From positions 258,381 to 322,380 of the forward strand of contig NZ_FNNR01000003.1 in the NCBI RefSeq assembly GCF_900106835.1: a DNA stretch of 64,000 nucleotides. Direction: 5' to 3'. The notes beneath the pieces are model-generated. The model saw only the letters and a list, made by a program, of their open reading frames with translations. It was not told the origin of the DNA and ran no database searches. A program made the position numbers and the translations under genes. Below are positions 1 to 64,000 of the stretch, piece after piece. This DNA is from Arthrobacter sp. cf158 (GTDB lineage Bacteria; Actinomycetota; Actinomycetes; Actinomycetales; Micrococcaceae). The number at the start of each line of letters is the position of its first letter. Position 1 is the stretch's first letter.

Positions 1-917
1 AGGTCCAGGATGAGAGGCACGTGGGCGTTGTGTGCGCCGTTGGCAGCCACGAATTCCGTGACCTTGCCCAAGTATTCGCGCTGGATATCAAGTGCGGTCA
101 ATTGCCTGCCGTTGGCCAGCCTGACCAAGGCGCGGCCGCTGAGGTCGTGGGAAATCTCACGAATGCTGCGGATGGGGTTTTCCATGCGCATGTCCCGCAT
201 GATCACGCCTGCCTCAATCATGCGAAGGATCAGGTCCACCGTTCCAACTTTGAGCAATGCCGAGGTCTCAGACATGTTGGAGTCCCCCACGATGACGTGG
301 AGCCGGCGGTAGAACTCGGCATCAGCGTGTGGTTCGTCGCGGGTATTAATGATGGGCCTTGACCTGGTGGTGGCAGACGACACGCCCTCCCAGATGTGGT
401 CGGCCCGCTGGGAGAACGCAAAGGTGGCGCCATGCGGGGTCTTCAAGACCTTTCCCGCTCCGGCGATCAGCTGACGCGTCACCAGGAACGGAATCAGGAT
501 TTCGGCCAGGCGGGAGAACTCCCCGCGCCGCGGAATGAGGTAGTTTTCGTGGCTGCCGTAGGAGTTTCCCGCGGAGTCGGTGTTGTTCTTGAACAGATAG
601 ACCGTGCCGTTGAATCCCTCCGCTGCCAGCCTCGATTGGGCTTCATCCACCAGGTCATCCAAGATGAGCTCGCCCGCCCGGTCATGGGCGATGAGCTGGG
701 CGAGATCATCACATTCGGCTGTGGCATACTCCGGGTGTGATCCAACGTCCAGATAAAGCCTTGAGCCGTTGGTCAGGAACACATTGGAGGATCTGCCCCA
801 ACTGACTACCTTGCGAAAGAGGTAACGAGCCACTTCCTCAGGAGCCAGCGGACGTGAATCCGGGCTCGAGTAGGAAATCCCAAACTCCGTTTCGATGCCA
901 AAAATTCGCTTATCCAT
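1..917 (-). CDS. pafA: Pup--protein ligase PafA (C-terminal part outside window)
   Basis: PafA uses ATP to join the C-terminal glutamate of Pup to a substrate lysine, marking the protein for the proteasome. The visible 305 residues begin [17 protein letters not shown], the glutamine-synthetase-like opening shared by PafA and Dop, with its metal-binding glutamates. A conserved block [14 protein letters not shown] and the YGSHENYL stretch follow. The full family is about 450 residues, so roughly the last third lies left of the window. The start at 917 is one base beyond the prcA stop, so the two genes are probably translationally coupled. The Dop paralogue lies upstream in the same direction; it is told apart by starting MRVMGSETEYGIH and by its larger size. 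Confidence 0.95.
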
Positions 918-918
918 C

Positions 919-1626
919 TCAGCTCTCCTCTGTGAGCAGGCGGGTCATGTCCTCAGGCAGGAGCCGACGGAAGGCCCTTCGGGAACCCCGGTGGCTTTCC
1001 GAAGCGCGGTACAGGACTGCGGCTTCAACGGCTGTGGCGGGCAATGCTTCGGCTTCCTTATCGGTGGCCAGGGCGCGCAGTGCCAAACGCATGGCCCCGG
1101 CGAGGTTCAACTCAGGCTCCCATGCCGCGCTGACGACGTCGGAAATCTGGTCAGCCAGGCCGCCCATCACCACAAAGCCGTTTTCGTCCGCGATGGAACC
1201 ATCGAAAGTCAGCCGGTACAGGTGGTCCTGTTCTTGTGCCAGACCCACCTCGGCTACCGCCAGTTCCACCTCGAACGGCTTCTGTTCAGCGGTGAAGACG
1301 GCGCCGAGGCTCTGTGCGTACACACTGGCGAGGCCGCGGGCCGTGACGTCCTCACGATCGTAGGAGTAGCCGCGGACGTCGGCGTAGCGGACGCCTGCCT
1401 GCCGAAGACTTTCAAACTCGTTGTACTTTCCCACAGCGGCGAACGCGATTTTGTCGTAGATTTCGCCGATTTTATGCAATGAAGGCGACGGATTCTCCGC
1501 GATCAAGGCGATGCCGTCAGCGCAGCTGATAACCACTACGGAGCGTCCGCGGGCGATGCCCTTCCGGGCGAAGTCCGCACGGTCCTTCATCAGTTGCTCG
1601 GGAGAGACATAGAACTGCTGTGTCAT
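919..1626 (-). CDS. prcA: Proteasome alpha subunit PrcA
   Basis: This subunit forms the outer, gating rings of the 20S proteasome and contacts the Mpa/ARC ATPase. The 235-residue protein starts [19 protein letters not shown], the typical alpha-subunit N-terminal helix, and then has the Ntn-hydrolase core ([19 protein letters not shown]). It has no propeptide or N-terminal catalytic Thr, as expected for an alpha subunit. The frame is open upstream to 1788, but that part overlaps prcB and does not resemble the family. The chosen ATG is one base after the prcB stop, as expected for a coupled operon. Confidence 0.95.
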
Positions 1627-1627
1627 G

Positions 1628-2437
1628 TCAGGCCTCCCGTCCGGCGATGGCACGCGATTCAACGATGGCCCCCGCGATGGCGGCCAAGTCCCGTTCGGGA
1701 ACGCGTCGATTGCCCGCCCGATTAACCGTGTACACCACGGGCCACAGCTGGCGGACGGGATCAGGACCGCCCGTTGCCGAGTCGTCATCTGCGGCGTCGT
1801 ACAGAGCCTCGACGGCGATGGCGACGGCGGCTTCTTCGGAGAGGTTTGGCTTCCACAATTTCTTCAGGGCGCCGCGGGCAAACACCGAACCGGAACCTAC
1901 CGAGTGGTGTTCCTGCTCCTCGTAGCGGCCGCCCGTCACATCGTAGGAGAACAACCGCCCCACTCCGGACACTTGGTCGAACCCGGCGAACAGGGGAATG
2001 ACTGCCATTCCCTGCATAGCCATGGGCAGGTTCCCGCGGATCATTGCGCCCAGGCGGTTGGCTTTGCCTACCAGGCTGAGGAGTGTGCCCTCAATTTTCT
2101 CGTAATGCTCCAGTTCAACCTGGAACAGCCGTGTGATGTCGATGGCCAGTCCCGCCGTACCGGCAATACCCAGCACGGAGTACTCGTCAGCGGGAAATAC
2201 CTTCTCTATGTGCCTGCTGGCGATGATGTTGCCCATGGTGGCTCGCCGATCTCCGGCCATCAGCACTCCCCCTGCGTATGTCAGGGCAACGATGGTAGTG
2301 GCGTGCGGCGAGGATGGCACCATGCCGGCGGGTAGTGATTGATTGAAGGGAAGGAGTTCAGGACGCGAGCGTTGGAGATGCTCCGTGAAAGAAGACGTTG
2401 CCTGGGTGGCCAGGGGGCCGGTTGACGGGTCCTGCAT
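1628..2437 (-). CDS. prcB: Proteasome beta subunit PrcB (catalytic, with propeptide)
   Basis: This is the catalytic subunit of the 20S proteasome. The 269-residue precursor carries a 46-residue propeptide that ends ...SSPHA. Autocleavage would expose Thr47 in [20 protein letters not shown], the usual N-terminal nucleophile context, followed by the conserved Asp-Arg. Position 47 is the sensible mature end, because the actinobacterial family is cut before TTIVAL; here the preceding residue is Ala where mycobacteria have Gly. The start was chosen at the ATG with an AAGGAG Shine-Dalgarno sequence just upstream, not at the upstream in-frame ATG at 2500. The stop is followed by one base and then prcA. 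Confidence 0.95.
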
Positions 2438-2515
2438 TGCTGCACTCCTTCGACTCTGCGTTCCGATGCCCGGCGGCCTCACGCCGGCCGGGCAGTACAT
2501 CCTGTGACGGTTCGT

Positions 2516-2719
2516 TTACTGGCCGCCCTTTTGGACGAAGGCCCTGACGAACTCTTCTGCGTTCGATTCCAGAACGCCGTCAATTTCGTCGAGGAGGTCA
2601 TCCACGCCCTGTGTCGCGTCCGATGCCTGGGCTTCGGGTGCTGTGGGTGGGGCTTCCGGGACGTCTACTTCAGTTTCGGTTTCCCGGGACTGCGGTTGTT
2701 GCTGCTCCTGAGCTGCCAT
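2516..2719 (-). CDS. pup: Prokaryotic ubiquitin-like protein Pup
   Basis: Pup is the small, largely disordered tag that PafA attaches to lysines and that Mpa/ARC recognises through its C-terminal helical half. It has 67 residues, is rich in Gln/Glu in the first half, and ends VQKGGQ. The terminal Gln means Dop must deamidate it to Glu before ligation, and dop lies immediately upstream. The conserved segment GVDDLLDEIDGVLESNAEEF is the coiled-coil binding region. The start has a purine-rich AGGGAGAAAG sequence before it. It sits between dop and prcB as in other actinobacteria. Confidence 0.96.
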   Translation of the reverse strand: MAAQEQQQPQSRETETEVDVPEAPPTAPEAQASDATQGVDDLLDEIDGVLESNAEEFVRAFVQKGGQ

Positions 2720-2838
2720 TTTCTTTCTCCCTACTGTCAGTCCCCTGATGCCGGAGACTTCCTACTGCCATATTGCCACGCTGCAGGCTGCTGCGTATGG
2801 CTTTGACCAGGCACGAATCTTCCTGTGGCGGGCACGCC

Positions 2839-4458
2839 TCAGCTCTTTACCGGGGGCGGATTCTGGCCCATCAGTTCGGCCAGGAAGGAGCCGGCGTCCT
2901 GGTGCCTCTCAAAGAGTGCACCGGTGAGGGCTTCAGTTCCGCGCAAAGGTTCGCGGGTGGGTACCCGCTGCAGCTTTCCAAGACCTGGGACGTCGAAAAT
3001 GACCGAGTCCCAGCTTGCACCCACCACGTCTTTTCCAAACCGGGAGACGCACCGGCCCCGGAAGTAGGCACGGGTGTCCGAAGGAGGTTCGCCAACCGCC
3101 CGGGCAATGAGGCCGTCGTCGACGATCCGGGTCATGCGATTCCGGGACAGCAACCTGTAATAGAGACCCTTCTCGGGCCGTATATCTGACCACTGCAGGT
3201 CCACCAAGCCAAGCCTGGCATCGTTCCACGCCAGGCCATCGCGGTTTCGGTACCCGTCCAGAAGCGATCTCTTGGCTACCCACTCGACGGACGAGGCAGC
3301 GGCGCTGATGTCGCTGCCCAGAATCGTCAGCGTGGACTCCCACCGTGCCAGGACATCGTGGGTGTGGCCGTCGCCAGTCAGGGAATCAGCCACGCCTGTC
3401 TCTTGGGCGAGTTTTGCGGCCGCCTCGTAGAACATCCACTGGATATCGAGGGCGCTCACCCTTCGACCATCAAGGAGTCTCACTGTGGCGGTCAGCGTGG
3501 TGTCGTGGCTGATCGTCTGGAGCGCCTGGACGGGTTCGTGAACCTCGATCTTTGGTGCCTGTCCGGCCTCAATGAGGCTTAGGACCATGGCCGTGGTACC
3601 AAATTTGAGGTAGTTGGAGGCCTGGCTCAGGTTGGCGTCGCCGATGATCACGTGCAGGCGCCGGTACTTGTCTGCCGTTGCGTGGGGCTCGTCCCTGGTG
3701 TTGATGATGGGACGCCGGATGGTTGTCTCCAGCCCTACTTCTGCCTCGAAGAAGTCTGCCCGTTGGCTGATCTGGTAGCCAGGAGTGGAGCTGTCCTGTC
3801 CCAGACCAACACGGCCGGCACCACACACCACTTGGCGGGATACGAAAAACGGCGTCAGGCCACGGATGATGTCTCCGAAGGGTACGGACCGCGGCATGAG
3901 GTAGTTCTCGTGGGATCCGTAAGAGACGGACTTGTTGTCCGTGTTGTTCTTGTACAGGTTGATCGAAGGCAGGCTGGTGTCAGCCGCGACTTTCCGGACC
4001 GTTGCCAGGGCTACGAGGTCGCCGGCAGCATCCCAGGCCACGGCGTCCCGCGGGTTGGTCACTTCCGGGCTCGAATACTCGGGGTGCGCGTGGTCCACGT
4101 ACAGGCGTGCGCCGTTGCCGAGGACCATGTTCATCAACAGCGAGCCGGACTCGTCGGCACCATCGAGTTCCAGCTCCTGGCGACCGTACGCCAAGGCGAC
4201 AGCTTCGGCGTCGAGTACTGGTGGCTGGTCCGTGAGTTGGCTGGGGTCTGCGGCCGCCCGGTCGAGGGTCCAGCCACGGGCATCGTGCAGCGGTTCTTCG
4301 TCCGTGTAGTCCCAGCGGGTCTCAGCACCGCCGGCAGCCCGCTGCCGGGTGACGGTGGCGTAGGCCTGGATGATCCTTGCGGACATCATGGTGGCGTTCG
4401 CGCCGGGGGCCGACGGTGCGTGGATTCCGTATTCAGTTTCCGAACCCATGACGCGCAT
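2839..4458 (-). CDS. dop: Pup deamidase/depupylase Dop
   Basis: Dop deamidates the C-terminal Gln of Pup and removes Pup from conjugates. It is a PafA paralogue with the carboxylate-amine ligase fold: MRVMGSETEYGIHAPSAPG at the N-terminus, then GARLYVDHAHPEYSSPE and [11 protein letters not shown]. At 539 residues it is longer than PafA, as is usual. The start is uncertain: the frame stays open to a GTG at 4512 that overlaps the mpa stop (GTGA), which would add 18 residues. I prefer the ATG at 4458 because family members begin within a few residues of the E-x-E-Y-G motif. A G-rich stretch precedes it. Confidence 0.93.
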   Translation of the reverse strand: MRVMGSETEYGIHAPSAPGANATMMSARIIQAYATVTRQRAAGGAETRWDYTDEEPLHDARGWTLDRAAADPSQLTDQPPVLDAEAVALAYGRQELELDGADESGSLLMNMVLGNGARLYVDHAHPEYSSPEVTNPRDAVAWDAAGDLVALATVRKVAADTSLPSINLYKNNTDNKSVSYGSHENYLMPRSVPFGDIIRGLTPFFVSRQVVCGAGRVGLGQDSSTPGYQISQRADFFEAEVGLETTIRRPIINTRDEPHATADKYRRLHVIIGDANLSQASNYLKFGTTAMVLSLIEAGQAPKIEVHEPVQALQTISHDTTLTATVRLLDGRRVSALDIQWMFYEAAAKLAQETGVADSLTGDGHTHDVLARWESTLTILGSDISAAASSVEWVAKRSLLDGYRNRDGLAWNDARLGLVDLQWSDIRPEKGLYYRLLSRNRMTRIVDDGLIARAVGEPPSDTRAYFRGRCVSRFGKDVVGASWDSVIFDVPGLGKLQRVPTREPLRGTEALTGALFERHQDAGSFLAELMGQNPPPVKS

Positions 4459-4508
4459 GGCGCCCCCGTGGGGCAACTTTTCTGCAGGCGAACCTTCGGG
4501 TCTTGCTG

Positions 4509-6314
4509 TCACAGGTACTGGCCCGTATTGGCAGTGGTTTCAATGGACTTGCCCGGTTCCTGCCCGGCCTTGCCCTGAACGATCGTGCGGATGTAGGTGA
4601 TCCGTTCACCCTTCTTGCCGGAGATTCGGGCCCAGTCATCCGGATTGGTGGTGTTCGGCATATCCTCGTGTTCGCGGAACTCATCCACCACTGCCCGCAG
4701 CAAATGCTCGATCCGCAGGCCCTTTTGATTGTTGGTCAAGAGGTCCTTGATGGCGTATTTCTTTGCACGGTCCACGACGTTCTGCACCACGGCACCGGAG
4801 TTGAAGTCCTTGAAGTAGAGCATCTCGGTATCACCATTGGCGTAGGTGACTTCGAGATATTCGTTGGACTTCTCTGTGGAATACATTGCTTCCACGGTGC
4901 GCTGGACCATGGCGTCCACGGTCGCCTGAACATCGCCGCCGTACTCGGCCAGATCCTGGTCATGGAAGGGCAGGTCCGTGGTGATGTACTTGGCAAATAT
5001 GTCCGCGGCTGCCTCGGCGTCCGGGCGTTGGATCTTCACTTTTACATCGAGCCGACCTGGACGAAGAATTGCGGGATCTATCATGTCCTCGCGGTTGGAA
5101 GCGCCGATGACGATGACGTTGTCCAACCGCTCGACGCCGTCGATCTCGCTGAGCAATTGCGGCACGATGGTGGTTTCGACGTCGGACGAGACTCCGGTAC
5201 CGCGGGTGCGGAACAGTGAGTCCATCTCGTCGAAGAAGACAACCACGGGGCTGCCATCGGAGGCCTTTTCACGGGCCCGGGAAAAGATGAGGCGGATGTG
5301 CCGCTCGGTTTCTCCCACGTACTTGTCCAAGAGCTCCGGACCCTTGATGTTCAGGAAGTAGCTCTTGAGGTCCGTGTTTCCGGCGCGTTCGGCAGCGCGG
5401 GCGGCGAGGGAATTCGCAACAGCCTTGGCAATGAGGGTCTTGCCGCACCCGGGAGGGCCGTACAGCAGGATGCCCTTGGGGGCTTTGAGCCCGTGCTCGC
5501 GGTAAAGGTCCGGATGCAGGAAGGGCAACTCCACAGCATCACGGATTTGTTCAATCTGCGGTCCGAGGCCACCAATGTCCTGGTAGGTAATGTCCGGGAC
5601 TTCCTCCAGGACGAGGTTCTCCACCTCGGCCCGCGGGACCTTCTCCAGCGCGTAGCCAGTACGTGAGTCCAGGGACAGCGCGTCCCCAACTTTCAGGTGG
5701 ATGTTTTGGAGTGCTCCCGAAAGCCGGACCACGCGTTCTTCATCGGCACGGCCCACCACCAGGGCGCGGTCCTTGCCGAGTAGTTCCTTAAGCGTGACCA
5801 GTTCACCGGCACGCTCGTAGCCAAGTCCGGCCACCACCAGCAATGCCTCGTTCAGGAGCACTTCCTGACCGACGGCCAGCTGGTTGATGTTGACCAGTGG
5901 GCTCACGCCTACGCGCATTTTGCGGCCTGAATTGAAAATGTCCACGGACTCTTCGGTGGCAGCTTGGCCGGAGTTGCCGGCGGAGGGCTGCTTCCGGGGG
6001 TTGATCTGCACAACGGTGCCGAAACTGTAGGGTGGTTGGCCCTCCTGCTCCAAGGCGCCCTTCAAGCGAAGAATCTCGGCCTTGGCTGTCTCCAGCATGC
6101 TGACGAGTTTGCCGTTGTTCTGCGTCGCGGCCGCCAACTGGCGGTCAATGTGGCGAAGCTTGTCCCGGAGAATATTGATCTGCCGTTCTGCAACAGTCAG
6201 TTCACTCGAAGGGTCTGGCGGTTGAACAGCGGCAAGCCCCCGGCTCGCCGCTTCTTTCGCTGCGTCTGGTTCTTCCGGCGTCGGCCGCCCAAGGTCGTTG
6301 TTTGACGTATCCAC
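4509..6314 (-). CDS. mpa: Proteasome-associated AAA+ ATPase (Mpa/ARC)
   Basis: This hexameric unfoldase captures pupylated proteins and feeds them into the 20S proteasome. The 601 residues show an N-terminal coiled coil (about 45-95), OB-like interdomain region, AAA+ module with Walker A GPPGCGKT and Walker B VVFFDEMD, then the C-terminal GQYL tail. The last three residues match the QYL gate-opening motif that docks into alpha-ring pockets. The GTG start at 6314 lies behind a GGAAGGGG stretch; the ATG seven bases upstream is out of frame. It is the second gene of the run after trmI. The name arc is used in some genera. Confidence 0.95.
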
Positions 6315-6411
6315 GATTCATCAGCCCCTTCCTGCGCTTAACAAGACCTTAGTCCCGAAAAGCGCAGGGTGCTTGGTGACATCCGGAATGCGGACTCTAT
6401 TGTGACCTTTG

Positions 6412-7476
6412 TCAGTTTGTGACCGGAGGATCGTCCTGGACGTTGGTTCCGGCAATGGCATCACGGGCAGCGCGGCGGAGCTTCTTGTCCGACACTGAGC
6501 GCTCCCCCACTGCGCCGGGGGTCCAGGCGTTGAGGTCTTCCTCGCTGAACTCAGTCTTGGAGGGGCGTCGCTTCACGGAGATTCCCGTGACGCCATCGGC
6601 AAGCCGGCGTGTCACCAGGAGGAAGCCGGTGTGGGCAACCATGCGGTGATCCGGGCGAACGGCCAGGCCTTCAAGGTGCCACCCGCGAACCATCGATTCC
6701 CAAGCGTCAGGCTCGGTGAACCGTCCATCCGCGCGGATGGCTTCAGCGGTGCGGGACAACTGGGTGACGGTGGCCACATAATTGATCCAGACTCCGCCCG
6801 GTGCCAGAACTGTGGCTACGGCGTCCAAGCACTCCCAGGGAGCGAGCATATCCAGCACCACGCGGTCCACGGAGCCGGGGGCCTCGGCCTTGACCACCTC
6901 TTCCTGGAAGTCGCCCAGCGAGATCTGCCAGGCGGGATGCGGGCCGCCGAAGATGGTCTCGACATTTCCCCGGGCGATGTCTGCAAACTCTTCGCGACGT
7001 TCAAAGGAGTGAAGATACCCGCCATCCCCTACAGCACGCAGCAGCGAAATGGACAGGGCGCCGGAGCCGACGCCGGCTTCCACGACGCGTGCGCCGGGGA
7101 AAATGTCAGCCATGGTGACAATCTGGCCAGCGTCCTTTGGGTAAACGACTGCTGCACCGCGCGGCATGGACAAGACGAAGTCTGAGAGCAGCGGCCTCAG
7201 CGTCTGGTACTGCTGGCCGACGTTGTTGCTGACCACGGAGCCGTCCACTTTGCCGATGATCTCATCATGGTTCAGGAAGCCGCGGTGAGTATGGAAAGCT
7301 CCGCCTACCTCCAAGGTAATGGTGTTCATGCGGCCGCGTTCGTCCGTGAGCTGCACCCGCTCGCCCACGCGGAAGGGTCCGCGGCGGCGCGCAGCGCCCG
7401 TCGGCTGCACTGCTGTGCCGGTGCCGGGCTGATCAGAACCTGCGCTGGCTTCGGGTGCGGCGGTTTCGCTGCTCAT
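6412..7476 (-). CDS. trmI: tRNA (adenine(58)-N1)-methyltransferase TrmI
   Basis: This SAM-dependent enzyme makes m1A58 in the tRNA T-loop. The 354-residue protein has an N-terminal beta domain (GPFRVGERVQLTDERGR) and a class I methyltransferase fold with the SAM loop VVEAGVGSGALSISLLRAVG. A later stretch, RVVLDMLAPWECLDAV, carries the catalytic-site Asp. About 30 residues before the conserved core are Ala/Thr-rich and probably flexible. I chose the ATG at 7476, preceded by GAGGAA, over the in-frame start at 7587. Proximity of trmI to the proteasome genes is common in actinobacteria. It is probably the promoter-proximal gene of this run. Confidence 0.93.
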   Translation of the reverse strand: MSSETAAPEASAGSDQPGTGTAVQPTGAARRRGPFRVGERVQLTDERGRMNTITLEVGGAFHTHRGFLNHDEIIGKVDGSVVSNNVGQQYQTLRPLLSDFVLSMPRGAAVVYPKDAGQIVTMADIFPGARVVEAGVGSGALSISLLRAVGDGGYLHSFERREEFADIARGNVETIFGGPHPAWQISLGDFQEEVVKAEAPGSVDRVVLDMLAPWECLDAVATVLAPGGVWINYVATVTQLSRTAEAIRADGRFTEPDAWESMVRGWHLEGLAVRPDHRMVAHTGFLLVTRRLADGVTGISVKRRPSKTEFSEEDLNAWTPGAVGERSVSDKKLRRAARDAIAGTNVQDDPPVTN

Positions 7477-7592
7477 GTACTGTTCCTCGCTCCTGTACGG
7501 CTGGGCCGCAACATTTTTGCTGGCTGGTGGGCGCCAAAAAATCTCTGGGGTCGGTGGTGAACCGCCGGCATGCAACTCTACCGGCACAGGAG

Positions 7593-8756
7593 TCAGGCGC
7601 GCCCACTTCTGCGGGCTTCCTTACCTGTTATGGCCGTCACCACGGCCTGCTGGCGGAGAAGACCGGTAACGATGCCGTTGTGGTCCACCACAGCGTATTC
7701 GCCTCCCTCAAGCCGCGACAGGTACTGGATGAGTTCCTGCCCCTTGGACCATTCCGGGACATAAGCCCCGGCGGCCAGGGCATGCCCAACGGCAGTGACA
7801 GGCGTCGTCGTGATCGCGTGCGCGGGCACAGCGGAAGCTGCACCCAGATCCACGACGCCCTGCGGTTTGCCGTCCGGTCCGCAGATGACGACGGCGGGAC
7901 TTCCGGCCGGGGAAACGGCCAGGACGTCTGCCACGGAGGCTGAGTTCGGCACGCCTACGGCGGGTTCCGCCAGGCCGGCGGCGCTCACCAAGTAGAGGCG
8001 GCTGCGGAGTTTGGCGTGGTGGATTGAGCTGGAAGCGCTCATCCACAGGAAGCCGCAGACGAGGATGGTGACCACCGTGTACATCAGGTCCGGTAACTGG
8101 CCCTTGAGGAAAGGCACAACAATGAACCAGATAACCAGGGCCACCACGATGATCCGACCGGACCAACCTGCAGCAATGGTTCCCTTGTCCTGGCTACCGG
8201 TGGCTTTCCAGACGGCCGACTCCACGAGGCGCCCACCGTCGAGAGGCATGCCCGGGAGGACATTGAAGATACCGATCACCAGGTTGGCCAGCATCAGGAT
8301 GTCCGCCAGCATGCGCGGCACGCCAGTGAGCATCCCCGTGACCGTAACAGCCCACATGATGCCCGCAATGACGAAGTTCGAGGCCGGTCCGGCAAGGGCA
8401 ACGATGACCGAGCGTCCGGGGGAAGCCGTAAAGTTTTCGAATTGCGTATGGCCTCCCCACAGGTTCAACACAATTTTCTCTGTCGGCCAACCGAACGCCC
8501 TGGCGCTTAATGCATGGGCCATTTCGTGCACGAGGACTGAAATGGCGAGCAGTAATGCGATCGCGAGCCCAACGAGGTATCCCCAGTAGCCAATGCCCGG
8601 GAAGTAATCCATGACGGACGGACCGTAGAAGACCACAGTGATGGCCGCAATAACGAACCAGGAATAGGCGAGGTAAACCGGAACGCCGGCGATCTTACCG
8701 AGCGGAATGCCATCCTTCTTGGTGGCAGCATGATGCGGCGCGGGGGAACTGCTCAC
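7593..8756 (-). CDS. Site-2 type intramembrane metalloprotease (M50) with CBS domains
   Basis: A polytopic membrane protease of the S2P/Rip3-like class, which cleaves substrates within the membrane. The zinc motif is HEMAH (His77, Glu78, His81) and the second zinc/active-site region is NVLPGMPLDGGRL. About six hydrophobic segments are visible. The last 130 or so residues form a pair of CBS-like domains (ASVADVLAVSP and VTAVGHALAAG), which often sense adenine nucleotides. The GTG start directly follows the TAG of the HAD gene upstream, so the two are probably co-translated. The substrate is unknown, and no anti-sigma factor is encoded nearby. Confidence 0.88.
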   Translation of the reverse strand: MSSSPAPHHAATKKDGIPLGKIAGVPVYLAYSWFVIAAITVVFYGPSVMDYFPGIGYWGYLVGLAIALLLAISVLVHEMAHALSARAFGWPTEKIVLNLWGGHTQFENFTASPGRSVIVALAGPASNFVIAGIMWAVTVTGMLTGVPRMLADILMLANLVIGIFNVLPGMPLDGGRLVESAVWKATGSQDKGTIAAGWSGRIIVVALVIWFIVVPFLKGQLPDLMYTVVTILVCGFLWMSASSSIHHAKLRSRLYLVSAAGLAEPAVGVPNSASVADVLAVSPAGSPAVVICGPDGKPQGVVDLGAASAVPAHAITTTPVTAVGHALAAGAYVPEWSKGQELIQYLSRLEGGEYAVVDHNGIVTGLLRQQAVVTAITGKEARRSGRA

Positions 8757-9476
8757 CTAGTTTGCCCCTTCAAGCAGGTTTGCTGCTGTGAAGCGGTCAT
8801 CCACAAGCTGGCCGACGTCCGCGGCAGTCCTGCCTACCAGGGTGTCCCACGTGACCATGCGGTGATCCTCTGGTAGCGGTACCTGATGGGGAATGCCGAC
8901 TGTGACCACACCCGACGCGATGGCTGCTGTAGCTCCAGGCACGGAGTCCTCCAACGCCACGCAGTGGTGGATTGTCAGGGTGGGATCATCCAGTCGGAGA
9001 CGTTCAACTGCGGTCAGGTAGGCCTCCGGGTGCGGTTTTCCGTTGGTGACGGTATCCCCGGTGACCATGAACTCGAAGTACGGCTTGGGAAGGCTTTCCA
9101 CGACGACTCCGGCCAAGGGGCCCTCGGACATGGTCACCAGGGCGCAGCGGATTCCTGCCTCGTGGAGCTGATCCAGCAGTTCGCGGGCACCGGGCCGCCA
9201 CGGGACCTCTTTGCGGACCTGGGCGATGACCTGTGCACTCAAAGTGTCAACGATTTCACGGGCCTCAAGCTTGACGCCTGCGTTCTGGAGGACTGCCGCC
9301 GAATGCAGCAAGGATTGCCCGACCAACTGCATGGCCTGCTGGTGGGACCAGGTTCCGCCGTGCGACTCCACCAGCGCGCGCTCGGCCGCGATCCAATAGG
9401 GTTCGGTGTCCACGAGTGTGCCATCCATATCCCAGAGCACGGCTTTGAGGAGGGGCTGGCTGGGTGAGGAATGCAT
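8757..9476 (-). CDS. HAD-superfamily hydrolase (beta-phosphoglucomutase/phosphatase type)
   Basis: A 239-residue haloacid dehalogenase-fold protein. The nucleophile motif is LWDMDGTLVDTEPYW, with the Asp nucleophile and Asp acid two residues later. A helical cap domain follows, then the motif II Thr-Met-Ser (CALVTMSEG), the motif III region GKPHPEAYL and the terminal acidic motif ALEDSVPG. This pattern fits sugar-phosphate phosphatases or mutases, but the substrate cannot be read from sequence. The ATG at 9476 was chosen; there is no clear Shine-Dalgarno sequence, so it may be leaderless. It is followed without a gap by the M50 protease gene. Confidence 0.8.
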   Translation of the reverse strand: MHSSPSQPLLKAVLWDMDGTLVDTEPYWIAAERALVESHGGTWSHQQAMQLVGQSLLHSAAVLQNAGVKLEAREIVDTLSAQVIAQVRKEVPWRPGARELLDQLHEAGIRCALVTMSEGPLAGVVVESLPKPYFEFMVTGDTVTNGKPHPEAYLTAVERLRLDDPTLTIHHCVALEDSVPGATAAIASGVVTVGIPHQVPLPEDHRMVTWDTLVGRTAADVGQLVDDRFTAANLLEGAN

Positions 9477-9599
9477 GGTTTCAAGTCTACGTGGAACCTG
9501 GCGGGCGGCTGTGCGCGGGTTGCGCTGTGGGCGAATCGCGGACACGCTTCGGCGTGAAATGCCATGCATCCATCACGGTCTTGGACGTAGGGTGAGTGA

Positions 9600-10505
9600 A
9601 TGAACAGTGTGGACGGGACCCCCGAAGGGCAGGACATCACCGCGGAGCCCGAGCGTTTCCTCAAGGAACCGGCGGACGGCCAGCGTGTCACCGTAATGCT
9701 TGCCGCCTTCGAGGGCTGGAATGATGCCGGCGAGGCCGCCAGCGATGCGCTGCACTATCTGAACAAACTCTGGGACGGCAAGAAGGTGGCCACGGTGGAC
9801 GCCGAGGAGTACTACGACTTCCAGTTCACCAGGCCCACCGTCAGGCGTACCTCATCCGGTGCCAGGAAGGTCAAATGGCCCTCCACCCGCATCTACAAGG
9901 CGGCCGTTCCGGACAGCAACGTGGATGTGGTGTTCGTGCTCGGTACTGAACCTTCATACCGTTGGCGTGCGTACACCACCGAATTGTTGGTCCACGCGGA
10001 AGCACTCAAAGTGGACTCCGTCATTTTGATCGGTGCCTTGCTGGCCGATGTGCCCCATAGCCGCCCCATTCCGGTCAGCACCACCACGGAGGACAGTTCG
10101 CTGCGTGAGCGCCTCAACCTGGAAGCGTCCCAGTATGAGGGACCGGTTGGGATTGTGGGTGTGCTGGCAGAGTTTGCCATGCTGGCAGGGTTGCCGACGG
10201 TTTCGTTGTGGGCGGCAGTACCGCACTATGTTGCCCAGCCTCCCTCCCCCAAGGCCCAGCTCGCGATTCTGCACAAGGTGGAGGATCTGCTTCAAGTCCC
10301 CCTCGACAATCAGGCACTGGCCGAAGAGTCGGAGGCTTGGGAACGCGGAGTGGACGAACTCGCCACGGAGGACCCCGAAATTGCTGCGTACGTGCGGCAA
10401 TTGGAGGAAGCCAAGGACACGGCGGATCTCCCGGAAGCCTCGGGTGAATCGATCGCACGCGAGTTTGAGCGATACCTGAAGAGGCGCGGCAAAGAACGGC
10501 CCTGA
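9600..10505 (+). CDS. PAC2-family protein
   Basis: A 301-residue protein of the PAC2 family, named after eukaryotic proteasome-assembly chaperone 2. The diagnostic opening is VMLAAFEGWNDAGEAASDAL, followed by GTEPSYRWRAYTTELL and a Gly/Ala-rich sheet region with the conserved YEGPVGIVGVL. The C-terminal part is acidic and probably helical. Its biochemical role in bacteria is unresolved. It lies about 2 kb from the proteasome genes on the opposite strand, suggestive but not proof of a proteasome link. It is divergent from the HAD gene with a 123-bp gap and ends at a strong terminator. Confidence 0.88.
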   Translation: MNSVDGTPEGQDITAEPERFLKEPADGQRVTVMLAAFEGWNDAGEAASDALHYLNKLWDGKKVATVDAEEYYDFQFTRPTVRRTSSGARKVKWPSTRIYKAAVPDSNVDVVFVLGTEPSYRWRAYTTELLVHAEALKVDSVILIGALLADVPHSRPIPVSTTTEDSSLRERLNLEASQYEGPVGIVGVLAEFAMLAGLPTVSLWAAVPHYVAQPPSPKAQLAILHKVEDLLQVPLDNQALAEESEAWERGVDELATEDPEIAAYVRQLEEAKDTADLPEASGESIAREFERYLKRRGKERP

Positions 10506-10557
10506 AGCACGGCTGATGCGAGGCGGCCCTGAGGTCCTGTAAAGACTGCGAACAAAA

Positions 10558-10592
10558 AGCAACGGCCCTGACAAGACGTCAGGGCCGTTGCT
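10558..10592. terminator. Bidirectional terminator between PAC2 gene and mshC
   Basis: A perfect 15-bp inverted repeat (10558-10572 with 10578-10592) encloses the 5-nt loop AAGAC. It lies between two convergent genes (stops at 10505 and 10613). An A-run precedes it on the plus strand, giving a U-run for minus-strand transcripts. Confidence 0.85.
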
Positions 10593-10612
10593 GTCTCCCG
10601 GGATGAGAAAGC

Positions 10613-11890
10613 CTAGAGTTCTACACCGAGCAAGGCATTAATGGCATCGGTAATGATTGCCTGGTCCTGTTCCGAGGTGTCACCCTTGGTGCGCAGAGCC
10701 TCCGCGGTCCACTGATCGACTGCGTGGATGGCTCCGGGTGCGTTGAGGTCGTTGGACAACTCGTTGCGCATAGCGGTAACCAGCGGTCCTGAAGAGCCCT
10801 CCGGAGCGTGAGCGAGGGCAAGGCGCCACTGCGAGAGCCGGTCCTTGGCGGCCTTGAACTCCTCATTCGTCCACGACCAGTCAGAACGGTAGTGGTTGGC
10901 AAGGATGGCCAGACGGATGGCTTCAGGTTCCTCTCCGGCCGCGCGGAGTTTGGAAACCAGAACCAGGTTGCCCTTGGACTTGCTCATCTTTTCGCCGTCC
11001 AGGCCCACCATGCCGGCGTGTGCGTAGTGCTTTGCCAACGGGACGCCGGAAAGGGAGTACGCGTGGCCTGCGCCCATTTCGTGGTGCGGGAACACCAGGT
11101 CTGAGCCGCCGCCCTGGACGGTAAATGGTGCCGGAAGGTACTTCTGAGCGATGACCGTACATTCAATGTGCCAACCGGGCCGGCCGTCGCCTAGCGTTGC
11201 GCCCGGCCAGCTGGGTTCGCCGTCGCGGGCTACACGCCAGAGCAGGGGGTCAAGGGCATTGCGTTTGCCCGGCCTCGCGGGGTCTCCACCGCGTTCGGCG
11301 AAGAGGGTCAACATCTCCGCCTCGCCAAGACCCGACACGTCGCCCAGGGTCCAGGCATCGGTGGCGTCCGAGCGTTTGCCGGCCATTTCGACGTCGTAAT
11401 ACACATCGCCATCAGGTTCACCGTCCGAACCCTGAACGCGATAGGCGACGCCGTCGGCGACCAGGCGCTCGATGGCGGGCACAATGTCCGGGATTGCCTC
11501 AACAGCACCGACGTAATGGTCTGGCGCCAAAACGTTGAGGGCGTCCATGTCGGTCTGGAACAAGTCGATCTGGCTCTGCGCCAGCTCGCGCCAATCCACG
11601 CCGGTAGCCGTGGCGCGTTCCAACAGGGGGTCGTCCACATCCGTGACGTTCTGGACGTAGGAAACGCGGATGCCGGCGTCACGCCAGACACGGTTCAGGA
11701 GGTCAAAGGCCACATAGCTGGCAGCGTGCCCCATGTGCGTGGCGTCGTAGGGAGTGATGCCGCAAACGTACATGGACTGCTCCGGCTGCCGTTCAACCTC
11801 CACCACACGGCCAAGGGCTGTGTCGAACAGGCGTAGTTGCGGCATGCTGCCGGGCAGCTCAGGAACAGGGCGGGAGGTCCACGATTTCAC
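10613..11890 (-). CDS. mshC: Mycothiol biosynthesis cysteine ligase MshC
   Basis: MshC joins L-cysteine to GlcN-Ins using ATP, the penultimate step in mycothiol synthesis. The 425-residue protein has the class I cysteinyl-tRNA-synthetase fold with a HIGH-like motif ([10 protein letters not shown]) and a KMSKSKGN loop. It also has the catalytic-site cysteine in YVCGITPYD that binds zinc and the cysteinyl substrate. Unlike CysRS it lacks the long tRNA-binding C-terminus, and the N-terminus [14 protein letters not shown] is typical for MshC. The start is GTG at 11890. It lies 15 bp downstream of uppP, probably in one transcript. Confidence 0.95.
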
Positions 11891-11905
11891 GACTCAACCT
11901 TAGTG

Positions 11906-12739
11906 CTAGGCGCTGATCACATTGAAACCGAGCAGGACATACAACGCCAGGCCAAGGAGGATCCGGTACCAAACGAAGAGCCTGTAGCTGCGCGTGGAGA
12001 CGAATTTCAGGAACCAGCCGATGATGATGTAGCCCACGACAAAAGCGATGACGGTGGCAAGGGCGGTCTCAGGAAGCCCGTAAGGTCCGGACAATCCTTC
12101 GTTGGAAACTGTCTTGTAGAGCTGGTAGAGCCCGCTGCCGAACACTGCTGGAATGGCCAGCAGGAAGGAGTACCTTGCAGCGGCCTCGCGGGTGTAGCCC
12201 ATCAGCAGGCCGGCGGTGATCGTGCCACCGGACCGGGAGACGCCAGGGATCAAGGCCATTGCCTGCGCAAAACCGTACAGGATGCCGTGCTTGTAGCTCA
12301 GCTGCGTGAGATCCCTCTCCTGACGGCCAGTGGCATCGGCAACAGCCAGGATCATGCCAAAGACAATCAGCATGGTGGCAACGATCCACATGCTGCGCAA
12401 CACGGACTCAATCTGGTCTTGGAACAACAAACCCAGGACGATGATCGGCAGGCTGCCCAGGATGACCAGCCATCCCATGCGGGCATCCGGGTTGCTGCGC
12501 TCCACTTTGCCGGTGAGGGACCCAAACCACGCACGGACGATGCGAACGATGTCACGCCAGAAGTACACAATCACAGCGGTTTCGGTACCCAGCTGCGTGA
12601 TTGCAGTGAAAGCGGCGCCGGGATCTGAGGCCCCCGGAAGGAAGGAGCCGACAATCCGCAGGTGCGCGCTTGAAGAGATCGGGAGGAATTCGGTGAGGCC
12701 CTGCACCAGGCCCAGCAAGGCTGCTTCTATCCAGTTCAC
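11906..12739 (-). CDS. uppP: Undecaprenyl-diphosphatase UppP (BacA family)
   Basis: A membrane phosphatase that regenerates undecaprenyl phosphate, the lipid carrier for peptidoglycan and surface polysaccharide units. The 277-residue protein opens with the active-site signature [20 protein letters not shown] and AHL. The second signature is [18 protein letters not shown]. Seven or eight hydrophobic helices cover the whole protein. The start is GTG at 12739. It is the upstream partner of mshC and diverges from the aldo/keto reductase by 52 bp. Its product would support the polysaccharide assembly encoded a few kilobases away. Confidence 0.94.
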
Positions 12740-12791
12740 GTGAATAGACCCTACGTCATGAAGTCTGGGAACTGCCCGTAAGCTAGCAGCT

Positions 12792-13724
12792 ATGCAGCAG
12801 CGTTATGTCGGAAACAGCGGGTTCCGTGTGTCCTCTTTGTCCCTCGGAACCATGTCCTGGGCCCAGGAAACAGATGAACAGGACGCTGCAGAAGTGCTAA
12901 ACGCGTTCGTTGCTGCCGGCGGCACTGTTGTTGACACCGCGGCGTCCTACGCCCAGGGGCAGGCTGAAGCGATGCTGGGGTCCATGTTGGGTGACGTGGT
13001 GGCCCGCTCAGAGCTGGTCATCTCCACGAAAGCCGGCGTGTCGTCGTCGGACTCCAGGCGCAGCATCAACGCTTCCCGCGGGGCGATGTTGTCCGCCCTC
13101 GACGCCAGCCTGGCCAGACTGGGTACCGACTACATCGACATCTGGTTCGCCCACGAGTGGGACGCCAACGTGCCGTTGGACGAAACACTGTCAGCACTTG
13201 AACTGGCCCAGCGCACCGGCCGTGCCCGCTACGTGGGAATTTCCAACTACAACGGATGGCAGACGGCAAAGGCCTCTGCCGTGGCCGGGTTCACCTTGGT
13301 GGCGAACCAGTCGGAGTACTCCTTGGTGCAACGCAGGGCGGAGCAGGAACTGATTCCAGCCGTTGAGGATGCGGGCCTGGGCCTCATGGCCTGGGCTCCC
13401 TTGGGGCGAGGGGTCTTGAGCGGCAAATACCGCGGGCAGATTCCGGCTGACTCGCGTGCGGCCCAGAGCCGTCTCGCTGCCTACGTTGAGCCCTACCTCG
13501 AGCCCAAAGCTTCCCGGGTGGTGGAGGCAGTGGCAATGGCTGCCCGCGGCCTGGGGCGGTCTCCCTTGGACGTTTCCCTGAGCTGGCTGCTCTCCCGTCC
13601 CGGCGTTGCGACGGCCATTGTCGGTGCCAGGAATGCCGTCCAACTCAAGGAAGTGCTGGACGCGCAGCTGACGGTTCTGCCAGCTGAAATTGCCCGCGCG
13701 CTCGAGGATGTTTCCGCCACGTAA
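12792..13724 (+). CDS. Aldo/keto reductase
   Basis: A 310-residue (beta/alpha)8 NADPH-dependent oxidoreductase related to the voltage-gated K+ channel beta-subunit-like AKRs. The catalytic tetrad is visible: Asp and Tyr in [12 protein letters not shown], Lys in LVISTKAGV and His in WFAHEWD. The NADP-binding C-terminal stretch is [17 protein letters not shown]. The substrate cannot be inferred. The start is an ATG at 12792. It ends seven bases before the rmlA stop on the other strand, with no room for a separate terminator. Confidence 0.88.
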
Positions 13725-13731
13725 TGTGGTG

Positions 13732-15650
<1,919 letters not shown>

Positions 15651-15653
15651 CCC

Positions 15654-17063
15654 GTGGATCCTGCCCAGCAATTGCGCTCACGGAGCACACCCATCCCCGG
15701 ACTGCTGTTGTTTGGGCTGCCCGTCCACGGGGACCACAGGGGCTGGTTCAAGGAGAATTGGCATCGGGAGAAGATGTTGGCGGCCGGGCTGCCGGACTTC
15801 GGCCCGGTGCAGAACAATATTTCCTTCAACGGTGCGCGAGGCACTACTCGAGGTATCCATGCCGAACCGTGGGACAAATTCATTTCGCTCGCCTCCGGAC
15901 GGGTCTTCGGCGCATGGGTGGACCTTCGCGAAGGTCCCACGTTCGGGACGTTGTTCTGCGCGGAGCTGACGGCCCAGGATGCGATTTATGTTCCCCGCGG
16001 GGTTGGCAACGCCTTCCAGACCCTGGAAGACAATACGGCCTACACCTATCTGGTCAACGACCATTGGAGCGCGGAGGCACAGAAGGACTACACGTTCCTC
16101 AACCTGGCTGATGAACAAACGGCTGTCCCATGGCCGATTTCCTTGAACAAGGCAATTGTTTCTCCACAGGACAGAACCCATCCACGCCTGCCGGACGTGG
16201 TTCCGATGCTGGGCCGGCGCACGCTGGTCCTGGGCGCGGACGGCCAACTTGGTAAGGCCCTGCGAATGGCGTTCCACGGGGACACGACGGTGGAGTTCGC
16301 CGGCCGGGCAGATTTCGATATCACGTCCGAAGAGGCCTACACGGCGCGGGACTGGCGGAAGTACTCCACCATAGTGAACGCAGCGGCCTTCACTGGTGTG
16401 GACGCCGCAGAGACCGCAGAAGGCCGCGCAGCTGCCTGGCGTGTCAACGCAGGTGCGGTGTCCCGGTTGGCGCGTGCCGCCGTCGAGCATTCACTGACGC
16501 TGGTCCATCTCTCCAGCGACTACGTGTTCGATGGAACCGAAGACGTCCACTGGGAGGACGAAAGCCCGTCGCCGCTGGGAGTCTATGGCCAGAGCAAAGC
16601 GGCGGGCGATGGTGCTGCGGCAACGGTGCCACGGCACTACATCGTGCGGACCAGCTGGGTGGTGGGCGAAGGCCGCAACTTTGTGCGCACCATGGTTGGG
16701 CTGGCGGCTCGGGGAGCCTCGCCCGCCGTGGTGGATGACCAATGGGGCCGGTTGAGCTTCGCCACCGACATCGCCGCGGGCATCCGGCATTTGCTCACCA
16801 CCAACGCCCCTTACGGCACGTACAACCTCAGCAACAGCGGCGAACGGCAGTCCTGGGCGGACATTGCCCAAGAGGTATATCGCTTGTGCGGGACGGACCC
16901 TGGCTTGGTAATGCCGGTCAGTACCGTGGCGTACGCCAAACCGGGCACCTCTCCACGCCCGCGGAGCAGTGTCCTGGATCTCTCGCGTATCCGGGACAGC
17001 GGTTTTGATCCACCCGCTGCTGCCCAACGCCTTGCTGACTATGTGATCGGTTTACAGACCTAG
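15654..17063 (+). CDS. RmlC-RmlD fusion: dTDP-4-keto sugar epimerase / dTDP-4-dehydrorhamnose reductase
   Basis: A 469-residue fusion of the last two rhamnose enzymes. Residues 1-180 are an RmlC-like cupin: GDHRGWFKE, the base His69 in TTRGIHAEPWDKF, then VDLREG. Residues 187-469 are an RmlD-like SDR with LGADGQLG (194-200), HLSSDYVFDG and YGQSK (Tyr311, Lys315). In the cupin the conserved Tyr of the usual TDYYxPE-type segment appears to be Trp138 (YLVNDHWSAEAQ). That Tyr is thought to act as general acid, so the epimerase may be altered. The GTG start three bases after rmlB fixes the 5' end. Overall assignment is firm; full activity of the epimerase half is not. Confidence 0.9.
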   Translation: MDPAQQLRSRSTPIPGLLLFGLPVHGDHRGWFKENWHREKMLAAGLPDFGPVQNNISFNGARGTTRGIHAEPWDKFISLASGRVFGAWVDLREGPTFGTLFCAELTAQDAIYVPRGVGNAFQTLEDNTAYTYLVNDHWSAEAQKDYTFLNLADEQTAVPWPISLNKAIVSPQDRTHPRLPDVVPMLGRRTLVLGADGQLGKALRMAFHGDTTVEFAGRADFDITSEEAYTARDWRKYSTIVNAAAFTGVDAAETAEGRAAAWRVNAGAVSRLARAAVEHSLTLVHLSSDYVFDGTEDVHWEDESPSPLGVYGQSKAAGDGAAATVPRHYIVRTSWVVGEGRNFVRTMVGLAARGASPAVVDDQWGRLSFATDIAAGIRHLLTTNAPYGTYNLSNSGERQSWADIAQEVYRLCGTDPGLVMPVSTVAYAKPGTSPRPRSSVLDLSRIRDSGFDPPAAAQRLADYVIGLQT

Positions 17064-17252
17064 CGGAGTGCGCCAAAACGGCCTAAAGTTGCCCTACGGC
17101 AGCCCACAATGTGGCCGGGCCGGGAGACAACACAAGTGAACAAGATGGTCGGGCAGCGTCCGCTGTCTGCGGCGGTCCAGGCAGTGCAGCAGCCTTGGAT
17201 CGCCGGCCCAATTGTTGTGCCTTGAGTTGATCCCGAATCCTGGAGAGCCCGG
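17064..17252. other. Intergenic gap between rmlCD and the triple glycosyltransferase gene
   Basis: This is 189 bp with no supported gene. A 29-codon GTG frame (17136-17225) ends in an in-frame stop before the next gene and has no family support. A GGAG stretch lies about 10 bases before the 17253 ATG. No clear terminator for rmlCD was seen. Confidence 0.5.
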
Positions 17253-20024
17253 ATGCTGCTGCCGAAGATCGCGCCCCGCAAAGACGTTGCCCCCCACCGT
17301 GCCTTGAACGTCAGAGGCACCGCAATGTTCCTGGCTCCCCACGGGCGGCCCGGGCGGCCGCCCGCGGTGCAACCTGCTGATGAGACCACGGCCAAGCCCA
17401 CAAATCAGCTCATAGATCGGTGGGTGGAGCTCGGCGGAGCGCCGGTCAAACTGATGAACCATGACGACGCGCTGCAGGAGATTCTGGACCATGCAGCAGC
17501 CGTTGACGCGCGACCGTTGGGTGTATGCTCGGCCAACCTCGACCACATCCGGCACTTCGGCGCCGGCGGCCGCTGGGAGGGAACCCTGAACCAGAGGGCA
17601 CCCGTTGAGTGGCTGACTTTGCTGGATGGGTCGCCCCTGGTTGCAGAAGCCCGGAGGCTTACCGACCGTTCCTGGCCGCGCCTGGCGGGCAGCGATTTGG
17701 TGGGACCCCTCTTGGACCTGGCCGGGCTACGGGGGCTGCGGGTGGGGTTCCTGGGCGGTTCACAGGAGGCCCAGAAACTCGCCCGTGAACGGTTCGCTGT
17801 GGAGCGCCCCGGGCTGGTGGTGTCAGGGTGGTGGGCGCCTGAGCGGCCTGTCCTCAGCGACCCGGAGGCATCCTCCCAACTTGCGGCAGCTATCGCTGCG
17901 AGCGGCACGGACATCCTGGTGGTGGGTTTGGGTAAGCCCCGGCAAGAACTCTGGATCGCGGAGTACGGGCCCCTGACGGGTGCAAAGGTGCTGCTTGCCT
18001 TTGGTGCTGTGGTGGACTTTCTGGCAGGCCGCATAAGGCGTGCTCCCGTCTGGGTGAGTGCTCATGGGCTGGAGTGGGCGTGGCGGCTGATGCTCGAACC
18101 GAAGAGATTGGCCCGGCGTTACCTGGTGGACGGGCCAACGGCTTACGTCACCTTGCGCAGGAGCAGCACAACGGCACCTGAATCGATGGTGCACCCTGCA
18201 GCGCCAGCCACCCCATCAGCCGTCCCGGAGCACGAGCCCAGCCGTGCTCCGGGGCAGTTCGTCCCGGTGGGCGTCCGTGCCGACGTCGCTGTGGTGGTGG
18301 TGACCTACAACAACGCCGATGACGTGGATCCTTTGCTGGCCAGCCTGCGGACGGAAACTGAAGGACAGACGATCAAGGTGGTGGTTGCGGATAACTCCCC
18401 GGACCAGGGCACCCTGGCCGCATTGTCTCAACATCCGGACGTGGTCACCGTTCCTACCGGGGGCAACTTGGGCTATGCCGGCGGCATCAATGCCGCCATG
18501 CGGGTAGCAGGCGCCGCTGACGCCTACCTGATCCTGAATCCTGACCTCCGGGTGGAGCCTGGTGCGGTGTTGGCCATGCGCCGGACGATGGCCGAGTCCG
18601 GGGCAGGGATGGTGGTGCCCGTCCTGCTGGATGACGACGGAAGTGTGTACCCCTCGCTGCGGCGTGAGCCGGGCATTCTGCGAGCGCTGGGTGACGCGGC
18701 GCTGGGTAGCCGGGTGCAGGGACGGCCGGGCTGGTTGTCGGAGATGGACTTTGATCCGGAGAGTTACCGGCATGCGCACCCGGTTGATTGGGCTACGGGT
18801 GCTGCGCTGTTGATCAGTGCCGCGGCTGCCGGCGAAGTGGGCGACTGGGATGAGCAGTTCTTCCTGTACTCGGAGGAGACGGATTATTGCCGGCGGGTGC
18901 GGGAGTCCGGCCGTCGGATTTGGTTTGAGCCGTCGGCCCGTATGTGGCATGAACGTGGGGGGTCGGGGACCTCAACAGCATTGACGGCGTTGATGGCCGT
19001 GAACCGGGTGCGCTATGCGGCGAAGTACTGTGGGCGTGCCCGGTTGCGGGCATTCACCGCGGTGGTGCTGGTTTCGGAACTCGCCCGGGTGCATAGGCCG
19101 GGGCATCGTGAGGCGGCGCTTGCGGTGGTTGATCGCCGGAGGTGGGGCAGGCTGCCCAAGGCGACTCGGCAGGTCTTTCCCGTGGGGGGTGGCGGGAATC
19201 CCCCTTCTGGAGCGGTGATCATTCCGGCGCATAATGAGGCGGCTGTTATTGCCAGGACCCTCGATTCTCTTCGGGATGCCCTTGCTTGGGGCACAGTTGA
19301 GGTCATTGTTGCCTGCAATGGCTGCACGGACAGTACGGCGTCCATTGCGTCGCGTTTCGCCGGGGTGCGTGTCCTTCATGTGGAGGCTGCTTCGAAGACA
19401 GCGGCATTGAACGCGGCTGACCAGGTGGCCAGCCTTTGGCCGCGGCTCTACCTCGACGCGGACATAGAGGTCAGTGCGGATGCGTTGGGTGCCGTTTTCG
19501 GGGCTCTCCAGGAGGGGCCGTTACTGGCTGCGCGTCCTGCGTTCCGTTACGACACCCGTGGCGCATCACCGCTTGTACGGTCTTATTACAGGGCTCGGAG
19601 CCGTGTACCGGCGAATGCCCGGGGGTTGTGGGGGGCGGGGGTTTACGCCCTGAGCAGGGAGGGTCATGACCGTTTGGGTGCTTTTCCTGACCTGACCGGG
19701 GATGACTATTACGTTGATCGGCTGTTCAGCGGGGTGGAGAAGTCTGTTCTGGAAACTGAGCCTGTGGTGGTGAGGACCCCACGGACACGGGCGGCCTTGC
19801 TTGCCATCCTCCGGCGGACGTACCGCGGGAATGCACAGCAGGATGGTTTTGCCGGCGGGCAGTCAACGTCGCGGACCTTCCGGGAGCTGTTGTGGTCCGT
19901 ACGGGGGCCTCTGACTGCAGTTGACGCCGTTGTCTACGCTGCCTTCGCCGTTGCCGGACGCCGTCGTGGGTTGCTGGGCCGGAAGCCGGCGCCCGTCTGG
20001 GAGCGGGATGAAAGCAGCCGCTAG
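17253..20024 (+). CDS. Three-domain glycosyltransferase: WecG/TagA/CpsF (GT26) + two GT2 domains
   Basis: A 923-residue protein with three glycosyltransferase modules. Residues ~55-310 match WecG/TagA/CpsF: LLDGSPLVAEARRL, AGSDLVGPLLDLAG, FLGGS and VGLGKPRQELWI. Residues ~343-640 are a rhamnosyltransferase-like GT2: VVVVTYNNADDVDPLL, NLGYAGGINAAMR, ILNPDLRVEPGA and the FFLYSEETDYCRR acceptor region. Residues ~650-870 are a second GT2: VIIPAHNEAAVIARTLDSLR and LYLDADIEVSADAL. No clear transmembrane helix anchors it. It probably adds successive sugars to a lipid-linked glycan. The start is either ATG 17253 or the in-frame ATG at 17325; the region between is basic and low-complexity. The gene ends flush against the convergent 20025 gene. 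Confidence 0.87.
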   Translation: MLLPKIAPRKDVAPHRALNVRGTAMFLAPHGRPGRPPAVQPADETTAKPTNQLIDRWVELGGAPVKLMNHDDALQEILDHAAAVDARPLGVCSANLDHIRHFGAGGRWEGTLNQRAPVEWLTLLDGSPLVAEARRLTDRSWPRLAGSDLVGPLLDLAGLRGLRVGFLGGSQEAQKLARERFAVERPGLVVSGWWAPERPVLSDPEASSQLAAAIAASGTDILVVGLGKPRQELWIAEYGPLTGAKVLLAFGAVVDFLAGRIRRAPVWVSAHGLEWAWRLMLEPKRLARRYLVDGPTAYVTLRRSSTTAPESMVHPAAPATPSAVPEHEPSRAPGQFVPVGVRADVAVVVVTYNNADDVDPLLASLRTETEGQTIKVVVADNSPDQGTLAALSQHPDVVTVPTGGNLGYAGGINAAMRVAGAADAYLILNPDLRVEPGAVLAMRRTMAESGAGMVVPVLLDDDGSVYPSLRREPGILRALGDAALGSRVQGRPGWLSEMDFDPESYRHAHPVDWATGAALLISAAAAGEVGDWDEQFFLYSEETDYCRRVRESGRRIWFEPSARMWHERGGSGTSTALTALMAVNRVRYAAKYCGRARLRAFTAVVLVSELARVHRPGHREAALAVVDRRRWGRLPKATRQVFPVGGGGNPPSGAVIIPAHNEAAVIARTLDSLRDALAWGTVEVIVACNGCTDSTASIASRFAGVRVLHVEAASKTAALNAADQVASLWPRLYLDADIEVSADALGAVFGALQEGPLLAARPAFRYDTRGASPLVRSYYRARSRVPANARGLWGAGVYALSREGHDRLGAFPDLTGDDYYVDRLFSGVEKSVLETEPVVVRTPRTRAALLAILRRTYRGNAQQDGFAGGQSTSRTFRELLWSVRGPLTAVDAVVYAAFAVAGRRRGLLGRKPAPVWERDESSR

Positions 20025-21365
20025 TCAGAGGCCGCAGCTCCCGCCTCCTTCGATGCGGTAGAGGTGGACGGCGTTGCCGTCGGTGAAGGTGTCGGTGAAG
20101 GTGCCATCGACGATCGGCAGGGTCCGGTCTTCGTCAAGAACGACGGCGGTGCTTCCGCCGCACTTGCTGTGAAAGGTCGCCGGCCCGCCTGTCGCCTTGT
20201 TGGCACCGGCGAAGATGTAGACCTTGCCTTCGTGGAGTTTTGTGGTGAAGTCCACGGGCCCGGTGGCTGTGGTGGCGCCGTCAAGGAAGGGGCCGTTGAG
20301 GACGGGTGCCAGCCCGGTGATTTGTTGGTTGAGTGCAGTTACCGTTGGCCGGACTTGCACTCCGCAATCGCGGAGGACGTGCTGGGAGATGCAGTCTCCC
20401 CCGAAGTTGTGGTTGAAGTAGATCACTCCCCTGGCTCCGTGGATCAGGCTGCTCCAGACTGCTGCGCGGATCTGGGGGGCGGTGATGGTGGTGGCGTTGG
20501 CTGAGTCTTTGAACGGGTGCCCGGCTTCCACAAAAGCCCAGATGGGGGTGGTGTTTCCGGCTTTTTGGAGGGTTCGAATGCGTTCAATGGTCCAGCCGTA
20601 ATTTGCGGCCAGCCGGCATTCGTCCGGGGTGAGGTCCCGGGTATAGCCGATGATCGCGCCACCTTCACCTTTGGCGCAGATGCTGGGGTCGGTGAACCAG
20701 TAGGTATCCGCTGATACGACGTCCTGGATGCCTTTGAAGAACTCCACGGATTCCTCATCGGACAGCCAGAAGGCCACCCCTTTGCCGTAGTTGGCGTACA
20801 GCATTGCTCCCTGGGGTGATACGGCCCGGCGTTCTTTCTGCACGGTGTACCCACATTTGCTCTCTTCAGGGGTGCAGAGAGGACCTTCCCCTGGGTACTT
20901 GCCCGTCCAGGGTGTCCTGCCTGGCCCGGCCCACATGTCCACTTCATCGCTGAGTGCGAAGCCGGAGGCATCCGGGGATGCGAAGGTGGGGATGGCGTAC
21001 ATGCCCGATGCGCGCACCAATTGCAGATCGGAGTTGGCCGTCAGCTCCACGTAGGTGTTGAGGCCGGCTGCAGTGTCCAGGGCTATGTTTCCCTGATCCA
21101 GGACACTTTCGAACCATACGGCGATGGGGAAGAATCCCGGGTCGGCAGGCAGGCCGTTCTTGAAGGTGCCGTAGTAGTCCGGGCCGCCGTCCACGGGCCT
21201 CAGCGTGACTCCGTCATAGGATGCGGTAGGCCCCGTAGTGCCGGTTACTTTGTCGTCCGGCACGTTGGCACCCATGAAAGGCGGAACCCCGCTGGCAGCG
21301 GCAACTGCAATCACGATACTGGCCAGGACGGTTCCGCCCAGGATGCCGGCTGTCCTTGGTTTCAC
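20025..21365 (-). CDS. Secreted/membrane-anchored TIM-barrel-like protein, possible polysaccharide hydrolase
   Basis: A 446-residue protein with an N-terminal signal or anchor helix (ILGGTVLASIVIAVAAASG). The extracellular part looks like a glycoside-hydrolase TIM barrel. FFPIAVWFESV is near the start, YWFTDPSICAKG in the middle, then TTPIWAFVEAGHPF and WSSLIHGARGVIYFNHNFGGD, a pattern seen in glycosidase-like barrels with acidic residues at strand ends. A C-terminal beta domain follows. I cannot name a GH family or fix the catalytic residues. As the last gene of the polysaccharide operon, it may trim or degrade the polymer. The stop abuts the convergent plus-strand gene with no gap. Confidence 0.6.
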   Translation of the reverse strand: MKPRTAGILGGTVLASIVIAVAAASGVPPFMGANVPDDKVTGTTGPTASYDGVTLRPVDGGPDYYGTFKNGLPADPGFFPIAVWFESVLDQGNIALDTAAGLNTYVELTANSDLQLVRASGMYAIPTFASPDASGFALSDEVDMWAGPGRTPWTGKYPGEGPLCTPEESKCGYTVQKERRAVSPQGAMLYANYGKGVAFWLSDEESVEFFKGIQDVVSADTYWFTDPSICAKGEGGAIIGYTRDLTPDECRLAANYGWTIERIRTLQKAGNTTPIWAFVEAGHPFKDSANATTITAPQIRAAVWSSLIHGARGVIYFNHNFGGDCISQHVLRDCGVQVRPTVTALNQQITGLAPVLNGPFLDGATTATGPVDFTTKLHEGKVYIFAGANKATGGPATFHSKCGGSTAVVLDEDRTLPIVDGTFTDTFTDGNAVHLYRIEGGGSCGL

Positions 21366-21375
21366 GGACTACCTT

Positions 21376-22236
21376 TCAGGCAGATGTTTCCTTGATGGGC
21401 GACTTGCCGCCGTTGCGGGTCCGCAGGGATTCACTCAGGGGTCCGTTGGTGGTGAAGAAAGGGTCCGCGTCGGCTGGCTTGAGGACGTCCTGGATGGTCA
21501 GTTCTTCCAGGTCGTGGCCAAGGGGTGGCTGGTCAACGTCGCGGTTCTTTTCCTGCCGTCGCCGGGACTTCGTGTTTGGCTCCCCCGCTGGTGCGGCTGA
21601 GCGGGCGCGCGACCTTGAGGACTCCAGGCCCCTTGCAATGGAGACCGCCCCGAAGGTGAGCACTACCCCTGCCACCAGCACAACGATCAGTGACCGGAGC
21701 CGGCTGGAGAACTGTTCCGTGGCGTTGTCCGGTGCGGCAACCATCAGCGATGTGTAGAGGAACCGCTCATTGGCTCCGTTGATGGATTGAATGGCAAACA
21801 GGTCTTTTTCCAACCGTGTTCCGAGGGCCTTGACGGTTGCTACTGCCTTGTCCTTGCTTTCCGAGGAGGCCGAGATTTCAATCAGGAAGGAGGCTGGCGG
21901 ACGCTGCACGGTGAAGTCGGTGCTGAGTCCGTCACGAAGGAGCGCGTCTCCGGTGGTGTCGTCGTTCAAGCGCGTGCCTACCACTTGGGCGATCAGGGAG
22001 GAATCCGCGGAGCGCAGGTAGGGGTTGTCCGAGTTGAGGGAGTTGAGTTCGGGGTTCTTCTCCAGCTCGGCAGCTGTGGGGATTTTGGGGTTGACGATTG
22101 CGTAGGTTGCCTTGGCCTCATAGGACCGGGGCGCGAAGGAGTACACGTAAACGGCTGCCAGTGCCGTGACCAGCAAGACTGGCAGCACGATGAGTTTGTG
22201 GTGCCACAACGTTCTGATGACTGCTACCGGGTCCAT
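21376..22236 (-). CDS. Wzz-like polysaccharide chain-length/co-polymerase protein
   Basis: A 286-residue protein with two transmembrane helices (about 15-35 and 185-205) flanking an extracytoplasmic domain, which is the Wzz/PCP layout. The cytoplasmic C-terminal tail of about 80 residues is charged and has no Walker A motif, so no BY-kinase is fused here and no separate kinase gene is present in the window. Family members set polymer length with the Wzy polymerase, whose gene precedes this one and overlaps it by 13 bases. The ATG at 22236 was chosen. Identity rests on topology and context more than on sharp motifs. Confidence 0.75.
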   Translation of the reverse strand: MDPVAVIRTLWHHKLIVLPVLLVTALAAVYVYSFAPRSYEAKATYAIVNPKIPTAAELEKNPELNSLNSDNPYLRSADSSLIAQVVGTRLNDDTTGDALLRDGLSTDFTVQRPPASFLIEISASSESKDKAVATVKALGTRLEKDLFAIQSINGANERFLYTSLMVAAPDNATEQFSSRLRSLIVVLVAGVVLTFGAVSIARGLESSRSRARSAAPAGEPNTKSRRRQEKNRDVDQPPLGHDLEELTIQDVLKPADADPFFTTNGPLSESLRTRNGGKSPIKETSA

Positions 22237-23684
22237 GTGATCGCCTCGACATTCGGTGTGGAAGGTGTGCGGTTATTTCCGTTCAGGGGCGGCCCGCTGC
22301 TGTGGTGTTCTGGAGCGTTGGTTTCCCGCAGCTCGATTTCACGGCGAATCATGATCCATGTACCTCCTCCGAGGCCAACGATGAAGGGGTAGGCCAGCGC
22401 AAAGACAGGGAAGGCCATTGAGTCGAACGTCAACGAGCAACCTGCGGCCACTGCCCCGGCCGCTGCCACGGCTCCTGCCAGGCAGCGCAGGGCAGGAAGC
22501 CTGGACGCACGCGCGGCGATGAACGATGAAATGGCCGGCAGGGTCAGGTAGGCCACCATGCCGATGAAGCCCACCAGGCCCAGGGTGACCAGTGAGTTGA
22601 GGTATTGGTTGTCCAGGATGTGCAGGGCGTTGTCCGGCAAGTAGTTTCCAGGTCCCAGTCCCAGGAAGGGCAGTTCACCGAACATTTCGGCGACGCGGGG
22701 GTAGTTGTTGGTCCGCGTTGTGAGCGAAGGGTCGCTGTTGCCTGCGGTGAAGGACGAGGTCAGCGTGCCTACCAATCCGGGAATCCCGACGAACAGCGCT
22801 GCCATGGCCGCAGGGGCCGCCACAACAGCCCAACGGCGCGCGGCCTGTGGCATGAAGGGGATGAAGACGGCCAGGCCCAGGAACAGCCCGAGGACCCCGG
22901 ACCGCGACACGGTGGAAGCGATGGCAACAACCAGCAGCGCGGTACCGGTCCAGTGGAACCACTTATGGCCGGTCCGGTCATACAATCCGCGCCAGATGGA
23001 CAGCGGCAGCAACATGGCGCACACCACGGCCAGTTCAATGGAATGGAAGGTACTGCCGGCAACCCGTGTCATGAGACCACGTACCTGAAAGGCTGTGTTG
23101 CCGCCATTGTCTGTGAACCCGGGCATTGCCTCCTGGATCCACAGCATCGGATTGACCCGGAAGAGGAACTGGATCAGGGCCACCACGCAACAAAAGAAGG
23201 CTCCGGCAAGAATGGCACGGACCAGCGACATCGCGTTATCGAGAGTGCGGACAGCCTCACTGGTCACCAAGGCGATGCCACCGCAAGCAAGGATCAGGAT
23301 CAGCCAGCGGTCCGCCGCAGCCTGGGCTGAGACATTGGTATTCCCGGTGAAACCGGAGAACAACGCCACGTAGGAGGCGCACGTTCCTACCCACAGCAGG
23401 CCGAGCCCCAAGCGTCCTGGATTACTGGACTTCAGTGGATTGTGAAGCCCAAAAAGTGCTGAAGACAGCCAGAAAGCCAAGAGCAGAAGTGCCAGCATAA
23501 TAGGCACCGTTCCAACAGCTCCGATGGGTTTTATGATCATGTTGGAGGGGAAGAAGAACACTCCGAAGGCCGCGAACTTCAGCAGCAAGCCCACGTTTCC
23601 GGCGTCGCCCGTGGTCCCCTCAAGGTGGCGAAGCTGGATCTCCCGGGCCGGCGGAAAGACGAGATACCGCTTCATGCGTCTCAT
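22224..23684 (-). CDS. O-antigen ligase/Wzy-type polysaccharide polymerase
   Basis: A 486-residue polytopic membrane protein with about 11-12 hydrophobic helices. A long extracytoplasmic loop around residues 310-370 (RTNNYPRVAEMFGELPFLG, then LGPGNYLPDN) is typical of the Wzy_C/O-antigen ligase family. It probably polymerises repeat units on the lipid carrier outside the membrane. The start was fixed at ATG 23684 because its ATGA overlaps the stop of the GT4 gene upstream. A longer frame to 23738 lies inside that gene. It is followed by the Wzz-like gene. Confidence 0.85.
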   Translation of the reverse strand: MRRMKRYLVFPPAREIQLRHLEGTTGDAGNVGLLLKFAAFGVFFFPSNMIIKPIGAVGTVPIMLALLLLAFWLSSALFGLHNPLKSSNPGRLGLGLLWVGTCASYVALFSGFTGNTNVSAQAAADRWLILILACGGIALVTSEAVRTLDNAMSLVRAILAGAFFCCVVALIQFLFRVNPMLWIQEAMPGFTDNGGNTAFQVRGLMTRVAGSTFHSIELAVVCAMLLPLSIWRGLYDRTGHKWFHWTGTALLVVAIASTVSRSGVLGLFLGLAVFIPFMPQAARRWAVVAAPAAMAALFVGIPGLVGTLTSSFTAGNSDPSLTTRTNNYPRVAEMFGELPFLGLGPGNYLPDNALHILDNQYLNSLVTLGLVGFIGMVAYLTLPAISSFIAARASRLPALRCLAGAVAAAGAVAAGCSLTFDSMAFPVFALAYPFIVGLGGGTWIMIRREIELRETNAPEHHSSGPPLNGNNRTPSTPNVEAITWTR

Positions 23685-24952
23685 GTGCGGCCTCCCTGCA
23701 GGGAACCGCTGGGAGCAGCATCGGGCACGGATGCACAAGAGGATTCGACGAAGTCCGCAAACGCCCGGCGGGAGTCAGCCCAATCCAACCGCTGTCTTCC
23801 AGCGATGGCTGCTGCGCGCAGTCCGATGTCCGGGGCACTGACCACCTCTGCGAGCGCAGTGGCCAGTCCGGCAGGAGTGGCGGTGGCCCACACCGCGTCG
23901 GGGTCCGTGAGCAGCCCCGAGGCGAAGGCGGCCTCGTTGAGGACCGGTACGTTCCCCGCAGCAAGAAGTTCGCCAGGAACCAGGGAGATATTGGTAAAGG
24001 AGACAGCCAGGCCGGCGATGGTTTTGTTGTACAGCACATTCAATTGCGCGGGGGTGAGGTTGCCGTGGTTGGTGACCGGTATCTTCCATCCGGTGACGGT
24101 GTCGCCGTAGATGTGGATTTCCTGTTCCGGGTGGAGGGCGTGGAAACGTTCCAGGGCGAGCTTGGCCAGGAGGTATCCTCTCCGGTCCACGTTCTTCTTG
24201 GCGTAGTACACCACTCCTGAACGGGCACTGCCCGCGGCGGGTTTGAGGAGCCGGTACGTGGCAGTGTCGCAGCCAAAAGGTATGACAGCCTGTGGAGGCT
24301 CGCCCAGCTCGGTCCGCATGACCTCGGCGATCATTTCCCCCAGCGCCACGTTGCTCAGTCCCAGTCGGTAGCTGTCTTCGGCCAAGGCGTAAAGAAACCC
24401 ATGCGGATAGAAGTATGGCTCATAGTCCTGGATGAAATAGAAGAGGTGGGCGCCGTCCGGTGCCCTGTTCGCGGCAACATGTGCCGTGGGCCAGGAACTT
24501 GCCACCATGACGTCCACCCCTTCCATCCCATATGTGGCGCTGCGAACCCCGGCACGCAGCGCCGGCCAGTGGCTTCGGATGGTCTCCTCGTGCCGGCGCA
24601 CGTCGTCATCATTGACGTCGTGGAGGAACAGGGTGCACTGGTGGCCCCGTTCTTCCATTTCTTCCACCATTCGGAAGAAAGTGGTGTGTCCCCCTGATCC
24701 GGGTGCCGGTGGCGTGCAGATCCATCCCACCTTGAGGGAGCCGTTGGGAACCGGCAGCGGGGAGGAGAGGATCAGGGACCTGGAATCACAAATGTCCGAC
24801 TCCGCAAGGGGAAGCGCGGGCTCTGCCAGATGCCAGGTATCGATGGCTGTGGTTGCTGCCCTGGCGGCGATGGTCCGGGCCACTGGCCTCCACCCATCCC
24901 GGCGCAATCGTCGGGCAACCAGGCGGGCAGTAACCAGCATCGGCGCTTTCAT
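23681..24952 (-). CDS. GT4-type glycosyltransferase, WsaF-like (possible rhamnosyltransferase)
   Basis: A 423-residue cytoplasmic GT-B enzyme. The N-terminal Rossmann domain has KVGWICTPPAPGSGGHTTFF. The signature FYFIQDYEPYFYPHGFLYAL is close to WsaF, the rhamnosyltransferase of bacterial S-layer glycan assembly. The C-terminal domain carries the donor-site region ISLVPGELLAAGNVPVLNE. The rml genes nearby would supply dTDP-rhamnose, which fits. The donor assignment is inference. Both ends overlap neighbours by 4 bases (ATGA), showing tight coupling within the operon. Confidence 0.8.
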   Translation of the reverse strand: MKAPMLVTARLVARRLRRDGWRPVARTIAARAATTAIDTWHLAEPALPLAESDICDSRSLILSSPLPVPNGSLKVGWICTPPAPGSGGHTTFFRMVEEMEERGHQCTLFLHDVNDDDVRRHEETIRSHWPALRAGVRSATYGMEGVDVMVASSWPTAHVAANRAPDGAHLFYFIQDYEPYFYPHGFLYALAEDSYRLGLSNVALGEMIAEVMRTELGEPPQAVIPFGCDTATYRLLKPAAGSARSGVVYYAKKNVDRRGYLLAKLALERFHALHPEQEIHIYGDTVTGWKIPVTNHGNLTPAQLNVLYNKTIAGLAVSFTNISLVPGELLAAGNVPVLNEAAFASGLLTDPDAVWATATPAGLATALAEVVSAPDIGLRAAAIAGRQRLDWADSRRAFADFVESSCASVPDAAPSGSLQGGRT

Positions 24953-26457
24953 GGCCGGACCGCGTTTTCAGGACTCGTAGCTTGGGTTGTTGCGGGAACG
25001 GTTCCTTTGGTCTTGAGCAACGCCCGGACGTCCGCCAGCAGCTGTTTGCCCTGTCGGAGCGTCAGGAGTCCGTAGAGGGCTGAGCCAAGCAGGACGCCGA
25101 TGGCAAGGGCCGCGGCAGTATTCTCCATGCCGCGGGTAACCAGCCAGGCGGCCGTGCCGGACAGTGTGGCGGCCAGGAACGGGGCGAGGCTTCCACGAAG
25201 AAGCTGCCATGAAGTGGTGTGCAGTACTGAGGTCAGGGACTTCACATAGAGGGGAATCACCACCAGGCACGCCACTGTGGCGTGCGCGATTCCGGCTCCC
25301 GCAATCCCCCACCACGTGATGCCGAAGTAGAGGGCGGGTGCGAGGGTGATGAGCCAAGCGACCTGGACCCAGAAAAGCCATCCGGTACGGCCCGCGCCGA
25401 CGCTGAGGTCAGCGAAGAGTTCCACGAGGATCCGGGTGGCGCCGAACACGCCCAGCGTTGACAATGCGATACCGGCCGTGGCCCACGGACTTCCGTAGGC
25501 GGTCACGATCAACGGGTGGGCCAGGGCTACGACCAAGGCAGAAATTGGAAAGGCACAGTAAGAGACCCCGCTGACAAATCTGGGCGCCAGGAGCCCCAGA
25601 GTGCCTTCGGCAAAGAGCCTGCCGAACGTTGGAACCGCCGTGGCTCGGATAACGGCCGTGATGACCGAACTTGGCAGCCCGGCCAGGTTGAACGCGAGAA
25701 GGTACAAGCCCAGAGCCGTCGGATCCAGCATCCGTCCCACCAGGAGATAGTCCACGTTGAGCGTGACGAAGACCACGAGGTTGGCCATCGCCAGCGGCAT
25801 GCCCAGACGCAGTATTTCCGTGGCCGCGTGACGGTCGAAACCGGGTGCGTACCGCTTCGGTGTGATGATCCAGTACCCGGCCATCGCCACAAGTTGCCCC
25901 CCGACGCGGGACCAGGCAAGAGCCATGGCACCCCATCCGTCCAGGGCCATGGGAACCACGAGCAGAAGTACGGTCATCAGGCCGCAAATGTCGACGACTA
26001 CCCGCGGCTTTTGCAGGAACTCGCGCCACACCATGGTGGAGGGTACTGCGCCGATGCCCTGCAGGAGGATGGTCAGTGACAGTACCTGAATCACAGGGGT
26101 TGCCGCGGGGTCGTCGAAAGCCGCTGCCAGGGCCGGAGCCCAGAGGACAGCTGCCGCAGTCATGATGCCGCTGGTGACCAAGGCAATGGAAAACACAGTC
26201 GGGGCGATCTTGTCCGGGTCGCCGTTGCCCCGGGCCAGGGAGGCTGTAGCCCCAAGCTCAGCCATGTTCGTGGCGATGGTTTGGACCACAATGGCTACCG
26301 CGAGCGCACCAAAATGCTCAGGGGCAATCATCCGGGCCACGATGATGGTGGTGGCGAACTGCACGATCCTGCCCAGGGCCATGTTGACCCCACCCCAGAG
26401 AGTGGCGCTCGCGGCCCGGTTGCCCAGGGAACGGCCCTGTTCGCCGGCGGTCGTCAT
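24949..26457 (-). CDS. Wzx-type polysaccharide flippase (MOP superfamily)
   Basis: A 502-residue integral membrane protein with about 12-14 predicted helices and the MOP-family opening GNRAASATLWGGVNMALGRI. It probably flips undecaprenyl-diphosphate-linked repeat units across the membrane. ATG 26457 was chosen because it forms an ATGA overlap with the upstream GT2 stop; a longer frame to 26487 lies inside that gene. No other flippase is seen in the cluster, so it is the natural Wzx partner of the Wzy at 22224-23684. Confidence 0.87.
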   Translation of the reverse strand: MTTAGEQGRSLGNRAASATLWGGVNMALGRIVQFATTIIVARMIAPEHFGALAVAIVVQTIATNMAELGATASLARGNGDPDKIAPTVFSIALVTSGIMTAAAVLWAPALAAAFDDPAATPVIQVLSLTILLQGIGAVPSTMVWREFLQKPRVVVDICGLMTVLLLVVPMALDGWGAMALAWSRVGGQLVAMAGYWIITPKRYAPGFDRHAATEILRLGMPLAMANLVVFVTLNVDYLLVGRMLDPTALGLYLLAFNLAGLPSSVITAVIRATAVPTFGRLFAEGTLGLLAPRFVSGVSYCAFPISALVVALAHPLIVTAYGSPWATAGIALSTLGVFGATRILVELFADLSVGAGRTGWLFWVQVAWLITLAPALYFGITWWGIAGAGIAHATVACLVVIPLYVKSLTSVLHTTSWQLLRGSLAPFLAATLSGTAAWLVTRGMENTAAALAIGVLLGSALYGLLTLRQGKQLLADVRALLKTKGTVPATTQATSPENAVRP

Positions 26458-27527
26458 GATATCCCCGTCATGGCCCACAGGCGCCAACGGACCCGATCCA
26501 GCTGCGTATGTACGTACTGCGCAGCCGATCGCCCGGTGCCGGGCTTCTTGCCGCGGGAAGCACGCGCAATCCGGGCCTGCAGGGCATTGGCCCGGTGGAT
26601 ATTGCCCGGGACGTCATGAAGGCACTCAATGAACTTCCGCAGCTCAGTTGCGGCTTCCATCGCTCCGCCGCGTGTGAGCTCTTGACGTCCGAGCCGGGCA
26701 GCTTCCTTGCTCAGCGCCCTCTTAGCCCGCTGCAACTGTTGGGCCCGCTTTTCCGGGGAGCAGGGGAACCGGGGGTCCTCAAGGACCCGGAAGGCATCCA
26801 GCCGGTGTTGGAGGTCAACCACTGCGGCTGCGAACTCAGTCTGGTGCATGTTCGCACCGTGGACCCGGTAGAAAGCCTGGACCGGGCCGTTGATCCGCCC
26901 CACGTCCCAGGAAGCTGCAGCACGCAACCAATACTCCAAGTCCCCGGAATGGGGCAGTGTGGCGCTGTACGCACCAACACTGAGGACGGCCTCAGTGCGC
27001 ATCACCACTTCGGGCGACAGGATGAAGTTTCGTCCGCGGGCACAAGCCAGCGCGATCCAACTTCTGCCACCCCACACCGTCCAGATAGTGCGCTCGCGTG
27101 GAGCAACCCGCGGGGGCTGATCCGTGAAGTCTTTGGGCAGGCCGTACACCATCCCCACATGCGGATGTGCTTCCATCAGCGCTGTCGCCCTGGCCAGGGC
27201 GCCCGGAGCGATCAAGTCATCAGCGGACAGCAATGTCACGTAGCGGCCGCTGGCCCGGGAAAGTCCGTCGTTGTAGGTGGCGATGTGCCCCTGGTTCACC
27301 TCGTGATGCACCACAGTGACGCGGGGATCTACGGAAGCCAGACGCCAAGCAACAGCTGCGCTGCCGTCCGTGGACGCATCATCAACCACGATCACTTCGA
27401 CGTCCACGCCCTCCTGGGACAAGGCACTGTGCACAGCCTGGGGCAGGTACCGGCCATAGTTGTAGCAAGGAACCACCACGCTCACGCTGGGCGGCGCCGT
27501 AACAGGAACCGGACGCATTACTTTCAC
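26454..27527 (-). CDS. GT2-family glycosyltransferase
   Basis: A 357-residue GT-A enzyme: SVSVVVPCYNYGRYLPQAV, the nucleotide-binding VEVIVVDDASTDGS, the DXD-region LLSADDLIAPGALARA, and the acceptor segment HSGDLEYWLRAAA. Donor and acceptor are unknown. The start is taken as GTG 27527, whose GTGA overlaps the stop of the acetyltransferase gene; the frame is open to 27590 but without family similarity. The C-terminal third is basic and helical, possibly for membrane contact. Confidence 0.85.
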   Translation of the reverse strand: MKVMRPVPVTAPPSVSVVVPCYNYGRYLPQAVHSALSQEGVDVEVIVVDDASTDGSAAVAWRLASVDPRVTVVHHEVNQGHIATYNDGLSRASGRYVTLLSADDLIAPGALARATALMEAHPHVGMVYGLPKDFTDQPPRVAPRERTIWTVWGGRSWIALACARGRNFILSPEVVMRTEAVLSVGAYSATLPHSGDLEYWLRAAASWDVGRINGPVQAFYRVHGANMHQTEFAAAVVDLQHRLDAFRVLEDPRFPCSPEKRAQQLQRAKRALSKEAARLGRQELTRGGAMEAATELRKFIECLHDVPGNIHRANALQARIARASRGKKPGTGRSAAQYVHTQLDRVRWRLWAMTGIS

Positions 27528-28186
27528 TGGACCCCCTCCAGTGCGGGAGCGCTGCCCCGCCTGATAACGCGCGCAGGAACGCCAGCCCACGTCTCGTCGT
27601 CGGGAACGTCGCTCAGGACCGCCGCACCCATGCCGATGGTTGCCTTGGCGCCAATGGTCCGGCGCTCGCGGACGCTGGCGTTCATCCCGATGTAGGCGGC
27701 CCGGCCGATGTGCACGTTCCCGCCCAGCGATACTCCCGAGGCGAACGTCGCGAAATCACTGATGACGTCGTCATGGGTAAACGTGACCCCGGGCATGGCC
27801 ACCACGTGGTTGCCGATGGTCACCGAAGCGGTCATGCTCACATGCGCCAGGAGGATACTCCCCCGGCCGATCTCGCAGCCCTCCGGGACGTTGACGGATG
27901 GATCAATGGCTGTGGCGTAGCGGTCCTCGTCCAGCCCCAGCGAACGCAGCCTCATCACAACGCTCTCCCTGCCCGATCCGGATCCGATGCAGACCAGCAA
28001 CAGCGCGTGCGGAAACCGGAGGGCGTCCCGTACAGGGCCCAGCACGTGGGCGCCGTCCACCACCCGCCCAAGCTTGTCCTCGTCGTCATCAAGAATCCCG
28101 ATGACGTCGAAGGGGCCACTGCTGCGGACCATGGCAAGTACCTCCCGGGCGAGTCCGCTGGCCGCTATGAGGAGTAATTCGCTCAT
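27524..28186 (-). CDS. Sugar O/N-acetyltransferase with left-handed beta-helix (PglD/NeuD-like)
   Basis: A 220-residue protein with an N-terminal Rossmann-like domain (LLIAASGLAREVLAMV and IGILDDDE) followed by hexapeptide repeats forming a left-handed beta-helix. Repeats include EIGRGSILLAHVSMTASVTI and GNHVVAMPGVTFTHDD, with the probable catalytic His in one of them, then GNVHIGRAAYIGMNASV. PglD-type enzymes acetylate UDP-4-amino sugars made by an aminotransferase, and such an enzyme is encoded immediately upstream. The acetyl-CoA donor is inferred from the family. Both ends overlap neighbours. Confidence 0.85.
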   Translation of the reverse strand: MSELLLIAASGLAREVLAMVRSSGPFDVIGILDDDEDKLGRVVDGAHVLGPVRDALRFPHALLLVCIGSGSGRESVVMRLRSLGLDEDRYATAIDPSVNVPEGCEIGRGSILLAHVSMTASVTIGNHVVAMPGVTFTHDDVISDFATFASGVSLGGNVHIGRAAYIGMNASVRERRTIGAKATIGMGAAVLSDVPDDETWAGVPARVIRRGSAPALEGVQ

Positions 28187-29349
28187 CTTCCCTGTCCTGC
28201 CGCGCGAAGTACCGAATCGATGACACGGACCTGGTCGCTCAGGGTGAGCTGGTGGTAAAGGGGAAGGATCAAGGTGTGGTCCGTCAGCCTTTCAGTGACG
28301 CTCAGGTCCGCTTGTCCGGTGTCCCTGCCGGCGTAGGCCGGTTGGCGGTGCGCCGCCATGATGCCCCGCCGTGCGGAGATTCCATCCTCGGCCAGGTGGG
28401 TCATGAGCGCATCCCTTCCCATGGCGAACCCGGGGCCGACTTCGAGCCAGCACGACTGGAAGTTGCTGATGCCGTAAGCCGGGTCATCGACCAGCCGAAG
28501 GCCGTCAATACCTGCAAAGGCGTTCGCGTAGGTGGCGGCGAGTTCCCGACGACGCTGGACGGCAGTGTGGAGGCGGCCCAGTTGAACGATTCCGACGGCG
28601 GCCTGAAGGTCTGTCATGCGGTAGTTGAACCCTACTTCGAGGTACTCCTCCGCCGGTGACAGAATGCTGGCATGGCGGTCAGCGGCCGAGACACTCATGG
28701 CATGTTCCCGGAGTCGTCGTGCCCTGTCCGCAAAGTCCTGGCGTGAGGTGGAGAGCATCCCGCCTTCACCCGTGGTGAGGATTTTCCGGGGATGGAAAGA
28801 CCATGCGGCCACCTCCGCGCCGGCCCCGACAGGCATGCCGTGATACCGGGAACCGATGGCGCAGGCAGCGTCTTCCACAACGGCGATGCCCCGTGGGTCG
28901 CACAATGCGCGGAGCGGATCAATGTCAACTGGGACGCCTCCTTGATCTACGGCAATGACAGCCGTGGTGGCCGGAGTGAGGGCGGCCTCGATGGTCTGGC
29001 GGGTGACACACCCGGTCACTGGGTCCACGTCAGCAAAGACCGGCCGCGCTCCGGTATAAGTAACGGCGTTGGCGGTGGCAATGAAGGAGAAGGACGGCAC
29101 CACCACGTCATCCCCGGGTCCCACGCCCGCAACCGCGAGGGCAAGATGGAGTGCGGTGGTGCAACTGGACGTCGCCACGGCGAAACCTGCGTGTTGCGCC
29201 AGTGCGAAAGCTTCCTCGAACTGGCGGACCTTAGGCCCTTGGGCAACCCACCCTGAAGCTATGACCTCGGCAACTGCGTGTGCTTCCTCTTCGCCAAGCC
29301 ACGGCTTCATGACATCGATGCGTGCCAGGCGGGTCTCGGACGTCGTCAT
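28183..29349 (-). CDS. DegT/DnrJ/EryC1/StrS-family sugar aminotransferase
   Basis: A 388-residue PLP enzyme that aminates a keto-sugar nucleotide. It begins RIDVMKPWLGEEEAHAVAEV and has the PLP-phosphate region ATSSCTTALHLAL, VEDAACAIGSRY, and the Schiff-base Lys in WSFHPRKILTTGEGG. The frame stays open far upstream to 30096, but that stretch is the other-frame shadow of the epimerase. ATG 29349 is fixed by the ATGA overlap with the epimerase stop. With the Gfo/Idh dehydrogenase and acetyltransferase it makes a plausible UDP-3- or 4-acetamido sugar pathway. Confidence 0.9.
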   Translation of the reverse strand: MTTSETRLARIDVMKPWLGEEEAHAVAEVIASGWVAQGPKVRQFEEAFALAQHAGFAVATSSCTTALHLALAVAGVGPGDDVVVPSFSFIATANAVTYTGARPVFADVDPVTGCVTRQTIEAALTPATTAVIAVDQGGVPVDIDPLRALCDPRGIAVVEDAACAIGSRYHGMPVGAGAEVAAWSFHPRKILTTGEGGMLSTSRQDFADRARRLREHAMSVSAADRHASILSPAEEYLEVGFNYRMTDLQAAVGIVQLGRLHTAVQRRRELAATYANAFAGIDGLRLVDDPAYGISNFQSCWLEVGPGFAMGRDALMTHLAEDGISARRGIMAAHRQPAYAGRDTGQADLSVTERLTDHTLILPLYHQLTLSDQVRVIDSVLRAAGQGR

Positions 29350-30365
29350 CGCGCACCCACTACCGGGGCGGAAGGGCTGCCGGATGTCCTCGCTGCAGCG
29401 ATCTCCTGGCGCAAGGGCCGCCACCAGGACACCAGCGAGCGCAGGCCATCTTCCAAACCTACTGCCGCTTCGAAGCCGAGGTCCTTGCGTGCCGCCGACA
29501 CGTCCGCCAAGCGCCGGGCAACGCCGTTGACTGCCCGTTCGGGTCCGTGCTCCAGGTGCAGCGGTGATTCCATGACCCTCAGCAGCGTGTGCGCCAGCTC
29601 CGCCAAGCTGGTCTCGGTTCCGCTCGCCACGTTGTAGGCCCCTTCCTGCACGCCGCTGACGGCGGCCAGGACATTGGCCCGGGCTACGTCTGCGGTGTGG
29701 ACAAAGTCCATGGTTTGGTGGCCACTGCCGAAGATCAGCGGAGGCTGGCCATCGACGATTCGTTCCATCCAGCGGACCAGCACCTCGGTGTACAGCCCAT
29801 GGACGTCCATCCGGGGTCCGTACACGTTGAAGTAGCGAAGGGCCACGTAGTTCAGCCCGGACATGGCACGGAAACTCCTGGCCATTCCTTCGTTGAAGGA
29901 CTTCGCCGCACCATAGAAGGTGTCGTTGTTGTGGTGGTGGTGGCGTTCCTTGGTGGGGAACTCCTCGGCCATCCCATAGACGGAGGCGCTGGACGCCGTG
30001 ACGAGCTTTCCCACGTTGTGTTGCGCTGAGGCCTCGAGGACGTTGAAGGTCCCATCCACCAGTACTTCGAGTGCCAGGCGCGGTTCCTCGGCGCACTGGG
30101 TGATGCGGATGGCTGCCTGATGGAAAACCAGGTCCTTGCCGACAGTGACGTCGTGGATCAGGTCCCGGTCCCGCAGATCGCCTTCCACCAGCGTGACGCG
30201 TTCACTGGCCAAGGCGCTGTCAAGGTTCGCCCGGCGACCACGGACAAGGTTGTCCAGGACGTCGACGTGGGCTGCGCCGCCGTCGAGCAGGTGGTCAACA
30301 AGGGTTGACCCGATGGTTCCGGCACCGCCTGTGACCAGCACGTTGGCGCCGAGCAGCTCTTTCAC
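29346..30365 (-). CDS. NAD-dependent sugar-nucleotide epimerase/dehydratase
   Basis: A 339-residue extended SDR: GANVLVTGGAGTIGSTLVDHL, HQAAIRITQCAEE, and a YxxxK-type active site (YGAAKSFNEG) preceded by TASSASVYGMAEE. The family includes UDP-glucose 4-epimerases and WbpP-like UDP-GlcNAc epimerases; sequence alone does not fix the substrate. Start GTG 30365 overlaps the stop of the Gfo/Idh gene (GTGA). It lies between the dehydrogenase and aminotransferase genes, supporting a role in amino-sugar nucleotide supply. Confidence 0.88.
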   Translation of the reverse strand: MKELLGANVLVTGGAGTIGSTLVDHLLDGGAAHVDVLDNLVRGRRANLDSALASERVTLVEGDLRDRDLIHDVTVGKDLVFHQAAIRITQCAEEPRLALEVLVDGTFNVLEASAQHNVGKLVTASSASVYGMAEEFPTKERHHHHNNDTFYGAAKSFNEGMARSFRAMSGLNYVALRYFNVYGPRMDVHGLYTEVLVRWMERIVDGQPPLIFGSGHQTMDFVHTADVARANVLAAVSGVQEGAYNVASGTETSLAELAHTLLRVMESPLHLEHGPERAVNGVARRLADVSAARKDLGFEAAVGLEDGLRSLVSWWRPLRQEIAAARTSGSPSAPVVGAR

Positions 30366-31471
30366 CGTGCAACCTGGAGATTGACCTCGTTGCCGGCCAC
30401 CACGGTGGACTGCCCGTCCGTGCTGAGACTTTGGGTTACGGCTTCCAGCACGGACAGAACCCTGAGTCCGGATTCACCGCTGGTGCGCGGCATGGAGTGG
30501 TTCCGGATGGACGAGGCGAGTTCAGCCACTACCTGGCCCAAGGGCTCACGTTCCTGCAGGGCGGGCGACCATGTGTCTCCGAGGCGGTAGGAGATGGCGG
30601 AGTTCTTCTTGTCGGCCGCGGACCTGGGCTGGTGTTCCAGACTGACACCGCGGTCGTAGACGCTGAGGCGTTGCTGGGGGTTCAGGTCATCCCACACGAG
30701 GGTCCTCTTTGACCCTCCGATGATCATCTGCCGGATCTTGGTGGGGCTGAGCCAGTTCACATGGATGTGCACCATGGCATCGTTGGGCAGGCCGAACGTC
30801 AGGTGTCCCACGCAGTCCCTTCCTGTTCCCAAGGGATCCGCTCCGTGGGCCGCGATCTCCGTGGGGTGGAGGCCGCCGGGCAGGACGAAGTCAAGAATGG
30901 AAAGGTCGTGCGGGGCCAGGTCCCAGAAGACGTTGACGTCGGGCTGGACGAGTCCCAGGTTGATGCGCACGGAATCGACGTACAGGATGTCGCCCAGGGC
31001 ACCGCTGGCTACAAGTTCCTGAATCTTCAGAACGGCGGGCGTGAAGCAGTAGGTGTGGTCGGCCATCAGGACCAGCCCCCGGGCTTTGGCTTCTTCCACC
31101 ATTTCCAGGCCCTTGGCGCGGCTGTCCGCGAGCGGCTTTTCCACCAGTACATGCTTACCGGCCCGCAGCGCAGTCATCACCACTCCGTGATGGGTATGCG
31201 CCGGTGTGGCCACGGCTACAGCGTCCAGGTTGTAGGTGTCCAACAGTTCGTCCAAGGATTCGACGACGGGGACCCCACCAACAGTTTCGGCGAGCTTCAA
31301 TCCGCGATCAACGTCCAGATCGCAAATGGCCACCAGTTCCCAATCGGGGCTCGCCTTCAAGTTCCTGGCGAGGTTGGGACCCCAGTAGCCCGCCCCGACC
31401 ACGGCAATTCGAAGTCTCGGCCGGAGTTCGTGGCCGTTCAGTTGTCCTGATGGAATAGTTCGTATGCTCAT
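30362..31471 (-). CDS. Gfo/Idh/MocA-family oxidoreductase (sugar-nucleotide 3-dehydrogenase-like)
   Basis: A 369-residue NAD(P)-dependent protein with a Rossmann opening IAVVGAGYWGPNLARNL and the family EKP motif in GKHVLVEKPLADS. His-containing and Lys active-site segments lie in the C-terminal alpha/beta domain. The WlbA/WbpB subgroup oxidises C3 of UDP-GlcNAcA-type sugars ahead of a DegT aminotransferase and an acetyltransferase, exactly the genes that follow. The substrate remains inference. It is the first gene of the tightly overlapped operon; the ATG at 31471 is preceded by GAGTGGG. Confidence 0.87.
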   Translation of the reverse strand: MSIRTIPSGQLNGHELRPRLRIAVVGAGYWGPNLARNLKASPDWELVAICDLDVDRGLKLAETVGGVPVVESLDELLDTYNLDAVAVATPAHTHHGVVMTALRAGKHVLVEKPLADSRAKGLEMVEEAKARGLVLMADHTYCFTPAVLKIQELVASGALGDILYVDSVRINLGLVQPDVNVFWDLAPHDLSILDFVLPGGLHPTEIAAHGADPLGTGRDCVGHLTFGLPNDAMVHIHVNWLSPTKIRQMIIGGSKRTLVWDDLNPQQRLSVYDRGVSLEHQPRSAADKKNSAISYRLGDTWSPALQEREPLGQVVAELASSIRNHSMPRTSGESGLRVLSVLEAVTQSLSTDGQSTVVAGNEVNLQVAR

Positions 31472-31529
31472 TTCCCACTCGACTTCTGTGTTAATAGCGC
31501 GGTTCTTATTGAGTACTGCGTGACTTTCG

Positions 31530-33209
31530 CTAGTAGGCGCCGGATGGTCGGGTCATCGCCCGGAACGTCCGCCACATGATCATCAAGTCCCCCGCTATTG
31601 ACCAGTTCTCCACGTAATACAGATCCAGCCGAACAGCTTCCTCCCACGGAAGGTCCGAACGGCCGTTGATCTGCCATAAACCGGTAATGCCCGGCTTGAT
31701 CAGCAGCCGGCGATGCGTGTGCCGCTCGTAACCGCTCACCTCGCGGGAAAGGGGCGGCCTGGGTCCCACCAGGCTCATGTTGCCCACCAGGACGTTCCAG
31801 AATTGCGGCAGTTCATCCAGGGAGTATCTCCGCATCCAGCGCCCGCACCGGGTGATGCGTGGGTCGCCGCGGATCTTGAACAGCACCCCCGCGCCTTCAT
31901 CCTGCTGGCTGAGGGCTTCAAGATGGGACTCAGCATCAACCACCATGGAGCGGAACTTCAGCATCTGGAACGTGGTGCCCTTCTTTCCAATCCGCTCCTG
32001 CCGGAACAGTACGGGCCCTGGGCTGTCGGCGCGGACAACGGCCGCCAGAACCAGGAGTAACGGACCCAGGACGAGCAAGGCTGTTGCTGAGACGGTCACA
32101 TCCATCAGGCGCTTAAGGCTGTGCTTGCCTCCTGAGTAATGCGGAATGTCAACGTGCATCAGCGGGAGTCCCTCAACGGGCCGCCAGTGAATACGGGGAC
32201 CAGCCACGTTGGTCAGGGTTGCGGCCAGGACAAGCTCGGCCGCATTCTCCTCCAGCCTCCATCCGAGTTCCTGGATGAACTGGTTGCCGCCCGGGACGGG
32301 GCCGGCCACGATGACTGCGTTGGCGCCTGTCTGACGCACGGTCCGGGCGACACCGTAAATCGAGGACAATACGGGGACCCTCAGGTGGTCAACGGCAAGG
32401 ACGGCACCGCGGCGGGCGCCGGGAAGGCAGGCTCCCAGGATGTCGTAGGCGGCCCCGGACTTCCTGTTGATCTGCTTAATGACGTACCGGACGTCCTGGG
32501 GCTCTCCCACCACAATCGCCCGGGAGAGACAGCGGCCACGCGACTTCTCGTAGCTCAGCCAGCGCCGGAACCCCCAACGGCTGCCCGTCAGGGCCACTAC
32601 CCCCAGGGGCAACGAAACCAGGACGAAGGAGCTGACAGCCTCCAAGCGGAAGACCACGGCCACGATGCCCAAGAAACCGAAGACGCGGAAACTGGCCGAA
32701 AGTACGCGCTTGTACTCCTCGGGACCCACTCCGAGCACTTTGGGATCCCTTGTCCGGTAGACCTCCAACGCTGCCAGCCAGGCGGTGCCGAGGATTACCC
32801 CCAACATCAGATGCGTTGTTTGAGCGGGACTGCCTTCGGCGAACGGCCCGCCGCCGGTATTGAGCACCAATCCGGCAAAGACGGCGGCGGCAACCAGCGC
32901 GGAGTCCGCCAGCCGGAGGCTGTTGGTCAACAACTGTGTCCACGTTGCACGGTCCCGGTGTGGAGCTTTTGCCCGTGAGCGGCGGTGGGTGACTGGCGGC
33001 ACGAGGTCCAGGGTGACATCCGGCCTCAACGCCGCCAGTCCCGCCTTTTCAGTCCGCTGTGCAGCAGTGGACTTGTCAATCCAGGGAGACGCCGGCGGAT
33101 TGACTTCGGCGACAGCGGGTTCCAAGGGAAGGGCCGACCTCACGGAGGCATGCGCGGCACCTCGCGGTGCCGCTGCCTTGCCCATTCGCAAGACTGGAAC
33201 TCTTACCAT
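31530..33209 (-). CDS. Polyprenyl glycosylphosphotransferase (WbaP/exopolysaccharide initiating transferase)
   Basis: A 559-residue membrane enzyme that puts the first sugar phosphate on undecaprenyl phosphate. About four N-terminal helices precede a Rossmann-like region and a fifth helix. The C-terminal catalytic domain has SPGPVLFRQERIGKKGTTF, FQMLKFRSMVVDA, RYSLDELPQFWNVLVGNMS, LVGPRPP and PGITGLWQINGRSD, the full bacterial sugar-transferase signature. The ATG at 33209 has AAGAAGG upstream. It is separated from the Gfo/Idh operon by 58 bp and may share its transcript. Confidence 0.93.
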   Translation of the reverse strand: MVRVPVLRMGKAAAPRGAAHASVRSALPLEPAVAEVNPPASPWIDKSTAAQRTEKAGLAALRPDVTLDLVPPVTHRRSRAKAPHRDRATWTQLLTNSLRLADSALVAAAVFAGLVLNTGGGPFAEGSPAQTTHLMLGVILGTAWLAALEVYRTRDPKVLGVGPEEYKRVLSASFRVFGFLGIVAVVFRLEAVSSFVLVSLPLGVVALTGSRWGFRRWLSYEKSRGRCLSRAIVVGEPQDVRYVIKQINRKSGAAYDILGACLPGARRGAVLAVDHLRVPVLSSIYGVARTVRQTGANAVIVAGPVPGGNQFIQELGWRLEENAAELVLAATLTNVAGPRIHWRPVEGLPLMHVDIPHYSGGKHSLKRLMDVTVSATALLVLGPLLLVLAAVVRADSPGPVLFRQERIGKKGTTFQMLKFRSMVVDAESHLEALSQQDEGAGVLFKIRGDPRITRCGRWMRRYSLDELPQFWNVLVGNMSLVGPRPPLSREVSGYERHTHRRLLIKPGITGLWQINGRSDLPWEEAVRLDLYYVENWSIAGDLMIMWRTFRAMTRPSGAY

Positions 33210-33306
33210 GTCAGCCTTCTTTGCAGACCTGCCGTTGCCTTCCTCTCAGTGAAGCCGGGGCGGTCCGGAGGCGCACCAGTAGTCGATACTCAAGTTTGCG
33301 CAGGAT

Positions 33307-33335
33307 TACCTATGCCCCCTACGTAGAAGTACCTA
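33307..33335 (-). promoter_or_regulatory. Candidate promoter/operator region of the polysaccharide locus
   Basis: Two copies of TACCTA (33307-33312 and 33330-33335; TAGGTA on the minus strand) are 23 bp apart. An 8-bp palindrome CTACGTAG (33319-33326) lies between them. The region is about 100 bp upstream of the initiating transferase. Repeat spacing near two helical turns suggests a regulator site, but no factor can be named. Confidence 0.3.
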
Positions 33336-33426
33336 GCTGACGCTGGCATGACTACGTGCTCCACCTGCATAAATCTGCGGAATCACGGGCTGAAAGCGCC
33401 CCGGTCAACACGCAAAAGGGCACAAA

Positions 33427-33456
33427 AAGGCCGGCCACCCAAAGGTGGCCGGCTTT
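33427..33456. terminator. Hairpin terminator downstream of the acidic 85-residue gene
   Basis: A 10-bp GC-rich core stem (33430-33439 with 33444-33453), loop CAAA, extended by A/T pairs that give an A-run on one side and TTT on the other. It lies just below the 33466 stop and would also stop plus-strand transcripts. Confidence 0.75.
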
Positions 33457-33465
33457 CAGGAGTTT

Positions 33466-33723
33466 CTAGTCCTCCACGATTTCGAGGTCTTCATCAAGGA
33501 CTTCATCGTCGTCCTCGTCCTCATCATCGAAGACCTGCAGAGGAGTAACCTCGGAATACGCCTCGTAGAGTGCGTCTTCGTAAACCTCGAAGGCATCGGC
33601 GACGGCAAAGAACGCCGCTTCGACGTTGGGGTCACCCTCGCCCCGCCTGGCGGATGCGGCGGCCAAATGTTCTTCCAGGGCAGCAGTCAAAGACTGAAGC
33701 GCGACACGCGGATCGATGCTCAT
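33466..33723 (-). CDS. Conserved small acidic protein of unknown function
   Basis: An 85-residue protein. The N-terminal 55 residues look helical (DPRVALQSLTAALEEHLAAA and a FFAVADAFEVYEDALYEAYS stretch). The last 25 are almost entirely Asp/Glu with Val/Leu and are probably disordered. I recognise the pattern from actinobacterial genomes but know no function. It diverges from the DUF5703 gene by 39 bp and ends at a strong terminator, so it is monocistronic. The ATG at 33723 is followed by normal coding composition. Confidence 0.7.
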   Translation of the reverse strand: MSIDPRVALQSLTAALEEHLAAASARRGEGDPNVEAAFFAVADAFEVYEDALYEAYSEVTPLQVFDDEDEDDDEVLDEDLEIVED

Positions 33724-33762
33724 GACTTCACGTTAGCCGGAAAAGGACGAAAATGGAGAGGG

Positions 33763-33996
33763 ATGAGAGAACAATTTCCCGGCAGCTCCGTGGAGCGCCA
33801 ACGAGACTATGCACGTCAGTACGAATACCTCGTCCTGACGGTGGGACCTGAGGATTCGCTGCCTGACGCGCGGCGCCGTCTCGCTGAACATTCGGAGTAC
33901 GGCAAGTGGGAACTCGAGCGCAGCGTGCTTTACCTCGGGGGCGGCCGGCGGTTCTGGCTGCGCCGGAAGGTCTATTCCGTGCAGCGGACTGTTTAG
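33763..33996 (+). CDS. DUF5703-family small protein
   Basis: A 77-residue protein that starts MREQFPGSSVERQRDYARQY. It contains YEYLVLTVGPEDSLPDARRR, then EYGKWELERSVLYLGGGRR and LRRKVYSVQRT, matching my memory of the DUF5703 pattern (YEY at the start, YGKWEL-R, basic C-terminus). The function is unknown. A GGAGAGG sequence lies directly before the ATG. A longer frame reaches upstream through the acidic gene and its terminator and is not credible. It converges with the acyl-CoA dehydrogenase gene. Confidence 0.7.
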   Translation: MREQFPGSSVERQRDYARQYEYLVLTVGPEDSLPDARRRLAEHSEYGKWELERSVLYLGGGRRFWLRRKVYSVQRTV

Positions 33997-34031
33997 CCCC
34001 TAACAGCAGCCGTGGTCGCCCACACCAGCCG

Positions 34032-35192
34032 CTAGTCCTCCAAGGGGCCCAGCCACGCGTTGGCTACGGTGCTGTGCGCGGATTCATCGTTGGACGGATG
34101 GAAAATGCCCGCGAGCACATCCCGGTACAGTCGCTCCATTTCCGAGCCCCGGAAGTAGCTGGAACCGCCCGTGACCCGTATGGCAAGATCCACCACCAGC
34201 CGCGCGTTCTCGGTGGCGCGTGATTTGAGCCCCACCAATTTGGGGAACCACTGCGCTCCGTGATCCATCTGGTTGTCCACGTCCCGGGCAATGGAGGATA
34301 TTTGCGGGGTTATCCCGTCCATGGCCAAGGCTGCATCGGCTACTTTCCACCTGATGTCAGGGTCCTGCGCGTAGCTTCGGCCACCATGCTTGGCTGATAC
34401 CCGGCGTTTGACGTTTGCCACGCCCAGGGTGAAAGCGCGCTCGGCCACACCTGTATAGACGGCAGCGAGCAACGTTTCGAAACACGCGAAGATCGCGAAA
34501 ACCAAGAGGTCCTTATTCGGCCCAACAGGCAGCTTGCGGAAGATGCGCTCAGGCGGGATCACGGCCCCATGCAACAACGTCGTATTCGAGGCACTGGCCC
34601 GCATTCCCAGAGTGTCCCAGTCACTGAGGGTCTCGTGCCCGGGCTCGTCACGCCGGAGAAAGCCAAAGACGAGTTCCCCTTCGCCGTCCCGTGCGTCCGC
34701 ATCCTTGCCGAAGGTCCCCAGCCGGGTCCAGCCCCGTGAGAGGCTGGTGAAGATCTTCCTGCCGGTGAAACGGTAGCTTCCGTCGGGCAATGGCTCAGCG
34801 ATGGTGCCGGAATCGAACAACATGGAATCGTTTCCGGCTTCGGAAATACCGAAAGCGAAAACTTCACCCTTCCCGGCTTCCTTCAGGACGAAGTCCAGCG
34901 AGGTGTCTCCCCTGGCCGACATGACCTGCGCGACGCCGGTCCACACCAAGTGCATATTGACGGCCAACGCTGTGGCCGGGGCTGCCGTGGCGAGCCGCTG
35001 CTGCAGCGCAGCTACCGCTTCGAGACCGAGTCCAAAGCCGCCGTCGGATTCCGGAACGAAAAGCTTGAGGTATCCGGCGGCCGCAAGTTCCTCCAGATCC
35101 TCGTGGAAGAACTGGTTGTTCTGGTCATAGCCGGCAGCGCGGCCGCGCAGACGTTCAAGAAGAGCGTCAGGCAGGATTTCTTCGGGAGCCAT
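34032..35192 (-). CDS. Acyl-CoA dehydrogenase-family flavoprotein
   Basis: A 386-residue FAD protein: helical N-terminus with AAAGYLKLFVPESDGGFGLG, middle domain FAFGISEAGNDSM and WDTLGMRASASNTTLLHGAV, then a C-terminal helical domain with RVTGGSSYFRGSEMERLYRD. In true acyl-CoA dehydrogenases the catalytic base is a Glu in this last domain; I could not place it firmly. Related proteins include monooxygenases and nitroalkane oxidases of the same fold, so the substrate is open. The gene stands alone between two convergent or same-strand neighbours. Confidence 0.8.
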   Translation of the reverse strand: MAPEEILPDALLERLRGRAAGYDQNNQFFHEDLEELAAAGYLKLFVPESDGGFGLGLEAVAALQQRLATAAPATALAVNMHLVWTGVAQVMSARGDTSLDFVLKEAGKGEVFAFGISEAGNDSMLFDSGTIAEPLPDGSYRFTGRKIFTSLSRGWTRLGTFGKDADARDGEGELVFGFLRRDEPGHETLSDWDTLGMRASASNTTLLHGAVIPPERIFRKLPVGPNKDLLVFAIFACFETLLAAVYTGVAERAFTLGVANVKRRVSAKHGGRSYAQDPDIRWKVADAALAMDGITPQISSIARDVDNQMDHGAQWFPKLVGLKSRATENARLVVDLAIRVTGGSSYFRGSEMERLYRDVLAGIFHPSNDESAHSTVANAWLGPLED

Positions 35193-35219
35193 TCCGGGGC
35201 CTCCTTAGGGTGATCGCGT

Positions 35220-36524
35220 CTAGTAGTTGCTCAGCAGGGTATTCAGGACCCGGGCGCCGAATTGCAGGGATTCGGCAGGAACACGCTCATCCACGCCGTG
35301 GAACATACCGGTGAAGTCGAGTTCGTCGGGCAGCATGAGTGGCGCGAAGCCGTAGCCGGTGATGCCGATCTTGCTCAAGGACTTGTTATCCGTGCCGCCG
35401 GAGAGCGTGTACGGCAGAACCTTGGCCCCAGGGTCCTCGGAGTGCAGGGCATCGATCATGGCGTCCACGAGGTTGCCGGCGAACGGCACCTCGAGGGAGA
35501 CGTCCTTATTGACATAACTGATGTCAATGCCGTCGCCGGCGAGTTCCTTGATGGTTTCGAACACCAGTTCCTGCTGGCCGGGCAGAGTACGGCAGTCAAC
35601 AAAAGCCTCCGCCGATTCAGGGATGACGTTGTGCTTGTATCCGGAGCGCAGCAGCGTGGGGTTGGACGTATTTTGCAGAGTCGCGCCCACGAACCGGGCC
35701 ACAGTACCGAGTTCCTTCAGCAGGATGTCAGGGTTTTCAGCATCAAACTCGACGCCGGTCAGCTCGGTCACGCCGTCCAGGAACTGGCGCGTAGTGGGAG
35801 TGAGCTCCACCGGCCACTTGTGCTGGCCGATCCTGGTCACGGCAGCTGCGAGGCGGGTCACAGCGTTGTCGGTGTTGATCTGCGAGCCGTGGCCTGCCCG
35901 GCCGTGGGCCACCAACCGCAGCCAGGAAAGCCCTTTTTCCGCTGTTTGCAGCAGGTAGGTCCGCTGGCCGCCGATCGTGGCGGAGAATCCGCCCACCTCC
36001 GAAATAGCCTCAGTGGCTCCGTCAAAGAGTTCCCGCCGATGTTCCACGGCGTAACGGGCGCCGTACGTGCCGCCCGCTTCCTCGTCAGCGAAAAAGGCAA
36101 AGATGATGTCGCGCTTGGGCTTGCGGCCCGTTCGGGCGAAATCCCGCATGACGGACAAGATCATGGCGTCCATGTCTTTCATGTCCACGGCACCCCGACC
36201 CCAGACCAATCCATCCTTCAGTTCGCCACTGAAGGGATCAACGCTCCACTGGTCCTTGAGTGCAGGAACAACATCCAAGTGTCCGTGCACCACCAGCGCG
36301 TCGGCTGATGGGTCTTCGCCGGCCAGGCGGGTTACCACGTTGGCCCGTCCTGGGGCGGACTCGAAAATCTCGGCATCAAGGCCCACTTCGGTGATCAGGC
36401 CAGCCGTGTACTCGGCAGCTGCGCGCTCCCCCGGACCGGTGTCGTCGCCGAAGTTGGACGAGTCAATGCGGATGAGCTCCTGGCAGATCCGGACAACTTC
36501 GTCTTCGGGGCGGATGACAGACAT
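35220..36524 (-). CDS. M20-family metallopeptidase (ArgE/DapE/carboxypeptidase type)
   Basis: A 434-residue zinc peptidase. Metal ligands are visible in VVHGHLDVVPALKD (His and bridging Asp) and WGRGAVDMKDMDA; FFADEEAGGTYGA contains the catalytic Glu-Glu pair. The dimerisation domain follows with AHGRAGHGSQINTDNAV, and the last His lies in MFHGVDERVP. The ATG at 36524 has AAGGAG just upstream; an earlier in-frame ATG at 36602 adds 26 basic residues outside the family. It probably hydrolyses an N-acyl amino acid or dipeptide; specificity is unknown. Confidence 0.88.
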   Translation of the reverse strand: MSVIRPEDEVVRICQELIRIDSSNFGDDTGPGERAAAEYTAGLITEVGLDAEIFESAPGRANVVTRLAGEDPSADALVVHGHLDVVPALKDQWSVDPFSGELKDGLVWGRGAVDMKDMDAMILSVMRDFARTGRKPKRDIIFAFFADEEAGGTYGARYAVEHRRELFDGATEAISEVGGFSATIGGQRTYLLQTAEKGLSWLRLVAHGRAGHGSQINTDNAVTRLAAAVTRIGQHKWPVELTPTTRQFLDGVTELTGVEFDAENPDILLKELGTVARFVGATLQNTSNPTLLRSGYKHNVIPESAEAFVDCRTLPGQQELVFETIKELAGDGIDISYVNKDVSLEVPFAGNLVDAMIDALHSEDPGAKVLPYTLSGGTDNKSLSKIGITGYGFAPLMLPDELDFTGMFHGVDERVPAESLQFGARVLNTLLSNY

Positions 36525-36692
36525 GGAAATTCTCCTTGCGTGGCTGGGCTGCAGGTTCCGGCGACGCGCACTGCGGATTCCGCAGCCCGTCCCGTGTCCC
36601 ATCAGCCTACTCAGAAGCAGCGACCTCAGTCAGGCATTCGTTGCTCCCGGGGTCGCCGGACGTCTGTGGAAGGCGCCCTGACCAGCGTCGAT

Positions 36693-36721
36693 TTTTCAGC
36701 CACCCGAAACCGTGTTAGAGT
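36693..36721 (+). promoter_or_regulatory. Candidate promoter of tRNA-Leu
   Basis: A TTTTCA hexamer (36693-36698) and a TAGAGT hexamer (36716-36721) are 17 bp apart, each matching 4 of 6 positions of the vegetative consensus. Transcription from here would give a leader of about 60 nt before the tRNA, containing a small GCACC/GGTGC hairpin at 36750-36763. Confidence 0.35.
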
Positions 36722-36788
36722 TTTTCTCGCTGCTTCGGAGGAAAGTAAAGCACCGGAAGGTGCGGAACGGCCCATCTGAACACCACCT

Positions 36789-36874
36789 GCGCGGGTGGCG
36801 GAATGGCAGACGCGCTAGCTTGAGGTGCTAGTCCTCGAAAGGGGGTGGGGGTTCAAGTCCCCCTCCGCGCACCA
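36789..36874 (+). tRNA. tRNA-Leu (anticodon GAG)
   Basis: A class II tRNA of 86 nt. The acceptor stem pairs GCGCGGG with TCCGCGC, and the 3' CCA is encoded. The anticodon stem CTAGC/GCTAG holds the loop TTGAGGT, so the anticodon is GAG (reads CUC/CUU). A long variable arm lies between the anticodon and T arms, and the T arm is GGGGG-TTCAAGT-CCCCC. The D arm contains GGCGGAATGGCAGACGC. Confidence 0.95.
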
Positions 36875-36877
36875 TCA

Positions 36878-36916
36878 CAAGGCCTGGAATCCACGGATTC
36901 CGGGCCTTGTTTGTTT
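36878..36916 (+). terminator. Rho-independent terminator after tRNA-Leu
   Basis: An inverted repeat CAAGGCC...GGCCTTG with an inner GGAATCC/GGATTCC pairing (36878-36892 with 36895-36909) is followed by a T-rich run (TTTGTTTT). It lies four bases after the encoded CCA end. Confidence 0.85.
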
Positions 36917-36990
36917 TGCCGTGGATTTGCTGCCCCACCTACAATGCGAGTTTGATCACATTGTTTCTTCCCTGCTCACCTAAGGAAAAC

Positions 36991-37879
36991 ATGGCCGGTT
37001 GCGAAGACATCCTTGGTCCGGAATATGTGGCACGGACTCTTACCCTTGAGCCGGATGCGGAAGGTGCCGTCACAGCTACGCTGGTCTCCAGGAAAACGCC
37101 AAAGACCAGCAGGCGGGCAGTCCTCTACGTTCACGGCTTTGTGGACTATTTCTTCCAGACACACCTGGCAGATGAGTGGTCCAATGCCGGATTCGACTTC
37201 TACGCGCTGGATCTCCGGAAATACGGACGCTCCCTCCTCGCCCACCAGACTCCCAATTACATTGAGTCCCTTGAGAGCTATGACGAAGAGCTGGATGAGG
37301 CTGCCCGCATCATCAAGGAGGAGGACGGGCATGACGTCCTGGTGGTCCTCGGCCACTCCACCGGTGGTTTGGTCACCAGCCTGTGGGCGCATCGTCGCCG
37401 CTTCGATGGCCTGGTGGATGCGCTGGTCCTGAACAGCCCGTGGTTCGACCTCAACAAGCCCTTCCTCCAGCGCGCGGTGGGAACCGCCGTCGTCGAACGC
37501 CTTGCAAACTACCAGCCGCGGCGCCAGGTGGGCGTGCTGGGTGACTGCTACGGGCGGAACCTGCACGCCTCAACCGGCGGAGCATGGGAATTCAACCTCA
37601 GCTGGAAGCCCCTGGAGGGGTTCCCTGTCCTTGCCGGCTGGCTGCGTGCCATAAGGCGCGGACACGCCTTCGGACATCGTCCTTGATGTCCGGCACATTG
37701 CTGATCGCAGCACAAAATTGGGTCGCTTGGTCACCTTGGCAAGGATCGACGGCGGCATCCACGACCTCGCGCTCTCGGCCGAACCCGCACGGAGCCTCTT
37801 CTTCGAGGAGGTCTTCCGCTGGGCCGGTGCGTACGTGCCGCAAAGTACTGCTGGCTTTCTTCAGATCCCGGAGGATTAA
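36991..37879 (+). pseudogene. Alpha/beta hydrolase (serine aminopeptidase S33-like), disrupted by a deletion/frameshift
   Basis: The 5' part (36991-37686 frame) encodes an alpha/beta hydrolase: RAVLYVHGFVDYFFQTHLA, the nucleophile elbow VVLGHSTGGLVTS, and LNSPWFDL. It stops early at 37686 after LRAIRRGHA plus a few out-of-frame residues. The C-terminal part continues in the frame one base over, from about 37661: DTPSDIVLDVRHIADR, the catalytic-His region RIDGGIHDLALS, and a TAA at 37877-37879. About 30-40 residues expected between the halves are missing, so a deletion rather than one indel is likely. The catalytic His is separated from the Ser, so the product is probably inactive. The ATG at 36991 has AAGGAA before it. 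Confidence 0.7.
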
Positions 37880-37883
37880 CAAC

Positions 37884-37919
37884 GACGACGGCGGGCACCT
37901 TCCGGTGCCCGCCGTCGTC
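37884..37919. terminator. Bidirectional terminator between the hydrolase pseudogene and the MaoC gene
   Basis: A perfect 16-bp stem (37884-37899 with 37904-37919) with loop TTCC sits between two convergent genes. Confidence 0.88.
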
Positions 37920-37942
37920 TTGCACTGCATCAGGTCAGCACG

Positions 37943-38866
37943 TTAGATCACCGCTGATACTCTTCCGGTGAAATGGCGCCGCCCGCTGCGCGGATTCCAC
38001 GCCACGTAGTCCGAACGTTCCCAGCTTCCGGCCCCTGAATGGACCGTCGCGATGTCCAAGGCGACGCGTGCTGGGAGGAATACCGGTGCCTCGAAGGCGA
38101 CGTCCCAGGTAAAGGACTCAGCCTTGACGGCTCCCACGTCCGCCAGGGCACGTGAGGCCAAATACATTCCATGGGCAATGGACCCGCGTAACCCCAGAGC
38201 CTTGGCAGAAAGAACGCTCAGGTGGATCGGGTTGAAATCACCGGAAACAGTGGCGTAATTCCGGCCGGTATCCAGGCCGAGTTGCCACAACGCCGTAGGA
38301 TCCGGCGGCGAAAAGTCCCCAGCCCCCGTTGCCCCATTGGGGTTGCCGGGCTTATCGATGCCTGGCAGGAAGACACCTTTGGCGAGGTACGTCGAGATGC
38401 CTCGCCACAGCAAATCACCACTGGACGCCGAGCGGACCTCAGCCACAACATCCAGTTGCGTCCCCGCCCTGTGACCAGCCAGGTTTGCCGACCAGGACCG
38501 GATGTCCAAAGCCTCGGTGAACTGAATGGGCACGCGCTGCTCCACATGGTTCTTCAGATGGATCATTCCAAGGAGCGGCAACGGGAAGTCGTCGCGGTTC
38601 ATGATGCTCATGGACACGGGGAACGCCAACGCGTGAACGTATCCCGCGGGAAGGATGTCGCTGGCAGTCTCCCCCACGAGGTGTTGGTACGCGGTCAAGT
38701 TGCCGACGTCGGCCCGAACGTTTCTGACCTCATGGCTGACCGCCGGCAACTTCCTTCCCGCCGATGTCCCCAGGACCCGGCGACGGGCGGCAGTTGTTGC
38801 AGCGTTGACATACAGCTTGGACAGCGATGGCAGCTCCCCAAGGACCACCGGCTGGGGCCCGGTCAT
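37943..38866 (-). CDS. MaoC-type (R)-hydratase/dehydratase, HtdX-like
   Basis: A 307-residue double hot-dog protein. The C-terminal hot dog carries the hydratase motif NYATVSGDFNPIHLSVLSAK with the Asp-His pair, followed by GLRGSIAHGMYLASRAL. The N-terminal half is a degenerate hot dog. It is probably a 3-hydroxyacyl-thioester dehydratase. Its neighbours FabG4-like, FadA2-like and FadE5-like reproduce the Rv0241c-Rv0244c set of mycobacteria, where the equivalent gene is htdX. The start ATG 38866 forms an ATGA overlap with the stop of the reductase gene. Confidence 0.86.
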   Translation of the reverse strand: MTGPQPVVLGELPSLSKLYVNAATTAARRRVLGTSAGRKLPAVSHEVRNVRADVGNLTAYQHLVGETASDILPAGYVHALAFPVSMSIMNRDDFPLPLLGMIHLKNHVEQRVPIQFTEALDIRSWSANLAGHRAGTQLDVVAEVRSASSGDLLWRGISTYLAKGVFLPGIDKPGNPNGATGAGDFSPPDPTALWQLGLDTGRNYATVSGDFNPIHLSVLSAKALGLRGSIAHGMYLASRALADVGAVKAESFTWDVAFEAPVFLPARVALDIATVHSGAGSWERSDYVAWNPRSGRRHFTGRVSAVI

Positions 38867-40203
38867 GCTCCCACCAGTTGTTGACCGCACACGCGCAGAA
38901 CGTCGCCGGAAATGCCACCGGCAGCATCACTGGCGAGAAAAGCGATGGCTTCGGCGACGTCCTGGGGCTGGCCGCCCTGCTTCAGCGAATTGAGCCTGCG
39001 GGCGGCCTCGCGGATGGCAAAGGGCATTTTGGCTGTCATTTCGGTCTCAATGAAGCCCGGGGCAACAGCGTTGATGGTTCCGCCGAAGGGTTCCATCAAG
39101 GCTGCCGTAGACCTCACCATGCCGATCACCCCGCCTTTGGAAGCGCCATAGTTGGTCTGGCCCCTGTTGCCGGCGATGCCGCTGGTGGACGCCACGGACA
39201 CGATCCGGGACGAGTCCTTGAAGTGCTCCGACGCCAACAGGGCCTCGTTGATCCTCAGCTGCGCTGCGATGTTGACCGCGATGACCGAGTGCCAGCGGCC
39301 CTCGTCCATATTCGCAAGAAGCCTGTCGCGCGTGATCCCGGCGTTGTGGACCACGATGTCCAGCCTGCCGTGGCGTTCCACGGCGTGCTCGATGATCCGG
39401 TGGCCGGCGTCGTCCCGACTGATATCGAGTTGGAGTGCAGTACCCCGGACGGAGTTCGCAACAGCAGCCAGATGGTCCCCCGCCGCGGGGATGTCCACTG
39501 CGACTATCGTGGCACCGTCGCGGTGCAGTGTCCGGGCGATGGCGGCCCCGATGCCCCGGGCTGCCCCGGTTACCACCGCCACCTTGCCCGCCAACGGCCT
39601 CTCCGAGTCAGTGGGCAAGCTGCCCGAGGTTGAGGTGACCGTCAGGAACTGACCATCAACATAGGCCGATCGCCCGGAGAGGAAGAACCTGAGTGCACCC
39701 AAGGCTGAAGGGCTGGTGGTTGCCAGGTTGTCATGGAGCAGTATGCCATTGGCTGTCGCCCCCGAGCGCAGTTCCTTGGCCATGGACCGCAGGAGGCCAT
39801 CGATGCCCTGGCGGGCGGCGGCCGAAGCCGGCGTGGGGGCAGATTGGGCTGTCCGGGAGATGGTGACCACCCGTGCGTTGGCTGCCAGGTCCCTGAGCGA
39901 GGTCCCCGCCGCCAATACAGTCTTCCCCAGGTCCCCTGGATGCTGGACGGCATCGAGGACGAGGATAATGGCGCCCAGCTTCTCCTTGGGAAGGGCATTG
40001 CGCCGTACGTCCAAGCCCCAGCCCAGGAGCGTGGTAGCGATGTCGTCGGCGCCTGCACTGTCGCCGCTGACCAGGACCGGACCGGTAACCAGCGGGGCTC
40101 CGGGCTGGTAGCGGCGGAGCTGGACGGGCTGGGGCAGACCGAGCTTCTTCGCCACGTCCCTGCCCAGTCCGCGGCTAACCAGTTGTGTGTACTTGTCTGT
40201 CAT
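38863..40203 (-). CDS. High-molecular-weight 3-oxoacyl-[ACP/CoA] reductase, FabG4-like
   Basis: A 446-residue reductase, about 200 residues longer than ordinary FabG. The N-terminal ~200 residues form a flavodoxin-like domain without a glycine-rich motif. The C-terminal SDR has VVTGAARGIGAAIARTLHR, VHNAGITRDRLLANM, SVASTSGIAGNRGQTNYGASK with the Ser and YxxxK residues, and GFIETEMTAKMP. This architecture is that of mycobacterial FabG4 (Rv0242c), an NADH-dependent beta-ketoacyl reductase. The ATG at 40203 was chosen. It is 10 bp downstream of the thiolase gene. Confidence 0.9.
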   Translation of the reverse strand: MTDKYTQLVSRGLGRDVAKKLGLPQPVQLRRYQPGAPLVTGPVLVSGDSAGADDIATTLLGWGLDVRRNALPKEKLGAIILVLDAVQHPGDLGKTVLAAGTSLRDLAANARVVTISRTAQSAPTPASAAARQGIDGLLRSMAKELRSGATANGILLHDNLATTSPSALGALRFFLSGRSAYVDGQFLTVTSTSGSLPTDSERPLAGKVAVVTGAARGIGAAIARTLHRDGATIVAVDIPAAGDHLAAVANSVRGTALQLDISRDDAGHRIIEHAVERHGRLDIVVHNAGITRDRLLANMDEGRWHSVIAVNIAAQLRINEALLASEHFKDSSRIVSVASTSGIAGNRGQTNYGASKGGVIGMVRSTAALMEPFGGTINAVAPGFIETEMTAKMPFAIREAARRLNSLKQGGQPQDVAEAIAFLASDAAGGISGDVLRVCGQQLVGA

Positions 40204-40213
40204 GGAATTCCCC

Positions 40214-41560
40214 CTACGCTGCTTCGAGAAGGGCAACGACGCCCTGGCCGCCTGCGGCGCATACGGAGATCAGGCCACGTGCGGGGCGCCCATCTACAGC
40301 TCCCTTCTCATGCAGCATCTTGGCAAGGGATGCAACAATCCTGCCACCCGTTGCCGCGAAGGGATGTCCGGCTGCCAATGAGGAGCCGTTGACGTTGAGT
40401 TTGGCGCGGTCAACTTTGCCAAGTGCCCCGTCAAGGCCCAGCCGTGTGCGGCCGAACTCCTCGTCTTCCCAGGCGGCCAAGGTGCTCAAAACGGTTCCGG
40501 CGAAGGCCTCGTGGATTTCGAAGAAGTCAATATCCTCGAACGTCAGTCCATGGCGGGCCAGCATGCGTGGAACGGCGAAGACCGGTGCCATGAGGAGGCC
40601 ATCCTTTCCGTGGACGAAGTCCACAGCGGCTGCCTCACCATCAAGGACGGTGGCGAGCTTGGGCAGGCCATGAGCGTCTGCCCATTCTTCGGTTGCCAGG
40701 AGGACTGTGGACGCGCCGTCAGTCAGCGGAGTCGAGTTGCCGGCTGTCATGGTGGCCTCGGACCCGAGGCTCTTACCGAAAACGGGCTTCAACGAGGCGA
40801 GCTTTTCCAAGGTGGTGTCCGCGCGCAGGTTGGAATCGCGGCTAAGTCCACGGTACGGGGTGATGAGGTCATCAAAGAAGCCGCGTTCATAGGCGGCAGC
40901 GAGGTTGCGGTGGCTGTTGTAGGCAAGTTCGTCCTGCGCTTCGCGGGCGATCTTCCACTGGGCCGTGGTGAGCGCTTGGTGCTCTCCCATGGAAAGTCCC
41001 GTGCGGGGCTCCCCCGTATTCGGCGCGTCGGGGGCCAGGTCCTTGGGACGGATACGGCCGATGATCTTCAGCTTCTGCACGGCAGTCTTGGCTCGGTTCA
41101 GGTCCAGCAGGATCTCCCGGAGTCCTTCGCTGACGGCGATCGGAGCATCGGACGCAGAGTCCACGCCGCCGGCGATCGCTGAATCGATCTGGCCCAGTTT
41201 GATCTTGTTGGACAATCCGATCACTGTCTCCAGGCCGGTGGCGCAGGCCTGTTGGAGGTCGTAGGCCGGGGTCTCCGGGGACAACGCAGAGCCGAGAACA
41301 GCTTCACGGGTGAGGTTGAAGTCCCTGGAGTGCTTGAGCACGGCTCCTGCCGCTACTTCACCAATGCGCTCATCCTGGAGCCCGAACCTGGCGATCAACC
41401 CGTCCAATGCCGCAGTGAGCATGTCCTGGTTGGAGGACTTCACGTAGGCGCCGCCTGTCCGGGCGAACGGGATTCGGTTACCGCCCACGATGACCGCGGA
41501 GCGTAGAGGTGAGGGTGTGGGTTCCCGGGTTGCTCCCGTGGACACGTCTGCTGCAGCCAT
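40214..41560 (-). CDS. Acetyl-CoA acetyltransferase/thiolase, FadA2-like
   Basis: A 448-residue thiolase. The nucleophilic Cys lies in YDLQQACATGLETV, the FEIHEAFAGTVLS segment carries the catalytic His, and the second Cys is in LISVCAAGGQG. It probably performs the last thiolytic step of beta-oxidation or the reverse condensation. The ATG at 41560 has AAGGAGACAAAAC upstream; a longer frame exists but crosses the tetR operator. It is the first gene of the thiolase-reductase-hydratase operon, divergent from tetR with a shared 62-bp control region. Confidence 0.93.
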   Translation of the reverse strand: MAAADVSTGATREPTPSPLRSAVIVGGNRIPFARTGGAYVKSSNQDMLTAALDGLIARFGLQDERIGEVAAGAVLKHSRDFNLTREAVLGSALSPETPAYDLQQACATGLETVIGLSNKIKLGQIDSAIAGGVDSASDAPIAVSEGLREILLDLNRAKTAVQKLKIIGRIRPKDLAPDAPNTGEPRTGLSMGEHQALTTAQWKIAREAQDELAYNSHRNLAAAYERGFFDDLITPYRGLSRDSNLRADTTLEKLASLKPVFGKSLGSEATMTAGNSTPLTDGASTVLLATEEWADAHGLPKLATVLDGEAAAVDFVHGKDGLLMAPVFAVPRMLARHGLTFEDIDFFEIHEAFAGTVLSTLAAWEDEEFGRTRLGLDGALGKVDRAKLNVNGSSLAAGHPFAATGGRIVASLAKMLHEKGAVDGRPARGLISVCAAGGQGVVALLEAA

Positions 41561-41591
41561 GTTTTGTCTCCTTTGATCATTGCCAGTTACT

Positions 41592-41622
41592 GATACCCAG
41601 CGTACCTGATACGCTGAGTATC
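41592..41622. promoter_or_regulatory. Palindromic operator, probable TetR-family binding site
   Basis: Two 13-bp arms, 41592-41604 (GATACCCAGCGTA) and 41610-41622 (TACGCTGAGTATC), are inverted around a 5-bp spacer with one mismatch. It fills half of the 62-bp gap between the divergent thiolase and tetR starts and directly abuts the tetR GTG at 41623. Control of both genes, including autorepression, is the natural reading. Confidence 0.75.
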
Positions 41623-42357
41623 GTGAACAGCCGCCATCAAGAATCCGCCAATGTCGCCGACGCCCCTCGGGCCGCCGTCCGTGACGCTCCCGCAGCGGCA
41701 TCACCGGTTGCGCCTGGCGCGGTAGACGGGCGCGCTGCACGCTGGCAGTCCCACCGTGAAGAACGGCGCCGCGAACTGATCAAAGCCGCACGAAAGGCCG
41801 TGCATCGGCTCGGAAGCGACGCATCCATGGAGGACATCGCCGGGGCCGCCGGCACCTCAAAGTCTGTCTACTACCGTTACTTTGGCGACAAAGCCGGTCT
41901 TCAGCAGGCAATGGGCGAGGTTGTGCTGGGTCAAATGCAGCGCCGCATGCAGGAAGCAGCCCAACTTGCGCAGACTCCGCGCGAGGGCCTGCTTGCCATG
42001 GTTTCCGCCTACCTGCAGATGGCCGAATCCAGTCCCCACGTTTACGCGTTCATTACCCGGCTGAGTCCGGGAGAGGCTTCAGCGCAGGACCCCATCGCCG
42101 CATCGGGTGCGCTGGGTAACTTCTTTGAGCAAATCACGGACATGATCGCAACACCCATGCGGGAACACCTTGGCGAGGAGAGGGAGTCGGTGATCACGTA
42201 CTGGCCCACCGCGGCGATAGGACTCGTGCGGAACGCCGGCGAGATGTGGTTGGGAAGCCCGGCTGGAAGCTCCAAACCCGATCAGGCCACCATGGCCGGC
42301 CAGATCACCGATTGGCTGTGCCTTGGCATAGCTCCGGCTCTCAAGACCACCACCTGA
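41623..42357 (+). CDS. TetR-family transcriptional regulator
   Basis: A 244-residue regulator. The first 45 residues are Ala/Arg-rich and probably disordered. The helix-turn-helix follows in REERRRELIKAARKAVHRLG, ASMEDIAGAAGTSKSVYYRY and FGDKAGL. The C-terminal ligand domain is helical and unassigned. I chose GTG 41623 over an open frame to 41509, because the palindrome occupies the upstream stretch and no Shine-Dalgarno sequence is present; the message may be leaderless. Its position between the thiolase operon and the FadE5-like gene suggests control by an acyl-CoA or related lipid. Confidence 0.88.
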   Translation: MNSRHQESANVADAPRAAVRDAPAAASPVAPGAVDGRAARWQSHREERRRELIKAARKAVHRLGSDASMEDIAGAAGTSKSVYYRYFGDKAGLQQAMGEVVLGQMQRRMQEAAQLAQTPREGLLAMVSAYLQMAESSPHVYAFITRLSPGEASAQDPIAASGALGNFFEQITDMIATPMREHLGEERESVITYWPTAAIGLVRNAGEMWLGSPAGSSKPDQATMAGQITDWLCLGIAPALKTTT

Positions 42358-42403
42358 CACCAGTAATGACTCATCAGTTGTCGGAACCAAAGAAGGAAGC
42401 AAC

Positions 42404-44503
42404 ATGACTGAAGTAGTGGACCGGGCCTCATCCGCCCATCAATCCTCCGGCCGCGACGATGCCGCCGCTGGGACGGAACCCGTGGTTGATGTCGCCGCCC
42501 TTGGCGAGCAGCTCCTTGGCAAGTGGGCCCACATTCGACACCAAGCCCGCGAGGTTGCAGGGAACCCGGCGGTTCAGAAGATCGAAGGGATGCACCACAC
42601 CGAGCACCGCGCCCGTGTGTTCGAGCAATTGAAGTTCCTGGTGGACAACAACGCTGTCCACCGTGCCTTTCCAACCCGCCTGGGCGGATCCGACGATCAC
42701 GGCGGCAACATCGCCGGCTTCGAGGAACTGGTCACAGCTGACCCTTCCCTGCAGATCAAGGCCGGCGTGCAGTGGGGTCTCTTCGGCTCGGCAGTGATGC
42801 ACCTGGGGACTACTGAACATCACGATAAGTGGCTCCCCGGCATCATGAGCCTGGACATTCCCGGCTGCTTTGCCATGACCGAAACCGGCCACGGTTCTGA
42901 CGTCGCCAGCATCGCGACGACGGCCACCTACGATGACGCCAGCCAGGAATTCGTCATCAACACTCCCTTCCGTGCAGCCTGGAAGGATTACATCGGCAAC
43001 GCTGCCAACGACGGCCTTGCTGCCGTGGTCTTCGCCCAATTGGTAACGCAAAACGTCAACCGCGGCGTCCATGCCTTCTATGTGGAACTCCGGGATCCCG
43101 CCACCAAGGAGTTCCTGCCGGGCATCGGCGGCGAAGACGACGGTATTAAGGGTGGGTTGAACGGCATCGACAACGGCCGCCTTCACTTTACGGATGTACG
43201 GATCCCCCGCACCAACTTGCTGAACCGTTATGGTGACGTCGCGGTGGACGGAACGTATTCCTCGTCCATCGAGAGTCCGGGTCGGCGCTTCTTCACGATG
43301 TTGGGAACCCTGGTCCAGGGACGTGTTTCCCTGGATGGGGCAGCGGTCGCTGCCAGCAAGGTAGCCCTCAAGACAGCTATCCAGTACGCCACCGAGCGCC
43401 GTCAGTTCAACGCCTCGTCGGCCACTGACGAGGAAGTTCTGCTGGATTACCAGCGGCATCAGCGCCGCTTGTTCACCCGGCTGGCCACCACCTATGCGGC
43501 CAGCTTCGCGCACGAACAGCTTTTGCAGAAGTTCGACGACGTCTTCTCCGGCGCGCACGACACCGACGCCGATCGTCAGGACCTGGAAACACTGGCGGCT
43601 GCGCTCAAGCCGCTCAGCACCTGGCATGCCCTGGACACGCTGCAGGAGTGCCGTGAAGCGTGCGGTGGCGCCGGTTTCCTGATCGAGAATCGCTTTGCTT
43701 CACTGCGCGCGGACCTGGACGTGTACGTCACGTTTGAAGGGGACAATACCGTGCTGCTGCAACTCGTGGCCAAACGCCTCCTGGCCGATTACGCCAAGGA
43801 ATTCCGCAGTGCGGACTTTGGTGTGCTGGCCCGCTATGTAGTGGACCAGGCGGCCGGCGTTGCCCTGCACCGGACAGGCTTGCGGCAGGTAGCCCAGTTC
43901 GTGGCCGACACCGGTTCAGTCCAGAAGGCCGCGTTGGCTTTGCGTGATGAGGAAGGCCAGCGAACCTTGCTCGCAGACCGCGTTCAGTCCATGGTGGCCG
44001 ACGTTGGTGCCGCGCTCAAGGGAGCAAACAAGCTTCCCCAGCATCAAGCTGCAGCCCTGTTCAACCAGCACCAGCATGAACTCATCGAAGCGGCGCAAGC
44101 GCATGCCGAACTTCTGCAGTGGGAAGCGTTCACCGAGGCCCTGACTCACGTTACAGACGACGGAACCAAGCGCGTTCTGACCTGGCTGCGTGATCTCTTC
44201 GGCTTGTCCCTGATTGAGAAGCACCTCTCCTGGTACCTCATGAACGGACGCCTCTCCATGCAGCGTGGCCGGACAGTGGGCGCCTACATCAACCGCCTAC
44301 TGGTCAAGATCCGCCCGCACGCGGTGGACCTCGTGGATGCCTTCGGTTACGGCCCGGAGCACCTCCGGGCCTCGATTGCGACGGGCGCAGAAGCCACCCG
44401 CCAGGACGCAGCGCGCCAATACTTCCGCGAGCAGCGTGCCAGCGGAAGCGCGCCTGCAGACGAAAAGACGCTCCTTGCGCAGAAGGCCAATAAGTCGCGT
44501 TAA
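42404..44503 (+). CDS. Acyl-CoA dehydrogenase, FadE5-like (large)
   Basis: A 699-residue flavoenzyme, longer than short-chain acyl-CoA dehydrogenases (about 380) and like mycobacterial FadE5 in having an extra C-terminal domain. Visible are WGLFGSAVMHLGTTEHHDKW, CFAMTETGHGSDVASIATTA, the FAD/substrate loop GRRFFTMLGTLVQGRVSLDG, and ECREACGGAGFLIENRFASL with VTFEGDNTVLLQLVAKRLL near the usual catalytic region. The extra ~90 residues end in a Lys-rich tail. The ATG at 42404 is preceded by AGAAGGAAG. It is downstream of tetR on the same strand, 46 bp away. Confidence 0.92.
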   Translation: MTEVVDRASSAHQSSGRDDAAAGTEPVVDVAALGEQLLGKWAHIRHQAREVAGNPAVQKIEGMHHTEHRARVFEQLKFLVDNNAVHRAFPTRLGGSDDHGGNIAGFEELVTADPSLQIKAGVQWGLFGSAVMHLGTTEHHDKWLPGIMSLDIPGCFAMTETGHGSDVASIATTATYDDASQEFVINTPFRAAWKDYIGNAANDGLAAVVFAQLVTQNVNRGVHAFYVELRDPATKEFLPGIGGEDDGIKGGLNGIDNGRLHFTDVRIPRTNLLNRYGDVAVDGTYSSSIESPGRRFFTMLGTLVQGRVSLDGAAVAASKVALKTAIQYATERRQFNASSATDEEVLLDYQRHQRRLFTRLATTYAASFAHEQLLQKFDDVFSGAHDTDADRQDLETLAAALKPLSTWHALDTLQECREACGGAGFLIENRFASLRADLDVYVTFEGDNTVLLQLVAKRLLADYAKEFRSADFGVLARYVVDQAAGVALHRTGLRQVAQFVADTGSVQKAALALRDEEGQRTLLADRVQSMVADVGAALKGANKLPQHQAAALFNQHQHELIEAAQAHAELLQWEAFTEALTHVTDDGTKRVLTWLRDLFGLSLIEKHLSWYLMNGRLSMQRGRTVGAYINRLLVKIRPHAVDLVDAFGYGPEHLRASIATGAEATRQDAARQYFREQRASGSAPADEKTLLAQKANKSR

Positions 44504-44550
44504 CACTCCGCCGCTGCCAGGCGGTGAACAGTTGCGGAACTTTGGTAAAG

Positions 44551-44592
44551 CACGACGGCGCCGTCCCCGGCAAAGGGGGCGGCGCCGTCGTG
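44551..44592. terminator. Terminator between the FadE5-like gene and glgA
   Basis: An 18-bp stem (44551-44568 with 44575-44592, one G-T pair) with loop GGCAAA lies in the gap between two convergent genes. It probably stops transcripts from both sides. Confidence 0.87.
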
Positions 44593-44627
44593 GTTTGTCC
44601 TGCTGCCGGGACGGGTGGGGGTTCCGT

Positions 44628-45824
44628 TTATCGAAGGACGGAGCGGTAGACCTCAAGGGTAGTTTCCGTGATGGATTCCCAAGAGAAGTGTTCTTCTGCC
44701 CGGCGCCGTCCTGCCTTGCCCATTTCACGGGCGCGGGCTGGATCAGCAACCACTTCGTTGAGGGCAGCGGCGAAATCGCTGACGAACTTCTCCGGATCCA
44801 GCGGTGTGCCGGTTCCGTCCGTCACCTGTTCCAGCTCAACGAGCAGTCCTGTTTCGCCGTGCTGCACAACTTCCGGGATGCCTCCGGTGGCGCTGGCAAC
44901 AACAGCTGCGCCGCACGCCATGGCCTCCAGGTTCACTATGCCCAAGGGTTCGTAAATGGAAGGGCAGGCAAAGGCCGTGGCGTGGCTGAGAACCTGGATG
45001 AGTTCGCGTCGCGGCAGCATTCGCTCGATAACGACGACGCCCTCACGCTTGGTCTGCAGCTCCTCAATGAGGCGGGCCGTCTCGGCAGCCAGCTCCGGAG
45101 TGTCGGCAGCACCGAGGCAGAGGACCAGCTGGACGTCGTCCGGCAGGCTCGAGGCGGCGCGAAGCAGGTACGGAACACCTTTTTGACGGGTGTTGCGGCC
45201 CACGAACACCACGCTGGGCTTGGCAGAATCGATGCCCAGTGCGCGGATCGCGTCATCCTCTTCATCGCGTTCCCACAGGGAAACGTCGATGCCGTTGTGG
45301 ACAACACGAACCTTGTCCGGATCAACGTTGGGGTAACTGCGGAGGATGTCCTGGCGCATGCCGTCGGACACGGCAATGATGGCGGCGGCCGCCTCATAGG
45401 CCGTCTTCTCAACCCAGGAGGACAGGGCATAGCCGCCTCCGAGCTGCTCAGCCTTCCACGGGCGCAGAGGCTCCAGGCTGTGGGCGCTGAGAACGTGCGG
45501 GATGCCATGCAGGAGTGATGCAAGGTGGCCTGCCATGTTGGCGTACCAGGTGTGCGAGTGGACGAGGTCCGCTCCCGCAATGTCCGGAACGATCCGCAGG
45601 TCTACGCCGAGGGTCTGGATGGCAGCGTTGGCCTCGCCGAGGTCTTCCGGCGTGGCGTAGGACGCCACCGAAGCCCCGTGATAGTCGGCATCACGGGGCG
45701 CACCGAACGCCCGGACATGAAGGTCAACGTGCTTTGCCAGCACCCGGCTGAGCTCGGCAACGTGGACACCGGCACCGCCATAAATTTCCGGAGGGAATTC
45801 TTTAGTCACAATGTCTATTCGCAC
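44628..45824 (-). CDS. glgA: Glycogen synthase, actinobacterial type (GlgA/GlgM-like GT4)
   Basis: A 398-residue GT4 enzyme: IDIVTKEFPPEIYGGAGVHV at the N-terminus, HSHTWYANMAGHLASLLHGI, and SHATAFACPSIYEPLGIVNL with the E-x7-E donor motif continuing into EAMACGAAVVAS. In actinobacteria this family can make glycogen or, as GlgM, maltose-1-phosphate from ADP-glucose. The start is uncertain: GTG 45824 gives the family-type N-terminus, TTG 45833 lies three codons earlier, and neither has a Shine-Dalgarno sequence. It is divergent from glgC. Confidence 0.9.
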   Translation of the reverse strand: MRIDIVTKEFPPEIYGGAGVHVAELSRVLAKHVDLHVRAFGAPRDADYHGASVASYATPEDLGEANAAIQTLGVDLRIVPDIAGADLVHSHTWYANMAGHLASLLHGIPHVLSAHSLEPLRPWKAEQLGGGYALSSWVEKTAYEAAAAIIAVSDGMRQDILRSYPNVDPDKVRVVHNGIDVSLWERDEEDDAIRALGIDSAKPSVVFVGRNTRQKGVPYLLRAASSLPDDVQLVLCLGAADTPELAAETARLIEELQTKREGVVVIERMLPRRELIQVLSHATAFACPSIYEPLGIVNLEAMACGAAVVASATGGIPEVVQHGETGLLVELEQVTDGTGTPLDPEKFVSDFAAALNEVVADPARAREMGKAGRRRAEEHFSWESITETTLEVYRSVLR

Positions 45825-45923
45825 GCTAACCAACGTAGTCGTTCCGGCGTATGTGTTCTAGTGTGAAAGAGTCCGGAAAATCGGACTTTTGGGGGCTACG
45901 AAGACGTACGGGGAGCTGTGACC

Positions 45924-47330
45924 ATGGCGTTGAAGAAAGTTTTGGCAATCGTATTGGCAGGCGGAGAGGGCAACCGACTCATGCCGCTGACGGCGGACCG
46001 GGCCAAGCCCGCGGTTCCGTTTGCCGGCGGCTACCGCCTGATTGACTTTGCACTATCCAATCTCGTTAATTCGGGATATTTGAAAATTGTTGTTCTGACG
46101 CAGTACAAATCGCACAGCCTTGACCGCCACATCTCGGAAACCTGGCGCATGTCCACGCAGTTGGGCCGTTATGTGGCATCTGTTCCCGCGCAGCAGCGTG
46201 TGGGCAAGAGCTGGTTCCTTGGCAGCGCCAATGCCATTTATCAATCGCTGAACCTCATCCACGACGACGCCCCGGACATCGTGGTAGTGGTTGGCGCTGA
46301 CCACGTGTACCGGATGGACTTCTCCCAGATGGTGGAGCAGCACATTGCAAGTGGGGCGAAGGCTACGGTCGCGGCCGTCCGCCAGCCACTGAACATGGCC
46401 AACCAATTCGGCGTGATCGAAGTAGACCAAAACGATCCCCAGAAGATTGCAGCCTTTGTGGAGAAGCCTGCCAGCACCCCCGGGCTGGCCGCGGACCCCA
46501 CGCAGTTCCTTGCGTCAATGGGCAACTATGTCTTTAACGCAGACGCCTTGGTTGAAGCTTTGCACGTGGATGCGGAACGCCTCGACACCAAGCACGACAT
46601 GGGTGGCGACATCATTCCGTATTTCGTGGATCAGGGCGAAGCCGGCGTGTACGACTTCACACTCAACGACATCCCCGGTGCTACAGACCGCGACCGGACC
46701 TACTGGCGCGACGTTGGCACCATCGATTCGTTCTACGACGCGCACATGGATCTCATTTCCCCCGTGCCGGTCTTTAACCTGTACAACTCCGAGTGGCCCA
46801 TCTACACCCGCCAGAGCATTTCTCCGCCCGCAAAGTTTGTCCGCGGTGAGAACAACACGGTGGGCACGGCGCTGGATTCCATCGTGGCGAGTGGTGTGGT
46901 TATTTCCGGAGGGATCGTGGAGGGTTCCGTCCTGTCCAACGATGCTTACGTGGCAGCCGGCAGCCGTGTACAGGACTCCGTATTGATGGACAAAGTCCGG
47001 GTCGGCGAAGGCGCCGTCATCAAGCGGGCCATCCTGGACAAGAACGTCAAGGTTCCGGCAGGCGCCGCCATCGGCCTGGACCCTGCCTTGGACAAAGCCC
47101 GCGGTTACAAGGTGACCGAGTCCGGCATCACTGTCCTGGCGAAGGGCCAAGTGGTTCCTGAGCCGGGGGAGGCAGAGTTGGCCTTGTCCGCGCAATACCG
47201 CCGGGGTCTTCCCGAGGCCGTTAAAGCTGCAACGCATGACGACCCCGACATTCGCGACTCTGCTGAAAAGGTAGCTGCCGGGATCCAGTCACGCGTGGCA
47301 GATGCTGCAACCCAGAGTGCGACGCACTAA
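45924..47330 (+). CDS. glgC: Glucose-1-phosphate adenylyltransferase GlgC
   Basis: GlgC makes ADP-glucose, the sugar donor for glycogen and the product used by the divergent glgA. The 468-residue protein has [61 protein letters not shown], and a C-terminal left-handed beta-helix ([20 protein letters not shown]). ATG 45924 was chosen because GGGAG sits at proper distance; an in-frame GTG at 45918 adds two residues. Allosteric control by glycolytic metabolites is usual in the family but cannot be confirmed here. Confidence 0.95.
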
Positions 47331-47403
47331 GCGGCAGCCACTCCCCTGACGCGAACAGAACCCGAGGCAGGCCACGCGGTCCCAAGGCTGTAAAATCAGG
47401 TCA

Positions 47404-48855
47404 ATGAGCTCCACCGATCTGACGCCTGAAGAGATCCAGGCCTGCCTCAAGGTTCTGACCACGATTCACGTCTATGACGAAGAGCACCCGGACTATGTTG
47501 CCGTCCGGCGTGCTACCGGCAAGATGTTCAAGGCCGTCAAACGACACCGCCGCGTCACCAAGCGTGACTCCATTGCCGAAGCTGACCGTGCTGTGATTGC
47601 CCTGACGGCCACCGCGGCGCCGGACAGGATTGACGACGAAACCCGCGGCAACAAGCTGGCACCCTCCACTACCGGCGAGATCGCGGGACACCTTATCCGT
47701 TCCCGTCCCTGCTACATCTGCAAGAAGCACTACACGCAGGTGGATGCTTTCTACCACCAGCTCTGCCCTGAATGCGCGGCTTTCAGCCACAGTAAGCGGG
47801 ATGCGCGTACCGACCTCACGGGCCGCAGGGCGTTGTTGACCGGTGGACGCGCCAAGATTGGCATGTACATCGCGTTGCGCCTGCTTCGCGACGGTGCGCA
47901 CACCACCATCACTACTCGCTTTCCCAAGGACGCGGCCCGTCGCTTCGCTGCCATGGAAGACAGCGCAGACTGGCTGCACCGCCTGCGCATCGTTGGCATC
48001 GATCTCCGTGATCCGGCGCAGGTCATGGCCCTCACGGACTCGTTGGATGAAGCCGGCCCCCTGGACATCATCATCAACAATGCGGCCCAGACCGTGCGAC
48101 GCTCCGGGAATGCCTACAAGCCGTTGGTGGACGCAGAGGACGAGCCCTTGCCGGCCGCCTTGGAAGCCGCCAACGGTGGACCTGAGCTGGTGACATTCGG
48201 CCATGCGCATGACAAGCACCCACTGGCACTGGCGAGCAGCGTCACCGAACACCCGGTCCTGGCCGGCGATGCCATCACCTCGCTGGCGTTGTCCACCGGA
48301 TCGGCGTCACTGGAAAGGATCGAGTCAGGGACAGCCATCGATGCCGGTGGCTTGGTTCCGGACCTCGCCTCGATCAACAGCTGGACCCAGGTGGTGGATG
48401 AGGTGGACCCCCTGGAAATGCTCGAAGTCCAGTTGTGCAACGTCACGGCACCCTTCCTGCTGGTGAGCCGGCTCCGTGGTGCCATGAAGCGGTCCTCTGC
48501 GCACCGGAAATACATCGTCAACGTCTCCGCCATGGAGGGGCAGTTCTCCCGGGCATACAAGGGCCCTGGACACCCCCACACCAACATGGCCAAGGCAGCC
48601 CTCAACATGATGACGCGCACCAGCGCCCAGGAGATGCTGGATTCCGATGGGATTCTCATGACTGCGGTGGACACCGGTTGGATCACCGACGAGCGTCCCC
48701 ATTACACCAAGGTCAGGCTCATGGAAGAAGGGTTCCACGCTCCGTTGGACCTGGTGGACGGCGCTGCCCGCGTTTACGACCCCATTGTGATGGGTGAAAA
48801 CGGCGAAGACCAATACGGCGTCTTCCTGAAGGATTACAAGCCGTCACCCTGGTAG
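47404..48855 (+). CDS. SDR-family protein with N-terminal zinc-ribbon-like motif, atypical active site
   Basis: A 483-residue protein. Residues 1-100 are helical and charged. Residues 103-124 hold two CxxC pairs (Cys103/Cys106, Cys121/Cys124; RPCYICKKHYTQVD and then LCPEC), a likely zinc-binding ribbon. Residues ~138-460 form a Rossmann SDR: RALLTGGRAKIGMYIALRLL, IIINNAAQTVRR, and YIVNVSAMEG with Ser375. The Lys of YxxxK appears to be Lys397 in HTNMAKAAL, but the Tyr position is Thr393; Tyr385 lies 12 residues before the Lys. Activity is therefore unclear. The ATG at 47404 follows glgC by 73 bp. The function is unknown. Confidence 0.75.
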   Translation: MSSTDLTPEEIQACLKVLTTIHVYDEEHPDYVAVRRATGKMFKAVKRHRRVTKRDSIAEADRAVIALTATAAPDRIDDETRGNKLAPSTTGEIAGHLIRSRPCYICKKHYTQVDAFYHQLCPECAAFSHSKRDARTDLTGRRALLTGGRAKIGMYIALRLLRDGAHTTITTRFPKDAARRFAAMEDSADWLHRLRIVGIDLRDPAQVMALTDSLDEAGPLDIIINNAAQTVRRSGNAYKPLVDAEDEPLPAALEAANGGPELVTFGHAHDKHPLALASSVTEHPVLAGDAITSLALSTGSASLERIESGTAIDAGGLVPDLASINSWTQVVDEVDPLEMLEVQLCNVTAPFLLVSRLRGAMKRSSAHRKYIVNVSAMEGQFSRAYKGPGHPHTNMAKAALNMMTRTSAQEMLDSDGILMTAVDTGWITDERPHYTKVRLMEEGFHAPLDLVDGAARVYDPIVMGENGEDQYGVFLKDYKPSPW

Positions 48856-48893
48856 AAAGACCCCGAGTTTCAGTACTGATGTTTGAGTACGAA

Positions 48894-48926
48894 TAAGGCC
48901 CTTAAGAGCGACTCTTGAGGGCCTTA
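48894..48926. terminator. Bidirectional terminator between the SDR gene and the transglutaminase gene
   Basis: A 15-bp stem (48894-48908 with 48912-48926, one T-G pair) with a 3-nt loop sits between convergent stops at 48855 and 48942. A-rich sequence follows at 48933. Confidence 0.82.
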
Positions 48927-48941
48927 TCCGTACAAAAAATC

Positions 48942-49793
48942 CTAAGCGAGGCGGGTGATCTCCACGGAAACGGAGAGCCCCGACCCGCCGCCACCGGACA
49001 GGATGCCCTTCAGGGGAGGAACGTCACGATAATCCCGTCCCCTGGCAACGGTGACGTGGTAGTCGCCGGCCGGCTTGTGGTTGGTGGGGTCCCAACTGCG
49101 CCACTCACCGTCCCACCATTCCAGCCACGCGTGGGACTGTCCTGCAACGGTTTCCCCGATGTCCGCCGACGACCGCGGGTGGATGTAGCCGGAAACGTAG
49201 CGGGCAGGTATGCCGCTGCATCGCAAGGCCCCAATGGCAAGGTGCGCCAAGTCCTGACAGACACCTTGCCGCTGCGACCACGCCTGCTCCGCATTGGTGG
49301 TTACACCAGTGGTGCCCTTCATATAGGTCATTTCGCCGGCCATCCACTCAAAGACCGCCAGTGCAGCCTCGTGTGGATTCTTGCCCTGCACAATACCGGG
49401 AACAATCCCCAGGACTTCCTCGCCGGGACCGCTGAGCCTGGATTGTGGTAGCCAATCGCTGAACTCGTCCTGGACCTTATCCGAGGCAATGACATCCCAG
49501 CCCACGATGTCGTCGTCAGTGGCAACGCGCTCGGTGCGATGCACTTCCACGGTGGCCGTGGCGAGGACCTCAAGGCTCTCATGGGGCATCTGCATATCAA
49601 ACGCCGTGACGCGCGTTCCCCAGTAGTCGCGGTACGTGCTGACCGATGCCTGGTTGGGCGAAACCTTCAGCGAGGATTCCAGGACCACTTGCTGCCCATC
49701 GGTCAGCGGAGTCATCCGGGCCTCGTTGTAGGACAAGGTCACGCGGCGGTTGTACTTGTAGGCCGTCTTATGGACGATGCTCAGCCGGGTCAT
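48942..49793 (-). CDS. Transglutaminase-like protease/ligase of the ATP-grasp/alpha-E trio
   Basis: A 283-residue transglutaminase-like protein with an N-terminal beta domain (SIVHKTAYKYNRRVTLSYNE) and a papain-like core. The triad is readable: Cys179 in RQGVCQDLAH, His221 in GQSHAWLEWWDG, Asp235 in WRSWDPTN. Such proteins often accompany circularly permuted ATP-grasp and alpha-E proteins in a peptide-modification or amide-forming system proposed from comparative genomics. The substrate is unknown. The ATG at 49793 overlaps the alpha-E gene stop by 4 bases. Confidence 0.88.
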   Translation of the reverse strand: MTRLSIVHKTAYKYNRRVTLSYNEARMTPLTDGQQVVLESSLKVSPNQASVSTYRDYWGTRVTAFDMQMPHESLEVLATATVEVHRTERVATDDDIVGWDVIASDKVQDEFSDWLPQSRLSGPGEEVLGIVPGIVQGKNPHEAALAVFEWMAGEMTYMKGTTGVTTNAEQAWSQRQGVCQDLAHLAIGALRCSGIPARYVSGYIHPRSSADIGETVAGQSHAWLEWWDGEWRSWDPTNHKPAGDYHVTVARGRDYRDVPPLKGILSGGGGSGLSVSVEITRLA

Positions 49794-50716
49794 GAAACTT
49801 CTCCCACCCAGGCGTGCTCATCAGCCTGATTGAAGTACTTACGGGAAATGGCATCCGAAGCCTGCGTCACGGCCTTCTGTACGCGTTCCATGTGTTCCGG
49901 CAGCTCGGACATGAGATCGTCCGTGCGGTGGAACTCCAGGAATGTACGGGCCTGGCCCACGATGCGCCGGGCATCGTTGATGAAACCCACGCGCTGCGCT
50001 GACGGATCCAGCTTTGCAAGGCACTCGTCGGCGTCGCGCAAAGCGTAAACGATCGATCGCGGGAAGAGGCGGTCCAACAGCAGGAATTCGGCTGCGTGCT
50101 GGTCGCCGAACGCTGCCCTGCGGGTACGGATGAAGGACTCATAGGCGCCGGCGCAGCGGAGCATGTTGACCCACGACATTCCAGCGGACTGGACATCCCG
50201 CGTCGAGAGCATGCGGGCTGTCATGTCGGCCCGCTCAAGGGAGCGCCCCAGTACCATGAACAGCCAGCTCTCATCGTGGCTGACAGTGGTGTCTGCAAGG
50301 CCGCGCACCATGGCGGTCCGTTCCAGGACCCAGTTGCAAAAACGGTAGGTCCCCACAACGTCCTTACGGTGCTGGTTGAGGCCGTAGTACGTGGTGTTCA
50401 GGCTCTCCCAGAGGGACTGCGAAACGGTCTCCCGTGCACGGCGGGCATTCTCGCGCGCGGCACCGAGCGAACCGGCAATGGAGGATGCGCTCTGCTTGTC
50501 ATAGGCCAGCGCGTGCAGCAGTTCAGGGAGGCCGAAATCTTCGCTCTGGGGCTTGGCGCCCATCACCGCGAGGAGTTCGCGGGCGACGCTTCGCTGTTCC
50601 TCCAGTGGCAGGTGGTTCAGTCGCTCGAGGTGCACGTCCAGGATCCTGGATGTGCCATCGGCGCGTTCTACGTAGCGTCCGATCCAGAAAAGTGACTCAG
50701 CAATGCGGCTCAGCAT
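49790..50716 (-). CDS. Alpha-E domain protein
   Basis: A 308-residue all-helical protein of the alpha-E family. It opens MLSRIAESLFWIGRYVERAD, the family signature. It also has TVSHDESWLFMVLGRSLERA with its conserved Asp-Glu and Arg-Ala residues, and FLLLDRLFPRSIVYALRDAD. No catalytic fold is known; the family is tightly associated with ATP-grasp partners. The start is supported by AAGGAGG; a longer frame to 50800 is not. It lies 55 bp downstream of the ATP-grasp gene and overlaps the transglutaminase gene. Confidence 0.9.
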   Translation of the reverse strand: MLSRIAESLFWIGRYVERADGTSRILDVHLERLNHLPLEEQRSVARELLAVMGAKPQSEDFGLPELLHALAYDKQSASSIAGSLGAARENARRARETVSQSLWESLNTTYYGLNQHRKDVVGTYRFCNWVLERTAMVRGLADTTVSHDESWLFMVLGRSLERADMTARMLSTRDVQSAGMSWVNMLRCAGAYESFIRTRRAAFGDQHAAEFLLLDRLFPRSIVYALRDADECLAKLDPSAQRVGFINDARRIVGQARTFLEFHRTDDLMSELPEHMERVQKAVTQASDAISRKYFNQADEHAWVGEVS

Positions 50717-50771
50717 GGAACTGCCTCCTTCGCGTGGTGCATATCGAAGTTCAAGTGGTGGTGGAGCGCGG

Positions 50772-52328
50772 TCACTGCTGCTGCTCCGTTTGGCGGTCAC
50801 GCCAGTTGCTTTCCACGGGCCACACGGAGACTTGTTCCCGCACGGTGACGGACTGCCGTGGGATCAACTCGGCCGGCAGTTGAGGCGAGTCGGCCAAGAC
50901 CCACGTATCCTTCGAGCCGCCACCCTGGCTGGAGTTCACAATCAAGGAGCCCTCCTTGAGGGCCACACGGGTGAGGCCGCCGGGCAGGACCCAGACGTCG
51001 TCGCCGTCGTTAACCGCAAAGGGCCGCAGGTCCACGTGGCGTGGGCCGAACTTGTCTCCGGACAGAGTGGGAACCGTGGAGAGCTGCAGGACGGGCTGTG
51101 CGATCCAACCACGGGGATCGGCAATGACGCGCTTCCGCAAGGCGTCCAGTTCGTCCTTGGTGGCGTCCGGTCCAATGACCAATCCCTTGCCGCCTGAACC
51201 GTCAACAGGCTTGACCACCAGTTCGTCCAGGCGGTCCAAAACATGCTCCCTGGCTTCCTTTTCCTCGAGCCGGAAAGTGTCGACGTTGGCGATGATCGGC
51301 TCTTCGTGCAGGTAGTACCGGATCAGGTCAGGCACGTAACTGTACACGAGCTTGTCATCAGCAACCCCGTTGCCCACCGCGTTGGCGATGGTCACTCCCC
51401 CGGCGCGGGCTGCGTTAACCAATCCCGGGCAACCGAGCATGGAATCAGAGCGGAACTGAAGCGGATCCAGGAAGTCGTCATCGATGCGCTTGTAAATGAC
51501 ATCCACCCGCTGTTCACCGGCTGTGGTGCGCATGTAGACGCGGTTACCCCTGCAAATGAGGTCGCGCCCTTCCACCAACTCCACGCCCATGAGCCCTGCA
51601 AGGAGGGTGTGCTCAAAATAGGCACTGTTGAAGACGCCAGGTGTCAGGACCACCACGGTGGGATCGTCCACGCCTGCCGGTGCGGTTTTGCGGAGCGCGG
51701 ACAGGAGCCGGCGGGGGTATTCCTCAACCGGTCGGATGTGTTGTTGGCCGAAAGCCTCAGGGAGGCCTTTGGCCATGGCGCGGCGGTTCTCCAGGACGTA
51801 GCTGACGCCGGAAGGTACCCGCACGTTGTCCTCGAGGACCCGGAAGGTGCCGGCGGCATCACGCACCACGTCAATGCCCGAAACATGCACGCGGACGCCG
51901 CCCGCCGGCTCGAAGCCATGGACAGCCCGGTGGAAGTGTGCGCTGGTGGTCACGAGTTGCCGTGGGATCACACCGTCGGTAACCACGGCCATGCGTCCGT
52001 AGACGTCATTCAGAAACGCTTCGAGCGCTTTGACGCGCTGGGCCACGCCGCGCTCCAGCACATCCCACTCATCGGCGGGAATAACCCGGGGAACAATGTC
52101 CAGCGGGAACGGCCGCTCCTCCCCCGCATAATCGAACGTCACTCCACGGTCCAGAAATGTACGCGCCATGGAGTCGGCGCGGGCAGTGACGTCAGCCAGG
52201 GAAAGCTCACGCAAAGCGCCGGAAACCTGACCGTAGGATTTTCTGGCAACGTGGCCTGGGGCAAACATCTCGTCGTAGGCGCCACTACGCGCAGCGGCCT
52301 CGGAGTAATCCTGGAATAGGTCAGACAT
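50772..52328 (-). CDS. Circularly permuted ATP-grasp protein
   Basis: A 518-residue protein of the CP-ATP-grasp type. Visible blocks are SDLFQDYSEAAARSGAYDEM, FPLDIVPRVIPADEWDVLE, RVLEDNVRVPSGVSYVLENR, DVIYKRIDDDFLDPLQF, and a late ATP-binding segment ELVVKPVDGSGGKGLVIGPD. The family is inferred to make amide or peptide bonds using ATP, with alpha-E and transglutaminase partners downstream. The ATG at 52328 was chosen; an open frame to 52532 crosses the divergent YeiH start and is not credible. Confidence 0.9.
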   Translation of the reverse strand: MSDLFQDYSEAAARSGAYDEMFAPGHVARKSYGQVSGALRELSLADVTARADSMARTFLDRGVTFDYAGEERPFPLDIVPRVIPADEWDVLERGVAQRVKALEAFLNDVYGRMAVVTDGVIPRQLVTTSAHFHRAVHGFEPAGGVRVHVSGIDVVRDAAGTFRVLEDNVRVPSGVSYVLENRRAMAKGLPEAFGQQHIRPVEEYPRRLLSALRKTAPAGVDDPTVVVLTPGVFNSAYFEHTLLAGLMGVELVEGRDLICRGNRVYMRTTAGEQRVDVIYKRIDDDFLDPLQFRSDSMLGCPGLVNAARAGGVTIANAVGNGVADDKLVYSYVPDLIRYYLHEEPIIANVDTFRLEEKEAREHVLDRLDELVVKPVDGSGGKGLVIGPDATKDELDALRKRVIADPRGWIAQPVLQLSTVPTLSGDKFGPRHVDLRPFAVNDGDDVWVLPGGLTRVALKEGSLIVNSSQGGGSKDTWVLADSPQLPAELIPRQSVTVREQVSVWPVESNWRDRQTEQQQ

Positions 52329-52439
52329 GGGAATTAGACAATCACCTTTTTGAGTCGAGCGCATTACGCGCTGATTGTGTCGCGGTTTCCGAGTACTCCC
52401 GGTTCGCCTTTCCGTGCCCCCATCCGGCAGGGTTGAGGC

Positions 52440-53489
52440 ATGCCCTTCAACAGTCTTGCGCCCCAGCTGTCCCGGCTGGGGCCCGGGTTGGTCCTGAGCA
52501 TTGCCGCGACGGGGCTTGCCTTCACCATCCACGCGGTCATTCCAGCCATTCCGGCAATGACGCTCGCTGTCGCCTTGGGCTTGCTCTCAGCAAATATACC
52601 GGGCACGTCGGTGTTGACTGCGGGACGCGCCCGCCCAGGCCTGGACTTCGCCGGGAAGCACCTTATGCGTGCCGGGATTGTTCTGCTCGGCCTGAAGGTC
52701 AGCATCCAGGACGTGCTCGGCCTTGGCTGGGTATCCTTGCTGCTCATTGCCGGTGTGGTGCTGGTCAGCTTCGTGGGGACCTACGGCCTTGCGCGGCTGC
52801 TCCGCCTCCCAGGGGAAACTGCCCTGCTGATCGCTACCGGATTTTCCATTTGCGGTGCCTCGGCCATTGGTGCCATGGCCGCCGTGCGTCGGATCAAGCA
52901 CCAGGACACCGTTCTGCCCGTGGCATTGGTGACGTTGTGTGGCACCTTGGCCATCGGAGTACTGCCGCTGCTCATGCACCCCCTGAACCTGAACCCGGAA
53001 CAATTTGGGGCATGGACCGGCGCGTCCGTGCATGATGTGGGCCAAGTGGTGGCCACAGCCCAAACTGCCGGTACAGCGGCGCTGGCGATCGCCGTCGTCG
53101 TCAAATTGACGCGGGTGGTCTTACTGGCGCCCATCGCGGCAGCCGCCGGGCTCCACCAGCGATTCGACCATATGAGGCAGCGCGCCAACGGACCTGCCGA
53201 TGCAGGGGCCGACGGCGATGGAAAGTTCCCCCCGATTGTCCCGCTGTTCGTCCTTGGTTTCATCGCGATGGTGGCCGTCCGATCCTTGGGATGGGCCCCA
53301 CCTGTGGCTTTGGAAGTTGCTGCGGTGCTGCAGGACATCCTCCTGGCCACGGCGCTCTTTGGCTTGGGATCTGCAGTAAGGGTCCGCACCCTGATCCACA
53401 CCGGAGGGCGGGCAGCGCTGGTGGCCTTGGGCTCGTGGCTGATCATCGCATCGCTGGGTCTGGGCGCTGCGTGGATCATGATTAGATAG
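52440..53489 (+). CDS. YeiH-family putative sulfate exporter (UPF0324)
   Basis: A 349-residue membrane protein with about 10 hydrophobic helices. Diagnostic stretches are PGLDFAGKHLMRAGIVLLGL, ATGFSICGASAIGAMAAV, and VHDVGQVVATAQTAGTAALA, typical of the PSE/YeiH family. Transported substrate is unproven for most members. The ATG at 52440 is preceded by GCAGGGTTGAGGC. A small CAATCA...TGATTG inverted repeat (52339-52377) lies in the divergent gap to the ATP-grasp gene. Confidence 0.85.
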   Translation: MPFNSLAPQLSRLGPGLVLSIAATGLAFTIHAVIPAIPAMTLAVALGLLSANIPGTSVLTAGRARPGLDFAGKHLMRAGIVLLGLKVSIQDVLGLGWVSLLLIAGVVLVSFVGTYGLARLLRLPGETALLIATGFSICGASAIGAMAAVRRIKHQDTVLPVALVTLCGTLAIGVLPLLMHPLNLNPEQFGAWTGASVHDVGQVVATAQTAGTAALAIAVVVKLTRVVLLAPIAAAAGLHQRFDHMRQRANGPADAGADGDGKFPPIVPLFVLGFIAMVAVRSLGWAPPVALEVAAVLQDILLATALFGLGSAVRVRTLIHTGGRAALVALGSWLIIASLGLGAAWIMIR

Positions 53490-53493
53490 CTGT

Positions 53494-56100
53494 GTGTCGA
53501 ATCACAACCTGTCGCGCGATGAAGCCGCCACCCGTTCAGCCCTGATCACCACCCACAGCTACGACGTCACCCTCGATGTCCGCGACGCGGCAGATCCCGC
53601 AGTCGCCGGTTACCCGAGTACCAGTACCATCACGTTCTCAGCCACGCCTGGCTCCGCTACTTTCCTGGATTTCATCAGCGGTGGCGTGCAATCGGTGGTG
53701 CTGAACGGGCAGGAGCTGGACGTCGCGTCAGTGGTGGACCGGAACAGGATCATCCTGGAAGGCCTCGCGGACCAGAACACGGTGACAGTGGCAGGAACGG
53801 CATTGTACAGCCGTTCAGGCGAGGGAATGCACCGCTTCGTGGACCCTGCGGATGGCCAGTGCTACCTCTACACCCAGTACGAACCCGCGGACAGCCGGCG
53901 CGTCTTCGCAAATTTCGAACAGCCTGACCTCAAGGCTGAATTTACTTTCCACGTGATCGCTCCAAGTGGCTGGGAGGTCGCATCCAACGGGACGGAGACG
54001 GCCCGCACGCCGCTGACAGGTGACCCTGTTGCCGCACAATGGGACTTCGCCACCACCAAGCGCATGTCCACCTACATCACCACCGTGCTGGCGGGCCCTT
54101 ATTTCAAGGCAACAGATCACTGGGGAGCAACGCTCGACGACGGCACCCGCCTTGACGTCCCGCTGGCCCTTTTCTGCCGCGCCTCCTTGGCGGACTCCTT
54201 CGATGCCGACGAGCTGTTCCGTCTGACGAAGAACGGGCTCCAATTCTTCAATGAACTCTTCGACTACCCGTATCCCTGGGGCAAGTACGATCAGGCGTTC
54301 GTTCCCGAGTACAACCTCGGGGCCATGGAAAATCCTGGATTGGTGACCTTCACGGAGAAGTACGTCTACGCTTCGCGAGCCACGGATGCCCAATACCAAG
54401 CCCGCGCAAACACGCTGATGCACGAGATGGCGCACATGTGGTTTGGAGACCTCGTCACCATGAACTGGTGGGACGACCTCTGGCTCAAGGAGTCGTTCGC
54501 CGACTACATGGGGACCCTGGGCGTGGACTGCGCCACCGATTGGGATACGGCGTGGGTGAACTTCGCGAGCAAACGGAAAGCCTGGGCCTACATCCAGGAC
54601 CAACTGCCAACCACACACCCGATTGTGGCCAACATCCCGGACCTGGAAGCTGCCAAGCAAAACTTCGACGGCATCACCTACGCCAAGGGCGCCTCCGTCT
54701 TGAAGCAGCTGGTGGCCTACGTTGGTTTTGAAGCCTTCGTCGCTGGATCCCGGCAGTACTTCCGCGACCACGCCTTCGGCAACACATCCCTCCAGGATCT
54801 TCTGAAAGCCCTGAGCGTTGCGTCCGGCAGGGATCTGGCCGCTTGGGCACGCCAATGGCTGCAGACCTCGGGCATCTCCACCATCTCTGCGGACATCGTG
54901 GACGACGGCGGCACCCTGGGCGCTGTGACTCTCCGCCAAGACGCCGTCGACCCCATCACAGGCCACCAGGAACTCCGTCCGCACCGCATGCGGCTGGGTT
55001 TGTACAACTCCGACTCAACGGGCGCCTTGGTACGGACTGAAAGCATCGATGTGGACGTCACGGGACCCAGTACCTTGGTGGGTGCGTTGAACGGGAAACG
55101 GCGTCCGGCGCTGCTGCTGGTCAACGACGACGACCTGAGCTATGCAAAGGTGCGGCTGGATCCCGTTTCTGAGCACACGGTACGGACCACGCTGGACAAA
55201 ATCCAGGACCCCATGGCGCGCGCCCTGTGCTGGACAGCGTTGTGGGATTCGGCCCGTGACGGCGTTACGCCTGCGGCCCGGTATGTGGCTGCCGTTGAAC
55301 AGTTCGCGCCCGCAGAAACAGGAATTGGTGTCCTCCTGAACGTATTGGGCAACGCCTCAAGTGCCATCGAGCGATTCGTGCCCCCAGCCGTGCGGGACGG
55401 TGTGCGCAAGGTCTTCCTTGCCGTTGCCGCCGCGCAGTTGCGGGCCGCCCGGCCGGGGTCGGATCAGCAACTTGCCTGGGCCAGGACCCTCGCTGATGTC
55501 TCCCGGCACGGCGACAGTGAGCTTTCCCTGCTGCGGAGCATCCTGGAAGGTGCCACCGTGATCGACGGACTGGCTGTAGACGCCGAACTGCGCTGGAGCC
55601 TCTGGCAGGCACTGGCAGCCCACGGACAGGCTTCGCAAGCTGAGCTGGACAGGGAACTGTCAGCGGATAGAACCGCTTCGGGCAGAGAAGGCCACGCCCT
55701 TGCCTCTGCAGCGCGTCCCGACGCCTCGGTGAAGGCGGCAGCATGGGACTCTGCGGTTACCGGCACCGGGCTCTCCAACGAGATCCTGAGCGCTACCATC
55801 GCTGGATTCGCCACGGCCCCCAGGGTCATGCTGGAACCTTATGTGGAGCCGTACTTCGAGTGCCTTGAAAAGGTCTGGGCGGAGCGCAGTATTGAAATTG
55901 CGGGCAGGATCGTCCGGGGGCTGTTCCCGGCCGCCCAGGATCTTGGGGAGGGCATGCACGCCGCCGAGCACCCGGTCATTGTCCGGACGGACGACTGGCT
56001 TGGAGCGCATGCTGACGCACCCAGGGCACTGCGGCGCATCATAGTGGAGCAACGCAGCCACCTCTTCCGCGCACTGACAGCCCAGGGCGCCACGGGCTAG
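53494..56100 (+). CDS. pepN: Aminopeptidase N (M1 metallopeptidase)
   Basis: An 868-residue cytoplasmic zinc aminopeptidase. GAMEN at 276-280 binds the substrate N-terminus. HEMAH (310-314) with Glu311 catalytic and Glu333 in LKESFADYMG complete the zinc site. The N-terminal beta domain has FANFEQPDLKAEFTFHVIA, and the C-terminal half is the helical ERAP1-like domain. The length fits the actinobacterial family. Start GTG 53494 is four bases after the YeiH stop, so the two may be one transcript. Confidence 0.95.
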   Translation: MSNHNLSRDEAATRSALITTHSYDVTLDVRDAADPAVAGYPSTSTITFSATPGSATFLDFISGGVQSVVLNGQELDVASVVDRNRIILEGLADQNTVTVAGTALYSRSGEGMHRFVDPADGQCYLYTQYEPADSRRVFANFEQPDLKAEFTFHVIAPSGWEVASNGTETARTPLTGDPVAAQWDFATTKRMSTYITTVLAGPYFKATDHWGATLDDGTRLDVPLALFCRASLADSFDADELFRLTKNGLQFFNELFDYPYPWGKYDQAFVPEYNLGAMENPGLVTFTEKYVYASRATDAQYQARANTLMHEMAHMWFGDLVTMNWWDDLWLKESFADYMGTLGVDCATDWDTAWVNFASKRKAWAYIQDQLPTTHPIVANIPDLEAAKQNFDGITYAKGASVLKQLVAYVGFEAFVAGSRQYFRDHAFGNTSLQDLLKALSVASGRDLAAWARQWLQTSGISTISADIVDDGGTLGAVTLRQDAVDPITGHQELRPHRMRLGLYNSDSTGALVRTESIDVDVTGPSTLVGALNGKRRPALLLVNDDDLSYAKVRLDPVSEHTVRTTLDKIQDPMARALCWTALWDSARDGVTPAARYVAAVEQFAPAETGIGVLLNVLGNASSAIERFVPPAVRDGVRKVFLAVAAAQLRAARPGSDQQLAWARTLADVSRHGDSELSLLRSILEGATVIDGLAVDAELRWSLWQALAAHGQASQAELDRELSADRTASGREGHALASAARPDASVKAAAWDSAVTGTGLSNEILSATIAGFATAPRVMLEPYVEPYFECLEKVWAERSIEIAGRIVRGLFPAAQDLGEGMHAAEHPVIVRTDDWLGAHADAPRALRRIIVEQRSHLFRALTAQGATG

Positions 56101-56146
56101 GCGGCGACCCCGGGCCTTCAGGAACAGGGCCTGCATTACCCGCACA

Positions 56147-57256
56147 TTAGGGAACCCGGTTCAACCATTCCGCTGTGCCAAATTTCGCTTCCACGCGGTT
56201 CCTGGCCTCACTCAATTCCGCATCGGTGAGCCGGGACTCCACCGCGCCGTAGCGCTCCGTGAAGACCTCCTGCATGGCCTGAAGGATCGCTGCACGGGCG
56301 AGCCCGGTCTGTCGTCGCAAGGGATCCACTCGTTTCTTCGCACTGCGGGTTCCCTTATCGCTGAGCTTCTCCTTGCCGATGCGCAGAACCTCCAGCATTT
56401 TGTCGGCATCGATGTCGTAGCTCATGGTCACATGGTGGAGCATTCCGCCGTTGGCGAGGCGTTTCTGCGCTGCTCCGCCAATCTTGCCTTGGTCTGTGGC
56501 GATGTCATTGAGGGGAACGTAGAACGCCGTGATGCCGAGTTTCTCCAGCGCGGCCATGACCCAGGCATCCAGGAAAGCATAGGAGTCGGCGAAACTGATG
56601 CCGTCCACGAGGGTTTGCGGAAGATACAAGGAGTAGGTGATGCAGTTGCCGGCCTCCATGAACATGGCTCCGCCGCCGCTGATCCTGCGCACCACCGTGA
56701 TGCCGTGACGGGACACGCCCTCTGGATCCACCTCGTTCCGGACGGATTGGAAACTGCCGATCACCACGGAGGGTTCTTCCCAGTCCCAGAAACGAAGCGT
56801 CGGGTTTCGCCGTCCAGAGCCGACTTCCTCTGTCAGGACTTCGTCCAAGGCTACGTTGACCTGTGTGGGCAGGACTGAGGGCGGGATAACTTCCCACTGG
56901 TGGTCAGCCCAGCCGGTGGCTTTTGACAGTGCACGGCGGACGGTGATGGCCACCGCTTCTGCGGAAAACCCGAACAGTACGGCCCCTTCGGGCAACCCCG
57001 CGGTGACGGCTGTGGCTATCTCTGTCGCTGTTGAGCTCTCTGGAAGGCCCGTCAGCGCCCGGTTGATGTCCTGTAGTGATTCATCGGGCTCCAGGAAGAA
57101 ATCGCCGCTCAGCGAGACATTGGTGAAGCGTCCGTCCATGACGTCCAGGTCAACCACCACGAGTTTCCCGCCGGGTACCTTGTATTCCCCGTGGGGGCGC
57201 GTTCCGTCGTCGTGGGTTTGCGGTGAGTGCAGGGGCTGGGAAGTCATGCTGTCCAT
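56147..57256 (-). CDS. Lipoate--protein ligase A-type enzyme with N-terminal accessory domain
   Basis: A 369-residue LplA-family protein. Residues ~25-115 match the small accessory (LplB/C-terminal) domain: GEYKVPGGKLVVVDLDVMDG and LSGDFFLEPDESLQDI. Residues ~130-369 are the catalytic domain: RFWDWEEPSVVIGSFQSV, VVRRISGGGAMFMEAGNCIT, and the Lys-containing IATDQGKIGGAAQKR. In E. coli LplA the accessory domain is C-terminal, so the order is reversed here. Start is ATG 57256 or 57247; neither has a strong Shine-Dalgarno sequence. It attaches lipoate (or octanoate) to 2-oxoacid dehydrogenase and GcvH proteins. Confidence 0.87.
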   Translation of the reverse strand: MDSMTSQPLHSPQTHDDGTRPHGEYKVPGGKLVVVDLDVMDGRFTNVSLSGDFFLEPDESLQDINRALTGLPESSTATEIATAVTAGLPEGAVLFGFSAEAVAITVRRALSKATGWADHQWEVIPPSVLPTQVNVALDEVLTEEVGSGRRNPTLRFWDWEEPSVVIGSFQSVRNEVDPEGVSRHGITVVRRISGGGAMFMEAGNCITYSLYLPQTLVDGISFADSYAFLDAWVMAALEKLGITAFYVPLNDIATDQGKIGGAAQKRLANGGMLHHVTMSYDIDADKMLEVLRIGKEKLSDKGTRSAKKRVDPLRRQTGLARAAILQAMQEVFTERYGAVESRLTDAELSEARNRVEAKFGTAEWLNRVP

Positions 57257-57272
57257 CTTGCCGGAAAACGCA

Positions 57273-57310
57273 AAGGCCCGCATTGCCGGAAATCCAGCAA
57301 TGCGGGCCTT
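57273..57310 (-). terminator. Terminator after rpmE2
   Basis: A 14-bp perfect stem (57273-57286 with 57297-57310) with a 10-nt loop lies 22 bp below the rpmE2 stop and just before the lipoate ligase start. Confidence 0.85.
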
Positions 57311-57332
57311 CGAAAGCCTTGGGGTGAAGTGG

Positions 57333-57590
57333 TTACTTCTTGCCGCCGAAGCCCTTGAAGCGAGCGTTGAAGCGCTCGACGCGGCCAGCAGAGTCCATGA
57401 TGCGCTGCTTGCCCGTGTAGAACGGGTGGGACTCCGAAGAGATTTCGACGTCGATAACCGGGTAGGTGTTTCCGTCTTCCCACTCGATGGTCTTCGAGGA
57501 AGACACGGTGGACTTGGTCAGGAACTGCGTACCGGAGGCCAGGTCGTTGAAGACAACAGCTTCGTACTTCGGGTGAATATCAGACTTCAT
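57333..57590 (-). CDS. rpmE2: 50S ribosomal protein L31 type B
   Basis: An 85-residue ribosomal protein: [60 protein letters not shown] and [14 protein letters not shown]. It has no Cys residues, so it is the zinc-independent (C-minus) type B form. Such paralogues are often induced under zinc limitation by Zur derepression in actinobacteria. An inverted repeat (57657-57678) lies upstream, but its spacing does not match the usual Zur box. AAAAGG precedes the start. Confidence 0.95.
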
Positions 57591-57656
57591 AATGGGACCT
57601 TTTGTTCGCGCAACTGGATTTTGCCAGCTGCCAGGTATGAATGGAGGTGGTCAGAT

Positions 57657-57678
57657 ACTGAAAAGTGAATATTTCAGT
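57657..57678. promoter_or_regulatory. Inverted repeat upstream of rpmE2
   Basis: The repeat is ACTGAAA (57657-57663) and TTTCAGT (57672-57678), 8 bp apart, in an A/T-rich patch 67 bp before rpmE2. It resembles TGAAA-N-TTTCA type operators, but the arm spacing differs from known actinobacterial Zur sites, so the regulator is uncertain. Confidence 0.35.
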
Positions 57679-57732
57679 GCCCGGGCCAACAACCAATCAT
57701 AGCGGATACCGCCATGCCATACGAAACCGGGA

Positions 57733-58542
57733 TCAGGACTTCGGGCGAAGTTCCCAAAACGCTACCGCGGAGGCAGCTGCTACGTTCAATGAATCAACAC
57801 CTGCCCGCATCGGGATCTTAACCGCGAGGTCGACGACGGCCAGCGTTTCGGCGCTCATACCTGCACCTTCGGTTCCAAGCACCAGGGCGAGTTTCGGTAT
57901 TTGCTGCATCGCCAGGTCGTCCACGTCCAGGGCGTCGTCCGTCAATTCCATGGCGGCCACCGTGAAACCTTGGTCCTGTAAGCGGACCAGGTCATCGGGC
58001 CAGCTTTCCAGCCGCGCCCACGGCACTTGGAAGACCGTGCCCATGCTGACCCGAACGCTGCGCCTGTACAACGGATCGCCGCACCGGGGCGAGACGAGGA
58101 CAGCATCGATACCCAGCGCGGCGGCCGAGCGGAAGATCGCACCCACATTGGTGTGGTCCACTATGTCCTCAAGAACGGCCACACGTTGAGCGTTGGCGAG
58201 GAGTTCCTCCAGTGGAACGGGAGCCGGCCGGTGCATGGCAGCCATCGCACCGCGGTGAAGGTGGAATCCGGTGATCTCCTCCAGCAGGGAAGCTTTGCCA
58301 ATGAAGACGGGAACGTCGGGGTACGCCTGAAAAACGTCGTCCAGATCGTCCAGCCACTTTTCCGCCAGAAAAAAGGAACGAGGCTGATGTCCTGCAGCCA
58401 GTGCCCTGCGAAGGACCCGGGAGGACTCAGCGATGTACATGCCTTCCTGAGGCTCGCGGAGCTTCCGGAGGTGTACATCGGTGAGCGTGGTGTAGTCCGC
58501 GACGCGGGGATCAGCTGCAGACTCGAGATAGTGAAAGGTCAC
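57733..58542 (-). CDS. SpoU (TrmH)-family RNA 2'-O-methyltransferase
   Basis: A 269-residue SPOUT methyltransferase with an N-terminal substrate-binding region (LREPQEGMYIAESSRVLRRA). The catalytic knot contains VAVLEDIVDHTNVGAIFRSA (motif 1 with Asn and Arg), LVLGTEGAGMSAE (motif 2) and IPMRAGVDSLNVAAASAVAF (motif 3 with Ser-Leu-Asn). The RNA target cannot be read from sequence; the family includes rRNA and tRNA modifiers. The GTG at 58542 was chosen. It follows the TSUP permease gene by seven bases. Confidence 0.9.
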   Translation of the reverse strand: MTFHYLESAADPRVADYTTLTDVHLRKLREPQEGMYIAESSRVLRRALAAGHQPRSFFLAEKWLDDLDDVFQAYPDVPVFIGKASLLEEITGFHLHRGAMAAMHRPAPVPLEELLANAQRVAVLEDIVDHTNVGAIFRSAAALGIDAVLVSPRCGDPLYRRSVRVSMGTVFQVPWARLESWPDDLVRLQDQGFTVAAMELTDDALDVDDLAMQQIPKLALVLGTEGAGMSAETLAVVDLAVKIPMRAGVDSLNVAAASAVAFWELRPKS

Positions 58543-58549
58543 CGGGGGA

Positions 58550-59335
58550 CTATTTCAGCAGGTTGGCGATCATGAAGCCAAGTGCCACGATGCCGAGCGC
58601 GAAAATGACGGCCCGCAGGACTTTCGGGGAAAGCTTCCGCCCTACTTTCGAACCGATGAGGCCGCCGATGGTGGAGCTCACGGCAATGAGGAGGACAAAG
58701 AACCACTCGATGCGGTCAAAGGCGAAAATCAGGTAGGAAACGGCGGCAACCATGTTGACGCCCAGCACCAGGATGTTCTTCATGGCATTCGCATTTTGCA
58801 TGGTTCCGGAGAGGAAAACCCCCAGGATTCCCACTAGGAGGATCCCCTGGGCTGCGACGAAGTAGCCTCCATAGACACCGGCAAGGTACACGAGGACCAC
58901 CAGCAGGATGCCGTGGCTTCGATCGCGGATGGCATGCTCAGGGTTTTCTTCCCGGCTGCGCACCCATGCCTGCAGTCTGGGCTGGAAGACCACCATCAGC
59001 AGGGCAACCACCAGCAACACCGGGGCAACGTAGTGGAACACCTTCTCCGGCAGGTGCAGCAGCAGCCAGGCTCCGGTGATACCGCCCAGCAAAGAGGCCG
59101 GCAACAGCTTCATCAGCTGCCTGCCGCGACCGGCAAGTTCGCGCCGGTAGCCCCATGCGCCGGCGGCGTTGCCCGCCACAAGGCCCATCGCATTGCTCAT
59201 GGAGGCAACAACAGGCGTCACGCCAATAGCGATGAGTACGGGGAACGTGACCAGCGTGCCGGAGCCGACAACGGCGTTGATGGTGCCGGCCCACAAGCCC
59301 GCGAAAAAGACCAGGATGCTGCTAAGAATCTCCAC
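58550..59335 (-). CDS. TSUP-family permease (TauE/SafE-like)
   Basis: A 261-residue membrane protein with about eight hydrophobic helices and the family opening FFAGLWAGTINAVVGSGTLV. The inverted-repeat partner is VYLAGVYGGYFVAAQGILLV, confirming the duplicated TauE/SafE topology. Family members move sulfite, sulfonates or other anions; the substrate is not evident. The start is GTG 59335. It lies between the ABC ATPase gene and the methyltransferase gene on the same strand, with short gaps that suggest co-transcription. Confidence 0.88.
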   Translation of the reverse strand: MEILSSILVFFAGLWAGTINAVVGSGTLVTFPVLIAIGVTPVVASMSNAMGLVAGNAAGAWGYRRELAGRGRQLMKLLPASLLGGITGAWLLLHLPEKVFHYVAPVLLVVALLMVVFQPRLQAWVRSREENPEHAIRDRSHGILLVVLVYLAGVYGGYFVAAQGILLVGILGVFLSGTMQNANAMKNILVLGVNMVAAVSYLIFAFDRIEWFFVLLIAVSSTIGGLIGSKVGRKLSPKVLRAVIFALGIVALGFMIANLLK

Positions 59336-59354
59336 TTTAAGTTACCGGATCCTT

Positions 59355-60140
59355 TTAGCGGCGGGCAGTAGCCGTGTAACGGCCACCGTTTTCGGAAACG
59401 TCCAGCGCGAGCCCGAAGGTATTGCTGAGGTGCTCGTCAGTGAGGACTTCCTTGATGGGGCCCGCGGCAACCACGCCACCTTCACGAAGCAGCATTGCGT
59501 GGGTAAAGCCAGGAGGAACTTCTTCAAGGTGGTGGGTCACCAGGACCATGGCTGGAGCAGCTTCGTCGCTGGCAAGCTCGCCGAGCTTGTGGACCAGTTC
59601 TTCACGGCCGCCGAGGTCGAGGCCGGCCGCTGGTTCATCAAGGAGCAGCAGTTCAGGGTCCGTCATGAGGGCACGCGCGATTTGGACACGCTTGCGCTCT
59701 CCCTCCGACAACGTGGCAAACGTCCGGTTGAGCAGGGGGCCCATCCCCCAGTCATTCAGGAGGCTGAAGGCGCGGCGTTCGTCGTCGCGCTCGTAACCCT
59801 CGCGCCAGCGGCCCGTGACGCCGTAGGCGGCGGTGACCACAACGTTCAAGACGTTCTCGTGCTCGGGAATCTGGGTAGCCAACGCAGCGGAGGAAAGACC
59901 GATCCGGGGGCGGAGTTCAAAGACGTCTACGCGGCCCAGGGTCTCATCAAGGATCCCGGCCTGGCCGCTGCTGGGATGCAGTCGGGCTGCAGCGATCTGG
60001 AGAAGGGTGGTCTTACCGGCCCCGTTGGGTCCCAGGATGACCCACCGTTCGCCTTCGTTGACCTGCCAGTCAACCTTGTCCAGCAGGGTCTTCTTGCCTC
60101 GGACAACGCTGACGGAAGCCAGTTCCAGAACATCACTCAT
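59355..60140 (-). CDS. Single-domain ABC transporter ATP-binding protein
   Basis: A 261-residue ATPase with Walker A GPNGAGKTTLL, signature LSEGERKRVQIARAL, Walker B LLLLDEPAAGLD and a switch His (VTHHLEEVPPGF). It resembles iron-related or ModF/YlmA-type ATPases. No permease gene is adjacent; the neighbouring TSUP permease is not an ABC permease. I chose ATG 60140; an in-frame GTG at 60152 would add four residues, and neither start has a clear Shine-Dalgarno sequence. The transported substrate, if any, is unknown. Confidence 0.85.
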   Translation of the reverse strand: MSDVLELASVSVVRGKKTLLDKVDWQVNEGERWVILGPNGAGKTTLLQIAAARLHPSSGQAGILDETLGRVDVFELRPRIGLSSAALATQIPEHENVLNVVVTAAYGVTGRWREGYERDDERRAFSLLNDWGMGPLLNRTFATLSEGERKRVQIARALMTDPELLLLDEPAAGLDLGGREELVHKLGELASDEAAPAMVLVTHHLEEVPPGFTHAMLLREGGVVAAGPIKEVLTDEHLSNTFGLALDVSENGGRYTATARR

Positions 60141-60251
60141 AGCAGTAGACACTAGGACAAAAATCCATATGACTGATAACCGGTCAGCGTGCAGGCTTTG
60201 TGTCGCGAAACGAATTCGGGCGCATGCAGCGCCCTCAGTAGGATTGGGGCC

Positions 60252-61145
60252 ATGACTTCGAACTTGGCTGCGGTCAGCTATGGCGTGAATTTGTCCCCTG
60301 AATCCCTCGACAATGTGCGAAAAACACTGGCCGAATCCGGCGTCGCAGTGTCGTCGGAATCACACGGTGGGGATGATCGATTTGCTGTCGTCACGGCGAG
60401 CCTCACTGCAGGCACAGAGACTGCAGCGGACCTGGCAGTTGTCCGGCGGAAGATAGCAGAAGCGGCCCAAGCGGGAGTGGACACCGCAATCGTTCCCGAA
60501 GGATTGCGGCAGGCTTCCCGGAAACTGCTCATCATGGACGTTGACTCAACGCTGATCCAGCAGGAAGTGATTGAGCTACTGGCAGAGCATGCAGGCAAGC
60601 GCGAAGAAGTTACGGCCGTCACTGAAGCAGCCATGAGGGGCGAACTCGACTTCGCCCAGAGCCTGCACGCCCGCGTCGCCGTCCTCGCCGGCCTTCCGGC
60701 CGCCGTCGTCGATTCCGTCCGGCACGAGGTGCGGCTTAGCCTCGGCGCCGCAGAGCTCGTGGCAGCTTTCAAAGCAGCCGGCCACGTTGTGGCTGTCGTT
60801 TCCGGAGGCTTCAATCAGATTCTGGGTCCCATCGCCCAAGAGCTGGACCTTGATTACTGGATTGCCAATGAGCTTGAAATCGTCGACGGCGCGTTGACCG
60901 GCAAGGTGCTGGGCGCAGTTATTGATCGCGCAGCCAAGGAAAAGTACTTGCGCGCGTGGGCAGCGGCGGAGGGAATCAACCTGGAGCACACCATCGCGGT
61001 GGGCGATGGAGCCAACGACCTCGACATGCTCAATGCTGCCGGCATTGGTGTTGCCTTTAATGCCAAGCCGGCTGTCCGTGCCGCAGCTGACGCCGTGATC
61101 AACATTCCTTACCTGGATGCTGTCCGGCACATCGCCAACGTCTAA
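60252..61145 (+). CDS. serB: Phosphoserine phosphatase SerB
   Basis: SerB dephosphorylates phosphoserine, the last step of serine synthesis. The 297-residue HAD protein has a ~90-residue N-terminal ACT-like region and then the nucleophile motif LLIMDVDSTLIQQEVIELLA with Asp96 and Asp98. The motif II Ser is in VVSGGFNQIL and the acidic motif is AVGDGANDLDM. ATG 60252 is favoured over an upstream frame to 60189. It diverges from the ABC ATPase gene by 111 bp. Confidence 0.94.
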   Translation: MTSNLAAVSYGVNLSPESLDNVRKTLAESGVAVSSESHGGDDRFAVVTASLTAGTETAADLAVVRRKIAEAAQAGVDTAIVPEGLRQASRKLLIMDVDSTLIQQEVIELLAEHAGKREEVTAVTEAAMRGELDFAQSLHARVAVLAGLPAAVVDSVRHEVRLSLGAAELVAAFKAAGHVVAVVSGGFNQILGPIAQELDLDYWIANELEIVDGALTGKVLGAVIDRAAKEKYLRAWAAAEGINLEHTIAVGDGANDLDMLNAAGIGVAFNAKPAVRAAADAVINIPYLDAVRHIANV

Positions 61146-61240
61146 GACTCAACCGCCCCTCTTTGACTCCTGTCGGCGGCCACGCTGCCCATCGGTGGCT
61201 TCCGTGCGCCCAAAATACCTCCGAAACACTAAACCTTATT

Positions 61241-61324
61241 TCGTGACGCAGAAACGCGTTAAATTTATTGAATTGTCGTGAACTGATAGCTCAAATAGAT
61301 GCCGTCGGTCGTTAACTTCACGAC
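61241..61324 (+). promoter_or_regulatory. Repeat-rich candidate control region upstream of the roadblock gene
   Basis: The 301-bp gap 61146-61446 has no gene I can support. Within it TCGTGA occurs at 61241 and 61276 and its inverse at 61318, and GTCGTGAA (61275-61282) forms an 8-bp inverted repeat with 61317-61324. The stretch 61241-61277 also recurs, with the same 30-bp spacing of its two conserved blocks, at 63772-63808. Confidence 0.4.
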
Positions 61325-61446
61325 GGTTTATGAGAATGTCCCATAATGACCAGTCGCTGGGTTATTAATGTGTAAAGTTTAGAACTCGACGACGAAATCC
61401 GTGATGCCTTCGGCAGGGCGGGATGACGGAAGAGCAGGGATAGGGA

Positions 61447-61980
61447 GTGAACCGTACGGAGCGCACGTGGAAGTGGTGGAAACGGCGCGAAGGAGTCGAG
61501 CTGGCGCATCATGAGCTGACTTCCCCCGACGTGCTACCAATGCCGCTTCACGATATCTTCCATGAGCTCACGGATTCCGGTGAATACACAACAGAAGAGG
61601 ATGAATATCTTATGAGCTCACTCGATGAAGCCACCAAGCAACTACTATCCATTGAAGGCGCCACAGGGGCGGCAATCGTGGATTACTCCAGTGGCATGGC
61701 CCTGGCCCAAGGTGGCAACCCCGGCTTCGACCTTGGGGTTGCTGCTGCCGGAAACTCCAATGTTGTCAGCTCCAAGCTGAGGACCATGGCTGACCTTGGC
61801 CTGAACAGCAATATCGAAGATATCCTCATCACCCTGGACACCCAGTACCACCTGATCAACGTCCTGAACTCGGACGGGTCCAAGGGCCTCTTCGTGTATC
61901 TGGTGTTGGACCGTACCTACGCAAACCTCGCTTTGGCACGGCACAAGCTCAAGAACATCGCAAAGGAAATCGCCATCTGA
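61447..61980 (+). CDS. Roadblock/LC7-like domain protein
   Basis: A 177-residue protein. The C-terminal ~120 residues resemble a Roadblock/LC7 fold: ATKQLLSIEGATGAAIVDYS, then GFDLGVAAAGNSNVVSSKLR and DILITLDTQYHLINVLNSDG, ending LFVYLVLDRTYANLALARHK. Such domains often regulate small GTPases or gate signalling complexes; no GTPase is nearby. The first 55 residues are basic then acidic. The start is uncertain: GTG 61447 gives the whole frame, while ATG 61612 gives a compact roadblock domain alone. A terminator follows. Confidence 0.65.
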   Translation: MNRTERTWKWWKRREGVELAHHELTSPDVLPMPLHDIFHELTDSGEYTTEEDEYLMSSLDEATKQLLSIEGATGAAIVDYSSGMALAQGGNPGFDLGVAAAGNSNVVSSKLRTMADLGLNSNIEDILITLDTQYHLINVLNSDGSKGLFVYLVLDRTYANLALARHKLKNIAKEIAI

Positions 61981-61998
61981 TAGCTCACGGAACCACTC

Positions 61999-62030
61999 AG
62001 GGACGGTCGCGGGATTCGCGACCGTCCCTT
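61999..62030 (+). terminator. Terminator after the roadblock gene
   Basis: A 13-bp stem (61999-62011 with 62017-62029) with loop GGATT is followed by TTGTTGTT, 18 bp past the stop codon at 61980. Confidence 0.85.
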
Positions 62031-62036
62031 GTTGTT

Positions 62037-62108
62037 AACCGGACGGGCGTCTTCAACCGGACAGGCGTCTTCAACCGGACAGGCGCCTACAACCGGACGG
62101 GCGCCTTC
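62037..62108. repeat. Tandem repeat, four copies of 18 bp
   Basis: Units start at 62037, 62055, 62073 and 62091; the consensus is AACCGGACGGGCGTCTTC with 2-3 variable bases. The unit is a multiple of three but sits outside any gene, between a terminator and the stop of the ABC ATPase gene (62120). Confidence 0.9.
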
Positions 62109-62119
62109 TGCGGGTCGGA

Positions 62120-63670
62120 CTAGTTTCTTGCGCGCCGGGCTTCGCCGTTTCCAGATTCAAATTTCACGCCAAGCATGTGATGTACCAGGACATCTTCATT
62201 GGTGTTGGCATTGGCCTCAATAGTCACGAGTTCCCCGTCCCGCATCACGCCGATGCGCTGACACCAACTGACCATTTCTGACAGGTCTGAAGACAGGAGG
62301 ATGATCGCAACCCCGGTCCGGCTCAGCTCGTTCAGCATCTTGTAGACGACTTCTTTGGCGCCGATGTCGATTCCGCGGCTGGGATGGCTAAGGATCAGCA
62401 CATCGCAGTCGGTGGCCATCCACTTGGCGAGCTGCACTTTCTGCCGGTCGCCACCAGACAAGGTGCTGATGGAGCCTTGAATGTTAGTGGTGTTGATGCG
62501 CATCCGGCGGACCACGTCCACCACACCACGTAGCTGGGAGATTTCGTCGTTCAGGGTCACGCCGGCCGTGCCGGCATCCGATTGAAGCCCGTCCACGATG
62601 CTGGTGCTGGATTCCAGTGAGTCGGAGCTCTCCGACGAATAGCCAATCTTCAACCGCCGGGCATCCTGCCGGCTCCGTATCTGCACCGGCGTTCCGTTCA
62701 TGAGGATTTTCCCGGCCGTGCTGGGATGAATGCCTGCGATCGCCTCTACGAGTTCGTGGACCCCCGAACGGTGTGTGCCTACCAGGCCGAAGATTTCCCC
62801 TTTAGCGACAGTAAAGGTCACATCCCGAACCGTATCCCCCACACCGAGGTTCAGGACGCTCAACGCGTCACCGCTTCCCTCCGGCGCAGTGGGCCGGGAG
62901 ACTTTCTCCCGTTCCTGCTGAAGCAAGAGGAAAGCGAGTTCGTCTTCGTTAACACCGCCGGCGTCCAGAACCTTGTGCACCCTTCCGTCGCGCATGACCG
63001 CGATGCGGTGCGCAATGGATCGGACTTCGTCGAGGCGGTGGGTGATGTAGATGATGGCCCGCCCTTGCCGGATGAGCATCCGCAGGACCTGATGCAGAAC
63101 AGCAACATCGTGGTCGGGCAGTGAGGCGGCAACCTCATCCATGATCACCAACTGCGCCTCTTCGGCAACCATCCTGAGGACTTCCACGAGGGCTTGCTCG
63201 GCACGAATCAGGGTGCCGACTTTGGCGTCCGGATTCATGCTGATGCCGATGTCCCGAATCAACTGACTGGCTTGATCCCGGAGCTGTTCATGGGATTTCC
63301 CTGACTGGAAGGTTCCCCGAAAGATGGCTTGGGTGATGGTCAGCTGGGGGTCGATTTTGAAGTTCTGGGGTATGAGTCCAACCCCGCAGGCCTGGGCCTC
63401 GTCCATCGAGTCCGGCTTGTATGTTTCGCCGCCCAGGGTGATCCGGCCACCATCGTGCTGATGGGATCCGGCCAACACGCCCATAAGGGTGGTCTTCCCT
63501 GCGCCGTTGGTTCCGATCAATCCCAGGATCTCTCCCCGATGCAGGGATAGTTCTACGCCTTTGAGGATTCGCCGCTGGTCATAGGAGGCGTGAATATCGT
63601 CAGCATGCAATAACAGGTCCAAAGAAGCTCCTAAGGCCAGGGACAAAGTCCGCCCGTCATCAGCATTCAT
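62120..63670 (-). CDS. Sugar ABC transporter ATP-binding protein (two-domain, RbsA type, degenerate motifs)
   Basis: A 516-residue protein with two ABC domains. The first keeps Walker A GTNGAGKT (53-60), Walker B LVIMDE (Asp178, Glu179) and His211. Its signature is degraded to LIRAEQ (154-159). The second has a good signature LSGGDRQ (404-410), but Walker A is GTHRSGVH and Walker B reads ILSHP (Ser428-His429 for Asp-Glu). The motifs therefore complement each other, leaving one plausible composite ATP site. The partial binding-protein gene upstream and its C-terminal sequence support a sugar importer. The substrate is unknown, and the permease is not in the window. Confidence 0.85.
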   Translation of the reverse strand: MNADDGRTLSLALGASLDLLLHADDIHASYDQRRILKGVELSLHRGEILGLIGTNGAGKTTLMGVLAGSHQHDGGRITLGGETYKPDSMDEAQACGVGLIPQNFKIDPQLTITQAIFRGTFQSGKSHEQLRDQASQLIRDIGISMNPDAKVGTLIRAEQALVEVLRMVAEEAQLVIMDEVAASLPDHDVAVLHQVLRMLIRQGRAIIYITHRLDEVRSIAHRIAVMRDGRVHKVLDAGGVNEDELAFLLLQQEREKVSRPTAPEGSGDALSVLNLGVGDTVRDVTFTVAKGEIFGLVGTHRSGVHELVEAIAGIHPSTAGKILMNGTPVQIRSRQDARRLKIGYSSESSDSLESSTSIVDGLQSDAGTAGVTLNDEISQLRGVVDVVRRMRINTTNIQGSISTLSGGDRQKVQLAKWMATDCDVLILSHPSRGIDIGAKEVVYKMLNELSRTGVAIILLSSDLSEMVSWCQRIGVMRDGELVTIEANANTNEDVLVHHMLGVKFESGNGEARRARN

Positions 63671-63929
63671 TTATCCACACTGCTGGGAACTATGGACGAG
63701 GGCGCCTTTGAGAGTCAAACAGATGGAATCCCTTAATGCAAAAGACTAAAACTGAAACAGCAAGGAACATGTCGTGACGCGAAATTTCCAATAATTTATA
63801 GAATTGTCATCATAGTGTTTCGCTGGTTGAAGGATTCGGAATCACGTGCGCACCGATGGCCAACGATTGGAGGCTTAAATAGATGTGGTCCGGGACAGGT
63901 GTCCCGGACCACAACTAATAACGAGTGCT
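63671..63929. other. Intergenic gap between the ABC ATPase and its binding-protein gene
   Basis: 259 bp without a gene. It contains a terminator-like hairpin at 63884-63913 and a 37-bp element (63772-63808) resembling one upstream of the roadblock gene. The left 100 bp holds no clear feature. Confidence 0.5.
63884..63913 (-). terminator. Hairpin downstream of the binding-protein gene
   Basis: A perfect 13-bp stem (63884-63896 with 63901-63913) with loop AGGT lies 16 bp below the stop at 63930. It may stop or attenuate read-through into the ATPase gene, which would raise binding-protein dosage. Confidence 0.8.
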
Positions 63930-64000
63930 CTATTCGGCTGCCTTGTTGAAGTAATCGGCGCCGCCCACGTATTCGGTGTGGCCGGTTTCGACATCGGCGG
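63930..64000 (-). CDS. ABC transporter substrate-binding protein, C-terminal end only
   Basis: Only the last 23 codons lie in the window. They encode ADVETGHTEYVGGADYFNKA then AE and TAG (63930-63932). The position just upstream of an RbsA-type ATPase, separated by a hairpin, suggests a periplasmic-type sugar-binding lipoprotein, but the visible residues alone do not identify it. Confidence 0.55.
   Translation of the reverse strand, partial: ADVETGHTEYVGGADYFNKAAE

Follow-up and report, generated by a model that had tools for sequence, protein, structure and literature searches.

The protein encoded at positions 47404–48855 (+ strand) of the window (the whole stretch of 64,000 nucleotides that was analysed), hereafter called P0001, is a member of the SDR superfamily by fold and homology, and the SDR catalytic tetrad N-S-Y-K reads N346-A376-T393-K397 in its family. 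With a probability of roughly 0.4, P0001 is proposed to be an active NADP(H)-dependent reductase with a rewired active site, which perhaps reduces C=C bonds. When the readings with an active protein are added together, activity of some kind is rather probable for the family, reduction of C=C bonds specifically less so.

The SDRs, among the largest of enzyme families, are automatically annotated as dehydrogenases. The P0001 family passes as ordinary in Pfam, and public databases list it as ‘SDR family NAD(P)-dependent oxidoreductase’, yet half of the catalytic tetrad is gone in every sequence read. If the family is active, the SDR scaffold would have a wider range in the absence of Ser and Tyr; if it is inactive, a conserved NADPH-binding regulator would be concealed among enzymes.

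The gene and its reading frame

The ORF runs from an ATG to a stop codon and its translation is 483 amino acids long. Full-length homologues exist, and the dN/dS ratio against seven relatives was 0.020–0.038 (dS 0.79–1.44, with the synonymous sites partly saturated). Both results back the forward frame, and a wrong frame or an artefact was therefore rejected. The antisense frame over the gene is interrupted by stops, yet contains an ORF of 283 amino acids (47401–48252). The gene is under strong purifying selection, as would be expected of an enzyme or of a regulator under strict constraint; decay is unlikely since the low dN/dS is accompanied by invariant E378, K386, H390, N394 and D423. Pfam gave only adh_short (59.2 bits, cut-off 26.6) and adh_short_C2 above the cut-offs, in two separated stretches, because an insertion of about 95 residues interrupts the SDR core.

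An ORF of the glgC nucleotidyl transferase type (45918–47330; the name glgC is our own assignment) is located upstream and is separated by 73 bases (47331–47403) from the P0001 gene. Downstream, a transglutaminase-type gene (48942–49793) is found on the opposite strand. The interval 47200–49000 of the window was searched for sites bearing on co-transcription with glgC, and nothing resembling a promoter or a terminator was found.

Conservation of the active-site residues

The family alignment consisted of 122 distinct sequences, 113 of the close type with Tyr at position 385 and nine without it; three near-identical rows have identical last 300 residues. For comparison, 20 family members were aligned with MAFFT to 42 ordinary SDRs from viral contigs. 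These outgroup SDRs were drawn from 80 loci, 52 of which were checked, and YxxxK was present by pattern in the expected stretch in 50 of the 52. A profile-profile alignment of the family with three SDRs from the genome of the window served as a second, different method.

The earlier note on this DNA, made from the sequence, had pointed to four Cys residues (103, 106, 121 and 124), a Thr at the Tyr position (T393) and a retained Lys (K397). All of these were confirmed, each in 122/122 family sequences, which leads us to reject chance or sequencing error as the source of the residue changes; the numbering of these residues and of Y385 was verified by script on P0001. The column of T393, which is Thr also in the 20 family rows of the MAFFT alignment, holds Tyr in 41 of the 42 ordinary SDRs, and the retained Lys is present in 40 of the 42. 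The Ser of the tetrad has been lost as well: the family has A376 throughout (122/122), whereas 39 of the 42 outgroup SDRs have Ser. The profile-profile alignment also placed T393 on the Tyr and A376 on the Ser. The claim that P0001 is not a standard dehydrogenase is thus strengthened. The family departs from a standard classical SDR at three points, namely the Tyr of YxxxK, the catalytic Ser and TGxxxGxG. The loss of the Ser had been missed in the earlier note, as had K151, the N-terminal helical region and the insertion.

Ala376 is part of the motif NVSAMEG (residues 373–379; 48520–48540, + strand), in which Glu378 follows two residues on and is invariant (122/122); S375, adjoining the Ser position, is replaced by Thr in one protein only (L144). 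The retained tetrad Asn, N346 (48439–48441, +), is found in 122/122 family sequences and in 36 of the 42 outgroup SDRs. The stretch KGPGHPHTNMAK (residues 386–397; 48559–48594, +) contains K386, H390, T393 at the Tyr position, N394 and the retained K397, all five of which occur in 122/122 sequences; it lies in model blocks with a pLDDT of 62 (381–390) and 91 (391–400). H392 is somewhat less conserved (115/122), the remaining seven rows (L110–L116, presumed Streptomyces) having Asn and reading HPNTNAAK where others read HPHTNMAK. The PG motif of SDRs is replaced by DTGW (residues 423–426; 48670–48681, +), with D423, G425 and W426 in 122/122 and T424 in 121/122 sequences, the column of T424 being Pro in 40 of the 42 outgroup SDRs. 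At 94 positions, among them those of E378, K386, H390, N394, D423 and W426, the same residue is found in no fewer than 121 of the 122 members. The sequence positions of E378, K386 and H390 suggest that these three residues line the pocket.

The nucleotide-binding loop of P0001 is TGGRAKIG (residues 146–153; 47839–47862, +), or TGGRxKIG across the family, with K151 in place of the second Gly of TGxxxGxG. R149 and K151 are both invariant (122/122), and 37 of the 42 outgroup SDRs have Gly at the position of K151. Arg172, after the second strand (TTRFP; 47917–47919, +), is likely to contact the 2'-phosphate of NADP(H) and is found in 122/122 family sequences, as compared with 14 of the 42 outgroup SDRs. 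A preference for NADP conferred by an Arg after the second strand is a known SDR rule, and the invariance of R149, K151 and R172 is as expected for NADP(H) binding. In the NNAG-type motif of SDRs, N225, N226 and A227 are each found in 122/122 sequences, and the fourth letter in P0001 is Ala, not Gly.

The earlier note had named beforehand, among the results that would speak against its claim, a Tyr, for example Tyr385, in the catalytic position. P0001 would then be a normal SDR, and Y385 is indeed present in 113 of the 122 sequences, 12 residues before K397. Nevertheless, the residue is Asn, Ser, Phe, Met, Leu or Arg in the other nine (eight distant rows and the second-copy protein L144), and the column is a gap in 38 of the 42 outgroup SDRs. 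Tyr385 was rejected as the catalytic Tyr since it is missing from these nine sequences while N346, E378, K386, H390, T393, N394 and K397 hold in all 122, and a normal SDR of this kind is extremely improbable.

An ordinary carbonyl reductase or dehydrogenase, with E378, H390, K386 or Thr393 acting as proton donor in place of the Tyr, is an unlikely reading. Each of E378, H390 and K386 is invariant, and by eye E378 lies two residues after the Ser position, just as a Tyr does in DECR1. The Ser which would hold the carbonyl is also lost, however, and the literature searched, with thin coverage of subscription papers, yielded no precedent for such an SDR residue set or proton relay and nothing evidently concerned with the P0001 family.

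Domain organization and predicted structure

The AF2 model used had a pLDDT of 85.4 and a pTM of 0.85, and superseded an earlier model with a pLDDT of 71.0 which was poor at residues 377–405. Its input alignment included the 42 ordinary SDRs, so that the core leans on them. Confidence is low (pLDDT < 50) at residues 76–78, 80–88 and 270–281, and is 62 in the block 381–390 which contains the loop with K386 and H390. In a fold search with the model, the 50 matches listed were SDR-type chains, with Z scores of 22.2–23.7. In the SDR core, T393 and K397 are placed on one helix (391–415).

According to DSSP of the model, P0001 begins with a helical region (residues 8–65; 47425–47598, +; block pLDDT 88–95 for 11–70), which is not universal in the family, since it is missing from a divergent member of 368 amino acids (L163). 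It is followed by the site of four Cys (residues 93–133; 47680–47802, +; block pLDDT 90–94), with strands at 93–102 and 109–114 and a helix at 122–133. The first CxxC forms a knuckle between the two strands and the second is at the start of the helix. The CxxC-CxxC pattern described in the earlier note is thus present in the whole family, whereas the fold name ‘ribbon’ was less apt than treble-clef-like. The site, with its four invariant Cys, probably binds zinc. Pfam gave no known zinc-finger domain on P0001, and the rows of the fold search cover mainly residues 129–479, the Cys4 part being barely sampled.

The insertion in the SDR core comprises residues ~235–329 (48106–48390, +), the model being weak at 270–281. 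At every third position sampled between 234 and 327, at most four of the 42 outgroup rows were filled, and N325 and W327 within the insertion are found in 122/122 family sequences. Some SDR-fold enzymes use tightly held NAD(P) transiently, and a lyase, epimerase or isomerase of that type could be envisaged here, as the nucleotide loop is unusual (Lys for Gly at 151, 122/122) and the insertion with its invariant N325 and W327 could close the site. Against this, the sequence and fold matches are classical SDRs and the extended-SDR Pfam models Epimerase and GDP_Man_Dehyd were below their cut-offs, making such an enzyme highly unlikely.

Distribution of the family

When GTDB species genomes were scanned with P0001, 594 stretches matched and the best 80 of these were kept; matches of 98–99% identity in Paenarthrobacter records were among them. 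The gene belongs to the core set of the genus of the window, in which 36 of 37 genomes match, the single miss being a genome that is 68% complete. Among the nearest relatives 38/59 genomes match, in the rest of the order 2/22, and in a sample drawn evenly from the phylum Actinomycetota, where the distribution is patchy, 37/396 (E ≤ 1e-30). The genome of the window has one copy, the next matches being weak (E 2.9e-6 or worse). Distant members with 42–47% identity are present in five genomes of other actinobacterial groups, and a member on a Deinococcus plasmid shows 47% identity at a query coverage of 79%. Two copies of 85–88% identity (L024 and L027) are labelled Sporosarcina and Acidobacteria; used as sampling centres, they yield what appears to be a sample of the phylum of the window, and the labels look wrong. 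A family tree was made from 33 hand-picked rows of the 122, and has long branches and unreliable deep joins.

Divergent members are also found in two IMG/VR contigs. In one (L163:3956–5062, IMGVR_UViG_2724679205_000004), the member of 368 amino acids has a ParB/N6-N4 DNA methylase gene upstream and a phage integrase gene downstream, and is possibly a phage-carried copy. In the other (L162:1–1296, IMGVR_UViG_2687453458_000001), the member lies at the edge of the viral contig; a leucine-rich-repeat-like protein comes next and an integrase-like ORF farther on, both identified by eye. A motif scan of viral contigs gave five matches, which were the two known members and three chance occurrences, and tblastn with P0001 or L163 gave no match in 50,697 phage records.

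Foldseek with the model matched four proteins of a giant-virus library (BFVD A0A3G5A6W1, A0A3G5A578, A0A1V0SKJ3 and A0A650DBT1; sources Homavirus, Harvfovirus, Klosneuvirus and one unnamed), with 26–30% identity over 404–446 columns, E 1.3e-21 or better, TMq 0.58–0.61 and rmsd 7.2–9.8. The next row had an E value of 2.9e-8. These model-based matches hint at a eukaryotic branch of the P0001 family.

Gene neighbourhoods

The neighbours of 96 family loci were clustered, the family gene itself being kept by the ORF picking in 86 and lost in 10, and the neighbour types were checked by Pfam on one or two cluster members each (one each for the acyl-CoA dehydrogenase and CoA-transferase III types). 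None of the neighbours is common to the whole family among the 96 loci, so no pathway was drawn from them, and recurrence stays within related groups. The glgC-type neighbour occurs in 18 loci, all Arthrobacter-like by identity, a DUF3516 helicase-type neighbour in 10 Microbacteriaceae-type loci and a DUF2784-type neighbour in seven Nocardiaceae-type loci.

Within about 4 kb of the family gene, a CoA-transferase III-type neighbour is found in six Nocardiaceae-type loci and an acyl-CoA dehydrogenase-type neighbour in five Nocardia loci and in L150 (examples of these two types near Nocardiaceae copies are L047:698–1843 and L030:6636–8021, with their cluster mates). On a Tsukamurella plasmid, genes annotated as acyl-CoA dehydrogenase and AMP-binding protein lie 3–6 kb from the family gene. 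Since acyl-CoA genes abound in these bacteria, such neighbours are a weak and possible hint of an acyl-CoA substrate.

Proposed function

In standard SDRs, Ser and Tyr polarise and protonate the carbonyl. The loss of both in the P0001 family speaks against this textbook mechanism, with Ala376 and Thr393 as their replacements beside the retained Asn346 and Lys397. By analogy with the 2,4-dienoyl-CoA reductases, the proposed reductase would transfer hydride from NADPH to a C=C bond that is conjugated, or to a similar bond. The carbonyl of the substrate itself would bear the charge, so that a phenol would not be required at the Tyr position, and the proton could come from water or from the invariant E378, K386 or H390. 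The most likely occupant of the Cys4 site is a structural zinc, which would keep the N-terminal module packed against the SDR core.

Several points weigh against a DECR-like reaction. The likeness consists of the two lost residues, the general fold and one His (H392), which is Asn in 7/122 sequences, and the group to which the window belongs has glgC and a transglutaminase gene as neighbours and no acyl-CoA genes. The lost tetrad residues would also be expected of a non-catalytic NADPH binder. Such a protein could be a redox sensor or a scaffold that binds NADP(H) and, through the Cys4 module, a partner or nucleic acid. The loss of both Ser and Tyr in 122/122 sequences, the additional N-terminal helical and Cys4 modules and the lack of a family-wide neighbour naming a pathway all agree with this alternative, which nonetheless appears somewhat unlikely: the invariant Lys397 and Asn346 and the dense polar set around the motif exceed the needs of cofactor binding, and Pfam finds no binding domain in P0001 besides the adh_short-type Rossmann models. 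The earlier note had suggested either a binding or regulatory protein or a different chemistry. The latter is favoured, as the rest of the presumed pocket has been held invariant and has not decayed, and the former fits less well.

If the proposed reductase is taken together with the distribution, the family may be an uncharacterised one which occurs in Actinomycetota and on a Deinococcus plasmid, as well as in two IMG/VR contigs and, apparently, giant viruses. It would use an Asn-Ala-Thr-Lys tetrad and the invariant Glu378/Lys386/His390 as a proton relay for NADPH chemistry, with a zinc-bearing treble-clef module fused in front; this complete description is doubtful and is put forward tentatively.

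Comparison with known SDR enzymes

Classical SDRs such as FabG and tropinone reductase share with P0001 the fold, the NNA motif and the Asn and Lys of the tetrad, tropinone reductase-I (1ae1_B) matching the core with a Z score of 23.7 and an rmsd of 2.2 over 229 aligned residues. P0001 differs from them in having other residues in place of the Ser and the Tyr, of the second Gly in TGxxxGxG and of the Pro in PG, and in its added N-terminal modules and insertion. The only PHROG match, both for P0001 (110 bits) and for L163 (134.6 bits), was phrog_3142, a ‘FabG-like’ auxiliary metabolic gene.

The 2,4-dienoyl-CoA reductases were among many known structures that matched: the peroxisomal enzyme DECR2 ranked 7th and 16th in two PDB searches and the mitochondrial DECR1 20th by Z score, 1.2 below the top, and ordinary carbonyl-reducing SDRs match P0001 as well or better. 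DECR1 (PDB 1w6u; 1w6u_A, Z 22.5, rmsd 2.9, 250 aligned residues) has Ser at the Tyr position and the retained Lys. It differs from P0001 in having, as judged by eye, Thr at the Ser position with a Tyr two residues on, where P0001 has Ala376 and Glu378. This Tyr is presumably Tyr199, which we take to be catalytic.

DECR2 (PDB 4fc6/4fc7) is the nearest precedent and resembles P0001 in its SDR fold, in the Ala at the Ser position (NITA) and in the retained Lys. In the human stretch NITA...VHAGSAK, placed by eye, the Tyr position is Ala, as compared with Thr in the P0001 family, and a His stands five residues before the Lys, like H392 of P0001. The PDB chain of DECR2 has 277 residues and, unlike P0001, leaves no room for the Cys4 module, a helical N-terminus or the long insertion. 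In a study of human DECR2 (PMC12691678), which assayed the growth of an E. coli fadH deletion strain on linoleate, mutation of K182 or of acidic residues abolished complementation and mutation of N117 nearly did so; the acidic residues named there are D86, D137, D186 and D268. These mutants indicate that SDRs of the DECR2 kind are active without Ser and Tyr (PMC12691678). The DECR trait of absent Ser and Tyr with retained Asn and Lys is found in the P0001 family.
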